From a virus, in IMG/VR virus record IMGVR_UViG_3300044756_000007, positions 1-41,931 of that record: DNA of 41,931 nt; one strand, written 5' to 3'. Below the pieces are notes generated by a model. The model was not told where the DNA came from. It made no database searches and saw only the letters and a list, made by a program, of their open reading frames with translations. Numbering within the stretch: the first letter of the stretch is position 1; each line of letters starts with the position of its first letter. Shown in pieces: positions 1-41,931 of the stretch. The position numbers and the translations under genes were made by a program.

Positions 1-142
1 GCGTCTGGTCCGGTGACTGCCGCGATAGCGGCTGGTGCGGCGCACACTGTCGGAGCGGGGCTGCGAGCGGGTGCGACCGGCATCCAGACGCGCCGCCTGA
101 ACAACGCGATAGAGACCATCGGTGAAGGCGTTCCGCCGCATC
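1..142. repeat. Left copy of the terminal overlap (circular closure)
   Basis: Positions 1-142 repeat 41790-41931 with 140 of 142 identical bases. The differences are at 127 (G here, A at the right end; Gly versus Ser in the ejection protein) and 141 (T versus C; synonymous His). This is the overlap expected when a circular or circularly permuted genome is assembled into a linear contig, giving a unit of 41,789 bp. The two mismatches suggest minor population variation or low-quality contig ends. A true fixed direct terminal repeat is less likely because the overlap lies inside one continuous reading frame. Confidence 0.9.
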
Positions 143-282
143 CGTTGGTGCCCTCTCCCGGTCAGCCTTATCTGTCGAGCCGGGTGACGCGCGATCTTAG
201 TCCGGCGTCCCTCGCGGCGGCGATCTCAGCGGCGAACGAAGAGCGTCGTCGTCACCCGCTGATGCTCGGATATCCAGACTGA
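1..282 (+). CDS. 3' end of the last ejection protein (continues from 40350)
   Basis: The frame is open from base 1 and stops at 280-282. Joined across the circular closure with 40350-41789 it gives one protein of 573 residues. This part encodes the C-terminal 93 residues: an Ala/Gly-rich hydrophobic stretch up to about the Gln-Thr-Arg-Arg motif, then a charged tail that ends Gly-Tyr-Pro-Asp. The hydrophobic part could insert in or cross a membrane, as expected for DNA-ejection proteins, but that is inference. The gene converges on the leftward small-ORF operon with only 12 bases between the two stop codons and no obvious terminator. Confidence 0.85.
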   Translation, partial: ASGPVTAAIAAGAAHTVGAGLRAGATGIQTRRLNNAIETIGEGVPPHPLVPSPGQPYLSSRVTRDLSPASLAAAISAANEERRRHPLMLGYPD

Positions 283-294
283 TACGCCGCTACC

Positions 295-579
295 TTAGTA
301 GACGTTGATCAGGATCGCGCCTCCGATCCATGCCACGACGACCGCGAATCCAATCGGCCAACCACCAGTTCGCGCACTCGCGACGGGAGGCTCCGGCGGC
401 GTCCACACCGGCTCCACCACGACCTCGACCGCCGGCAACGCCAGCATTTCCTCCCAGGTCATCCCGTGCCGCTTGCGGAACGCCTCGGCCTGTAGCGCCG
501 CCGACGCCCGTTCGCCCGCGTGATCGCTCCCCAGCATCCCCAGGATGCGCGCGAGGCGGCGGCGATCGGCGGGGGTCAT
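295..579 (-). CDS. Small protein with a C-terminal membrane segment
   Basis: 94 residues, last gene of the leftward small-ORF operon. The N-terminal half is a charged helical segment (ILGMLGSDHAGERASAAL) of a kind seen in small alphaproteobacterial phage proteins. Residues about 72-93 form one hydrophobic helix (GFAVVVAWIGGAILINVY), followed at once by the stop. Its start overlaps the upstream stop as ATGA, so it is probably translated by coupling. A small tail-anchored membrane protein at an operon end could be a holin or spanin-like lysis factor, but nothing in the sequence proves this. Function unknown. Confidence 0.7.
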   Translation of the reverse strand: MTPADRRRLARILGMLGSDHAGERASAALQAEAFRKRHGMTWEEMLALPAVEVVVEPVWTPPEPPVASARTGGWPIGFAVVVAWIGGAILINVY

Positions 580-788
580 TGGGTGGACCCCGTTGACTCA
601 AAATTGCCCATGCGGCCCATCAGTTCGGCCTTCAGCATCAACTCAATGTCGTCACGGGTCTCGGTGATCCGCCGCTCCAGACGCTGGCCTTGCTCGACCA
701 ACGCCAACAGCAGATCGCGCTGATCGGCCATCTCGCGTCGCACGTCTTGAAGCAGACGTATCACTATGCTCGTGGGTTGATCGCTCAT
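576..788 (-). CDS. Small coiled-coil protein
   Basis: 70 residues, almost entirely predicted helix with heptad-like spacing of Leu/Ile (SIVIRLLQDVRREMADQRD, then LLLALVEQGQRLERRI). No catalytic motif is visible. It overlaps both neighbours by four bases (ATGA at 576-579 and 785-788). It resembles the 72-residue coiled-coil gene at 1713-1931 in size and pattern; the two may be functional relatives or assemble together (inference). Function unknown. Confidence 0.65.
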   Translation of the reverse strand: MSDQPTSIVIRLLQDVRREMADQRDLLLALVEQGQRLERRITETRDDIELMLKAELMGRMGNFESTGSTQ

Positions 789-1006
789 CGCTCAAGCCTG
801 GTATTGATTACCTCGAGACACCTCGGGCAGGTCACAGCCTCATCGCGGATAGTCCACGTCGCCCGGCGTATGTCGATCGCTCGCGGCTGTTTGAAGCACA
901 ACGCCGACACGGAACCATCCTCCCGGATCTTGGCGGCGCGATGATACGTCCGCTGGCGGGGGGCGCGCCGGTTCGTTGGGTCAGCGGCCATTGTCGCAGC
1001 AGGCAT
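785..1006 (-). CDS. Small cysteine-containing protein
   Basis: 73 residues. The C-terminal half has a CPRC pair and an upstream lone Cys (SALCFKQPRA), so it may hold one metal ion with an additional ligand. The start at 1006 is preferred over the internal ATG at 991 because GGGAG lies seven bases upstream of 1006 and nothing comparable precedes 991. That start places the first 26 bases inside the upstream zinc-ribbon gene. It overlaps the downstream coiled-coil gene by four bases. Function unknown. Confidence 0.6.
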   Translation of the reverse strand: MPAATMAADPTNRRAPRQRTYHRAAKIREDGSVSALCFKQPRAIDIRRATWTIRDEAVTCPRCLEVINTRLER

Positions 1007-1190
1007 TGTCGCACTCCCATTCGTCTATCCCGCTCGGATTGTACATCGCTTCGCGGACGCCGAGGCGATGGCCGCAACCCGGGCATTTCGGTGTGGCCTG
1101 GTCTGGGTCGTCTCTGGCATCCCGCTGCCACTGCCTCACTGTCGGAAAGGCGCTCGTCGGACGGCTCGGTTGGTCTGGCGCACCTGTCAT
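981..1190 (-). CDS. Small zinc-ribbon protein
   Basis: 69 residues. The C-terminal half has two Cys pairs, CPGCG near residue 36 and an ECDNACCD cluster near the end, separated by about 20 residues. This spacing fits a zinc ribbon or treble-clef knuckle. Such proteins in phage operons often bind nucleic acid or a host protein, but there is no specific match. The start overlaps the upstream stop as ATGA. Product name is structural only. Confidence 0.6.
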   Translation of the reverse strand: MTGAPDQPSRPTSAFPTVRQWQRDARDDPDQATPKCPGCGHRLGVREAMYNPSGIDEWECDNACCDNGR

Positions 1191-1444
1191 TTATACTCTC
1201 CGATCTCTTGGGCGATCTGGACCAATTCATCGAGCGCCGCCTTCCTAACAGATCGCGGAGTCTGGCCAGAGCGTTCTAACGCCGTCCGCGCGATACGGGC
1301 GATCTGGGTAACGACGTGGGCCTTTTGCCAGTAGGCCGCGGGCGACTTCGGGAAAACCGTGAACGGATACGCCTCGGCCCAGGACGCGACGCGGTGCAGC
1401 GCTTCCTCGAGCCGGTCCATGCGGTCTTGCTCGGCCTCGGTCAT
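1187..1444 (-). CDS. Small helical protein of unknown function
   Basis: 85 residues, helix-rich, with an acidic N-terminus (TEAEQDRMDRLEEALHRV), a central aromatic segment and a basic helix. No signal peptide, membrane segment or known motif. It overlaps the genes on either side by four bases (1187-1190 and 1441-1444), as part of the coupled chain of small ORFs. Not recognised. Confidence 0.6.
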   Translation of the reverse strand: MTEAEQDRMDRLEEALHRVASWAEAYPFTVFPKSPAAYWQKAHVVTQIARIARTALERSGQTPRSVRKAALDELVQIAQEIGEYK

Positions 1445-1716
1445 CGTCTCCCCCTCTCACGGATGTGTCCGTCTTCCCACCCATCCACGGCCCAACCCTC
1501 TCTCGGAACAGGCGGACCAAGTTTGTTGGCCAGATTGTCCACGGTCGCGCCCATTGTCGCCGCTTCATACGCCGCGGTGCGGAGCGAGCCGTTTCCCGCA
1601 TCCTCTGCTCCCGCGATGACAAGCAGACATCCACTCAGCCGCCGCACTTCCGCCGTGAGCCGCTCCACGAGCGCCGTGACAGGGTCGCTCGTCTTGGGCT
1701 CCGTCGGTTCGCTCAT
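1441..1716 (-). CDS. Small protein of unknown function
   Basis: 91 residues. An N-terminal helical region (VTALVERLTAEVRRLSG) is followed by a small-residue-rich stretch and a Gly/Trp/Asp-rich C-terminus that ends in basic residues. Four-base ATGA overlaps join it to both neighbours. No recognised family. Confidence 0.6.
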   Translation of the reverse strand: MSEPTEPKTSDPVTALVERLTAEVRRLSGCLLVIAGAEDAGNGSLRTAAYEAATMGATVDNLANKLGPPVPREGWAVDGWEDGHIRERGRR

Positions 1717-1931
1717 GGCTTCCGCCGCTCGTTTTCGAGCTTCGTGATGCGTTGGCTCAGCGTCAGGTTCTCATTCAATCCGTAAAGCAGATGCCCGCGC
1801 GTGTCGTCGGTGTCGGCGCGAATGTGGCTCATCCGGTCAAGCAACCGCTCGAAGCCGTCGTTGATCTCCCCCATCATGCGATGGAGGTGCGCGTCGAGGG
1901 CGTCAAATCGTGCTTTTGTTTCTTCATCCAT
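1713..1931 (-). CDS. Small coiled-coil protein
   Basis: 72 residues with strong heptad character throughout (FDALDAHLHRMMGEINDGF and LTLSQRITKLENERR). The start at 1931 has only a distant AGGAG about 12 bases upstream, so initiation may be weak or depend on coupling from the HTH gene 22 bases upstream. The stop overlaps the next start as ATGA. A multimerising structural or adaptor peptide is likely; function unknown. Confidence 0.65.
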   Translation of the reverse strand: MDEETKARFDALDAHLHRMMGEINDGFERLLDRMSHIRADTDDTRGHLLYGLNENLTLSQRITKLENERRKP

Positions 1932-1953
1932 GGTCGCTCAAATCTCCTGATTG

Positions 1954-2181
1954 TTATTCCGCCGCTTCCCTGACCGGGCGCACTCGCCACCCGTCCGGCA
2001 CCGGGGCGCGTAGATCATCCCTCACCCGGCGCTCCAGCCATCGCGCGATGGGGGGCGGGATCGGCGCCCGCCCGCTGGCCCAGCGGTTCGCCAGCGTCGT
2101 GTCGCAGCCGAGCTGCTCGACCAGATGACGGCGGGACCAGCCCAGGACATCGAGGGCGGTGCTGAACTCGGCGGGGGTCAC
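1954..2181 (-). CDS. HTH DNA-binding protein
   Basis: 75 residues. The N-terminal 50 residues form an XRE-like helix-turn-helix of the type common in alphaproteobacterial phages: MTPAEFSTALDVLGW, then HLVEQLGCDTTLANRWASG as the two HTH helices, then IPPPIARWLE. The start is GTG in a GTGA overlap with the upstream gene. It is the second gene after the promoter at 2415-2443, which carries a dyad (TGTCC-N9-GGACA) over its -10 box, so it is a candidate autoregulator of this operon (inference). Confidence 0.75.
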   Translation of the reverse strand: MTPAEFSTALDVLGWSRRHLVEQLGCDTTLANRWASGRAPIPPPIARWLERRVRDDLRAPVPDGWRVRPVREAAE

Positions 2182-2387
2182 GCCTCGGCCGCGTGAACAA
2201 GAGCCGCGCCCCGAAGCCCGCGATCAAACGCGGCCAGCAACTCAGCGGCAACGTGGTCCTGAACCGTGCGCACCGCGTCCTCGTCCTCATCGAAAACGCT
2301 GATCCCCAGTAGATTCCAGGCGGCGTTCAGCGCGGCCAGATCCTCGGCGGAATAACCCTCGGTATTGTCGTCGCGAAAATAGTCCAT
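2178..2387 (-). CDS. Acidic small protein, first gene of the small-ORF operon
   Basis: 69 residues, strongly acidic (FDEDEDAVRTVQDHVAAEL). I chose the ATG at 2387 because GAGGA lies about eight bases upstream and the promoter at 2415-2443 would start transcription near 2408, so longer upstream frames would lie outside the transcript. The acidic character is that of a DNA mimic or anti-repressor or anti-restriction protein, but there is no direct evidence. GTGA overlap with the downstream HTH gene. Confidence 0.65.
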   Translation of the reverse strand: MDYFRDDNTEGYSAEDLAALNAAWNLLGISVFDEDEDAVRTVQDHVAAELLAAFDRGLRGAALVHAAEA

Positions 2388-2407
2388 GTGATGCGTCCTC
2401 GTGTTGA

Positions 2408-2443
2408 TGTCCGTGTTATAAGGACACCGACCGGGCGCGTCAA
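2408..2443 (-). promoter_or_regulatory. Sigma70-type promoter with an overlapping dyad operator
   Basis: On the minus strand, TTGACG (2438-2443) is followed by a 17-base spacer and TATAAC (2415-2420), close to consensus. Over the -10 box lies an inverted repeat TGTCC-N9-GGACA (2408-2426); further GGACA-type half sites occur near 2455 and 2476. The layout suggests repression by a dimeric regulator, perhaps the HTH protein at 1954-2181. Expected transcript start is near 2408, 20 bases before the ATG at 2387. Confidence 0.7.
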
Positions 2444-2511
2444 CAACAAAATGAGGACATGAGAGATTTATTTTGGGGACACGTAGCCACGACCGCGCGG
2501 TGCCGATCCAC

Positions 2512-2614
2512 GGCGGAAACAAACCGGCCGAAAACTCCAAAATACGGCGGAAATCCGCCATTCCGTTGTTCCTGCGCGAGGAAGACCACACACGCATTTC
2601 CGCCGGTTTCCGCC
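2512..2614. other. Candidate attP region with arm-type repeats
   Basis: Between the int stop and the leftward promoter, GGCGGAAA occurs at 2512-2519 and 2546-2553, and its complement TTTCCGCC at 2597-2604 and 2607-2614. The first pair faces the second pair. Between them is a perfect core-like dyad TTCCT-GCGCG-AGGAA (2569-2583), the geometry of a tyrosine recombinase crossover with a 5-base overlap. A second palindrome, GGCGGA-AA-TCCGCC, covers 2546-2559. The location next to int supports attP; the matching host attB cannot be seen. The rest of 2388-2631 holds no gene. Confidence 0.5.
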
Positions 2615-2623
2615 ATGGTTTCC

Positions 2624-2650
2624 AAAAGTTGTCATCGGGATTTTGACAAC
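2624..2650 (-). terminator. Hairpin terminator at the end of int
   Basis: Reading leftward, GTTGTCA (2644-2650 complement), a 9-base loop and TGACAAC (2628-2634 complement) are followed by TTTT (2624-2627). The int stop codon lies in the downstream arm. The stem is only seven base pairs and not GC-rich, so it may be a modest terminator that separates the integrase operon from the attP region. Confidence 0.5.
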
Positions 2651-3579
2651 CGGATTATCGCCGCCGTGGCCATCCGCTCCTGATCCGCCGAAGCCGTGTA
2701 GAGCGACACGAGTGCCAACGACCGATGCCCGGTGATGGCGGCGATCTCGTGCGCGCTGCACCCGGCCTCCGCGAGGTTCGTCGCGGCCAACTTTCTCAAC
2801 CCGTGGACATTGCGACCCGGCTCGAAGCCGATCCGCGCCAGCGCCTTCCGGAGCCCGTCAGTGACCCTGTTGGGCGACCACGGCCGGCCGCGCGAGTTGA
2901 CCAATATGGTCGTGGCCCTACGCGGCCACTGGTTCATCTCGGCTCGCAGCACGGGATGCACGGGCACGACAAGCGGTGTTCCCGTCTTGCCCTGCGTGAC
3001 CCTGATCCGCTCGCCGTCGTAATGCGTCCACGCCATGCGGCAGAGGTCGCCGCGCCGCTGGCCGGTGAACAAGGCCAACAGCACCAGCCGTCGCAGGTGC
3101 TCGGGCAGGGCGGCGATGGCGTGATCAGCCTGGGCCTGAGACCACGCGGGGAGATGACCGCCGGGTATGAGATCGATCTTGTGCGCCGGGTTGTGTTCCA
3201 ACCAGTCGGCTTTGACGCCCCACCCGAACAGCGCACTGGTCACATTCACGAAGCCATTCGCCGCTCCGGGTTTTCCGGTGGAGAAGATGGCATCACGCAC
3301 GGCGCGGATATGCTGACGTTTGACTGTCGCCGCTGGGTAATCGCCAAGGCCGGACAGTCGCTTGAAGTAAAGCGCGCACTTCTTCTTGCGCGCGTCCGAT
3401 AGCCGGTCCCACTCGGGGCTGCGCTGGTATGCCGCGATCATATTCGCGAGGCTATCGGCGGGGGATTTAGCGGGAGCGACTTTTGTCCGCGCGTATTCAT
3501 ACGTGCGAACCGACCCGTCCGCGAGCCGCTTTCTGACGGTTTTGGTCTTCGGCTTCACGACGGATACTTTCGACCACAT
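2632..3579 (-). CDS. int: Tyrosine integrase
   Basis: 315 residues, typical for a phage tyrosine recombinase. The catalytic set is complete: Arg in TGQRRGD (R175), Lys in QGKTG (K198), H259 and R262 in HGLR, H285 in GHRS, and the nucleophile Y294 in SLYTASA. The N-terminal 40 residues are a basic arm-binding-like region, followed by a SAM-like core-binding helical domain. The ATG at 3579 is chosen for GGGGAGG nine bases upstream; a longer frame to 3759 lacks support and overlaps the upstream gene. The first 83 bases overlap the excisionase-like gene. It would integrate the circular genome at attP just downstream. Confidence 0.93.
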   Translation of the reverse strand: MWSKVSVVKPKTKTVRKRLADGSVRTYEYARTKVAPAKSPADSLANMIAAYQRSPEWDRLSDARKKKCALYFKRLSGLGDYPAATVKRQHIRAVRDAIFSTGKPGAANGFVNVTSALFGWGVKADWLEHNPAHKIDLIPGGHLPAWSQAQADHAIAALPEHLRRLVLLALFTGQRRGDLCRMAWTHYDGERIRVTQGKTGTPLVVPVHPVLRAEMNQWPRRATTILVNSRGRPWSPNRVTDGLRKALARIGFEPGRNVHGLRKLAATNLAEAGCSAHEIAAITGHRSLALVSLYTASADQERMATAAIIRLSKSR

Positions 3580-3787
3580 TCGAGACAGCCTCCCCAATAT
3601 CAGCGCCGGCGTCCTCGGCGCCCATCGCCCGATCGAGCGCGAGCCTGTCCCATCTTGGGCTCTGTTTCCCGAGTCGGTATGTCGCCTGGGGCAGCGTGCC
3701 ACGGCGCACGGCCCTGCGGAACGCCTCCGTGTCGTAGCCGACGTAATCCGCCGCCTCACGTGCTGGCAGCCATCTCGCGTCGATCAC
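3497..3787 (-). CDS. Excisionase-like winged-helix protein
   Basis: 96 residues, GTG start inside a GTGA overlap. The first 50 residues read as an AlpA/Xis-type MerR-like helix-turn-helix (WLPAREAADYVGYDTEAFRR, then RAVRRGTLPQATYRLG with a wing). The C-terminal 45 residues are hydrophilic and their codons also hold the integrase ribosome binding site and start. Position directly upstream of and overlapping int fits a directionality factor that controls excision. Alternatively it could be a transcriptional regulator of the operon. Confidence 0.75.
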   Translation of the reverse strand: MIDARWLPAREAADYVGYDTEAFRRAVRRGTLPQATYRLGKQSPRWDRLALDRAMGAEDAGADIGEAVSNVVESIRREAEDQNRQKAARGRVGSHV

Positions 3788-3996
3788 CGCCTGTCCCTCG
3801 TCCGATACCGCGCCAAATGCTCCACCGCGACGCTCTCGGCCATCCGCGCCGAGAGGCGGCTATCCTCCACCAGTTCATCCAAACATCGCTCCTGGCTCCG
3901 CACACGCGCGGCAAGGGCACGCAGGCGGCAGGCCAAAGCCGGGTCGGTCTCGGAGACGAGATCGGCGATCTCGATCAGTTCGGCGTGGTTGGTCAT
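3784..3996 (-). CDS. Small helical protein upstream of xis
   Basis: 70 residues, all helical, acidic to neutral (HAELIEIADLVSETDPALA, then RLRALAARVRSQERCLDELV). ATG at 3996 is preceded by GGAGG ten bases upstream, located inside the membrane peptide gene, whose stop overlaps this start as ATGA. No known motif. Coupled to the excisionase-like gene by a GTGA overlap. Function unknown. Confidence 0.6.
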   Translation of the reverse strand: MTNHAELIEIADLVSETDPALACRLRALAARVRSQERCLDELVEDSRLSARMAESVAVEHLARYRTRDRR

Positions 3997-4085
3997 TGTG
4001 GAAGGGCCTCCGCTACCGCCAGAACGAATGTCATCGTGGCCGCGACGCCCGTGGCGAGGCAGGCGAGGATGGTGAGCGCCCTCAT
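3993..4085 (-). CDS. 30-residue membrane peptide
   Basis: A complete 30-residue frame that exactly bridges the two neighbouring genes: its ATG overlaps the stop of the GIY-YIG gene (ATGA, 4082-4085) and its TGA overlaps the next ATG (3993-3996). The sequence is one hydrophobic helix (ALTILACLATGVAATMTFVL) with a short polar tail. The double coupling argues that it is real despite its size. It has a counterpart of equal length at 9358-9450. Function unknown; membrane location inferred. Confidence 0.55.
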   Translation of the reverse strand: MRALTILACLATGVAATMTFVLAVAEALPQ

Positions 4086-5020
4086 GCCGGCACCGGGGCG
4101 CGGAGAGCCTTTTTCGCGGCTCTGTTGGCCTCGCGTTTCGCCACTCCCTCGCGATTCTTCTGAAGCCAGATAGGATCAACGGAACGCTTAGCGATCATCT
4201 CCCGGTGTTTGCGTTGCCACTCCGGATTAGCCGCCATTCGAGCCATCGCTGCTTTAAGGTTCTGTTTTCTCACCGGATCGGCATGGACTCGCACCATGGC
4301 CGCTCGTTGATTCTCACGCCAAACAGGGTCAGCGGCGCGCTTTGCCCCTCCTTCACGATTTTTCTGTTGCCATGAAGGGTCGCTAACTCTCTTGGTGAGA
4401 ATCGCACTCCGCTTCTGACGGTAATCCGGATCTGCTTCGCGCTTGGCAATCCCCGTGCGGAGTTTCTCCCACCAAGAAGGATCATTCACAAGTTTGGCTG
4501 ATACTTTACGGTGATTTTCCCTCCATGCCGGATCAGCAGCCATTCGGACCTTGGCTTGACGTTGTTTTTCTCGCCATATGGGGTCTTTCGCTCGGCGAAT
4601 AGCCGCTTGTTTGTTTTTTTCATGCCACACAGGGTCCAGGCAACGCCGGGCAATTCCTTCGTGAAGCGATTGACGCCAGATTGGATCATTCGCCAGGCGA
4701 GACGCCCACGCGCTTGTGAAGCCATCCCCGCCCTCGATTTCATTTCGGCATAAAGGATCAACGCCTATGACACCAAAAGGGACCAGTGCGGCCTCCGCTG
4801 CGTAAGCGTCGGCTTCAGTATCAAAAAACTCCATTATTTCGATGGTGAGCGCATCCAACTCTGGGTGATTAACGATCCAATTCCCAGAACCTTTGTAACG
4901 GTCGTTCAAATTGCGTGTGCTATGTTTCCCTCCATACCATTCGCCGGTTTCTTGATGCCAGGTGCAGTAAACGTAATGCCAATACCCATTGGCGTCTGGA
5001 GGCGGGATGTCCAAGATCAC
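4082..5020 (-). CDS. GIY-YIG-like endonuclease with an 11-unit repeat array
   Basis: 312 residues, GTG start coupled to recT (GTGA). Residues 14-80 resemble the GIY-YIG nuclease fold: HYVYCTWH, EWYGGKHSTRNLNDRYKGSG with R41 as the probable catalytic Arg, and a downstream EADAYAAEAAL helix carrying the probable metal-binding Glu. From residue 111 the protein is an array of eleven 17-residue units centred on Asp-Pro-x-Trp, with a basic Ala/Lys/Arg helix between. Such tails in homing endonucleases bind DNA, so this is probably a mobile or site-specific nuclease. Alternatively the array may give a scaffold or RNA-binding role. It lies between recT and xis genes without disturbing the overlaps. 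Confidence 0.75.
   Translation of the reverse strand: MILDIPPPDANGYWHYVYCTWHQETGEWYGGKHSTRNLNDRYKGSGNWIVNHPELDALTIEIMEFFDTEADAYAAEAALVPFGVIGVDPLCRNEIEGGDGFTSAWASRLANDPIWRQSLHEGIARRCLDPVWHEKNKQAAIRRAKDPIWREKQRQAKVRMAADPAWRENHRKVSAKLVNDPSWWEKLRTGIAKREADPDYRQKRSAILTKRVSDPSWQQKNREGGAKRAADPVWRENQRAAMVRVHADPVRKQNLKAAMARMAANPEWQRKHREMIAKRSVDPIWLQKNREGVAKREANRAAKKALRAPVPA
4127..4690 (-). repeat. Eleven tandem 51-bp (17-aa) units
   Basis: The Asp of the Asp-Pro motif occurs at residues 112, 129, 146, 163, 180, 197, 214, 231, 248, 265 (Asn here) and 282: ten consecutive intervals of exactly 17. Unit pattern is x-D-P-x-W-R-(E/Q)-K-x-R-x-x-x-A-K-R-x. Units differ at many codons, so the array is old or under diversifying exchange, not a recent slippage product. 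Confidence 0.9.
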
Positions 5021-5901
5021 GACACCTTCTCCAAAAACGGATCTTGGCCTGGGGCGAAAACGCCATCGTTCGGCGCGCTGGTTTCGTCAGCGGAGGTGCG
5101 CCTGATCGCCTCCTGTAACAGGTGGTCCAGACGATCACGGGCGCCGTTGCGGAGTTTGTCCTGGGCGGTTTGGACGTCACTTCTCGCGAGGATGGCATCG
5201 ACTTCCTCGCTGCCCTCGGCCGCCGCGAGTTCCAGCGCCAGCGCGTCGAGCCATTGGACAACGGTCTGTTTCTTCGGCGCGTGCGAATCCGGTTGTTCGC
5301 GGGATGTTTCGCGAACGGGCGCGGTGGCTGGTGCGGCGTGCTCGATCGTCGGGCCGGCGAAGGTATCGCGGTGAGGCTGCTGGTCGAACTCTTCCGGCGA
5401 ATAGACGCCCAGCATGACCTCCGGCGCGTGGCGGCGTGCCCAAACGCGGGTGCCGGCGTAGCAAAGCTGCTGCTCGGGTTGCTTGACCCACATGCCGTTC
5501 GTGGTTTTCGCTTCCTTCAGCCAGAGGGTTATTTCCCTCGGCTTTGTTTCGCCCTTGATGGTGCCCCGCACCATGACCTTCAAATCGGGACCCGCGCCGG
5601 AGTATTCGTATTCCAACCGGGCGGCCATGATCCCGCTGCCGTTGAGCGCCGCCGCGACAATCTTGCCCTCAAAATTTAGCTTGCCGTTGATGACCGAAGT
5701 GCAGGCGGCGACGGCGAACGGTGACATTCCCCAACGCATCGCCTGCTCCACGATGAGCAGACAATCGCCGGGATTTTTCCGCAGATGCTCTGGAATGCCG
5801 ATCTTCCCAAGCGACATCATCTCGGCGAGCCGGATGGCGCTCTCCATGTTCGTCGGCATCAGCGCGTTGGCGCTGCCGCTGGTGGGGACAATCGCGTTCA
5901 T
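5017..5901 (-). CDS. recT: RecT-family single-strand annealing protein
   Basis: 294 residues. The core (about 18-175) has the family signature: NMESAIRLAEMMSLGKIGIP, PGDCLLIVEQAMRWGMSPFA, INGKLNFEGKIVAAAL, ARLEYEYSG and TRVWARRHAPEVMLGVYSP. RecT proteins anneal complementary single strands during phage recombination and concatemer formation. The C-terminal third (180-294) is a low-complexity linker plus helical acidic tail, where partner proteins usually bind. The gene starts as TAATG with the upstream Gp157 gene. No adjacent exonuclease gene is visible; the VRR-NUC nuclease at 9447-9947 is a possible partner (inference). Confidence 0.92.
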   Translation of the reverse strand: MNAIVPTSGSANALMPTNMESAIRLAEMMSLGKIGIPEHLRKNPGDCLLIVEQAMRWGMSPFAVAACTSVINGKLNFEGKIVAAALNGSGIMAARLEYEYSGAGPDLKVMVRGTIKGETKPREITLWLKEAKTTNGMWVKQPEQQLCYAGTRVWARRHAPEVMLGVYSPEEFDQQPHRDTFAGPTIEHAAPATAPVRETSREQPDSHAPKKQTVVQWLDALALELAAAEGSEEVDAILARSDVQTAQDKLRNGARDRLDHLLQEAIRRTSADETSAPNDGVFAPGQDPFLEKVS

Positions 5902-6425
5902 TATTTGGTCCTCAGTGATAGCGTCGGGAGAGAATTGGACAGCACGGCGCCCGGGACTTCGCCGCCGCTCTTCAATACTGACGCGATGGTTTGCTTATCT
6001 ATCTTCCGCACCAGTTCGACATAGAGATCGGGGATTTCGTCCTCGTTGGTGATCTGCACCGACGGCTGTCCGGCGCGGATGGACGCGGTGATGTCGGGGA
6101 GTTCGAACTTCGAGCGCCCGAGGGCGTCTAAAATCGCGAAAGCCGTGCCTCGGAATGCCTCGTTGCGGCGCTGGTAACGCTCCTTCCGCGCCCGCATGTC
6201 CTCGATCAACCCCGCTGATGCCTCGGCCATCGCCTTGGCGTCACGGGCAGCGCGTAACAATCTCGCGAGAACGCTTTCAATGTCGCCACCGGCCGTCCCG
6301 AGTAATTCTTCAAGCGCCGCCTCGTTCTGTTCGAGGCCGCTATCATCGGCCAGTAGCCGCGCGCGAGCGGACTGCCACGCCGCCATCGCCTGCTCCACGC
6401 GCCATGCACTCGGTGCGTCGCTCAT
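5901..6425 (-). CDS. Siphovirus Gp157-like protein
   Basis: 174 residues. N-terminal two thirds are a long coiled coil (IESVLARLLRAARDAKAMA, EDMRARKERYQRRNEAFRG), followed by the conserved C-terminal block ELPDITASIRAGQPSVQITN and ending VPGAVLSNSLPTLSLRTK, which is characteristic of the Gp157 family found beside phage recombination genes. It presumably works with RecT or single-stranded DNA. ATGA overlap with the upstream gene; TAATG overlap with recT. Confidence 0.85.
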   Translation of the reverse strand: MSDAPSAWRVEQAMAAWQSARARLLADDSGLEQNEAALEELLGTAGGDIESVLARLLRAARDAKAMAEASAGLIEDMRARKERYQRRNEAFRGTAFAILDALGRSKFELPDITASIRAGQPSVQITNEDEIPDLYVELVRKIDKQTIASVLKSGGEVPGAVLSNSLPTLSLRTK

Positions 6426-6592
6426 GCCGCGCGCTCCTGTTCCACCGTCACGTCCGCCAGCGCCGCGCGCAGCAGCATGTCGCGCACCGCGTTGATGGAC
6501 TTCTGGTGGATGTCGCGGTGGTCCCGGTGTTTCACGGCAACGTCCAGTTCAAGCAACATCATCCTGATGTCGTAAGCCGTCAGCTTGTTCAT
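6422..6592 (-). CDS. 56-residue helical protein
   Basis: 56 residues starting at ATG 6592 in an ATGA overlap with the upstream zinc-finger gene; a longer frame to 6655 is not supported. Helical and charged (MLLELDVAVKHRDHRDIHQK). No known motif. It sits between the DnaJ-type zinc-finger gene and Gp157, so it may belong to the recombination module. Function unknown. Confidence 0.6.
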   Translation of the reverse strand: MNKLTAYDIRMMLLELDVAVKHRDHRDIHQKSINAVRDMLLRAALADVTVEQERAA

Positions 6593-6912
6593 AGCAGCGC
6601 GTCCGCTTTCTGCTCGGCGGCATGAACGTCGCACCAGGCCGCCCCATCGACCCACTCAGTCGCGTCGGCGCGGCACTTCCAGCCGTTACACTCCAGGGTG
6701 ACTTCGCCAGTTCCCTCGCACGTCTCGCAGCGAAACGCCTTGGCCCACGGATCGTTTGGATGGTCGTGCGTGATCTGGCCGCAGCCTCGGCAGTCGTCGC
6801 ATTCAGAGATGAGGGGCGGACGCGTGTCGGGATTTGACCGGACATCATCGGCGCGTAATGATTGAGTTTCGGTCGGGGCCGAACGGGGAGATAATGAAGA
6901 ATGAACGGACAT
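6589..6912 (-). CDS. DnaJ-type zinc-finger protein, first gene of the leftward operon
   Basis: 107 residues. Two CxxCxG(x)G knuckles of DnaJ type occur as CDDCRGCGQI and CETCEGTGEV, followed by a third Cys group (CNGWKC ... WCDVH). ATG at 6912 has GGAG seven bases upstream; an upstream TTG start is less likely. It is first in the operon after the putative operator-controlled promoter at 6938-6966. The N-terminal 35 residues are disordered and Ser-rich. It may be a nucleic-acid or chaperone-interacting adaptor; exact role unknown. Confidence 0.7.
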   Translation of the reverse strand: MSVHSSLSPRSAPTETQSLRADDVRSNPDTRPPLISECDDCRGCGQITHDHPNDPWAKAFRCETCEGTGEVTLECNGWKCRADATEWVDGAAWCDVHAAEQKADALL

Positions 6913-6937
6913 AACGCGCTCCAGGTGTCTGGAACGC

Positions 6938-6990
6938 ACCCTATGCAGGATTTCTGCATGTCGCAAGCCCTAAATGCAGATTCCCTGCAT
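6938..6990 (-). promoter_or_regulatory. Left operator region (O1, O2) with leftward promoter
   Basis: Two 17-bp dyads ATGCAG-N5-CTGCAT lie at 6943-6959 and 6974-6990, with centres 31 bp apart (three helical turns). On the minus strand O1 reads ATGCAGAAATCCTGCAT and is preceded by TTGCGA (6961-6966) as a -35 box; the -10 is weak (TAGGGT or CATAGG near 6938-6945). Repressor binding at O1 would cover the promoter spacer. The first gene starts at 6912 with an SD. Confidence 0.75.
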
Positions 6991-7044
6991 TTTCTTTTCA
7001 CGCGCGGTGAGCCGCCCGAACGTCAGTCAGCCATATCAACCTTG

Positions 7045-7073
7045 AGAAAGCCTGGGGAACCCCCGCCTAGCGT
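7045..7073 (-). terminator. Possible terminator of the repressor gene
   Basis: Reading leftward across the repressor stop (7067-7069), GGGG-GTT-CCCC forms a short hairpin, with outer GCCT/AGGC pairing possible, followed by CTTTCTC. The stem is imperfect and the T run short, so this is a weak call. The 76 bases from 6991 to 7066 hold no gene. Confidence 0.35.
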
Positions 7074-7354
7074 TCCGCCTGAGATGCCTGGTCCGCTCGC
7101 CAGATTGCCTTCGCCAATCCCGAAGTCCCCTCGGAAACGATCCCCCGCATTATCCACTCCGTCGAAACCCCGTAGCGGTCGCAAAAGCACTTAATGAACC
7201 AGTGGCCGGGGTAATGGTCGCCTCGGAGCCAGTTGCCGAGTTTCGTGGGGGAGACGTGCAACTCCCTCGCGACCTCGGCCTGGGTCTCCCCTATCGCCTC
7301 GATCGCGACACGTAAACGACGACCCACCTCTAACTTATACATGGCCTCGCTCAT
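7067..7354 (-). CDS. XRE-family repressor (CI-like)
   Basis: 95 residues. An XRE helix-turn-helix spans about residues 8-60: RLRVAIEAIGETQAEVAREL, then HVSPTKLGNWLRGDHYP. The C-terminal 30 residues are short, with no LexA-like protease domain, so induction would not be by RecA-driven self-cleavage. The gene lies between two operator regions that share the same 17-bp site, the same layout as lambda cI between OL and OR. Its own promoter may use GATAAT (7378-7383 complement), which overlaps a degenerate operator, suggesting autoregulation. Start at 7354 or the in-frame ATG at 7342. Confidence 0.8.
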   Translation of the reverse strand: MSEAMYKLEVGRRLRVAIEAIGETQAEVARELHVSPTKLGNWLRGDHYPGHWFIKCFCDRYGVSTEWIMRGIVSEGTSGLAKAIWRADQASQAER

Positions 7355-7371
7355 GCCAAATAATTGAGCGA

Positions 7372-7433
7372 ATGTAGATTATCTGCGATGCAGAAGAAAG
7401 CCATATTGACCGTATGCAGAAATCCTGCATACT
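7372..7433 (+). promoter_or_regulatory. Right operator region (O3, O4) and promoter of the cro-like gene
   Basis: O3 (7414-7430) is ATGCAGAAATCCTGCAT, identical to O1 but in opposite orientation. It lies between TTGACC (7406-7411) and CATACT (7428-7433), a 16-base spacer. The predicted start of transcription, seven bases after the -10, is the A of the ATG at 7440, so the mRNA may be leaderless; no Shine-Dalgarno precedes the ATG. A degenerate site O4, ATGTAG-N5-CTGCGA (7372-7388), is centred 42 bp away and covers a leftward GATAAT box for the repressor gene. Confidence 0.75.
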
Positions 7434-7439
7434 CGGGCC

Positions 7440-7643
7440 ATGCCAGCATATGACCCGCCCCTCACCAAAGTCCTCAAGAAGGTCGGCCCCAGCAGGCTGG
7501 CCGATCACCTGGGGATTGTCCCCTCGGCCGTTACCCAATGGCGGCGGGTCCCGGCCCGGCACGTTCCGCGCGTAGCGGCGCTCACGGGCATCCCAGAACG
7601 CGAAATCCGCCCGGACATGTATCCGAGCGTTGAGACCGTCTGA
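7440..7643 (+). CDS. Cro/YdaS-like HTH regulator
   Basis: 67 residues with the pattern of YdaS-type Cro proteins: LTKVLKKVGPSRLADHLGIV, SAVTQWRRVPARHVPRVA, ALTGIPEREIRPDMYP. It is the first rightward gene, divergent from the repressor, and should compete with it at the ATGCAG-N5-CTGCAT sites (inference). Translation likely begins at a leaderless 5' end, as no SD is present in the 12 bases before the ATG. Confidence 0.85.
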   Translation: MPAYDPPLTKVLKKVGPSRLADHLGIVPSAVTQWRRVPARHVPRVAALTGIPEREIRPDMYPSVETV

Positions 7644-7672
7644 TGCATCCACAAACACAGAGGGAAACACAC

Positions 7673-8449
7673 ATGAAACGCTTACTCGCCACCACCGCCA
7701 TCGTCGCCGGCGCGATGTTCTTCTCACCCACGGCCCGCGCCGCGTTGACGATCGGCGTGCTGCCCACCATCGATCAGGTGCCGCAATCGCAGAGCGCGCC
7801 GTGCATCATCTGCGGCACCAATCAGGCGCATAACCCGGCGGGCTTCGGCTTCAACGATTTCACCAGCACTGGCAACCTGACGTCGTTCAATACTTTCAGC
7901 ACGAACATCAATCCCGGTGGCGGCGGTCAGGTGGCTGGCGACCTGGAGGCCAACGCGGTCGGCTATGGCGCGGGCTCGGTCCTGGAAGCGTTCCTGAACG
8001 GTGGCGCCAACGCTGGCTTCGATCCGCTGTTTCATTTTGGCATCGTTGTCGATATCAACACCGCGCATGGCGGCGAGACCCTGACGGCGTTCCAGTTGAT
8101 CGACCTGAACAAGCCCGCCGGTCAGCGGGTGATCTTCGACCTCTCTCCGCTGCTGCCGTTCGCGATGCCCGACACCCAGAACGGCAATGGCAAAGGCGAC
8201 TACCTGATCAGCGGGTTCGACCTGTCGCTGGGTTGTCGTGACTCCGGCCAGTTCGTGTTGGCAGACTGCGTGATCCAACCGGGCGACAGCCTCCTGTTTC
8301 ACGCCGCGTGGACGGGCGCCAGCGACGGCGCGGAGAGTTTCTACATGATCGCGGTCCCCACCGCCGTCGTGGACACGCCCGAACCCGCCTCGCTCGCCGT
8401 CCTGGGTCTCGGCCTGCTGGGCCTCGGCGCGGTTCGCCGCCGTGTTTGA
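7673..8449 (+). CDS. Secreted PEP-CTERM protein
   Basis: 258 residues. ATG at 7673 has AGAGGG eight bases upstream. Residues 1-23 form a signal peptide (MKRLLATTAIVAGAMF, cleavage after ARA). The mature part is Gly/Asn-rich and beta-type with four Cys. The C-terminus is a full PEP-CTERM sorting signal: TPEP at 235-238, a hydrophobic helix (ASLAVLGLGLLGLGA) and RRR. Host exosortase should cleave and sort it to the envelope or exopolysaccharide. It is flanked by the cro-like gene and hairpins, the place where lysogenic-conversion genes are found. It has no evident role in phage growth. Confidence 0.88.
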   Translation: MKRLLATTAIVAGAMFFSPTARAALTIGVLPTIDQVPQSQSAPCIICGTNQAHNPAGFGFNDFTSTGNLTSFNTFSTNINPGGGGQVAGDLEANAVGYGAGSVLEAFLNGGANAGFDPLFHFGIVVDINTAHGGETLTAFQLIDLNKPAGQRVIFDLSPLLPFAMPDTQNGNGKGDYLISGFDLSLGCRDSGQFVLADCVIQPGDSLLFHAAWTGASDGAESFYMIAVPTAVVDTPEPASLAVLGLGLLGLGAVRRRV

Positions 8450-8522
8450 ACAGCATCTCGCCTCACCCCCCCGAGGCAGATCGAGTGGCGGGCGTTACCC
8501 GCCTTCGTCACACCCCAAACTT

Positions 8523-8568
8523 CCCTCCGCGCTCGCGCCCCCATGCGGGCCGGAGGGCTTTTGAGGTG
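8523..8568 (+). promoter_or_regulatory. Hairpin that is both terminator-like and covers an SD
   Basis: CCCTCCG (8523-8529) pairs with CGGAGGG (8551-8557), with further GC pairing possible inside, followed by CTTTT (8558-8562). This is a terminator shape after the PEP-CTERM gene. The 3' arm contains GGAGGG, which lies eight bases before the GTG start at 8566 and is its only SD, so read-through transcripts would hide this SD. A separate short hairpin GGCGGG-CGTTA-CCCGCC lies at 8487-8503. Together they may insulate the conversion gene from the downstream operon. Confidence 0.6.
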
Positions 8569-8874
8569 AACCACGCCACCCGCATCGCCGCGCTCTCCGA
8601 CGAAAACGGCGACCTGATCCGCGCGCCGTGTCCCGCGTGCCGCGCATCAACCTCGGGCGTGACCAACACGAGGGCCTGGCACGGCATCGTCAGGCGCAGA
8701 CGGAAATGCCGTGCCTGCGAACACCGTTGGTCGACGCTCGAGATACCGTCCGAGCTGGCCGCCTCGCTTCCGCTCATGGAGGAGAATTTGCGGCGCGTCT
8801 CGCGCACGGCGGCCGAAATGGCGGACGCCCTCAACGCGATCACCGCGCTGATGCCGGCAAAAAGCGAGGGATGA
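8566..8874 (+). CDS. Zinc-ribbon regulator-like protein (NrdR/Ogr-like)
   Basis: 102 residues from GTG 8566, with GGAGGG eight bases upstream. A zinc ribbon of NrdR/Ogr style spans residues 20-60: CPACRAS, T..TRAWH, VRRRRKCRACEHRWSTLEI. The rest is helical (PLMEENLRRVSRTAAEMADA). Such ribbons act as transcription activators or repressors; in this position it could control the early right operon. Frames upstream of 8566 are antisense or out of phase with the PEP-CTERM gene and were not used. Confidence 0.7.
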   Translation: MNHATRIAALSDENGDLIRAPCPACRASTSGVTNTRAWHGIVRRRRKCRACEHRWSTLEIPSELAASLPLMEENLRRVSRTAAEMADALNAITALMPAKSEG

Positions 8875-8875
8875 A

Positions 8876-9361
8876 ATGGCCGCATCGACATGGACATCGC
8901 CCGAGATCGACGCGCGCATCGTCGAACTCAACCAAACGCGCATTTCATACGCACAGATCGCGCGGGAGATTTGCCGCGAGTTCAAGCCGGTGTTCGTGAA
9001 CAAGAACATGGTGCTCCGTCGCGCCAGGACGATCCTGGGCATAGACCGGGGCGAGAAGGCCGCCAACGAGAGGCAGGAGCGCAAGCGCAAAGCCGAGCGA
9101 GCGGCGTTGGAGCCAAAAGCACCGCGCCCGGTCAATGTTCCGCCGCCCGTCGTGACCCTGCCGCCGCTGGCGAGCGCGCTGGCGCCGTGGCCCGTGCCGC
9201 CCGCACCGCTCGGCAACGGCAAATGCGCATTCCCGCTCTGGGCCAACGGGGCGACGCCCAGCCATGAATACTGCTCGAAGCAAACCCCGCTCGGCAGCAG
9301 TTGGTGCGCCGAATGTCGCGCGGTCGTCTGGCACACGTATCGACAGGCGAGGGCGGCATGA
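8876..9361 (+). CDS. GcrA-like regulator
   Basis: 161 residues. N-terminal helix-turn-helix-like segment (SPEIDARIVELNQTRISYAQ, IAREICREF), central Pro/Ala linker (about 80-112), and a C-terminal Cys-containing module (GKCAFPLW, EYCSK, WCAECRAVVW; C117, C133, C144, C147), matching the layout of GcrA, the alphaproteobacterial cell-cycle transcription factor that works with sigma70 at methylated promoters. Phage GcrA-like proteins may redirect host transcription (inference). Starts one base after the previous stop. Confidence 0.7.
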   Translation: MAASTWTSPEIDARIVELNQTRISYAQIAREICREFKPVFVNKNMVLRRARTILGIDRGEKAANERQERKRKAERAALEPKAPRPVNVPPPVVTLPPLASALAPWPVPPAPLGNGKCAFPLWANGATPSHEYCSKQTPLGSSWCAECRAVVWHTYRQARAA

Positions 9362-9450
9362 GCATCGAATGGCGCATGGCGATCGGCGCCGCCATCGGGT
9401 TCTGCCTCGGCATACCGCTTGGGTTCCTCATTGAGTGGTCGCTATCATGA
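9358..9450 (+). CDS. 30-residue membrane peptide
   Basis: A 30-residue frame whose ATG overlaps the GcrA-like stop (ATGA 9358-9361) and whose TGA overlaps the VRR-NUC start (ATGA 9447-9450). It is one hydrophobic Gly-rich helix (MAIGAAIGFCLGIPLGFLIE). Same length and same bridging position as the peptide at 3993-4085, but with no convincing sequence identity. Likely a membrane micro-protein or a coupling ORF; function unknown. Confidence 0.5.
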   Translation: MSIEWRMAIGAAIGFCLGIPLGFLIEWSLS

Positions 9451-9947
9451 CCGCCGCGCGCCCGCCCAACACGCAGCGCGAGTGGTCGTTGCAAAGAAGC
9501 ATCGTCGTCTATCTGTCAAAAGCCCTGCCGCCCACAGCATATTTTACATCGATCGACATCGGTTCGGCTGGCTCGGCGCAGCAAGGCGCGTTGCGGAAAG
9601 CGAGGGGCGTAAAACCCGGCATCGCTGATGTTTTGATAGCGTATCTAGGCGCGACGCTCTGGCTCGAAATCAAGGCCGGGACACAACTGTCCGAGGCGCA
9701 GAAGTTATTCCGCGATCAGGTCACCGCCAACGGCCATTGCTGGGCGCTCGCCAGATGCCCGGAGGACGTGGAGCAGGCGTGCCGCGACGTGGGGATTCCG
9801 CTGCGGGCGAGTTTCACCCAGATCCACGCCCGCATCGCCGATCAGGACGCGCGGCTGCCGGCGAAGAAGAAACGCGCGCCGCGACGCAAGGGCTCCGGCA
9901 GCGTCTCCGTGGCGGCCGCCCATCGCCTCGGACTGTGGAACCCATGA
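9447..9947 (+). CDS. VRR-NUC domain nuclease
   Basis: 166 residues. The restriction-endonuclease-like VRR-NUC core is visible: SIDIGSAGSAQQGALRKARG, GVKPGIADVLIAYLGATLWL, EIKAGTQLSEAQKLFRDQV. The catalytic Asp and Glu-x-Lys fall in IADVL and EIKAG. The last 40 residues are basic (AKKKRAPRRKGSG), a likely DNA-binding tail. Phage VRR-NUC proteins process branched or flap DNA in replication and recombination. The ATG at 9447 is preferred to the GTG at 9435 because of the ATGA overlap. Confidence 0.88.
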   Translation: MTAARPPNTQREWSLQRSIVVYLSKALPPTAYFTSIDIGSAGSAQQGALRKARGVKPGIADVLIAYLGATLWLEIKAGTQLSEAQKLFRDQVTANGHCWALARCPEDVEQACRDVGIPLRASFTQIHARIADQDARLPAKKKRAPRRKGSGSVSVAAAHRLGLWNP

Positions 9948-10165
9948 AGCAAGCATCACTCCCCCTGAGCCCTCCCCAGGCCCGCCACGTCGCCACCGTC
10001 CGCACGCCCGAGGGCGTCGTCTACGAGTTCCACGACTGGACCGACCTCGGGCCGCCGCTGCCGTTCGAGACCATCCCGCCAGAGATCAGGCTCCCCGGCG
10101 AACCCGGATACCTCGAGCTCGACAGATACATGCGCCCGGTCAGCGGCAAGGGAGGCGCGGGGTGA
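9944..10165 (+). CDS. Small protein of unknown function
   Basis: 73 residues, ATGA overlap with VRR-NUC and GTGA overlap with the TcmP-like gene. Pro-rich with a beta-type centre (VATVRTPEGVVYEFHDW). No motif recognised. Its conserved spacing between a nuclease and the TcmP pair suggests it belongs to that operon, but no role can be assigned. Confidence 0.6.
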   Translation: MKQASLPLSPPQARHVATVRTPEGVVYEFHDWTDLGPPLPFETIPPEIRLPGEPGYLELDRYMRPVSGKGGAG

Positions 10166-10944
10166 AGCGCGACACCGATCAGGGCCAGAGCCTCGCCACC
10201 ATCGACAAGGAACGCCGCATCGGCGCCGCGCTCGCCATCGGTATGCGGATCGCTTCGGATCAATTCGCCGGGTCTCGCTTTCGTTGGTGGCATTTCGACG
10301 CCAACGCCGGCGCGGGCTTCAACGAGAAGATCGGCGTCCCCGGTTCGCCGATGGTGTTTTGGCAGGCCGCCCACAAGCATCTTGCCCTCCGACCAGCGCC
10401 TTTCTTTTGCGACATAAACACCACCGCCATCGGCGAACTACGCACCGCGCTCTCTGGCAACGGCGCCTCCGTGTTCATGCCAATGGACAATAATGCCGCT
10501 CTCATCCGCTTCGCTGGCGCCATCACCGACGCTGGAGAAAACCCAAAATACGCGACGGGAACGGTCGTGGTGGACCCGAATGGATACTACTACCGAAACA
10601 AACAAAATATCGGCGCACCAACCGACGCGCTCGATTGGTTTCTGCCGCGATTTCCGCGCGTCGATATTGTTCTGAACCTCAATACTCGCGTCTATCGTCT
10701 GCAAAAATCCCAGGGCCACGCAGTCCTCGCGCCGCGTGACCTACTCGCCTCATTGCATAAGAAATACTGGCTCGTCGGTTCCACGCAACACGGCGGCGAC
10801 AGCTTCCTCATCGCCATCGGACGCAACGTCCCCACAGGCGACTTCGCCGCCGCTGGGTTGCACAAATCCACCAGTCCGATCGGCCAAAGCATCCTCTCGG
10901 CGGCCGAGGGCGGACGGCAACAGAAAATGGACCTGTTCCAATGA
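10162..10944 (+). CDS. TcmP-like (three-Cys-motif partner) protein
   Basis: 260 residues, GTG start in a GTGA overlap. It has the shape of a Rossmann methyltransferase-type fold: HFDANAGAG (residues 44-52, loop after strand 1), PFFCDINTTAI (D84, acidic end of strand 2) and VVVDPNGY (138-142, DPxG strand 4). These, plus the immediate overlap with a Gp37/Gp68-type CxxxCxxC protein, identify it as a probable TcmP family member, the known genomic partner of that family. Activity of TcmP proteins is not established. It could act on DNA, tRNA or a metabolite. Confidence 0.7.
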   Translation: MKRDTDQGQSLATIDKERRIGAALAIGMRIASDQFAGSRFRWWHFDANAGAGFNEKIGVPGSPMVFWQAAHKHLALRPAPFFCDINTTAIGELRTALSGNGASVFMPMDNNAALIRFAGAITDAGENPKYATGTVVVDPNGYYYRNKQNIGAPTDALDWFLPRFPRVDIVLNLNTRVYRLQKSQGHAVLAPRDLLASLHKKYWLVGSTQHGGDSFLIAIGRNVPTGDFAAAGLHKSTSPIGQSILSAAEGGRQQKMDLFQ

Positions 10945-12356
10945 CCGAGATCACCCAACACCCGCTGTCCGCCGCGTTTCCCGCGATGGCCTCCGCCTCC
11001 TACGCCGAACTCCGCGCGGATATCGCCGCCAATGGTCTGCGTTCGAGAATCATGATTCTGGACAACCAGGTGCTCGACGGATGGCACCGCTATCGCGCCT
11101 GCGTCGAAACTGGTGTCGAGCCCCGGTTTAATGTCTTCGAGGGAGACGAACTCGCCGCTCGCCTGTTTGTTGTCTCGGCGAACCTGATGCGGCGGCATCT
11201 GAACGGCACACAACGCGGGATGATCGCCGCTGAGTTCGCCACGCGATCCGTTGGACGCCCCGGAAAAGGGGCGCCAGTGCCTGATTCCATCGCCCAGGCC
11301 GCCGAAACACTAAACGTCTCAGAGAGAACCGTCAGAGACGCTCGCGCCGTGCTCGCCAGTGGAGATGCCGAAACCATCGCGAAAGCACGCAACGGCGAGA
11401 TTTCGGCGAAAAAAGCCGCGATCGAAATCCGCGCCAAAACACCCAAGGCAACAAAACTCAAACCAGTCCCCCTGTTCTCCGGCCCGCTGCCCCCACCCAT
11501 CGTCATCCAACCCGTCACCGTCGAGGAATGGGCAAACCTGCCGCCTGATCACCGCGCGGCTTACCTCGCCCATCGCAACCCAGACGCCAAATTGAACCAC
11601 CAGAAAGACACTGAGGACGACAACCTGATCGATTGGGCGAAGTGGACATGGAATCCGATCACCGGGTGCCAGCACAACTGCCCATATTGTTACGCACGCG
11701 ATATCGCTGACCGTTTCGCCGGCACGTCTCCATTCCCCAACGGATTCATTCCGACATTCCGCGCCGATCGCCTCTCCGCGCCGCTCAACTACCGGCCACG
11801 CGAAAGCGACGACCCGCGCGACCGCCGGATCTTTACCGGATCGATGACCGACCTGTTCGGGCGATGGGTGCCGCGGGAATGGATCAACACCGTGCTCGAC
11901 GTCGCGGACACCTGCCATTCGTGGGAGTTCCTGATGCTGACGAAATTCCCGAAGCGCATGTCCGAGTTCTCGATCCCAAACAATGTCTGGATGGGGACGA
12001 GCGTCGATTGTCAGGCACGCGTGGACAACGCGGAGGCGGCTTTCGAGCACGTCGAAGCGAAAGTCCGGTGGCTGTCCTGCGAGCCGATGCTGGAACCGCT
12101 CAAATTCCGCCGCCTCGACCTGTTCGACCTGATCGTGATCGGGGGCGCCTCGCCATCCAGTCAGACGCCTCGATGGATACCGCCGTTTGCCTGGCTGGAT
12201 GACCTCATGCGGCAGGCCAACGATGCCAACTGCGCTGTCTATCTGAAGTCGAATCTCTACCTCAAGGAACAGCCCGGCGGGTCGCGCTACATCTTCAAAG
12301 ATCAGGCGCCGAAGGTATTTCGATACCTGAAGGCTGATCGGGCCGCCGCCGCGTGA
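10941..12356 (+). CDS. ParB-like / radical-SAM-like Gp37/Gp68 fusion
   Basis: 471 residues. Residues 1-165 are a ParB/Srx-like domain plus HTH region: ADIAANGLRSRIMILDNQVL, DGWHRYRACVE, then RTVRDARAVLASGD. After a Pro-rich linker (167-195) comes a DUF5131-type domain (about 225-460): WTWNPITGCQHNCPYCYARD with C243-x3-C247-x2-C250, IFTGSMTDLFG, WEFLMLTKFPKRM, IPNNVWMGTSVDC and WLSCEPMLEPL. The Cys triad would bind a 4Fe-4S cluster as in radical SAM enzymes. The ParB part may bring it to DNA. Four-base overlap with the TcmP-like gene. The two are usually separate proteins, so the fusion is notable. Confidence 0.85.
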   Translation: MTEITQHPLSAAFPAMASASYAELRADIAANGLRSRIMILDNQVLDGWHRYRACVETGVEPRFNVFEGDELAARLFVVSANLMRRHLNGTQRGMIAAEFATRSVGRPGKGAPVPDSIAQAAETLNVSERTVRDARAVLASGDAETIAKARNGEISAKKAAIEIRAKTPKATKLKPVPLFSGPLPPPIVIQPVTVEEWANLPPDHRAAYLAHRNPDAKLNHQKDTEDDNLIDWAKWTWNPITGCQHNCPYCYARDIADRFAGTSPFPNGFIPTFRADRLSAPLNYRPRESDDPRDRRIFTGSMTDLFGRWVPREWINTVLDVADTCHSWEFLMLTKFPKRMSEFSIPNNVWMGTSVDCQARVDNAEAAFEHVEAKVRWLSCEPMLEPLKFRRLDLFDLIVIGGASPSSQTPRWIPPFAWLDDLMRQANDANCAVYLKSNLYLKEQPGGSRYIFKDQAPKVFRYLKADRAAAA

Positions 12357-12366
12357 CCCACCCCCC

Positions 12367-13134
12367 ATGAGCAAACTGCGGTGGGCCAAGTTCTTTTGGG
12401 CGGACTGGTCGAACGATACCGCGCTCAATCTGTGCTCGATCCCCGCGCGTGGGCTTTGGATGTCGCTGTTGTGCATCGCCGCGCAGGGCGACCCGTATGG
12501 CGCCGTCAACATCAAAGGGCGCCCCCTGACCGAGGCGGAATTGCGCGACCTTTGCAAAATGAAAAACGGGCCGCATGCCGCCCGCGACTTCCGTCGCTGG
12601 CTGGACGAACTGGAGCGGCATGGGGTCTTCGTGTGGGCCGACATCGTGCCTGTTGACTCACCCGATGCTCACCCTAGCCGCACCATTGTCTCACCACGGA
12701 TGCACCACGACGGCACCATTGCAAAGGTGCGATCGAACGCATCCAAGCACAGATGGAAAACGGCGGACAACCGCCAATCATCCGCCGATTTGCATATGCA
12801 AAAACCCTCAATCGGTCCAGATTTGCATATGCAAAGCCCAACTTTTGCATACACAGAATCAGAATCAGAATCAGAATCAGAAGAAGACCCCCCCCGTCCC
12901 CCCCGCAAAGCGGGGGGAGGTGCGGCGGGATGTCTGATCGTCAGAGACGAACGGAAGGGTTCGCCTCGCGCCAACGGCACGAACCAGCGCGCCTTCGACC
13001 CACCCAAGCCATCGCGTGTGCGTAATGGGTTCTTGCAAACAATCATCAACGACATGGAGTTGAAATGTGATGACGGACCATCACCCGGCGGTGCGGAAGT
13101 GGTGCCAATCCCTCGGCGTCCTGTCAGCGGTTAA
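12367..13134 (+). CDS. Replication initiator-like protein
   Basis: 255 residues. N-terminal region (WAKFFWADWSNDTALNLCSI, RGLWMSLLCIAAQGDPYG, LTEAELRDLCKM) resembles DUF1376-type replication protein domains. The middle is disordered, with two DLHMQ repeats and an acidic Ser-Glu tract encoded by a DNA repeat cluster that looks like an origin (12787-12917). This is the layout of lambda O, whose gene contains the origin iterons. The start has no SD: the ten bases before ATG are nearly all C. Translation may rely on reinitiation after the upstream stop 10 bases away. The C-terminal 68 bases overlap the next gene. Confidence 0.65.
   Translation: MSKLRWAKFFWADWSNDTALNLCSIPARGLWMSLLCIAAQGDPYGAVNIKGRPLTEAELRDLCKMKNGPHAARDFRRWLDELERHGVFVWADIVPVDSPDAHPSRTIVSPRMHHDGTIAKVRSNASKHRWKTADNRQSSADLHMQKPSIGPDLHMQSPTFAYTESESESESEEDPPRPPRKAGGGAAGCLIVRDERKGSPRANGTNQRAFDPPKPSRVRNGFLQTIINDMELKCDDGPSPGGAEVVPIPRRPVSG
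12787..12917. other. Candidate replication origin inside the replication gene
   Basis: GATTTGCATATGCAAA occurs exactly at 12787-12802 and 12820-12835 (each holding the palindrome TTTGCATATGCAAA), with a half copy TTTGCATA at 12844-12851. Spacings are 33 and 22 bp, multiples of about one helical turn. Then follow four AGAATC hexamers (12855-12878), a run of C, and a hairpin CCCCCCGC-AAA-GCGGGGGG (12899-12917). This is a compact iteron-plus-unwinding-plus-hairpin layout. The protein it encodes here is low complexity, so the DNA rather than the peptide may be what is conserved. Confidence 0.6.
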
Positions 13135-13546
13135 TACCAGCGACGAAGACGCCGCTTCAAAGCTCGCCGTCTACGTTCCTATGCTCGTCCAACGCTTCCC
13201 GGCCGCTGCCTTTACCGCCGAGAGCCTGGAGTTCGTCGCGGCCCGCGCCGTCAAGGGCTTCCCGACCTACGGCGAACTGGCCGAATGGCTTGGCGAGTGG
13301 TGGAAGGAACGCCGCCCACCGCTCACCGCACTGGCACCGCCCGACATTCCCCCACGGCGGCCAGACGCGACGGACGAGGAGCGCGCCTACGTCACCGCCC
13401 GCGTCGCCGAGATCACGGCCCACCTGAGCGCAAGCCGCGCCGCCAACGCGAGCGAGCGGCCACCACCCACCGCGCGCCCGCTCTCTCCCGGCGTGCTCGA
13501 TGCCCTCAATCCGCTGCCCAATGGCCGCAAGCGCGTGACAGCGTGA
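13067..13546 (+). CDS. Helical protein downstream of the replication gene
   Basis: 159 residues from GTG 13067 (or ATG 13070), with GGAG seven bases upstream of 13067. Helical N-terminal half (LAVYVPMLVQRFPAAAFT, ARAVKGFPTYGELAEWLGEW), Pro-rich C-terminal half. Its place after the replication initiator is where helicase loaders sit in lambdoid phages, but no ATPase motif is present. It resembles unnamed proteins of alphaproteobacterial phages. Function unknown. Confidence 0.65.
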   Translation: MMTDHHPAVRKWCQSLGVLSAVNTSDEDAASKLAVYVPMLVQRFPAAAFTAESLEFVAARAVKGFPTYGELAEWLGEWWKERRPPLTALAPPDIPPRRPDATDEERAYVTARVAEITAHLSASRAANASERPPPTARPLSPGVLDALNPLPNGRKRVTA

Positions 13547-13755
13547 CTAACGCCGTCCGCCTCACGCCAACCGCCCGCCAACGCTTCCCCGACATCGGCG
13601 CCAGCCACGGCGCCCTGATCGCCCACGGCACCAGGACCGGCAACGATACCCACAGCGGCTATTGGCTTCGCGTCGAATGGCCCGGCGACCGCACCACGTG
13701 GCTCCGCGCCGAGGATCTGGAGCCAGTCACCGACCAACCGGAGGAAACCCCATGA
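13543..13755 (+). CDS. Small SH3-like protein
   Basis: 70 residues, GTG start in a GTGA overlap with the preceding gene. A short beta-type domain with LRVEWPGDRTTWLRAEDLEP, reminiscent of small SH3/KOW-like folds in phage genomes. No catalytic residue visible. ATGA overlap with the DUF3309-like gene. Function unknown. Confidence 0.65.
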   Translation: MTNAVRLTPTARQRFPDIGASHGALIAHGTRTGNDTHSGYWLRVEWPGDRTTWLRAEDLEPVTDQPEETP

Positions 13756-13916
13756 ACCTCGTCACGCTGCTGCTGATCGTCCTGGTCGTCCTCGTCATCG
13801 CGGGACTGCCGTCATGGCCCTACGCGAGGGCCTGGAACTACGGCTACGCGCCGTCCGGCGTGCTTGGCCTCGTGCTGGTGGTAATCCTCATCCTGATGCT
13901 CCTGGGACGCCTGTGA
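13752..13916 (+). CDS. DUF3309-like membrane peptide
   Basis: 54 residues with two hydrophobic helices (TLLLIVLVVLVIAGLP and LGLVLVVILILMLLGRL) joined by a conserved-looking loop (PSWPYARAWNYGYAPSG). The pattern matches DUF3309, a small membrane protein family common in Proteobacteria. ATGA overlap with the upstream gene. It ends the early right operon; a GGCCC-GCAA-GGGCC tetraloop hairpin follows the stop. Could contribute to membrane stress or lysis, but the family function is unknown. Confidence 0.8.
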   Translation: MNLVTLLLIVLVVLVIAGLPSWPYARAWNYGYAPSGVLGLVLVVILILMLLGRL

Positions 13917-13930
13917 GGCCCGCAAGGGCC
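13917..13930 (+). terminator. GNRA-tetraloop hairpin after the early operon
   Basis: GGCCC-GCAA-GGGCC directly follows the stop of the DUF3309-like gene. The stem is perfect but only five base pairs and no T run follows, so it may be a pause site or 3'-end stabiliser rather than a terminator. It opens a 228-base stretch without a gene (13931-14158). Confidence 0.35.
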
Positions 13931-14013
13931 GCTCCCGACGCCTCCGGGTATCCAACAGCCACTCAGGACGCAAAAGCCGCTGGCGGTGCCCGCGGGGCGG
14001 AGCGGAGGCGGCT

Positions 14014-14042
14014 GCTCAAAACTGCTCGAAATAGTTTTGAGC
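14014..14042. repeat. 10-bp inverted repeat upstream of terminase
   Basis: GCTCAAAACT (14014-14023) and AGTTTTGAGC (14033-14042) are perfect complements around a 9-base centre. It sits in the gene-free stretch between the early and late regions, and 15 bases before four GTGGAGC repeats. It could be an operator, a transcription terminator, or part of a packaging site. Confidence 0.65.
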
Positions 14043-14056
14043 AATCACGCGAAACC

Positions 14057-14106
14057 GTGGAGCGCCGCGTGGAGCGTCACAACAAACGTGGAGCATTGCG
14101 TGGAGC
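14057..14106. repeat. Four GTGGAGC direct repeats, candidate packaging site
   Basis: GTGGAGC starts at 14057, 14069, 14088 and 14100. They form two pairs with the same internal spacing of 12, and the pairs are 31 bp apart. They lie just upstream of the small terminase gene, where pac or cosB sites that bind the small subunit are common. An origin-type iteron cluster or regulator site is the alternative. Confidence 0.6.
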
Positions 14107-14158
14107 GGCAGGACTGTGGTAGCGGGGAATGAGGAACGCAACCTGTATCAGGAATGAG

Positions 14159-14644
14159 ATGCCCGGCGGACGGCCGTCACTTTATCGCGACGAATACGTC
14201 ACGCAGGTGCGCCGCCTCGCGTTGCTTGGCCTTACCGATGAGGAAATGGCCTCGTTTTTCGAAGTGTCGAAGCACACACTCTACGAGTGGGATGAGGCGC
14301 ACCCTGAGTTTTTGGACTCTCGCGCGCGCGGAAAACGTCATGCGGACGGTCGTGTGGCCGAGCGGCTTTACCATCGCGCGCTGGGGTATTCGCACAGGGC
14401 CGTGAAGATATTCATGCCGGCTGGAGCGTCGGAGCCGGTTTACGCCAATTACGTGGAACATTTCCCGCCCGATACCCAGGCGGCGTCGTTGTGGCTTCGT
14501 AATCGCCAGCCGGACAAGTGGAAGGATCGCACGGAGCAGGCTGTTTATGGCGACCTCAACATCCACCGCGTGCTGTCGGAAGCGCCGTTGACCATCGAGG
14601 AATGGACGGAAGCGAACGTCATCGAGCCACCCGATGCCACTTGA
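14159..14644 (+). CDS. terS: Terminase small subunit
   Basis: 161 residues from ATG 14159, chosen for AGGA five bases upstream and because the family begins near GRPSLY; an ATG at 14129 in the same frame is possible. The N-terminal HTH (GRPSLYRDEYVTQVRRLALL, LTDEEMASFFEVSKHTLYEW) would recognise the packaging site. Central ERLYHRALGYSHRAVKIF and C-terminal FPPDTQAASLWLRNRQPDKW are family features. Overlaps the large subunit start by 11 bases. Confidence 0.9.
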   Translation: MPGGRPSLYRDEYVTQVRRLALLGLTDEEMASFFEVSKHTLYEWDEAHPEFLDSRARGKRHADGRVAERLYHRALGYSHRAVKIFMPAGASEPVYANYVEHFPPDTQAASLWLRNRQPDKWKDRTEQAVYGDLNIHRVLSEAPLTIEEWTEANVIEPPDAT

Positions 14645-16094
14645 CGGCGCGACCACTCCCGCTCGCGTTGTATGGGCGCCGCAACCGGGGCAGCAACATA
14701 AACTTGTTACGTGCCCCTACATGGAGATCCTGTTCGGCGGCGCGCGTGGCGGCGGCAAGACGGACGGTGTGTTGGGTAAGTGGGCGGTGAAAGCGCAACG
14801 CTACGGCGTCGGTTTCAATGGCGTTTTCTTTAGGCATGAGATGCCGCAGGCGGACGATCTCATCGAGCGCGCCAAGGAAATATACCTCCCGCTCGGTGCT
14901 GAGTGGCGTGAGCAGCCGCGCCAGTTTCGTATGCCCGGTGGTGGCCGCGTGCGCTTTCGACCGTTGGAGAACGTCGTTGACGCGGCGAAATACCAGGGCC
15001 AAAACCTGACGGACTGCGCGGTCGAGGAAGCGGGCAACTTCGCGGACCCCAAACCCATCGACATGCTGTTCGGGGCGCTGCGATCGAAGGGTGGCGTGCC
15101 GGTTCAGTTGATCCTGACCGCCAACCCAGGCGGCGTCGGTCAGCAATGGATCAAGCATCGTTACATCGATCCGGCGCCCCGCGGCATGACGCCGCTGGTC
15201 CGCAAACTCCCCAACGGCGCGGAACATCGTTACATTTACATACCGTCGCGCATTCAGGACAACCGCATCCTGCTAGCGAACGATCCAACCTACATCAACC
15301 GGCTGCATCTGGTGGGTTCGCCAGAGTTGGTGCGCGCGTGGCTGGAGGGTGACTGGAACGTCATCGCCGGCGCGTTCTTTCCTGAGTTTTCCGCTGTCCG
15401 TCACATCATGGCGCCGCGCACGTTGCCGGAGCACTGGGCGCGGTTCCGCAGCTTCGACTGGGGCAGCGCACGGCCGTTCGCCTGCCATTGGTGGGCGGTC
15501 AGCGACGGATCAATCCCCGACATCGCGCGCGGTTGCCTCGTCTGTTACCGCGAATGGTACGGCATGAAGCCGAACGAACCGAACGTGGGCCTTCGCATGA
15601 CCGCCGAACAGGTCGCCGAGGGTATCCGCGACCGCGAGAGCGACGATCCAAAGCCCGCCAGCGGCATGATGGTGGGCGTCGCCGATCCCGCGATCTTCGC
15701 CGAGGATGGCGGCCCCTCGATCGCCGCGCGCATGACGCAGGCGGCCCGCGTCATCTTCCGGCCCGCCGACAACAAGCGCGTTCCGCAGCGTGGCGCGATG
15801 GGCGGCTGGGATCAGTTGCGCTCGCGGCTTGTCGGCGACGCTGATGGCAAGCCAATGATCACGTTCTTTTCGACCGCGATCCACGCCATTCGCACGTTGC
15901 CAACGTTGCAACACGACGCGAACCGCGCGGAAGATGTAGACACAGACAGCGAAGATCACTGCGCTGACGAAATCCGTTACGCTTGCATGAGTCGTCCATT
16001 TGTCCGTGATGCCGAACGACAGAAGCCCCGCGACAGTTGGGACGCGGCGTTCAACCGGGACGCGGAAGAGTTGCGCGACTGGAGGGTGACGTGA
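14634..16094 (+). CDS. terL: Terminase large subunit
   Basis: 486 residues. Walker A is GGARGGGKT (35-43), Walker B with catalytic Glu is DCAVEEAG (127-134), and a coupling motif LTANPGG follows near 161. The C-terminal RNase-H-like nuclease begins at FRSFDWGSARPF with D275 as a probable metal ligand, and continues with VGVADPAIF. It powers packaging and cuts concatemers with the small subunit. Its last seven codons (RDWRVT and stop) are duplicated exactly 242 bp downstream at the end of the next gene. Confidence 0.94.
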   Translation: MPLDGATTPARVVWAPQPGQQHKLVTCPYMEILFGGARGGGKTDGVLGKWAVKAQRYGVGFNGVFFRHEMPQADDLIERAKEIYLPLGAEWREQPRQFRMPGGGRVRFRPLENVVDAAKYQGQNLTDCAVEEAGNFADPKPIDMLFGALRSKGGVPVQLILTANPGGVGQQWIKHRYIDPAPRGMTPLVRKLPNGAEHRYIYIPSRIQDNRILLANDPTYINRLHLVGSPELVRAWLEGDWNVIAGAFFPEFSAVRHIMAPRTLPEHWARFRSFDWGSARPFACHWWAVSDGSIPDIARGCLVCYREWYGMKPNEPNVGLRMTAEQVAEGIRDRESDDPKPASGMMVGVADPAIFAEDGGPSIAARMTQAARVIFRPADNKRVPQRGAMGGWDQLRSRLVGDADGKPMITFFSTAIHAIRTLPTLQHDANRAEDVDTDSEDHCADEIRYACMSRPFVRDAERQKPRDSWDAAFNRDAEELRDWRVT

Positions 16095-16336
16095 TGCGAA
16101 CGAAGCCGCTCTGTCTCAGCAAGAAGATACCGACCACGATCGAGGTAATGAATCTGGCCGGCATCGCCAGGATTTGGCTTTATCCGCCAACCGCGCCCGG
16201 AACAGATCGTTGCGCTGGGTGCGCGCCTTATCGACCGCCGCCCGCGCCGCCGTTGCCGTGGTGGTGGCACATCACGCGAGGCCGCCCGTTGATAGGGCCT
16301 GACGGACAACCGGCGCGCGACTGGAGGGTGACGTGA
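16073..16336 (+). repeat. 242-bp unit bounded by an exact 22-bp direct repeat
   Basis: Bases 16073-16094 and 16315-16336 are identical. Each encodes Ala/Arg-Asp-Trp-Arg-Val-Thr-stop, contains the SD GGAGGGTGA, and is followed by a related start region (M-R/K-T-K). The segment between carries one small gene. It reads as an insertion or tandem duplication next to the terL stop that left both flanking translation signals intact. Confidence 0.75.
16094..16336 (+). CDS. Small gene inserted behind terL
   Basis: 80 residues from ATG 16094 (TGATG with the terL stop), with GGAGGG nine bases upstream. Pro/Trp-rich with a CAGC pair and ITRGRPLIGPDGQPARDW at the end. Its last six codons equal the terL end exactly, so this C-terminus was probably acquired by duplication. 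Not recognised. It may be a recent acquisition; the next gene keeps the same kind of start and SD. Confidence 0.6.
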   Translation: MRTKPLCLSKKIPTTIEVMNLAGIARIWLYPPTAPGTDRCAGCAPYRPPPAPPLPWWWHITRGRPLIGPDGQPARDWRVT

Positions 16337-16791
16337 AAACGAAGCGGCCTCCTGAGAGAGTGGCCGATGAGGTGCTGCTCGATGTGTTCGCGTTGGAGGA
16401 GCGAGCGGCTCAGTTGAGGCAGCAACGGGCCGAAGCCGAGTGGAGGGCCACACGGGCACGGGAAGAGGCGGAACGGAAGGAAAAGGCCAGGCTAAGCCGC
16501 ATCGCCCGCTATGCCGGGCAATATCTCGGGGCAATCATGCCCGACGATCCTCGTGACTTCGACTGCTGGGGGTGGCGCCTTTACCACAAGCCGGGTGCCT
16601 TCACGTTTCGTGTCGTATCCGCGGTGGATGATGATGTGATCGCGGGCACCTTACAAACATTGAAGCGCGAATTGCCCGTCGGTGCATATGTCCCAAGGGA
16701 CATGGACGGTAGTGTGCCGGTGCGCGTCAGGCGGTGCGACGGCGGCATCGCGCTGCTTGTAGGCTATGACCTCGAGGAGCCCGCCGAATGA
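16333..16791 (+). CDS. Coiled-coil protein behind terminase
   Basis: 152 residues, GTG start in a GTGA overlap, SD GGAGGG ten bases upstream. Residues 15-60 are a charged coiled coil (LEERAAQLRQQRAEAEWR, EEAERKEKARLSR). The C-terminal half is a mixed alpha/beta domain (FDCWGWRLYHKPGAFTFRVV, GSVPVRVRRCDGGIALLVGY). Before the 242-bp insertion it probably followed terL directly. No family recognised. Confidence 0.65.
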   Translation: MKTKRPPERVADEVLLDVFALEERAAQLRQQRAEAEWRATRAREEAERKEKARLSRIARYAGQYLGAIMPDDPRDFDCWGWRLYHKPGAFTFRVVSAVDDDVIAGTLQTLKRELPVGAYVPRDMDGSVPVRVRRCDGGIALLVGYDLEEPAE

Positions 16792-16994
16792 CCGACTACC
16801 GCACACTCAGCGGCGCGGCGTTCCAGCGCACCGTGCGCGACGATCCGGACAAGTGGGCCGACGCGGCGATGATCGCGGCCGAGGATCTTGGCTACAAAGT
16901 TGATCGCGACTGGCTGCGGGATTTGCTGGCCGACGCGATGGAGACCTCACGCAAACACTCAATACGCGAAGTCCTGAAACGAGAGGGTGAATAG
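16788..16994 (+). CDS. Small acidic helical protein
   Basis: 68 residues, ATGA overlap with the preceding gene. Helical (TLSGAAFQRTVRDDPDKWAD, DRDWLRDLLADAMETSRKHS). No signal, membrane segment or metal site. Function unknown. Confidence 0.6.
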   Translation: MTDYRTLSGAAFQRTVRDDPDKWADAAMIAAEDLGYKVDRDWLRDLLADAMETSRKHSIREVLKREGE

Positions 16995-16996
16995 CC

Positions 16997-17326
16997 ATGA
17001 TCCGCGTTCTAATCCTGGCCGCCCTCATGTCGCCCTCGGCGGCGTGGGCGCAGGCCCTCACCTACGCCGACCGCTCCGGCACCATCACCGCCGGCGGCAC
17101 CGCCCAGGTGGTCCTGCCCGCGTTCCCTGGCCGCCATGGGTGCATGATCCAGAACCAGTCAGCGGGCAGTCTGTGGGTGTCGGAGACGGCGACAGCGGTC
17201 GCGGCCTCACCGTCGATCCTGATCCCGACCGGGCAGCAGTTCCTCTGCATGTCCCCCGCGTCCGGCCAGGCATACAGCATAATCGGCGCGACCACGGCGC
17301 AGGCGTTCGCGGCACGCGAATGGTGA
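16997..17326 (+). CDS. Small exported beta-type protein
   Basis: 109 residues with a clear signal peptide (MIRVLILAALMSPSAAWAQA, cleavage near residue 18-20). The mature part is beta-rich (YADRSGTITAGGTAQVVLP, CMIQNQSAGSLWVSETA, ILIPTGQQFLCM) with two Cys. A Sec signal on a gene amid virion genes is odd: it may be an envelope or superinfection-exclusion factor, or a decoration protein with a hydrophobic N-terminus. GAGGG precedes the start. Confidence 0.65.
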   Translation: MIRVLILAALMSPSAAWAQALTYADRSGTITAGGTAQVVLPAFPGRHGCMIQNQSAGSLWVSETATAVAASPSILIPTGQQFLCMSPASGQAYSIIGATTAQAFAAREW

Positions 17327-18102
17327 TAGGCCGACGCTCACTGTTGGTCGCCGGGGCCACCATTCCAACGGCGGCATACGGCCAATGTGTCATCAACGCG
17401 CCAGCCGTGGATGCGTGTCGTGGCGGTGTGCGGAACGCGGGACCGGCGGGAGCAACGCTCGACCTCAACTTCATGTTCCCGGGTTCGCTCGATCCGCGCA
17501 TCACCTTCTCCCGCGCCTCGACCGCGACATACACGGACATCGCCGGTGTTACGCAGACGGCGGCGGTCAATCAGCCGCGCTGGGATTACGACCCGGTAAC
17601 GCACGCATTGCGTGGGTTGTTGATCGAGGGGGCGAGCGCGCCCAGGGCGGCGGACATCATGACGATGCCGACCGCCGGTTGGTTCAGCGCGACGGCGGGA
17701 ACGATCGTGACCGAAGCCCTGCTACCGCCGCCAAATACCGGCTTCCGCGGAATATTCGACCTCGATGGCGGCGCGTTCAATATCTGGCTGCGTGCCTACA
17801 CGAACGGCGGCACGGCGGACATCACCGGCAACGTCGATACCACCCCGTTGACGTTCGGCACGATGACGCCGGGGACGCCATTCAAAATAGCCGCCACCTA
17901 TTCCGCCGCCGGGACGCGCGTCGCGTTCAATGGTGTCATGGGCACCGGGACGGCGACCGTATCCACCCCCGCGACTTACACGACGCTGCGCCTGGGCGTG
18001 ACCGACAGCGGCAACAACAACGCGGCCAACGGGCACATTCGCCGCGTCCAATACTGGCCGCGTGTGCTTTCCGACGCTGAACTTCAGGCGGTGACGACAT
18101 GA
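17320..18102 (+). CDS. Tail fibre-like protein with lectin-type C-terminus
   Basis: 260 residues from ATG 17320 (or GTG 17323 in the GTGA overlap). The central block (RITFSRASTATYTDIAGVTQ, TAAVNQPRWDYDPVTHALRG, LLIEG) is a hallmark of phage tail fibre proteins. The C-terminal part (PFKIAATYSAAGTRVAFNG, ANGHIRRVQYWPRVLSDAEL) fits a LamG/concanavalin-like fold. Unusually, the N-terminus (MVIGRRSLLVAGATIPTAAY) looks like a signal peptide with a twin-arginine motif. Likely receptor binding; the role of the signal is unclear. Confidence 0.75.
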   Translation: MVIGRRSLLVAGATIPTAAYGQCVINAPAVDACRGGVRNAGPAGATLDLNFMFPGSLDPRITFSRASTATYTDIAGVTQTAAVNQPRWDYDPVTHALRGLLIEGASAPRAADIMTMPTAGWFSATAGTIVTEALLPPPNTGFRGIFDLDGGAFNIWLRAYTNGGTADITGNVDTTPLTFGTMTPGTPFKIAATYSAAGTRVAFNGVMGTGTATVSTPATYTTLRLGVTDSGNNNAANGHIRRVQYWPRVLSDAELQAVTT

Positions 18103-19337
18103 CCGGCGGTTACCCGTGGCAGGTCGGCGATGCGCTGCTCGCCGCCGATCTTAACGCCGCCATCGCGGGCGCGACTGTTCCCGTTGGCGGCTCGATCCAG
18201 GCGGCGATCGATGCACTCCCGGCGTCCGGCGGCACGATCACCTTGTCTCCGAACACGACTTACACGCTGACATCGACCCTCAACATCACGAAGCCGAACG
18301 TAACCATCACCGCGCCGGGCTGGAGCACCATTATCCAGCGCGGTCCTGGCGTCGGCGCGCTGCATCTCATATCCGGAAGTCCAACCGCGACGGGTTTCAC
18401 GGTGCGTAACCTGACAGTGGATGGTAACGGCTCGAGCGTGACCGGCGGTCTGTTTGAAATAGCAACGAGCGGCGACGGCAGTTGTGTCGAGCACTGTCAG
18501 GTCATCCGCGCCGGCGGGCAGGGACACATCGCGCTATCGGGTGTCGGCAGTCGCGCGGAAAGCAACCACATCGTCGGCCTGGGCTCATCAACGGCCGGCG
18601 GTTACGGCATCTGGGCGATCAATCACCAGAAGACGTTCATCCTGAATAATTACATAACCGGAACGCAGATCGACGCCATTGGGTTCGATGGACCGGGAAC
18701 ACAGGTTATCGGCAATTACGTCCTGAACTGTCAGTGCAACACCGATCCCGGCGGGCAGATCGCGCAGTATAGCCCCGGTTCGTATCCCGGCGCGCTGATC
18801 CAGGGCAATCACGTCGGGCAAGGCGGCGGCTCGATATCCCACGGCATTGAACTGAACGGCAGCAATGTCTCGGTTGTCGGCAATGCCGTCATAAACCAGA
18901 AAGGCAACGGGATCGCCGTCGATGGCGCCACCGGAAGCGGCATACTTGTTTCCGGCAACATGATCCTGAACAACGGTCAGGTGCCGGGTGCGGTCGGCGG
19001 TATTCAGATCTTCGGCCCGCTCGATAACGTGACAATCGTCGGGAATCGCATCAGCGACACGCAGGCAACGCACACGCAGGCGTGGGGTGTGTGGTTCAAC
19101 ACCGGGCCATTCAACAATGTGCTCATCGCGGACAACGAAATCATCGGGAATATTTCGGGCGCGATCAGTCCGCCCACGGGTGGGACGGGGTATGTCTTCG
19201 TCAACAACCTTGGCGCCGCGAACGCTCCCGGTGTGCCCACGATAAACGCGGCCAACGACGCGGCGGCGGCGAGTGCGGGCGTGACGATCGGCCAGACCTA
19301 CAGGAATGGATCTGCCATCATGGTCCGCGTCGCATGA
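18099..19337 (+). CDS. Right-handed beta-helix tailspike
   Basis: 412 residues, ATGA overlap. A short N-terminal adaptor (GYPWQVGDALLAADLNAAIA) precedes a pectate-lyase-type beta-helix from about residue 30: SIQAAIDALPASGGTITLSP, then many N-x-h-x-G-N rungs (VSVVGNAVINQKGNGIAVDG, ILVSGNMILNN, VTIVGNRISD). Such spikes bind and often cleave surface polysaccharide. No catalytic triad can be named from sequence alone. Confidence 0.82.
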   Translation: MTGGYPWQVGDALLAADLNAAIAGATVPVGGSIQAAIDALPASGGTITLSPNTTYTLTSTLNITKPNVTITAPGWSTIIQRGPGVGALHLISGSPTATGFTVRNLTVDGNGSSVTGGLFEIATSGDGSCVEHCQVIRAGGQGHIALSGVGSRAESNHIVGLGSSTAGGYGIWAINHQKTFILNNYITGTQIDAIGFDGPGTQVIGNYVLNCQCNTDPGGQIAQYSPGSYPGALIQGNHVGQGGGSISHGIELNGSNVSVVGNAVINQKGNGIAVDGATGSGILVSGNMILNNGQVPGAVGGIQIFGPLDNVTIVGNRISDTQATHTQAWGVWFNTGPFNNVLIADNEIIGNISGAISPPTGGTGYVFVNNLGAANAPGVPTINAANDAAAASAGVTIGQTYRNGSAIMVRVA

Positions 19338-21454
19338 GCCAGTCCCTCTACCCCGATCCGCCGACCGACCCCGAGGCCGCCGAGGCGTCGCGCCCGAAAG
19401 GCGGTCCCGGCATCGCCGACGATCGTTACCCGCGCGATCTGGACGACCTGCACGCGCGCATGGTCCAGTGGTTTGAGGACAGCGAAAGGGCCACCGACGA
19501 CGGCCGGAAATGGTCACAGAGGGACAGGGATTACAAAGACGGATACCAGTGGTCATCCGCCGAGAAAGAGGCGCTGAAGCTGAGGGGCCAGCCCGAGGTC
19601 ACGATCAACTACGTCAGCCGCAAAGTGGAACTTATGTGCGGTCTTGAGAGAAAATCGAGGACCGACCCCAAAGCATTCGCGCGCAATCCCGTTGACGAGG
19701 ACAAAGCGGACGCGGCCACGCAGGCGCTGCGCTACATGAGCGACGATAACAACCTCCCGTTGATCCGCAGCGATGTTTATGAAAACCTCATGGTGGAAGG
19801 CGTCGGCGGCGCCGAGATCGTGCTGGTGGACGACGGCCGCGGCGGCGCGGATATCACGTTCGAGCAAGTGCCGTTCGATCGGCTGTGGTGGGACCCGCAT
19901 TCGCGCCGGCTGGACTTTAGCGACGCGCGCCATCGCGGCATCGTGATATGGATGGACCGCGAGCAAGCCGTCGAAACATGGCCCGACGCGGAAGACCTGA
20001 TATCCGATACGTTCCAGACGCAGACTGGAAGTTACGGCGACCGGCCGCACGAGATCGTGTGGTGCGACAGTAAGCGTGAGCGCATCCGCGTCGTGCAATG
20101 CCATTGGCAGGAGCGGAACGAGTGGTGGGTCTCGACCTATACTCGCGTCGGCTTCCTGGCAGAGCCCACGAAGTCGCCGTTTCTCGACGCCCGCGGCAAA
20201 TCGGCCTGCGGCCTTCGCATGACCAGCGCGCACATTGACCGAGAGAATAATCGTTACGGCATGGTTCGTGACCTGATCAGTATGCAAGATGAGGTCAACA
20301 AACGCCGCAGTAAGGCACTGCATTTGTTGTCTGTCGCCCAGGTGGTGACGGAAGACGGAGCGGTCGCGGACATAGACAAGGCGCGGCGTGAAGTGGCGCG
20401 GCCTGACGGCGTGATCGTCGTCAATCCAGGCATGAAATTCGAGATCGACAGAGGCAATGACCTGGCTGTCGGCCAGTTTCAGTTACTCCAGCACGCGACC
20501 GCCGAGATGCAGGCGTCAGGGCCGAACGCCTCGATGAGCGGCACCGACCCGCGCGAGTTGAGCGGCCGTGCGATCTTGGCGCAGCAGGCGGGCGGCGCGG
20601 CGGCGCACGAGCCGATCGCGGACACGTTGCGGATGTGGAACCGGGATTTGCTGTCGATCGCGTGGATGGCCGCGCGTCAATACTGGACAGCGGGCCGTTG
20701 GGTTCGCGTAACGGACGACCTAAATTCGACGCGCTGGGTTGGGATCAATCAGCCGGTGCGGCTCATGGACGAACTGGCGGCGCTGCCGGACGACCAACGC
20801 GCCCAGGCCATGCAGATGATGCGGCTCGTGCCCGGCGATCCCAGACTCCAACAAGTGATACGGGTTGAGAACGATATCACGGACATGGACGTGGACATTA
20901 CGATTGAGGAAGGAATTGACGTTCCGAGCATTCAGGCCGAGCAGTTCCAGAACCTGTTGCAACTGGCGGGCACGCAGCCGGGGCTCATTCCGCCGGAGAT
21001 GCTGATTGCCGCGTCGAATTTCCGCAACAAGGAAGACCTGCTCAAGATGTTGAAGGATCGTCAGGAGGCGCAGGCGCAGACGCAGCAGAAAGTGCAGAAG
21101 ATGGCCGAGGACAAGGCCGAGGCCGACACCGCGGCGACGCGGGCCAAGGCGGCGGCGGACTTCGCTCTGGCGGAGGAACGCAAGCACGCGAGCATCCATC
21201 ACATCGCCGACACGCACGTCATGCACAACGAAATGATGGCGCCACCGGACCCGCCTAGCGATCCTGGAACCGTGATCCCACCAGAGATCCAGGCGGCGCT
21301 CGGTATCGCTGATGTCAGAGGCAGGCACGCCAAAGCGGCGGCGGACGAGGCACGCGCGGACGATCTGCGGCAGAGCGCGGTGCAGCGTGTCGGAGACATG
21401 CTGATAGCGAGACACAACGCGCTGGCGCCGCCTGAACAACCGGGGACAGCATGA
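19334..21454 (+). CDS. Portal protein (P22-like)
   Basis: 706 residues from ATG 19334 (ATGA with the spike gene), close to the 725 of P22 gp1. Features: KWSQRDRDYKDGYQWSSAEK, TINYVSRKVELMCGLERKSR, VPFDRLWWDPHSRRLDFSDA, DLISMQDEVNKRRSKALHLL and SGRAILAQQAGGAAAHEPIA, then a long helical C-terminal region (about 550-706) rich in Ala/Lys/Glu that would form the barrel. It is the dodecameric DNA gate that docks terminase and the tail. Confidence 0.92.
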   Translation: MSQSLYPDPPTDPEAAEASRPKGGPGIADDRYPRDLDDLHARMVQWFEDSERATDDGRKWSQRDRDYKDGYQWSSAEKEALKLRGQPEVTINYVSRKVELMCGLERKSRTDPKAFARNPVDEDKADAATQALRYMSDDNNLPLIRSDVYENLMVEGVGGAEIVLVDDGRGGADITFEQVPFDRLWWDPHSRRLDFSDARHRGIVIWMDREQAVETWPDAEDLISDTFQTQTGSYGDRPHEIVWCDSKRERIRVVQCHWQERNEWWVSTYTRVGFLAEPTKSPFLDARGKSACGLRMTSAHIDRENNRYGMVRDLISMQDEVNKRRSKALHLLSVAQVVTEDGAVADIDKARREVARPDGVIVVNPGMKFEIDRGNDLAVGQFQLLQHATAEMQASGPNASMSGTDPRELSGRAILAQQAGGAAAHEPIADTLRMWNRDLLSIAWMAARQYWTAGRWVRVTDDLNSTRWVGINQPVRLMDELAALPDDQRAQAMQMMRLVPGDPRLQQVIRVENDITDMDVDITIEEGIDVPSIQAEQFQNLLQLAGTQPGLIPPEMLIAASNFRNKEDLLKMLKDRQEAQAQTQQKVQKMAEDKAEADTAATRAKAAADFALAEERKHASIHHIADTHVMHNEMMAPPDPPSDPGTVIPPEIQAALGIADVRGRHAKAAADEARADDLRQSAVQRVGDMLIARHNALAPPEQPGTA

Positions 21455-21609
21455 GCGAACGTGTGTGGCCCGTTGAATGGACCGATGGCGAATGCCGGAT
21501 GATCGTTCAGCTAGAGGAAGCGCGGCCGGGTGTAATGCCGCCGGAAATCCTGACCGAGGCGAAGCGGCGAATCGCGATCCTGGACCGGCGGGAGGCGCCT
21601 GATGTCTGA
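21451..21609 (+). CDS. 52-residue protein between portal and scaffold
   Basis: ATG at 21451 overlaps the portal stop (ATGA); the stop at 21607-21609 overlaps the scaffold start by eight bases. Acidic, helical (ECRMIVQLEEARPGVMPPEI, LTEAKRRIAILDRREAP). The double overlap supports a real gene. Function unknown. Confidence 0.6.
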   Translation: MSERVWPVEWTDGECRMIVQLEEARPGVMPPEILTEAKRRIAILDRREAPDV

Positions 21610-22417
21610 AACACCCTCACAACTCGACGCCTTCTTATCCAGCGGCGCCCAGCCCGAGGCCGCTGACACGCCCGCGCCGGAGCCGTCGAAGGCAGCGCCA
21701 GAGGCCGCGCCGGAGAAGTCGGCGCCAGCCGCCAAGGGGCCGGCCAAGGCCGCACCGGAGCCGGACGACGACGCGGACCCTGGTGAGCCGGAACCGGGAC
21801 AACCCAACGTCCCGCGCAGCGCCTACGAGAAGGAGCGGCAGCGCAGACAGGACTGGAAGTCGCGCGCGTCCGCCGCCGAGGCCGAGAAGGCCATGCTCCT
21901 CAAGCAACTGGAGGAGGCACGCAAGCCGCCACCACAGTCCACACCGCCCGCCATGTTGGAGCCAATCGACCCGGCGCGCGATCCCGAGGGCTACACGCGC
22001 AGGGTTCGAGGGGTCGTTTTGAATGAGAGACTAAACACCAGCGAAATGATGGCGCTCGACAAGCACGGCAAAGAGGTCATCGACGCCGAGACCGAGTATT
22101 TCCAGAAGCGCACGCAGGCCGACCCGCGACTGTGGAACGAGTTATACAGCAAGCCACACCCCTATCAGTGGATGATCGACAACAACGCCACGGCGCGGCT
22201 GCATGAAGAGATCGGCACCGACCCGTCAGCCTACGAGGCGAAACTACGCGCGAAATGGGAGGCTGAGCAGAACGCCGCCGCGCCTCGCGTGTCGCCCGCC
22301 GCCGGGTTGCCACCGTCGCTGGCAAGCGCGCGTTCAGCGGCGCCGAGGGGGTCTAATGGTTTCCAAGGCCCGCCCAGTTTGTCCGACATTTTGGCGCGGC
22401 CGGCGCGGCGGGGATGA
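21602..22417 (+). CDS. Scaffolding protein
   Basis: 271 residues, between portal and capsid. The N-terminal 70 residues are Pro/Ala/Glu-rich and disordered. A coiled coil follows (RSAYEKERQRRQDWKSRAS, AEAEKAMLLKQLEEARKP), then a helical domain, and a short C-terminal helix (PSLSDILARPARRG) of the type that contacts coat protein. Length, charge and position match podovirus scaffolds. Confidence 0.8.
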   Translation: MSETPSQLDAFLSSGAQPEAADTPAPEPSKAAPEAAPEKSAPAAKGPAKAAPEPDDDADPGEPEPGQPNVPRSAYEKERQRRQDWKSRASAAEAEKAMLLKQLEEARKPPPQSTPPAMLEPIDPARDPEGYTRRVRGVVLNERLNTSEMMALDKHGKEVIDAETEYFQKRTQADPRLWNELYSKPHPYQWMIDNNATARLHEEIGTDPSAYEAKLRAKWEAEQNAAAPRVSPAAGLPPSLASARSAAPRGSNGFQGPPSLSDILARPARRG

Positions 22418-22629
22418 GCAATCCTTATCCAGTGATAGCCGATGATCTGACGGGTGAGTTGGAGGATTGCCCGTTCTGTGGGCGGGGGCCTTACCGCCTA
22501 TGGAATAAGAACGTGGATGAGGCGGAAGATGAGGCATCCTGGGTGGTGACCTGTAGCTATTGCTGCGCTGACGGACCACCCGCCGATACTCACGCGGGCG
22601 CTGTCAAAGCCTGGAATGAGCGCGCGTGA
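22414..22629 (+). CDS. Lar-like zinc-ribbon protein
   Basis: 71 residues. Pattern DCPFCGRGP ... WVVTCSYCCADGP ... AGAVKAWNERA matches the Lar/restriction-alleviation family, in which a Cys2-Cys2 ribbon precedes a conserved Ala/Trp-Asn helix. Lar proteins lower host type I restriction, so this may protect incoming DNA. It is placed among virion genes, with ATGA and GTGA overlaps, which is unusual for an early anti-restriction gene. Confidence 0.72.
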   Translation: MSNPYPVIADDLTGELEDCPFCGRGPYRLWNKNVDEAEDEASWVVTCSYCCADGPPADTHAGAVKAWNERA

Positions 22630-23714
22630 CCACGCTTTTGGTCGGACCGGGGCAGACCTACGCCACCATCGACGCCGCCGTTGACGCCTCGGCCTCCGGC
22701 GACACCATCGAGGTCCAGGCGGGCGCCTACACCAACGACTGGCTGTCCATCGATCACGACCTGAACCTCGTCGCGGTTGGCGGGTGGGTGAAGATGGTCG
22801 CCACGGCCCAACCGCCAGACGGCAAGGCGATGATCACGGAGAGCGGGACGGTCTCGATCTCGGGCTTCGACATCTCGGGCGTGACGGTCCCCGACAACAA
22901 CGGAGCCGCGATCCGCTACCAGGGCGGTGCGCTGACGCTCGATAACGTGTTCATCCACGACAACCAGGAGGGCATCCTTGGTGCGGCGGACAGCAACGGG
23001 TCCATCACTGTCAATCGTTCCGAGTTCGCCTTCAACGGCGACGGAAGCGGCCACACCCACGGCATCTATGTCGGAGCCATCGCCAACTTCACCCTGGCCA
23101 ACAGCTACATCCACGACACCGCCGTGGGACACGAGGTCAAAAGCCGCGCCGCCAACAATGTCATCACCGGCAACCGCATCTTCGATAACGCCAGCAGTGC
23201 CAGTTACAGCATCGACCTTCCCAATGGCGGCGACGCCACGATCAGCGGCAACATCATCCAGCAAGGCCCGAACACGCAAAACCCGGCTATCATCGCTTAC
23301 GGTGAGGAGGGGGCGAGCAATGGCGCCGGAACCGTGTCGATCAGAGACAATACGATTTGCAACGATGATCCTGGCGGTTATTTGCTCCTTAACCCTGGCG
23401 GTTTTCCTGTTGGCTTTACTAATAACGTGGTCTTTGGGCTGACCAGCGGCGGCGCGATCCTCACCGATCGCCCGGCGCTCGATCTCTCGCCCATCGCCTT
23501 CCTTGGATCAGCAGCACCGCCACCGCCGCCTGATCCAACGCCGACGCTCACGCTGCTTGAGCAATATCACGCCGACGTGCTGGCGGACTTCAAGGCATGG
23601 GCGCCCACGCATCTTAAACTGTCCACGATGCCGAAGACGCTGGCGGTGCTGAACACCGAACTGAACAGCACGACCGTGCTCGGGATTATCCGGGGGGACA
23701 AATGGTCGCAGTGA
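22626..23714 (+). CDS. Second beta-helix protein
   Basis: 362 residues, GTG start in a GTGA overlap. A right-handed beta-helix covers residues 10-290: TYATIDAAVDASASGDTIEV, HGIYVGAIANFTLANSYIHD, NNVITGNRIFDNASSASYSI and ATISGNIIQQ, the carbohydrate-lyase style of rung. After a run of Pro (about 295-310) comes a helical C-terminal module (LLEQYHADVLADFKAWAPTH). Possibly a depolymerase or decoration protein carried by the virion. Confidence 0.75.
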   Translation: MTTLLVGPGQTYATIDAAVDASASGDTIEVQAGAYTNDWLSIDHDLNLVAVGGWVKMVATAQPPDGKAMITESGTVSISGFDISGVTVPDNNGAAIRYQGGALTLDNVFIHDNQEGILGAADSNGSITVNRSEFAFNGDGSGHTHGIYVGAIANFTLANSYIHDTAVGHEVKSRAANNVITGNRIFDNASSASYSIDLPNGGDATISGNIIQQGPNTQNPAIIAYGEEGASNGAGTVSIRDNTICNDDPGGYLLLNPGGFPVGFTNNVVFGLTSGGAILTDRPALDLSPIAFLGSAAPPPPPDPTPTLTLLEQYHADVLADFKAWAPTHLKLSTMPKTLAVLNTELNSTTVLGIIRGDKWSQ

Positions 23715-24865
23715 GCAGTCCGCTGTTGAGAGGCTTTGAGCAGGGCGCTGACGGCACCGACCAGTGGAACCGAATGATGCCGGGCGAGGAGCGCGGGCCG
23801 CTCACGCTCGATCCCCAGGGCGTCGCGCTGGGCCAGCAATTCCAGGCGATCAAGGCCGGGATCGAGGCACAACAGGCGCGGCCGATCTGGAACCCAAACA
23901 ACCGGGTGGGCGAGGAGTCGCTGCAATCGATGGGGATGCCGGGGCCGACGACCTACGCCGGGCCGGTTGGGCAGTTTATCGACCCCGCCACCGGACGCAT
24001 GACGGAGCAGGGCGCGGCGCGGATGCAGAACCCTGCGCTCGGATTGGATACGGGCGGCGTTGGCATGATCAAGGCGTTCCACGGCTCGCCGCACAAATTC
24101 GACGCGTTCAGCGACCACGCGATCGGCACGGGGGAGGGCGCGCAGGCATACGGCTACGGGCATTACGTGGCGGAAAACGAAGGCGTGGCGCGCGGGTATC
24201 GGGATGCGCTGACCAATAAACATCAGCCGCCCGATCTGGTGGCGACGCAAGATGCGCTTCTCCAGGAAATCGGGGCCAGTAATGACAAGGCGGCTGCTTT
24301 GACGGCGAAGGGTTTTGATTATGACAGCCCGGAGGTTCGCGCGGCGATCGACCCGCACGAACAGAACATCAAGGCGCTTCAGGATAAACTGAGCGCCATG
24401 CCTAAGCCGACAGGCCACATGTATGAGGTCAACGTCGCCGCCGATCCCGAGAAATTCCTGCACTGGGACAAGCCGCTGAGCGAGCAGCACCCGGATGTGC
24501 GGGACGCCGCGCACGCCGCGTTGATGAAAAGCGGCATCGATCGGACCACGGCCAATTATATCGTCAATAATAAGACCGGGCGCGATCTCCATTCTACTCT
24601 GGCGCGTGGCGAATATCGCCCGGATCTGATGGCGCCAGAGGCTGGTGCCCCAGGAGCGGCCCTGGCGCTGAAAGAGGCGGGCATCCCCGGAATAAAATAT
24701 CTGGATCAAGGCTCTCGTTCAGCCGGAGAAGGAAGTCATAACATCGTCGTGTTCGACCCTAAAAATTTAGAAGTTATCAGGCGGTATGGTCTGGCGGGAT
24801 TGATGACTGGGGCGGCGGGTTACGGGAACGCTTTGTCTGGAGGATCTTCAAATGACGGTCCTTGA
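23702..24865 (+). CDS. ADP-ribosyltransferase-like virion protein (ART-PolyVal type)
   Basis: 387 residues; SD GGGGGGA five bases before ATG. After a 120-residue leader, residues 123-362 match the ART domain of phage polyvalent proteins: IKAFHGSPHKFDAFSDHAIG, GEGAQAYGYGHYVAENEGVA, YEVNVAADPEKFLHWDKPLS, GIKYLDQGSRS and HNIVVFDPKNLEVIRRYG. It may modify host proteins on entry or act as a toxin. The 3' end from residue 351 is a substitute: a diverged copy of the same 18 residues lies beyond the HNH gene at 25449-25505. The last 89 bases are antisense to the HNH gene. Confidence 0.78.
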   Translation: MVAVSSPLLRGFEQGADGTDQWNRMMPGEERGPLTLDPQGVALGQQFQAIKAGIEAQQARPIWNPNNRVGEESLQSMGMPGPTTYAGPVGQFIDPATGRMTEQGAARMQNPALGLDTGGVGMIKAFHGSPHKFDAFSDHAIGTGEGAQAYGYGHYVAENEGVARGYRDALTNKHQPPDLVATQDALLQEIGASNDKAAALTAKGFDYDSPEVRAAIDPHEQNIKALQDKLSAMPKPTGHMYEVNVAADPEKFLHWDKPLSEQHPDVRDAAHAALMKSGIDRTTANYIVNNKTGRDLHSTLARGEYRPDLMAPEAGAPGAALALKEAGIPGIKYLDQGSRSAGEGSHNIVVFDPKNLEVIRRYGLAGLMTGAAGYGNALSGGSSNDGP

Positions 24866-25412
24866 AGCGATCTTTGCTCCACGCATCTCGCATGTTGTCG
24901 CCTTGCGTTCCCAGAAACAGATGGGCCGGGTTCACGCACAATCTGTTGTCGCATCGGTGGCAGATACATCCGCCGTGAGCGCCGCCGAGGTTGGGAATTT
25001 CGCCGAAGTGGAGTTCGTAACTGACCCGGTGGGCCTGCTGCCTGAAGCTGTAAGCACCGATAGCGACGCGTCCATAACCATTTGGCCCCGGTCTGAGCGT
25101 CCAGTTCCAGCAGTCATCGGGACCACGTTTATCGACGTGCTTCCAGAACATCGCGGCGATGGTTTCGGGTGTGACGGGCTTTCTGCGGCCAATTCCGCCG
25201 CATTCTTTCGAACAGAACCGCGTGGGTGGTTTCGTCCCGTGGGTTCGCTCGGGAAACGGCTTGCCGCACACACCGCAGGCGACAAAAACCTTGTCTTTCG
25301 GCCTGGCATCTCGGCACGGGATCGAACAATACAGGTGGTCGGTGTGTCTCTTTCGGAACGTCTTGCCGCATACAGGGCAAGGCGTGTCGCCATACTTTAT
25401 CGGTGGTGCCAT
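24777..25412 (-). CDS. HNH endonuclease with two N-terminal zinc knuckles
   Basis: 211 residues, opposite to all neighbours. Residues 12-70 hold two Cys4-type modules (CPVCGKTF ... CSIPCRD and CGVCGKPF ... FCSKECGG). The HNH domain (about 100-180) reads CWNWTLRPGPNGYGRVAIG, AHRVSYELHFGEIP, CHRCDNRLCVNPAHLFLGT and DNMRDAWSKD, the HNH_3 type with catalytic His in the HRV/CHRC region. It is a free-standing mobile endonuclease, probably with its own promoter near 25428-25449. The last 30 codons run antisense into the ART gene. Confidence 0.88.
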   Translation of the reverse strand: MAPPIKYGDTPCPVCGKTFRKRHTDHLYCSIPCRDARPKDKVFVACGVCGKPFPERTHGTKPPTRFCSKECGGIGRRKPVTPETIAAMFWKHVDKRGPDDCWNWTLRPGPNGYGRVAIGAYSFRQQAHRVSYELHFGEIPNLGGAHGGCICHRCDNRLCVNPAHLFLGTQGDNMRDAWSKDRFKDRHLKILQTKRSRNPPPQSSIPPDHTA

Positions 25413-25449
25413 GTCAGGATTATGCCGATATTGACTAGAAAGTCAATAT
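25413..25449 (-). promoter_or_regulatory. Hairpin and possible promoter of the HNH gene
   Basis: ATATTGACT (25428-25436) and AGTCAATAT (25441-25449) are perfect complements around AGAA. On the minus strand this region also gives TTGACT, a 16-base spacer and CATAAT, a reasonable promoter ending close to the HNH start at 25412. The perfect dyad could instead be an operator or the endonuclease's own binding site. Confidence 0.45.
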
Positions 25450-25550
25450 TCGACCCCGCCACGATGGAAATCATCCGCCGCTACGGCCTCGCCGGCCTGA
25501 TGGGCGGCGGCGCGGCGGCGCTGGCCGGTGGCGGAAACCGGGAACAATGA
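25449..25550 (+). pseudogene. Displaced original 3' end of the ART gene
   Basis: In frame, this encodes FDPATMEIIRRYGLAGLM followed by a Gly/Ala-rich tail and the stop at 25548-25550. It matches residues 351-368 of the intact ART protein (14 of 18 identical) but with different synonymous codons. It has no start of its own. The stop overlaps the next start as ATGA, as elsewhere in this genome, showing that this was the native gene end before the endonuclease arrived. Confidence 0.82.
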
Positions 25551-25819
25551 CCGACCTCGCGACCATTACCGCCATCCTCTACGCCGCGCGCCTGAGCCGC
25601 CGCGTGCCTGAGACGAGTGGGGAAAAGCAACGGGCTATCGCGGAATCGGTCGTCGATGCTAGGCTGATCGTGGAAGCCACAAGCGAGGACGAGGACGGAG
25701 CCGATTCCCGTCTGACCATGTCTCGATTACTGGAAGCCGAGCCGGAGCAACCGCCGCCGTCGCCGGGCAATAAAACGGGCGTATTCGCGGAAGCAAAGGC
25801 AACCCGTCGCCGGGGTTGA
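25547..25819 (+). CDS. Small protein before the capsid gene
   Basis: 90 residues. Helical N-terminus (TITAILYAARLSRRVPETSG, IAESVVDARLIVEATSEDED), then a Pro/Glu-rich tail. It was coupled to the ART gene through the ATGA overlap now held by the displaced ART end. After the insertion it must be translated by another route. Function unknown; a head-associated role is likely from position only. Confidence 0.6.
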   Translation: MTDLATITAILYAARLSRRVPETSGEKQRAIAESVVDARLIVEATSEDEDGADSRLTMSRLLEAEPEQPPPSPGNKTGVFAEAKATRRRG

Positions 25820-25933
25820 GTCGGGCGCCGGCCTGCCGCCAGGGCCTTAAACTGGTGTGACCCGTCGCCGGGGGACTGACCGGGCGCTCCTCCACGCCCC
25901 CTCAATCCCGAATTGCGACAGGAGTCTTGCCAA
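25802..25933 (+). promoter_or_regulatory. Leader of the capsid gene with a repeated motif
   Basis: ACCCGTCGCCGGGG occurs at 25802-25815 and again at 25860-25873, each followed by a related TGA(G/C)-T/C-CGGGCGC string. The 114 bases between 25820 and the ATG at 25934 hold no gene. The SD AGGAG lies nine bases before the ATG. The GC-rich repeats may fold and control stability or expression of the capsid message; no clear promoter is visible. Confidence 0.4.
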
Positions 25934-27046
25934 ATGGCGGACATGAACGTTACTCCGGCGAGAGCCGGACTTACTCCAACTATCTGGGATTCCGACTTCT
26001 TCAGCGAGTATATCCGGAAGAACCAGTTTGCTCGTTACATGGGAACAACCATGGGCAGCATGATCCAGGTGCGCGAAGACCTGACCCGTAAGCAGGGCGA
26101 TACCGTGGTTTTCCCGACCGTTCGCCGCCTGATCGGCGCCGGCGTCACCGGCAACACGGTGCTTGAAGGTAACGAAGAAATCCTCAACGCCCGCTCGTTG
26201 GGCCTTACGGTCTCCGCGTTCCGTCATGCCGTTGCCGTAACGGACTGGGACGAACAAAAATCCGTCATCGATCTCCGGGACGCGGCGCGCGAGGCGCTGA
26301 TGAACTGGGAACTCGAGAAGATGCGCTCCGACATCATCACCAGCCTCGAGGCCGTCACGGCGGACGGCAGCGTGCAGATTTCCTACGCAGCCGCCACCGC
26401 CGCCCAGCGCAACTACTGGATGGTCAACAACGCCGATCGCATCCTGTTTGGCAACAGCAAGGCCAACGCCGTTTCCGGTGTCATGGCGACCGCGCTGACG
26501 ACGATCAACAACACCACCGGCAAGATGACGGCGGCCACGGTCACGTTGGCGAAACGCATCGCGCGGACCGCCTCGCCGCGCATCCGACCCATCTCCGTCA
26601 ACGATGACGAAGAGTGGTTCGTGATGTTCATGCCGTCGCTGCCGTTCCGCGACCTCATGCAAGACCCGGTGATCATCAACGCGATGCAATACGCCTGGGA
26701 TCGTGGCCGCGATAATCCTCTGTTCACCGCTGGAGATATTCTCTGGAACGGTGTGATCATTCGCGAAGTCCCCGAGATGCCGGTCCTCGCCGACGTGGGC
26801 GCGGGCGGCACCGTGGACGTGGCGATGTCCGCTCTGTGCGGCGCGCAGGCGATAGGTGTTGCGTGGGCGCAACGTATGAAAAGTACAACGAATACAAGGG
26901 ATTACTCATTCGTCCACGGGGTAGGATTGCAAGAAATGCGTGGCATCGGGAAGTTACGCTTTGGCACCGACCCGAGCGTGGACACCACGAAACCCGTTGA
27001 TGCGGGCGTGGTTAGTGTCTTCACGGCGGCAGAGCCGGACGCATAG
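25934..27046 (+). CDS. Major capsid protein (N4-gp56 type)
   Basis: 370 residues from ATG 25934, with AGGAG nine bases upstream. The family signature is clear: DSDFFSEYIRKNQFARYMGT, VREDLTRKQGDTVVFPTVRR, LIGAGVTGNTVLEGNEEILN, VSAFRHAVAVTDWDEQKS and ALMNWELEKMRSDIITSLEA. N4-gp56 type coat proteins have the HK97 fold and build the icosahedral head. It is preceded by the scaffold and ART genes and followed by small head genes. Confidence 0.93.
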   Translation: MADMNVTPARAGLTPTIWDSDFFSEYIRKNQFARYMGTTMGSMIQVREDLTRKQGDTVVFPTVRRLIGAGVTGNTVLEGNEEILNARSLGLTVSAFRHAVAVTDWDEQKSVIDLRDAAREALMNWELEKMRSDIITSLEAVTADGSVQISYAAATAAQRNYWMVNNADRILFGNSKANAVSGVMATALTTINNTTGKMTAATVTLAKRIARTASPRIRPISVNDDEEWFVMFMPSLPFRDLMQDPVIINAMQYAWDRGRDNPLFTAGDILWNGVIIREVPEMPVLADVGAGGTVDVAMSALCGAQAIGVAWAQRMKSTTNTRDYSFVHGVGLQEMRGIGKLRFGTDPSVDTTKPVDAGVVSVFTAAEPDA

Positions 27047-27055
27047 GAGTTCATC

Positions 27056-27520
27056 ATGGCAACGAAACACGACGACGACGACAAGGACGACGCCCGCAAG
27101 AAAGCAGCCGCCGAGTCGAAGCCAACAGCAACGGCAACCGCCGCGCCTCCCGGCTCCGACATGTTTGGGCACACGCCCGAGCAGAGGGACCTGATGGCCT
27201 CCAATAGCATCGGGGCGCAGATCATCCTCGATTACAACGGAGACGGATCGTTGGGCGCTCGCGGCGGCGCCGGGGCGACCATCGAAGAAAACACGATGAT
27301 CCGGGACGCGCACCTGATCGCCGTGGGCCTCGATCCCACGAACCCGTCAGGGCCGCCAACGGGCGAGCCGTGGGTCCCGCCCGAGCCCCCGGCAAGCACA
27401 CGCCACTCGGTCTCGGGGCACGCCACGCGCATGTCCAGCCTCGCGGCGGGGATCATCGCCGAGCCTGACGACGTTCCGCCACCGCCGGCGGGCAGCGTCG
27501 CCGGGGCGGCGTCTCGGTAA
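27056..27520 (+). CDS. Head-associated protein of unknown function
   Basis: 154 residues; AGGAG before the ATG. An acidic-basic N-terminus (KHDDDDKDDARKKAAAESKP), a small central domain (SIGAQIILDYNGDGSLGARG, IRDAHLIAVGLDP) and a Pro-rich tail. Its place directly behind the coat gene suggests a minor head or decoration protein. No family recognised. Confidence 0.6.
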   Translation: MATKHDDDDKDDARKKAAAESKPTATATAAPPGSDMFGHTPEQRDLMASNSIGAQIILDYNGDGSLGARGGAGATIEENTMIRDAHLIAVGLDPTNPSGPPTGEPWVPPEPPASTRHSVSGHATRMSSLAAGIIAEPDDVPPPPAGSVAGAASR

Positions 27521-27521
27521 C

Positions 27522-28067
27522 GTGCCCGCACCAAACCGGATGATGGCGGGGTATGCGTCGCCGTATGCGCGCATAGCGGACGTGCGCAACAAGTTGATGT
27601 TGCCGCTCGACGAAGCCCCGCCGTCAGTCGTCACTCCCGGCGAGGCGCCTGACCAGCCGATGCCCGGTTGGCCGGCGCCGATGATGCAGCCGGATTTCAG
27701 CGGGATGCCTGACCTGTCGATGCCTCAGGGGGTGCCCGGTATGGGCCCGTCGCCGCCGGGACTACACGGCAAGGGTTTTGTCTCGGGGGCACCGCAAGAT
27801 GATAGTTGGACCGCGCGCCTCCGAAGGCTTCAGGGCGGCGACAACGACATAGACCCGCGCATGGAGAAGCAACCACCCGAGCCCGCGATCCCCGGCCCCG
27901 GCTACATGATGCGCGGCGTTCCCCAGGAGAACCTCATCCAGCAGGCCCCCGGCGGCGTTCAGGTCGAGGGTTGGCTGCCGGCGAACGCGACACAGACACC
28001 GATCAATCCGAACGATCCGCGCTACGCCCAATGGCTGCGACTGATGCGACAGCGCGGGAGCATCTGA
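27522..28067 (+). CDS. Pro/Met-rich head-region protein
   Basis: 181 residues from GTG 27522, one base after the preceding stop; an in-frame ATG at 27540 is possible. Mostly disordered and Pro/Met/Gly-rich (QPDFSGMPDLSMPQGVPGMG), ending with NPNDPRYAQWLRLMRQRGSI. Unknown; possibly an internal head protein or linker. Confidence 0.55.
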   Translation: MPAPNRMMAGYASPYARIADVRNKLMLPLDEAPPSVVTPGEAPDQPMPGWPAPMMQPDFSGMPDLSMPQGVPGMGPSPPGLHGKGFVSGAPQDDSWTARLRRLQGGDNDIDPRMEKQPPEPAIPGPGYMMRGVPQENLIQQAPGGVQVEGWLPANATQTPINPNDPRYAQWLRLMRQRGSI

Positions 28068-28285
28068 TGACCGCCGAGGACGATCTCGCCGCGTTGCTGC
28101 GTGAACAGGGGTTGCTGATCTTGAGCCTACGCGGACGGATCGCTGAACTCGAAACGAAATGCGATGACGTGATCGCGAAGAACCTGCGTCTGGAAGCCAG
28201 AATAATGGAGTTGGCAGCCGCGAACCACACCTTGCGCGGCCAACTGGAACGCTACGATGCGACCGACGAAGAGGCGCCACCATGA
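28067..28285 (+). CDS. Small coiled-coil protein
   Basis: 72 residues starting at ATG 28067 (TGATG). A continuous heptad coiled coil (LILSLRGRIAELETKCDDVI, RLEARIMELAAANHTLRGQL) covers residues 15-63. ATGA overlap with the adaptor gene. Likely a trimerising or dimerising structural piece; function unknown. Confidence 0.65.
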   Translation: MTAEDDLAALLREQGLLILSLRGRIAELETKCDDVIAKNLRLEARIMELAAANHTLRGQLERYDATDEEAPP

Positions 28286-28923
28286 CTGTCCCCGTCTCAA
28301 CGCTCGCGCAACAGGCGCTCCGCTTGCTGGGCGTTCGGGTCGTTCCGCTCGATGACAGCCCGACCCTCACCGAAATGGTGCCGGTTGAAACCATCGCCAC
28401 GATGGCGTTGGTCGAACTGGGCGTCATCGCCTCGGACGAGGTGCCGTTGGAGTCCGATAAGAATCTGGCGATGGACAAGGTGGTGTCGGTTCACGCGGCC
28501 CTGGACGCGCAGGGGGTCGTCTGGTGGGACGGAGAAGTCCCGCGCGCTTTCGTCGAGGAATACGTGAAACTGACCGCCGCGCAGGCGGCATCGTCGTTCG
28601 GCAAGACGGTTGCTCCCGAGGTCGTGGCGATGCTGGAGGCGCGCGTTCGCAAGGGCGCCATGGTGCTGTCGGCGGACGACAACGCCGTGCAGGCGGTCAT
28701 GGACGTTCACAACGATCTGGCGATGCGCGGGATCGCGCGTTGGTCGAGCCAAGATATCCCAGAGGCCGTGGGAAATTCCTATGTGGTCCTGGCCGCCGAT
28801 GCCCTCGCGCCGCTGTTCGAGCGGAAAACCGACCCGAAGGACGCGGCGATGGCGATGGTCGCGCTTTTTCGTTACGTGGCGCTACCGACAAGCGGCGAGC
28901 GTGTGATGGTGGAGTATTTTTGA
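28282..28923 (+). CDS. Head-tail adaptor candidate with an internal duplication
   Basis: 213 residues, helical. Residues about 64-116 (MDKVVSVHAALDAQGVVWWD ... EEYVKLTAAQAASSF) and 135-185 (QAVMDVHNDLAMRGIARWSS ... NSYVVLAADALAPLF) are two copies of one unit. Position after the coat module and before the fibres is that of P22 gp4 or other portal-bound adaptors, and the helical build agrees. The assignment is by context; the duplication is visible directly. Confidence 0.6.
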   Translation: MTVPVSTLAQQALRLLGVRVVPLDDSPTLTEMVPVETIATMALVELGVIASDEVPLESDKNLAMDKVVSVHAALDAQGVVWWDGEVPRAFVEEYVKLTAAQAASSFGKTVAPEVVAMLEARVRKGAMVLSADDNAVQAVMDVHNDLAMRGIARWSSQDIPEAVGNSYVVLAADALAPLFERKTDPKDAAMAMVALFRYVALPTSGERVMVEYF

Positions 28924-30845
28924 TGGCTTATCGCATTTCTTATTCAGATTACAGCACCACAACGGAAGGTCCACCAGATCCGGAGCGGTGGATCGGGCCG
29001 CCGGGACCAATGGGTCCACCGGGAACTCCCGGAGAGGACGGCGAAGACGGAGCGGTCGGCCCTGTTGGACCCATGGGTCCGTCTGGCGTTGGCGGCAGTA
29101 TGCCGGAGGCGCCAACGGACGGCACGACATACGGCCGGCGCGGCTCGACCGGATCGTGGTCGGGCGTGTTACCGCTGACCGGCGGCATCCTGACGGACGA
29201 TCTCCAGCTACCGACGCTGCACAAACTCGCCGCCGCCGATGGCGACGTGAAGTGGACATTGATCAACAACGGCTTCAACTCAACGCGAACAGACAAGAAC
29301 ATAAGTAGTTTCGCCAACTATCCGGCGTATTTCCAGTATATCAACCAGTGCGCCAATTTCCCTGGACCTTTCAGCGGAAACTATCAGCAATACACCGCGC
29401 TCTACGCGCAAGGCTTCTCCGGTCCCACGGCGACGGGCAACACGGGCGCGCTGGCGCTGCTGATGTCCAGCTACGGCATGTCTCCGTCCTCCAGTTACGA
29501 CATCCCCCTTTCGATCGCCGTGGCCAAATACGGCCAGACATCGACCTGGGGCATCGTCATCGACAACCAGGATTTTACCGGGCGCGTTCCACAGTCGTTC
29601 GCGCAATGGAACGAGTATAACATCGAGGGCAACGGCTACGACATTCCGCCGCACGATCCTGGCTACGGCAAACCAGCGGCGCGGAACCGTATCAATTCGC
29701 TTTACGCCAATAAGCGCATGACGCAATCGCCGTGGGCGGCATCAACAGCCGTGACGGCGAAGGCCACGACGCAGACCGGCGGTGGCCCAGCTTCGGTGAT
29801 CGTCGTCACCGTCGCGACCGTTCAATACTGCTGGTATTGCGTGCAGAGCGGCACGACAGGCGGCACGCAGCCGACATGGGTGGCCCCCGTCGCGTTCGTC
29901 GCCACGATCAACGGCGGCGCCGGAACGATGGCGGTCACGTCGGTCGCCTCCGGCACGCTCGCCACGGGCATGTATGTCATCCTCGGCGGCACCATCGCCA
30001 CCATCCAGATAACGGGTCAGACCAGCGGCCCGGCTGGCGGCGCTGGCAACTACACCGTGGCGGTAACGGGATCGGCCAACATCACGACGGCTGTTGGTTG
30101 CTACGCCGCGCCGCGGGTCAACGATGGGACGGCCATCTGGACCTTCGGGGCGCATTACAATCTGTCGATCTCCACTGGAATATTCTTCGGTGGCACGGGC
30201 GCGGCGATGGATGTTGTCGTCGGTGGCACCGATATCCTCGTCACGGGCGCGTTCGTGGACACGACACAACTGGCGTTCGGGACCGGCGCATCCGCGATCC
30301 GCATCGCGTCCGATCAGTCAATCGACTTCACCGGGGCGTCCACGGTCGCCGCGCGTAACAAGCACTGGATGGGGTTTTCGTCGTTCGTCAGGAATGGCGC
30401 TCTCGTCTACCAGACGCCATCGGGCACGATGTTCGGCGTCTCCGAGCCATACAATCAATTCCCGGGTGGAACGGTCGATCTGGCTCCGGCCACCGTCATC
30501 GCCTACGGCCCCGGCAGCGACCTCTCAGCCGCCAGCACGGGTTTTGACAATCTCGGACTGACGATCGGACGCAACAAATCGACATTTCAGGAGGTCGATT
30601 TCGTAACGGGAGCGATAGGGTGTGCGTTCATCAACACAAACGGTTCCGGTGTGTTGCAGCCCGCCTACGCCGCGATGGGACCGGCGGGCATCACCGCCGC
30701 CAAGGGTATCGGCCTGTGGGGCACGCAGGCGTCGGCGGTGGCGGCGAAGCCGGCCGTGACGGGATCGAAGGGGGCCAACGCGGCCCTGGCAAGTCTTCTG
30801 ACGGTATTGGCCTCCTACGGGATTTTGACGGACAGCAGCACATGA
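28923..30845 (+). CDS. Collagen-like tail fibre
   Basis: 640 residues from ATG 28923 (TGATG). Residues 25-57 are Gly-x-y collagen repeats (GPPGPMGPPGTPGEDGEDG), which should form a triple helix linking the virion anchor to the distal part. Then come a beta-type segment (LPLTGGILTDDLQLPTLHKL), a large domain with YGQTSTWGIVIDNQDFTGRV, and a C-terminal region with AATVIAYGPGSDL. Probably a receptor-binding fibre. Confidence 0.8.
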   Translation: MAYRISYSDYSTTTEGPPDPERWIGPPGPMGPPGTPGEDGEDGAVGPVGPMGPSGVGGSMPEAPTDGTTYGRRGSTGSWSGVLPLTGGILTDDLQLPTLHKLAAADGDVKWTLINNGFNSTRTDKNISSFANYPAYFQYINQCANFPGPFSGNYQQYTALYAQGFSGPTATGNTGALALLMSSYGMSPSSSYDIPLSIAVAKYGQTSTWGIVIDNQDFTGRVPQSFAQWNEYNIEGNGYDIPPHDPGYGKPAARNRINSLYANKRMTQSPWAASTAVTAKATTQTGGGPASVIVVTVATVQYCWYCVQSGTTGGTQPTWVAPVAFVATINGGAGTMAVTSVASGTLATGMYVILGGTIATIQITGQTSGPAGGAGNYTVAVTGSANITTAVGCYAAPRVNDGTAIWTFGAHYNLSISTGIFFGGTGAAMDVVVGGTDILVTGAFVDTTQLAFGTGASAIRIASDQSIDFTGASTVAARNKHWMGFSSFVRNGALVYQTPSGTMFGVSEPYNQFPGGTVDLAPATVIAYGPGSDLSAASTGFDNLGLTIGRNKSTFQEVDFVTGAIGCAFINTNGSGVLQPAYAAMGPAGITAAKGIGLWGTQASAVAAKPAVTGSKGANAALASLLTVLASYGILTDSST

Positions 30846-31021
30846 CACCAACCGACCTGATCGCCGTGACGCTCAACGCCCAGGCGTGGGATACGATCAC
30901 GCGTATCCTGGCGGATGCGCCGTATCGTGTCAGCGCGCCGTTCATCGTTGAGATCCAGAATCAGTGCATCAAACAGCAACAACGGTTTTCGCTGGCGCCG
31001 TCCGAGACGGCGGCGGAATGA
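30842..31021 (+). CDS. 59-residue protein
   Basis: ATG at 30842 overlaps the fibre stop (ATGA). Helical: LIAVTLNAQAWDTITRILAD, APFIVEIQNQCIKQQQRF. The ITRILADAPYRVSAPFI pattern is seen in small phage proteins near tail genes. No membrane segment. Function unknown. Confidence 0.6.
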   Translation: MTPTDLIAVTLNAQAWDTITRILADAPYRVSAPFIVEIQNQCIKQQQRFSLAPSETAAE

Positions 31022-31024
31022 AAC

Positions 31025-31222
31025 GTGAGCGAGAGCGGACGCGCGCCTGGTCTGACCGCGCTACTCAAGCAACTCATCGGCGCGCTGCCGCCTGGAATGC
31101 TGATGCTGGCGCTGTTCAACGTCGTCTTCCTGGGCGCGACGATGTGGATTCTGCAAAGCAACATGGAGGCGCGGAACGCGATGCTGGCCCGTATCCTCGA
31201 TAAGTGCCTGGGGGCGCACTGA
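31025..31222 (+). CDS. Small one-pass membrane protein
   Basis: 65 residues, GTG start. A hydrophobic helix at about residues 22-44 (PPGMLMLALFNVVFLGATMW) is flanked by a basic N-terminal amphipathic stretch and a polar helical tail. This is a plausible holin or spanin-type product, and one of few lysis candidates in the genome, but no endolysin is adjacent. TGATG overlap with the next gene. Confidence 0.65.
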   Translation: MSESGRAPGLTALLKQLIGALPPGMLMLALFNVVFLGATMWILQSNMEARNAMLARILDKCLGAH

Positions 31223-31938
31223 TGACGCAGTTCGCCCTCTCCCTACCGCTCGATCGCGTCTCGCCCATCCGCGTGCCAACGCGCGACCTCGTGTTGGGCG
31301 GCACCGATAGCGTGACGCTCAACGTCTCGATCGTCGATCGCGACAGTCCCGACGCGCTGCCCATCGAACTGAGCGGCGGCCTCGGCGGCCCAACCGTCTC
31401 GATGTTCGTCTGGCCCGACCACCGGGGCGGCTACGGGCCGAACTTTGGCGGCTGGGGCTCTGGCGATGACTACGGTTGGGGCGGGTGGTATGGCGGCGGC
31501 GTGGCGGGGCCTGGGACGGTGCTGTGGGCCGCCACGGGCGTCGTCCTCGATACGACCACCGGTTTGTTCCAGATCCGCGTCCCACCCGGCACGATGGGCT
31601 GCTGGCCGCGCCGGTGCCGCTGGGCGATCTACTTCGATGCCGACCATAGCGGCGAGGCCGAACTGCTGTCCGAGGGGCATCTGCACGTCCGCCCGATGGT
31701 CTCGCGAGGGGGAGCGCCGGTTATCATGTTGACCGATGCCAACCCGGCGGTGCTAACCGATCCGGTGACCGGCGTCATCTACCTCGGCGGCGCGCCGATA
31801 CCATCGTCAGGCTCCGGCGGCTCCGGCGGCCTGCCGATCGCCAGCACGACGACGCTCGGCGGCATCCGGGTCGATGGCGAAATGACCATGACCGATCCGA
31901 CGACGGGTCTGCTGACCACCATCGCAAGACTGGGATGA
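31222..31938 (+). CDS. Virion protein with a Gly/Trp/Tyr-rich loop
   Basis: 238 residues from ATG 31222. A beta-type N-terminal part (GGTDSVTLNVSIVDRDSP) is interrupted by a loop rich in Gly, Trp and Tyr (about 66-95, including GWGSGDDYGWGGWYGGG). The C-terminus ends with STTTLGGIRVDGEMTMTDPT, a short beta motif common at the tips or bases of fibres. Likely a tail or fibre-attachment protein. Confidence 0.6.
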   Translation: MTQFALSLPLDRVSPIRVPTRDLVLGGTDSVTLNVSIVDRDSPDALPIELSGGLGGPTVSMFVWPDHRGGYGPNFGGWGSGDDYGWGGWYGGGVAGPGTVLWAATGVVLDTTTGLFQIRVPPGTMGCWPRRCRWAIYFDADHSGEAELLSEGHLHVRPMVSRGGAPVIMLTDANPAVLTDPVTGVIYLGGAPIPSSGSGGSGGLPIASTTTLGGIRVDGEMTMTDPTTGLLTTIARLG

Positions 31939-31942
31939 TCGC

Positions 31943-32944
31943 ATGAGCATCACGACAGGAACACTCCCCGGCGTCCGCATCGTCGATATGCCGGATCTCG
32001 GGACATTCACGTCGGACAGTTCTCTCGTTGGCGAACGGCTGGGATCGGGCCGGTTCGGCGCCAGCGGTCTCAGCGGCTATTTTCTGTCGCTGAACGCGGG
32101 CGGCAACGTGAAGGGAAAAGTGGATTTCTACGCGACCGACTGGTTCACGCCGCTGTGCGCCGGCCCGCAATATCGCTCGACGCTGTATGTGCTGTCGCCG
32201 GACGGTAAAAACGCGATCACCGGCGCGGCGCAGACGGTGGGAAGCGCGGACTATCCCGACGCCATCGGCATCCAGGGGTTCGGCTTCAACAATCTGCCCG
32301 CGTCGCCCACGACGGCGGCCTGGGCGGGATATTTCGAGGCGCGGCAATATCCAGGCGCGACATCTTACACGCACGGCATCGAGATCGACATCGCGAACGT
32401 CTCCGGCGTCGCCGCGACGGAGTGCAGTCCCTACACGCTCACCTACCCGTTCTCTGTCGGTCTCAGTATGCAAAGCGGCGCGGATGTCGCGCATGACAGC
32501 CCCGCGCTGACCGCCTCTCATGCCTCGATGGCGTTTTACGTCGGCGACAACGGCGCGCGGTTCCAAAACGGGTTGATGTTCAAGTCTACCGCTTTGGTCG
32601 GAACGGACGGCGCGGGCGCTGGCTTCGGCAATGCCATCGGGATGGCGGCGGGGCATAAAATATCGTGGTATTTGCCAACCGGCGGCGGCGAGGGGTCGGC
32701 GATCACGTCAATCCAAACGGCAGGCGCGTCGCTTGATTTGTTTTTCGACAACGACATCGCCTATTTTCGGGACGCCGCTCTGGGAACATTGCAGATCGGA
32801 GCGCGGGCGGGTTCGCCGGCACTCGGTGAAACCGTCCTGTTGCTGCGTGTGCATAATACCGCCGGAACCACGGCGGTGGCCGTGACGCTGGGGCCGCCGG
32901 ATTCGGCCGGCTCCGGGTTCCGCACGTTGCGCGTGCCGAACTAG
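31943..32944 (+). CDS. Tail fibre or spike protein
   Basis: 333 residues, beta-rich, Gly/Ala/Ser-rich. Segments such as SGYFLSLNAGGNVKGKVDFY, AAWAGYFEARQYPGATSYTH, GIEIDIANVS and YVGDNGARFQNGLMFKSTAL resemble the shaft and knob regions of phage fibres and neck-appendage proteins. No enzymatic motif recognised. The stop is followed by a 103-base stretch with a relic. Confidence 0.65.
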   Translation: MSITTGTLPGVRIVDMPDLGTFTSDSSLVGERLGSGRFGASGLSGYFLSLNAGGNVKGKVDFYATDWFTPLCAGPQYRSTLYVLSPDGKNAITGAAQTVGSADYPDAIGIQGFGFNNLPASPTTAAWAGYFEARQYPGATSYTHGIEIDIANVSGVAATECSPYTLTYPFSVGLSMQSGADVAHDSPALTASHASMAFYVGDNGARFQNGLMFKSTALVGTDGAGAGFGNAIGMAAGHKISWYLPTGGGEGSAITSIQTAGASLDLFFDNDIAYFRDAALGTLQIGARAGSPALGETVLLLRVHNTAGTTAVAVTLGPPDSAGSGFRTLRVPN

Positions 32945-32947
32945 AGC

Positions 32948-33015
32948 ATGTCTGACCGCCGGGAAATGATGACACGCTCGATACGCTCAAGGACGCACTC
33001 AAACCGCTTCAATGA
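32948..33015 (+). pseudogene. Relic of a second gp10-like gene start
   Basis: Within the gene-free stretch 32945-33047, ATGTCTGAC (32948-32956) repeats the first three codons of the following gene, and 32968-33015 encodes DDTLDTLKDALKPLQ and a stop. This matches SDTLATLTDALKPKT of the next protein in 10 of 15 positions. The two pieces are out of frame with each other. It looks like a leftover 5' end of a homologue after recombination. Confidence 0.6.
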
Positions 33016-33047
33016 GGTCCCGGCGGCCGTGCTGAGGCTCTTGCTCC

Positions 33048-34562
33048 ATGTCTGACACATTGGCAACCTTAACCGACGCCCTGAAGCCCAAAACCGGGAT
33101 GCGGCGGATTCCGTTTCCGTTCGAGAGTTATGAACACCCTAGTCTGCCGCTGACCGCCAAGCGCCTCATCAACATTATGGCCGAGAGACTGCCCGCCGAC
33201 GCGCGTGTCGCCGCCGCGCTGGTCTCGTCGCCCTCGCTTCAGGCGTGGGACACGGCGGTGGGCGGTTCAGGGCCGATCGGCACTGGCCCGATATTGGCGA
33301 TGAACGACGACATGCCGGGCCGCGTCTACATCGTGTCGGGCACGCATTTCTACCGGCTGTCGTTTCCGCTCGCGGGCGGCGTGACGGTCGAGGATCTTGG
33401 TAGCGTCGGAACCGCCGACAGCGGCACCGGCACATGGAACAGCTTCGTCACCATCGCCGCCGGCCCGACCGCCGCCGTCGTCTGCGTGGCGCCGCGCGCC
33501 TATACCTGCGGGCACGTCATCGGTGACCCGTTGAACCTGATCACTGATCCCGACTTTCCCGGCGCGACCTCGGTCGCTTATGTCGATGGGTATTTCGCGT
33601 TTTCGGCGCCGGGCAACACGTCGCAGTGGTTCATCTCGCGCCTGCTCGATCCGTTGTCTTTCGACGCGCTCGACTTCGTGTTCAGCGACGCCGTGCCGAA
33701 CGTGGTGCGGCGCATCATAAACCATCGCGGCCAGTTGTGGACGCTCGGCGAAGGCGGCTTCGAGGTCTGGTATGACGCCGGGACGAGCGGGCTGGAAACC
33801 ACGCCGGGCACCTCGTTCTTCCCGTTCCGGCGCATGGCGGGCGGCGTGGTGCCGATCGGCACATCATCGGCCATGTCGGTCTGCCGCGCCGATCAGTCGG
33901 TGTTCTGGCTCGGCATCGACGGTTTGGTCTACCGCAGCGACGGCTACACGCCGAAACGAATATCGACGCACGCCATCGAGGCGATCATCGGCACCAACAC
34001 GGTCGGGTTGCACGCTTTTACTCATCCATTTCGGGGTCATTGGTTCTACTGCCTGACGACGTTCGAGGGCCGCACGCTGGTCTACGACATCGCCACCGGC
34101 AACTGGCACGAACGCTCGACCAGCACGGACGGGGTTGGGCCATGGCGGGCGGGCACGGCGGCGGTGGACAACAACTCGATTCACCTGCTCGGCGATCGGA
34201 CCACGGGCGCGCTTTATTATCTGGTGATGGCGCCGACCGATGCCGGGGTCACGATCATCCGCCAGGCGACGCTGCCACCGTTGTGGGCCGATACGCGACG
34301 AGCGTTTTGCTCGCGGGTCGAGGTCGAGATGGAGTCCGGCGGCGCGCAGTCTCCGGGGTTGGTTGAACTCAACTGGTCCGACGATGGCGGGCGGACGTTC
34401 CCCGCGGGGCGAGACATGTCTGCTGGCGTGCCGGGCGATTACCGTCACAGGGTGTTCACGACGCGGTTGGGCTCGTTCAGACAACGGACGTTCAGGATTA
34501 CGACGCATGGACTGACGCGGTTATATTCGCTATCAGCAGATATAACTCAAGGAGCCCATTAA
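33048..34562 (+). CDS. Tail hub / packaged-DNA stabilisation protein (P22 gp10-like)
   Basis: 504 residues (P22 gp10 has 472). Typical features: LTAKRLINIMAERLPADARV, VYIVSGTHFYRLSFPL, TSVAYVDGYFAFSAPGNTSQ, LWTLGEGGFEVWYDAG and a C-terminal ELNWSDDGGRTFPAGRD, consistent with a beta-propeller-like hub that plugs the portal after packaging. Its last codons (ADITQGAH and TAA) are a recoded copy of the sequence now at the end of the HNH gene (35424-35450). They also supply the AAGGAG SD for that HNH gene. Confidence 0.85.
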   Translation: MSDTLATLTDALKPKTGMRRIPFPFESYEHPSLPLTAKRLINIMAERLPADARVAAALVSSPSLQAWDTAVGGSGPIGTGPILAMNDDMPGRVYIVSGTHFYRLSFPLAGGVTVEDLGSVGTADSGTGTWNSFVTIAAGPTAAVVCVAPRAYTCGHVIGDPLNLITDPDFPGATSVAYVDGYFAFSAPGNTSQWFISRLLDPLSFDALDFVFSDAVPNVVRRIINHRGQLWTLGEGGFEVWYDAGTSGLETTPGTSFFPFRRMAGGVVPIGTSSAMSVCRADQSVFWLGIDGLVYRSDGYTPKRISTHAIEAIIGTNTVGLHAFTHPFRGHWFYCLTTFEGRTLVYDIATGNWHERSTSTDGVGPWRAGTAAVDNNSIHLLGDRTTGALYYLVMAPTDAGVTIIRQATLPPLWADTRRAFCSRVEVEMESGGAQSPGLVELNWSDDGGRTFPAGRDMSAGVPGDYRHRVFTTRLGSFRQRTFRITTHGLTRLYSLSADITQGAH

Positions 34563-35450
34563 ATGACCGCGCCTCGGCCGTTGCCCTCACAAGAAAGGCT
34601 AAAGGAACTCTTCGATTACGATCCCATCGTGGGAACACTCACGTGGCGTCGGCGCGACGATATAGACCCAGGCTTTAATGGCAGGTTCGCCGGAAAGAAA
34701 GCGGGTTCCTTGAGTGATCGTTATTGGACTGTTTCGGTTGACTCTCGCCCGATGTCTTATCACCGCGTCATCTGGAAAATGACATATGGAACTGAGCCAC
34801 CTGAAGTGGATCACATAAACGGAAACACATCAGACAATCGTATTGTGAACTTGCGTGCATCGTCTCGGCTTCTAAACGCTAAAAATAAAGCTCCCAATAA
34901 AGGAAAGAAGTTACCTAAAGGCGTGACCTTGGGTAACAACTGCGTGAATTACGAGGCGCGTATTGTCTCTAACGGCGTTAGAGAAGTACTCGGATACTTC
35001 GCTACGCCTGAGGATGCTCATCAAGCCTATCTGGAAGCGGCCGAAGCACGGTTTGGAGAATGGGCAAGGGCCAGCGATCCGCGACGGGAATACAGTCGAA
35101 CCAAAAAGCCACGCGCCCCCGTATCAGAGGAAACGCGAGCGAAGATCAGCGCTACTCTAACGGGTAGTAAGAGAGTTTTCACGGAAGCGCATCGGGCCGC
35201 GCTTAGTGCGGCTGGGAAAGGCCGGAAGCGTGGGCCTATATCCGAAGAACATAGGGCGCATCTGAGCGAGGTAAGGAAGGGAAAGAAGCGACCGCCGTTT
35301 TCCGCCGAGTGGCGGGAAGCTATCGCCGCCGGTATGCGAGGGAAGAAACGCGGGCCTCCATCCGAGGAAACCAGGATGAAACGGCGCGCGTCCATGTTGG
35401 CTTATTTCCAACGCAAGGCCGACGCCGACATCACGCCGGGGGCGCACTGA
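34536..35450 (+). mobile_element. 888-bp HNH insertion at the end of the gp10-like gene
   Basis: The eight-residue tail Ala-Asp-Ile-Thr-x-Gly-Ala-His plus stop appears at 34536-34562 and again at 35424-35450, offset by 888 bp (a multiple of three). All seven identical residues use different codons in the two copies (GCA/GCC, GAT/GAC, ATA/ATC, ACT/ACG, GGA/GGG, GCC/GCG, CAT/CAC). The distal copy keeps the TGATG link to the next gene, so it is the original end. Confidence 0.78.
34563..35450 (+). CDS. HNH endonuclease with AP2-like and NUMOD3 repeats
   Basis: 295 residues, SD AAGGAG eight bases before ATG. An HNH_3 nuclease lies at about 55-105 (YHRVIWKMTYGTEPPEVDHI, NGNTSDNRIVNLRASS). An AP2-like DNA-binding domain follows (GVTLGNNCVNYEARIVS, GYFATPEDAHQAYLEAAEAR). 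Residues 186-275 are five NUMOD3-type units with Ser/Thr-Glu starts at 188, 207, 227, 247 and 267. The final ADITPGAH is not endonuclease-specific but the old end of the gp10-like gene. The lower GC of the body fits recent arrival. Confidence 0.9.
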   Translation: MTAPRPLPSQERLKELFDYDPIVGTLTWRRRDDIDPGFNGRFAGKKAGSLSDRYWTVSVDSRPMSYHRVIWKMTYGTEPPEVDHINGNTSDNRIVNLRASSRLLNAKNKAPNKGKKLPKGVTLGNNCVNYEARIVSNGVREVLGYFATPEDAHQAYLEAAEARFGEWARASDPRREYSRTKKPRAPVSEETRAKISATLTGSKRVFTEAHRAALSAAGKGRKRGPISEEHRAHLSEVRKGKKRPPFSAEWREAIAAGMRGKKRGPPSEETRMKRRASMLAYFQRKADADITPGAH

Positions 35451-35995
35451 TGGCATCGACGCTTCAGGTTGTTCAGCCGCCGTTCTACGACGCGCCGATC
35501 GTCGATTACGCGACGGGGCAGCAGCACTCGCAGGCATGGACGGAGTATCACCAGAACGTCGCCGATCGGCTCGCCGGCCTACAGGCCCGGCGCGGCATCA
35601 CCAACGGCACCGACGCCGCGCCCGGTGAGATCGGCGAGTATCTCAGTTCGGTCAGCGAGACCTTCGTCGGCATGTCAACCGGCACGATCGCCGATATCGC
35701 ATCGCTCCCGCTGCCCCCCGGCGACTGGGACGTGGAGGGCAACGTGGTGTTTGATCCGACCGGCGCGGTGACGTTCATCGCCGCGAGCGTCAACACGGCT
35801 TCGATCACGTTCGGATCGCACTCGACGGCGAACGCCGGAACGCTGGGCACCGCGCAGCAGCACCGAATCGGCACGGGCGGCTCGACACGCATCAACATCG
35901 AAACGCCGGGGACCGCTTACCTCGTGGCGCAGGCGCTGTTCAGCACGGGCGCGATGAATGCGACGGGAAGTATTTGGGCTCGACGTGTCAGATGA
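35450..35995 (+). CDS. Tail-associated structural protein
   Basis: 181 residues from ATG 35450 (TGATG). Starts with VVQPPFYDAPIVDYATGQQH and SQAWTEYHQNVADRLAGLQA, then a beta-type domain (GDWDVEGNVVFDPTGAVTFI) ending NIETPGTAYLVAQALFSTGA and GSIWARRVR. This C-terminal pattern is frequent in fibre or decoration proteins of alphaproteobacterial phages. It was coupled to the gp10-like gene before the HNH insertion. Confidence 0.65.
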   Translation: MASTLQVVQPPFYDAPIVDYATGQQHSQAWTEYHQNVADRLAGLQARRGITNGTDAAPGEIGEYLSSVSETFVGMSTGTIADIASLPLPPGDWDVEGNVVFDPTGAVTFIAASVNTASITFGSHSTANAGTLGTAQQHRIGTGGSTRINIETPGTAYLVAQALFSTGAMNATGSIWARRVR

Positions 35996-36486
35996 GCGGA
36001 CAGGTTAACCGGCTCATGGTCGCGCAGATCGATCCCTCGGCGATCCCGCCGAACAGGCTCGCGCCGCCGCCAGCCGATCCGTATGACTACACGGGCAAAT
36101 ATAACACCGTTCTTTCACCAGCCGAGGAGGCGCAATTCCTGGCGTGGGGACAGCAACAAGCGGCAAACGGAGGGCGCAACCCGGCCACCGATGTCTACGA
36201 CTACGACATGCGCGGCTTTTGGAAGTCGGGCGGCCAGTTCGATGCCGGAAGCGGGCACGCGGGCGATGCGTTCAAGAAGCCGAACCACCCGACATTCTCG
36301 GATCAGTCACGTTATCATGGTGTCGATGGCTACCAGGGCGGCGCGTGGGGCGGCGGCCAGAACGGTCAGCCGTGGACGTTCACGCCGTCGCCGACGAACT
36401 TACAGGTGCATGGTCCCGAGGGGTTGCAACGCTACTTCCAACGGGTCGAGCCTGGAAATCAACTGATCCTGGGCGGCGGACAATGA
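35992..36486 (+). CDS. Conserved podovirus-type structural protein
   Basis: 164 residues from ATG 35992 (ATGA). Contains YDYDMRGFWKSGGQFDAGSG, GDAFKKPNHPTFSDQSRYHG and GGAWGGGQNGQPWTFTPSPT, a motif series seen in unnamed proteins beside ejection protein genes of short-tailed phages. No enzymatic motif. Function unknown. Confidence 0.68.
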   Translation: MSGQVNRLMVAQIDPSAIPPNRLAPPPADPYDYTGKYNTVLSPAEEAQFLAWGQQQAANGGRNPATDVYDYDMRGFWKSGGQFDAGSGHAGDAFKKPNHPTFSDQSRYHGVDGYQGGAWGGGQNGQPWTFTPSPTNLQVHGPEGLQRYFQRVEPGNQLILGGGQ

Positions 36487-37025
36487 GCCGTTTTGTCCAA
36501 CTCGCCAGTGGTATCGACGTGGTTCCGGTCATGCTGGAACTGGCCCGCGCTGACCACCTGTGGGACAAGAACCCGGATCGGCGGCTGTATCCTGGCACAC
36601 CCCACGCGGCCATGAGGGACATCACCGTCAGATACATGCCCGAGGCGGATATCACGAGGGAGGCGCGTAGGGCCGAGCACCGCAACGTGTTCTGGCCCGC
36701 GTGGCACGCTCTGCCGTCACTGCGGCCGATGGTGTTCGCGCTGATGACGCGGGTGCAGGCGGTCGAGTTGGGTTCAATCCTCATCACGAAACTGCCGCCG
36801 GGGAAAGCGATCGAGCCGCATTCGGACGCGGGGAACTGGGCGCCGGAGTATTACAACTGCAAGGCGCACATCACGCTGGCCGGGTCCGCGTTGGTTCGTT
36901 GCGAGGACGATGCGGTTATGTTTGTTGCCGGGACGATCTGGACTTTCGATAATCTTCTGACGCACGCGATTGAGAATGTCGGAGACTGCGACAGGATTGT
37001 TTGCATCGTATCGATGAGGTGTTGA
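36483..37025 (+). CDS. Aspartyl/asparaginyl beta-hydroxylase-like oxygenase
   Basis: 180 residues, ATGA overlap. The double-stranded beta-helix signature is present: GSILITKLPPGKAIEPHSDA (H113, D115 iron ligands), CKAHITLAGSALVRC, then LLTHAIENVGDCDRIVCIVS (H161 third ligand, R171 for 2-oxoglutarate). This should be an Fe(II)/2-oxoglutarate hydroxylase of the Asp/Asn beta-hydroxylase type. A substrate in the virion or host is unknown; the location among tail and ejection genes hints at modification of a structural protein. Confidence 0.8.
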   Translation: MSRFVQLASGIDVVPVMLELARADHLWDKNPDRRLYPGTPHAAMRDITVRYMPEADITREARRAEHRNVFWPAWHALPSLRPMVFALMTRVQAVELGSILITKLPPGKAIEPHSDAGNWAPEYYNCKAHITLAGSALVRCEDDAVMFVAGTIWTFDNLLTHAIENVGDCDRIVCIVSMRC

Positions 37026-37352
37026 GTGATGGACGCCGTGACAACCGTTGCCCAGCCGTCGAAAATGACGATTTACGCGGGAATTTTCTGTAAGGTATGG
37101 ACGATCTCGCGCGCAGGGATGGGCCTCGAACAGCACGCGCACGACTGGCCGCACATCACGATCGTCATCAACGGCTCCGTCCGGGTGACGCGCGGGACCG
37201 ACATTGTTCGCGACTACATCGCGGGCGACACGATAAAAATTCCGGCGTATCAGGACCATGCTTTTGTCACGCTGACCGACGACGTTCAGCTTGCCTGCGT
37301 TCACGCTGTCAACCGAGCCGATCCGGACGTGCTGATCGAGCGGGAGGACTAA
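37026..37352 (+). CDS. Cupin-fold protein
   Basis: 108 residues from GTG 37026 (ATG 37029 equally possible). Cupin motif 1 is approximated by EQHAHDWPHITIVINGSVRV (HxH and a further His), and motif 2 is exact: GDTIKIPAYQDHAF (G-x5-P-x4-H). A small metal-binding beta-barrel directly behind an iron oxygenase suggests a functional pair. Enzyme versus binding protein cannot be decided. Confidence 0.78.
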   Translation: MMDAVTTVAQPSKMTIYAGIFCKVWTISRAGMGLEQHAHDWPHITIVINGSVRVTRGTDIVRDYIAGDTIKIPAYQDHAFVTLTDDVQLACVHAVNRADPDVLIERED

Positions 37353-37355
37353 GCC

Positions 37356-38063
37356 ATGCCGTTTGTCGCAGCCCCGGTTATCGCCGCCGGAGTAGGACTC
37401 GCCGGATCGTATATGTCCAGCCAGGCCGCATCGAGTGCCGCCGACAAAGCCAACGCGACGCAGCGGCAGGCGCTGGAGGTATCGCGCGCCGACCTCGAGC
37501 CATGGCGCACGGCGGGTCAGGGCGCGCTCACGGGCGTTCAGAACGCGGCGGGCCTGAATGGCCAGGACGGCTACGACGCGGCGATGAAGGGGTTCCACAC
37601 GAGCCCTGGCTACCAGTTCCAGCTTGACCAGGGTCTCCGCGCGGTGGACGCGGGCGCGGCGGCGAAGGGCTTGTTACGATCGGGAGCCACGCTGAAGGCT
37701 GAACAGACGTTCGGCACCGGGTTGGCCGATCAGTCGTTCAAAGACTATTACAACAGACTTTTCGATCTGAGTAAGCTCGGCGAGGGCGCGGCGACGGGTC
37801 AGGCGACCGCGAGCCAGAACACCGGCACGAGCATGGCGCAGACCGATTTGAGCGAGGGCAGCGCGCAAGCGTCGATCTACTCCAACGCGGCGAATGGGAT
37901 CGGGAACACCGCCAACAACTTCGCGAACAACTCGCTGTATGCCGATCGGACGAATGCGCTGATGAATTACGGCAATCCAGGCGCGCGCTCCGCCGGGCTG
38001 CCCAGTTCGTCGAGTGTATATCAGCCGAACGTCAACATGACCCTTCCTGGGAAGTTCTTGTAA
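37356..38063 (+). CDS. Ejection (DNA transfer) protein 1
   Basis: 235 residues; SD GGGAGGA seven bases before ATG. The hydrophobic N-terminus (FVAAPVIAAGVGLAGSYMSS) is followed by the family block FHTSPGYQFQLDQGLRAVDA, GAAAKGLLRSGATLKAEQTF and GTGLADQSFKDYYNRLFDLS. This type of protein is stored in the head and released with DNA, like P22 gp7. First of three ejection genes. Confidence 0.85.
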   Translation: MPFVAAPVIAAGVGLAGSYMSSQAASSAADKANATQRQALEVSRADLEPWRTAGQGALTGVQNAAGLNGQDGYDAAMKGFHTSPGYQFQLDQGLRAVDAGAAAKGLLRSGATLKAEQTFGTGLADQSFKDYYNRLFDLSKLGEGAATGQATASQNTGTSMAQTDLSEGSAQASIYSNAANGIGNTANNFANNSLYADRTNALMNYGNPGARSAGLPSSSSVYQPNVNMTLPGKFL

Positions 38064-38064
38064 C

Positions 38065-40344
38065 ATGCCCCAGTTCACGCAATGGAATGTTCCGAACCCG
38101 TTCCCTAACATCCTCTACAACCCGGCGGCGGTGGACGCGGCGATAGCCAAGACGCAATCGGAACTCGGCAACCTCGATATCAACCGGCGGGAACTCGCGC
38201 TCAAAGAGAACAAGTTCGCACAGGGCCTGTCCCTCGGCGACGAGTTAGCGAAAAACATTGACGGCACGACGGGGAGCGCGATCCCCGGCGACAGCACGCC
38301 ATTCGAGCGTAAGATGGGCTTTTCGGAAGGCGGTGGGACGGCCGATAAGGTCAACAGCGAGGGGTATGCCGGCCAGTATCAGTTCGGCGCGGCGCGGTTA
38401 GCGGACCTCGGCCTCTACACTCCGGCGCAAGGCGAAGACCTGAAGCGGAACGAGTGGAGGGGCACGTTCAAGATCGCGCCCTACGGCGTCGCGAACCTGC
38501 AAGACTTCCTCAAAAATCCGGCGGCGCAGCACGCGGCCTTCGTTGCCCACGTCGCGGATGTGGATAAGGCGATTGATGCCACACCGGGCGCCGACAAGTT
38601 CGACCGCAACGGACTGCGAGCGGTGGCGCATCTGGGCGGCAACGGCGGGATGCAGGCGTTCGTCGCCTCGGGCGGCACCCTCAACCGCGCTGACAGCAAT
38701 GGGACGAGCCTCAAGGCATATTACCAGAAATTCGCGGACGGCGGCGCTCCGGCGCTGCAAAAGGCGTTCGGTGCGGCGCACGGCCCTGGCGGCCCTCAGT
38801 CGAATCTGCCGACAGTCCAGCCTGGACGACTGGCGGGTTGGGTCGATCCGAACGCGCCGCTTCCCGTGCCGCCGATCCCACCAGCCGGCGGCCCGCCTCC
38901 CATATTCAATCCGAATACCGGGCCAAGGGTCGCGGGCGCATCGCCGGCGGGCGCTCCGGGTGTTGTGCCGGTCGCCGCACCGGGCGCCTTACCCCCGGCG
39001 GCGGCGGTGGGCACGGACGATCCAAACGCGATGGTCAGTTACCCGCCGGTCGTAACGGGGCAGGCGGATGAGACGGTCCCCGTCGAGCCGTCCCGCCAGG
39101 CGATGCGGTTGGGTGGGGTCGCCGCCGCCGGAGATGCCGCAGGGCCAGGGTTGCCGGATCCCGCCCCCAACCGGATGGCGTATGGGACCGGCCTACCCGG
39201 CGTGACGATCGGCCTGCCGACCAATGGACTGGCGCCGCCTCCGACCGCCGCCGCGCCCACGACCGCTGCCGCTCCACCTGTTGCCCCGGCCCCGGCGACC
39301 GCCCCGCCACCCGCGCCGTCGCGGGTCATCCAGCGGGAGCCGCTGATCCAGTCGGGTATGGCGCGGGGCCTGACGCGGGACCAGGCGCTCAATGCCGCCC
39401 GGCTGTTTAAGTCCGGCGCCGATCCGGCCGCCGTGTTGCAGCACATCGACCAGCTCCGGCACCAGAACGACGTGATCCGCCAGGGCGACGCGACGCAGGC
39501 GGCGATCGATGAGAAAGAGAATTACGATCGGCGGAAAGCAGTGGAGCAGACGGCTTTCGATCGGACGGAAAAAGCCAAGGCCGATGCTATCGCCGCCGAA
39601 ACCCTCAGGTTGTCGCAAGAGGGCGGCAAACGCGACACTGAACGGTTGAGGATTGAACAGCAGAAATTCGAGCAGGGTGCCACGCAGTCTGAGCGGGACG
39701 ACTACAACTTGCGAGCCAAAGACCCAGGGAGCCAGGAATACACAGAGAGTTACGCTCGCAAAAAGTGGCAAATGTCGCCGAACGGGACGGTTATTGAGAA
39801 TGACATGTCGAATTATCCGCCCCCGGCCCGCTCGATACAGCGGCCCACCTACCTACCGGCGCCGACGCCGCAATCACTGGATGAGGTAAGGAAAGCTGAT
39901 AACGAGGGCAAAATCATTACGGATAGTATCGACCGTTATCTGGATATATTCGGTCAGACACGGGGAGAAAGCTGGAATGCCTATTTCGATGACCCGACTT
40001 CGCCGAAAGCGCAACAACTACTTGGCGCGTTCAACGCGATGGGCACCTCCTTGCGGAGCCCGATCTATCTGAACACAGGTGTTCTTCAGCCGGCTGAAAT
40101 CACGCTAATGAATCAGCAACTCGTATCCCCTCAGTCAATAAGGGGCCTGTTCGCGACACCGCAGGCGCTCGCGGCCCGGTTGGGTGAAATCAGGTTGTCG
40201 GTCCTGAATCGAAGAGACACAGAATTACGATCAGTTGGAAAGGACGGCATTATCGTTCGCGACAAGGCTGACTTCGCCAAGGTCAAACCGGGCGGAAATT
40301 ACTACGACAAAGACGGCAACCTGCGCGAGAAACCAGCGGAGTAA
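38065..40344 (+). CDS. Ejection protein 2 with a transglycosylase-like domain
   Basis: 759 residues. Residues about 75-225 resemble a lysozyme/SLT-type peptidoglycan-degrading domain of phage ejection proteins: ERKMGFSEGGGTADKVNSEG, YAGQYQFGAARLADLGLY, GTFKIAPYGVANLQDFLKNP, NGLRAVAHLGGNGGMQAFVA and NGTSLKAYYQKFA. The likely catalytic Glu is in FSEGGG. Then a Pro/Ala-rich linker (250-430) and a long charged coiled coil (about 450-560). It probably opens the cell wall during DNA entry. Confidence 0.85.
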   Translation: MPQFTQWNVPNPFPNILYNPAAVDAAIAKTQSELGNLDINRRELALKENKFAQGLSLGDELAKNIDGTTGSAIPGDSTPFERKMGFSEGGGTADKVNSEGYAGQYQFGAARLADLGLYTPAQGEDLKRNEWRGTFKIAPYGVANLQDFLKNPAAQHAAFVAHVADVDKAIDATPGADKFDRNGLRAVAHLGGNGGMQAFVASGGTLNRADSNGTSLKAYYQKFADGGAPALQKAFGAAHGPGGPQSNLPTVQPGRLAGWVDPNAPLPVPPIPPAGGPPPIFNPNTGPRVAGASPAGAPGVVPVAAPGALPPAAAVGTDDPNAMVSYPPVVTGQADETVPVEPSRQAMRLGGVAAAGDAAGPGLPDPAPNRMAYGTGLPGVTIGLPTNGLAPPPTAAAPTTAAAPPVAPAPATAPPPAPSRVIQREPLIQSGMARGLTRDQALNAARLFKSGADPAAVLQHIDQLRHQNDVIRQGDATQAAIDEKENYDRRKAVEQTAFDRTEKAKADAIAAETLRLSQEGGKRDTERLRIEQQKFEQGATQSERDDYNLRAKDPGSQEYTESYARKKWQMSPNGTVIENDMSNYPPPARSIQRPTYLPAPTPQSLDEVRKADNEGKIITDSIDRYLDIFGQTRGESWNAYFDDPTSPKAQQLLGAFNAMGTSLRSPIYLNTGVLQPAEITLMNQQLVSPQSIRGLFATPQALAARLGEIRLSVLNRRDTELRSVGKDGIIVRDKADFAKVKPGGNYYDKDGNLREKPAE

Positions 40345-40349
40345 CGGGA

Positions 40350-41931
40350 ATGGCTGACGAGCCGTGGCTGAACACGCCGATCGTTCGGCCCAACGCTCCG
40401 GCCCTTCCGGGGGACGAGCCATGGCGGAAAACACCGATTATCCGGCCTCATATTCCTGCCTTTGTGGCCGAGGCACCGTCCGCGACAACCCCGAACGATA
40501 TCTCGGGTGAAGGGCGTGACGAATACGGCAACCCCACCCGGCCACTCGCGGAGGCAACGCCCGCCGTTGAGCCTGATGCACCATTGGCGTCCATTCAGAA
40601 CCTCCGGCGGGCGCTTGCGCCCGAACCCGGCTACGTGCGTGCCGGGCCGCTTCCGTTCGCCGTCAAGGAAACCGAGCCAGGGTCGGGCGTCATGGACCCG
40701 AACTCAGGCATCGCGGGTGCCAAACTTGATTTGCTTTCCCCCGTGGCCGGTCTGGTCAATCCCGTGCTTGATTTCATGGAAGGCACCGGGCTGTCCGATC
40801 AGGGAGCGAACTCACCTCTGGCTGGCAAGGTCAGTCCGGCGGGGACGGCGTTTCTGCTCGGCACGAAAATGGGCAACCCCAACCCGTTCCAACCGCGCAA
40901 CACGCTGATCGAGGGCGTTGAGCGGGGGTTGAATGTTGGGCCGCCAGAAGCGAGGCCGCCATCCTCGGGCGACCTGAAAGCGGCCCCGTTGCCGGCTGAG
41001 TTTCGGACCGCTCCAATGTCGTCGGAAGGGCGAGCGGCGGTGGCCGCGCCGCGCGACGCCGCGCCATCCACACCAACCGGCATTCCCATTCAAAAGCCCG
41101 CCCCGCCAGCAGTAGAAGGCATCCCACCCCCAGGAACGGCGGCTTACGCGAAGCACGTCGCGTCGGCGTATTACGATATCGCGGACAAGTCCGGCGGCAC
41201 ACTTACACCGAAAGTCACGAATAAGTTCGTTGATGCCGTCGAAGCAGTCGGCAAACAGACGGAGGCGGGGCGAGCTGTCGCCGGACCAAATGAGGTCAGT
41301 AGTCTGGCTGAGAGGTTGCAGTCGATCAGAGATCAACCCATGACGCTGCGAGCCGCGCAGGAAGTCGATGAGGCCATGGGGGATCTGATCAGCAAGCAAT
41401 ATACCGTGGCTGGACTTTCAAAGGACGGGCAAAAGATTCTCGAGGCTCAAAGCAATTTTCGAAACATGATCGAGAATGCCGGCGAGGGGGACATCACGGG
41501 CGGTACCGCTGGCTTCGATGCGCTTGGCCCGGCACGCAAGGCGTGGTCCCAGGCCAGGAAGATGGACGACCTCGAACGCATTCAGCAACGCGCGCTCTTA
41601 ACAGACAATCCCGCGACGTCCGTCCGGACGCAGATCAGGACGTTGATCACCAGCAAAACCAAATCACGAGGCTATTCGCCAGAGGAACTCGCCGCGCTGG
41701 AGGATGCCGCCGATCGTGGTGTCGTGGGCGGCGCGCTGCACGTTTTCGGCAGCCGTTTGGTTCCCTTGGTCGCCGGCGGCGCCGGGCTCGCGTCTGGTCC
41801 GGTGACTGCCGCGATAGCGGCTGGTGCGGCGCACACTGTCGGAGCGGGGCTGCGAGCGGGTGCGACCGGCATCCAGACGCGCCGCCTGAACAACGCGATA
41901 GAGACCATCGGTGAAAGCGTTCCGCCGCACC
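40350..41931 (+). CDS. Ejection protein 3 (continues at 1-282)
   Basis: Start at ATG 40350 with GGAG eight bases upstream. The frame is open to the right edge and continues at base 1 after closure, giving 573 residues. N-terminal repeats EPWLNTPIVRPNAP (4-17) and EPWRKTPIIRPHIP (23-36) are 19 residues apart. The middle is Pro/Ala-rich, followed by a helical domain (AAYAKHVASAYYDIADKSGG, RLQSIRDQPMTLRAAQEVDE) and the hydrophobic Gly/Ala segment before the end. The place and build match the third ejection protein of P22-like phages (gp16 position). Confidence 0.8.
   Translation, partial: MADEPWLNTPIVRPNAPALPGDEPWRKTPIIRPHIPAFVAEAPSATTPNDISGEGRDEYGNPTRPLAEATPAVEPDAPLASIQNLRRALAPEPGYVRAGPLPFAVKETEPGSGVMDPNSGIAGAKLDLLSPVAGLVNPVLDFMEGTGLSDQGANSPLAGKVSPAGTAFLLGTKMGNPNPFQPRNTLIEGVERGLNVGPPEARPPSSGDLKAAPLPAEFRTAPMSSEGRAAVAAPRDAAPSTPTGIPIQKPAPPAVEGIPPPGTAAYAKHVASAYYDIADKSGGTLTPKVTNKFVDAVEAVGKQTEAGRAVAGPNEVSSLAERLQSIRDQPMTLRAAQEVDEAMGDLISKQYTVAGLSKDGQKILEAQSNFRNMIENAGEGDITGGTAGFDALGPARKAWSQARKMDDLERIQQRALLTDNPATSVRTQIRTLITSKTKSRGYSPEELAALEDAADRGVVGGALHVFGSRLVPLVAGGAGLASGPVTAAIAAGAAHTVGAGLRAGATGIQTRRLNNAIETIGESVPPH
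41790..41931. repeat. Right copy of the terminal overlap
   Basis: Same sequence as 1-142 except for two bases. Both copies lie in the same reading frame of the ejection protein, so the unit closes without a break at this point. Confidence 0.9.

Follow-up and report, generated by a model that had tools for sequence, protein, structure and literature searches.

The window (the whole stretch of DNA analysed, 41.9 kb in length) is an IMG/VR virus record. It carries a gene for a P22 gp10-like head closure protein, followed by an HNH endonuclease gene and a tail fibre gene. The features of this locus are as follows:

33048-34562, + strand: gp10-like ORF, P22 gp10-like head closure Hc3 (phrog_578, PHROG 578, E=3.9e-70)
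33048..34492, + strand: native body of the gp10-like gene, 90% nt identity to the HNH-free relative L002 up to ~34492
34493..34562, + strand: incoming, non-native 3' end of the gp10-like gene, ~23-24 codons including the stop TAA; the C-terminus is restored in other codons
34549-34554, + strand: AAGGAG within the incoming tail, Shine-Dalgarno-like by sequence, with the HNH ATG 8 nt downstream
34563..35450, + strand: HNH endonuclease ORF with HNH_3 domain, HNH PHROG 99 region and NUMOD3 motif, then the fused tail
35421..35450, + strand: native gp10 tail in its displaced position (gac gcc gac atc acg ccg ggg gcg cac tga), which forms the C-terminal end of the HNH ORF by in-frame fusion; 9/9 codons as in L002
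35450..35995, + strand: next gene, PHROG 11393 tail fibre; its start overlaps the HNH stop, with a TGATG link as in HNH-free relatives

The gp10-like ORF ends in LYSLSADITQGAH*, the last residues being ADITQGAH (gca gat ata act caa gga gcc cat taa), and the HNH ORF starts at the base directly after it (34563). The HNH ORF ends in ..KADADITPGAH* (gcc gac atc acg ccg ggg gcg cac tga TGG) and its TGATGG still overlaps the start of the next gene at 35450. The two C-termini have seven of their last eight residues in common, and all seven are encoded by different codons (7/7). The preliminary description had reported these recoded tail copies on either side of the HNH gene, the double use of the upstream copy as an AAGGAG site and the fusion of the downstream copy to the HNH C-terminus with its TGATG link, all of which was confirmed.

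The protein encoded at 34563-35450 belongs to the HNH endonucleases, with matches to PF13392 (HNH_3, E=7e-14, above cut-off) and phrog_99 (E=5.5e-51); the NUMOD3 motif was recognized by PF07460 (E=1.7e-5). Its catalytic activity is putative, as predicted from the domains. A sequence search of PDB chains with this protein gave no match, and a GTDB scan gave one distant homologue. By its ORF layout the locus is not of the group I intron or intein type: gp10 has an intact ORF that terminates at a stop codon of its own ahead of the HNH start, so splicing is not required for an intact gp10.

Comparison with HNH-free relatives

When viral contigs were scanned with the gp10 protein, 35 relatives were obtained. 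In the HNH-free contigs L002, L004-L009 and L036 (gp10 ~84-95% protein identity) the gene ends in ..ADI..GAH, and TGATG joins it straight to the next gene. The L002 3' end (tga tgg included) is that of the downstream copy in the window, identical at 27/27 nt of the nine codons, and L002 shares 9/9 codons with the downstream copy versus 0/7 with the upstream one. The downstream copy is therefore the displaced native gp10 tail, and the upstream tail arrived with the HNH gene.

In blastn, similarity between the window and L002 ends at ~34492 and collinearity returns at 35421; a cassette of 928 bp (34493-35420) occupies the place of ~40 bp near the gp10 3' end in L002. The recoded stretch of the preliminary description is thus real, although it is longer than the eight codons given there and covers ~34493-34562. 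Same-codon usage with L002 is 333/442 in the gp10 body and drops to 4/16 over the final 24 codons (P = 3e-5). Over these last 24 codons the nt identity is 56% to L002 and 97-100% to the HNH-carrying L003, which was the sole match in a scan for the recoded tail. The G+C content of the incoming tail is 0.46 versus 0.65 in the gp10 body.

In the last 13 gp10 codons, third-position G+C amounts to 0.15 for the window and L003, 0.38 for L037 and 0.46-0.92 for the HNH-free relatives, with 0.54 for the HNH gene; the comparison of gp10 ends proposed earlier thus gave GC-rich codons followed by TGATG in the relatives, and no HNH-free gp10 with an A/T-rich end. Pairs of native tails show 1-4 codon differences out of 7, and only 4 separate L006 or L009 from the upstream copy. 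Nor is ADITPGAH a conserved part of this HNH family, the second finding that would have spoken against the earlier proposal: a 79%-identical homologue (L037) retains only GAH, and more distant homologues are without it.

An anchored comparison of C-termini covering 135 HNH loci gave the gp10/HNH pair a score of 36, third in rank after L085 (117) and L074 (66), with a 99% null value of 25 that is itself inflated by L085-L074 cross pairs. The match between the two tails is not due to chance. A generic six-frame flank comparison missed the pair because eight residues are too short; the C-terminus-anchored test caught it.

The gp10-HNH junction is present in the window, L003, L037 and L052 and absent in L002, L004-L009 and others. 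L003 has the same upstream gp10 tail and HNH start as the window, with 75.6% codon sharing in the gp10 body and 23/24 shared in the last 24 codons (P=0.012). The 79%-identical HNH protein occupies the same site in L037 (and L052), where the gp10 ahead of it has only 71% identity. The L037 gp10 gene ends in SADISPGAN TAA and its HNH gene in EGAH TGATG, which is a shorter remnant of the native gp10 tail. The right junction of the element is visible only in the window and, truncated, in L037, since L003 and L052 end within the HNH gene. On a tree of gp10 bodies the presence of the HNH gene is patchy and requires 2-3 gains or losses.

Endonuclease genes also separate the portal gene from the 5' side of the gp10-like gene in two other podoviruses, L239 (MW202483.1) and L238 (MW202674.1), which makes this neighbourhood a repeated landing area.

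The second HNH site and recurrence at other loci

The preliminary description had spoken of two unrelated HNH proteins that use the same strategy in this genome. The features of the other site, here called the second, are:

23702..24865, + strand: second host gene, weak ART-PolyVal similarity, with the non-native tail FDPKNLEVIRRYGLAGLM..
24777..25412, - strand: second HNH gene, PHROG 1872 type, convergent; 89 bp antisense overlap with the non-native tail
25449..25550, + strand: displaced native tail of the second host gene, FDPATMEIIRRYGLAGLM..NREQ*; 18/18 residues and 91% nt identical to the HNH-free L056 over the motif

The homologue of the second host gene in the HNH-free L056 ends in FDPATMEIIRRYGLAGLM.., as does the far copy in the window, and L056 shares 12/16 codons with this displaced copy and 3/13 with the tail of the host gene itself. 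L147 and L146 have convergent homologues of the second HNH gene where this host gene ends, and L147 again has a displaced tail, so that the earlier reading of this site holds. L054 and L055 were unusable as empty sites, being without a homologous C-terminus. The two HNH proteins of the window show marginal BLASTP similarity (20.8 bits), and both match HNH_3. Within the overlap (24777-24865) the C-terminal codons of the second HNH gene lie antisense to those of the non-native tail of the host gene (RRYGLAGLM..), and L147 and L146 show comparable convergent overlaps.

The survey covered 143 distinct further HNH loci, fetched mainly with two HNH alignments. A tail signature was seen at ~6/145 distinct loci, the two in the window included, and in addition at L037, which was found by position; the hosts are three unrelated genes at their 3' ends and one gene at its 5' end. 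In L085:1307-2376 and L074:1175-2355 a gene unrelated to gp10 and to the second host gene ends in FGA(S/T)VVKTTVISK and is followed by an HNH ORF with the same C-terminal peptide in other codons. The displaced tail is fused in frame to the HNH ORF; in L074 the fusion is broken by a frameshift. The HNH-free L226, L232 and L234-L237 match the displaced copy. Displaced copies share more native codons than full-gene tails in 4/4 comparisons (9/9 v 0/7, 12/16 v 3/13, 19/28 v 11/24, 25/28 v 9/25), the L085 contrast being non-significant by itself (P=0.16).

At L101:1700-2403 the arrangement concerns a gene 5' end: a short MALLDQLNEGSFRGAKFLVTSATTSGGRK start is followed by an antisense HNH gene and then by a full DNA-circularisation-like gene with a differently spelled start. 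L101 may be read as the mirror case, in which the short N-terminus MALLDQLNEGSFRGAKFLVTSATTSGGRK is native-like and the candidate displaced native end; relatives of its host gene in named phages are distant only (~27%).

Tail duplication was found in 0/15 HNH loci sampled from named phage records, and the signature is therefore not universal. Judged by these sequence comparisons, gene-end replacement by HNH genes is real and recurrent, but a minority design in the surveyed loci. The general mode of entry suggested earlier is supported as a recurrent one (three genes at the 3' end, one at the 5' end) that concerns a minority of loci (~6/145 loci, 0/15 loci of named phages).

Two further observations concern other endonuclease-like genes. 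A third one in the window (4082-5020, - strand; PHROG 314 homing endonuclease, E=2.8e-12) has many DP.W..K motif repeats and adjoins the gene at 5017-5901; no tail duplication was seen there. L043 and L044 have single ORFs of ~500 aa with three tandem HNH-like units.

Proposed mechanism and alternatives

The gp10 locus is interpreted, with good confidence, as a free-standing HNH homing element that enters by replacement of a gene 3' end. The cassette consists of a first 70 bp with an alternative gp10 ending and TAA, and then of an HNH ORF that reads in frame into the native last nine codons; this gp10-HNH junction is shared by other contigs, and other genes show the design as well. During a mixed infection, the native gp10 3' end would be cut by the HNH enzyme and the break repaired from the HNH-carrying genome. 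The cassette would thereby be copied in, with the gp10 body serving as homology arm on the left and the displaced native tail together with the next gene on the right. The incoming tail would keep gp10 functional without rebuilding the cleavage site, and in the window copy it would also provide the Shine-Dalgarno-like site of the HNH gene, while the displaced tail alone would be too short to form a site. As the donor still has the last nine native codons, the cleavage site would have to reach to the left of them; the best candidate for the cleavage or recognition region is L002:2779-2818, the native segment absent from the displaced copy.

The recoding is plausibly an adaptation against self-cleavage. 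The codon differences may also simply reflect a diverged donor allele and not selected recoding, given that native tails vary at 1-4 of 7 codons. An account built on such divergence is possible, though clearly less probable than the homing element with a protective tail: the HNH gene inserted in a distant phage, the flanking gp10 tail was co-converted with it, and the codon differences arose by ordinary divergence, without any bearing on resistance. Third positions do vary among native tails, the window and L003 are more alike in the tail than in the body, as expected of co-conversion, and the low G+C content of the tail fits a foreign source. However, in every system tested the codons of the full-gene tail have diverged more than those of the body (significantly in 3/4), and this account agrees with the favoured one in architecture and mobility, the only point of difference being whether the divergence plays a role.

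The gp10-derived peptide at the C-terminal end of the HNH protein is probably passive, as L037 has lost most of it and L074 is frameshifted. That it is functional, for example in bringing the nuclease into the virion or in regulation, and was kept for that purpose, is improbable: the fusions in the window and L085 are in frame, but L037 retains GAH alone, L074 has the frameshift and the second HNH gene of the window lies on the other strand. Slightly more doubtful still is a target-site duplication, by which a staggered-cut insertion would have produced a second gp10 tail on the spot, with later drift of one of the two. It would explain a gp10 tail on both sides of the insert; yet the displaced copy still matches L002 at 9/9 codons, every shared residue is spelled differently in the full-gene copy, the odd tail is common to the window and L003 despite differing gp10 bodies, and the displaced and incoming segments are unequal (9 v ~24 codons). 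In-place duplication with drift was therefore rejected. Chance C-terminal similarity or an assembly chimera, to which the mere eight residues at the gp10 site might point, has a negligible probability and was rejected, being contradicted by the junction in the independent contigs L003, L037 and L052, by the native DNA identity with L002 and by the third rank of 135 in the anchored test.

Extending the homing element with gene-end replacement beyond gp10 is more tentative. Phages may carry a general class of HNH genes that invade gene ends by means of a recoded end, at the 3' end or, with the HNH gene antisense, at the 5' end; this has somewhat less than an even chance of being correct. In some of them, the family of the second HNH gene (HNH2), the 3' coding sequence of the nuclease would be the new tail of the host gene on the other strand, so a resistance tail would be inseparable from the nuclease.

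Relation to known elements and significance

The architecture is already known from the mobile ORFs (mORFs) of fungal mitochondria, found in atp6, atp9, cox2 and nad3 of Glomus sp. and in atp6 of Allomyces macrogynus, where a foreign C-terminal segment replaces the end of the host gene and the native C-terminus is displaced downstream (PMC3630166). There the displaced C-terminus has 91% identity to relatives and 63.5% to the incoming one, the differences being mostly synonymous (PMC3630166). As in mORFs, the endonuclease ORF in the window phage brings a foreign gene end and the native end lies downstream. Unlike the mitochondrial mORFs, which are of LAGLIDADG or GIY-YIG type, the enzyme is HNH, the displaced tail is fused in frame to it and the translational overlap with the next gene is kept.

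The yeast WHO elements (Torulaspora, Lachancea) replace the FBA1 3' end by a resistant allele, and the old 3' end, displaced downstream, is the second homology arm; cleavage is allele-specific (PMC7282813). They have an HO-like endonuclease with zinc finger, a nuclear yeast gene as target, tails of ~400 bp and tandem clusters, whereas the phage elements have HNH enzymes, displaced tails of ~9-33 codons, single copies and a compact phage operon. The window element is not a WHO element proper, having HNH_3 and NUMOD3 and a gp10 target in place of a HO-like (LAGLIDADG) zinc-finger enzyme and an FBA1 target. It shows three features of the gene-end-replacing (mORF/WHO) type: a diverged tail that completes the gene, a displaced native end equal to that of element-free relatives, and a presence/absence polymorphism.

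The free-standing homing endonucleases of T4-type phages (seg and mob, the latter HNH) are likewise phage-borne, intronless and located between conserved genes, with co-conversion of flanks; according to the available text of PMC2988022, they are intergenic and their cleavage sites lie at distances of hundreds to thousands of bp, and no element-supplied host-gene tail is described there, in contrast to the window element. Reviews and surveys of phages describe free-standing endonucleases between genes (PMC2988022, PMC10448857, PMC12724721), and the available portions of these three sources contain no description of displaced or recoded host-gene tails. In the literature searched, mainly freely accessible papers, no phage or HNH precedent for gene-end replacement was found, and the phage/HNH version appears to be new.

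Gene-tail replacement is thereby extended from fungal mitochondria and yeast to phages and HNH enzymes. A selfish nuclease gene can occupy a tightly packed phage operon with the virion gene unharmed. The proposal is directly testable because the sensitive and the proposed resistant alleles are both in hand. For uncharacterised HNH genes, a displaced native tail next to the nuclease, or fused with it, would be a signature of the likely cleavage site.
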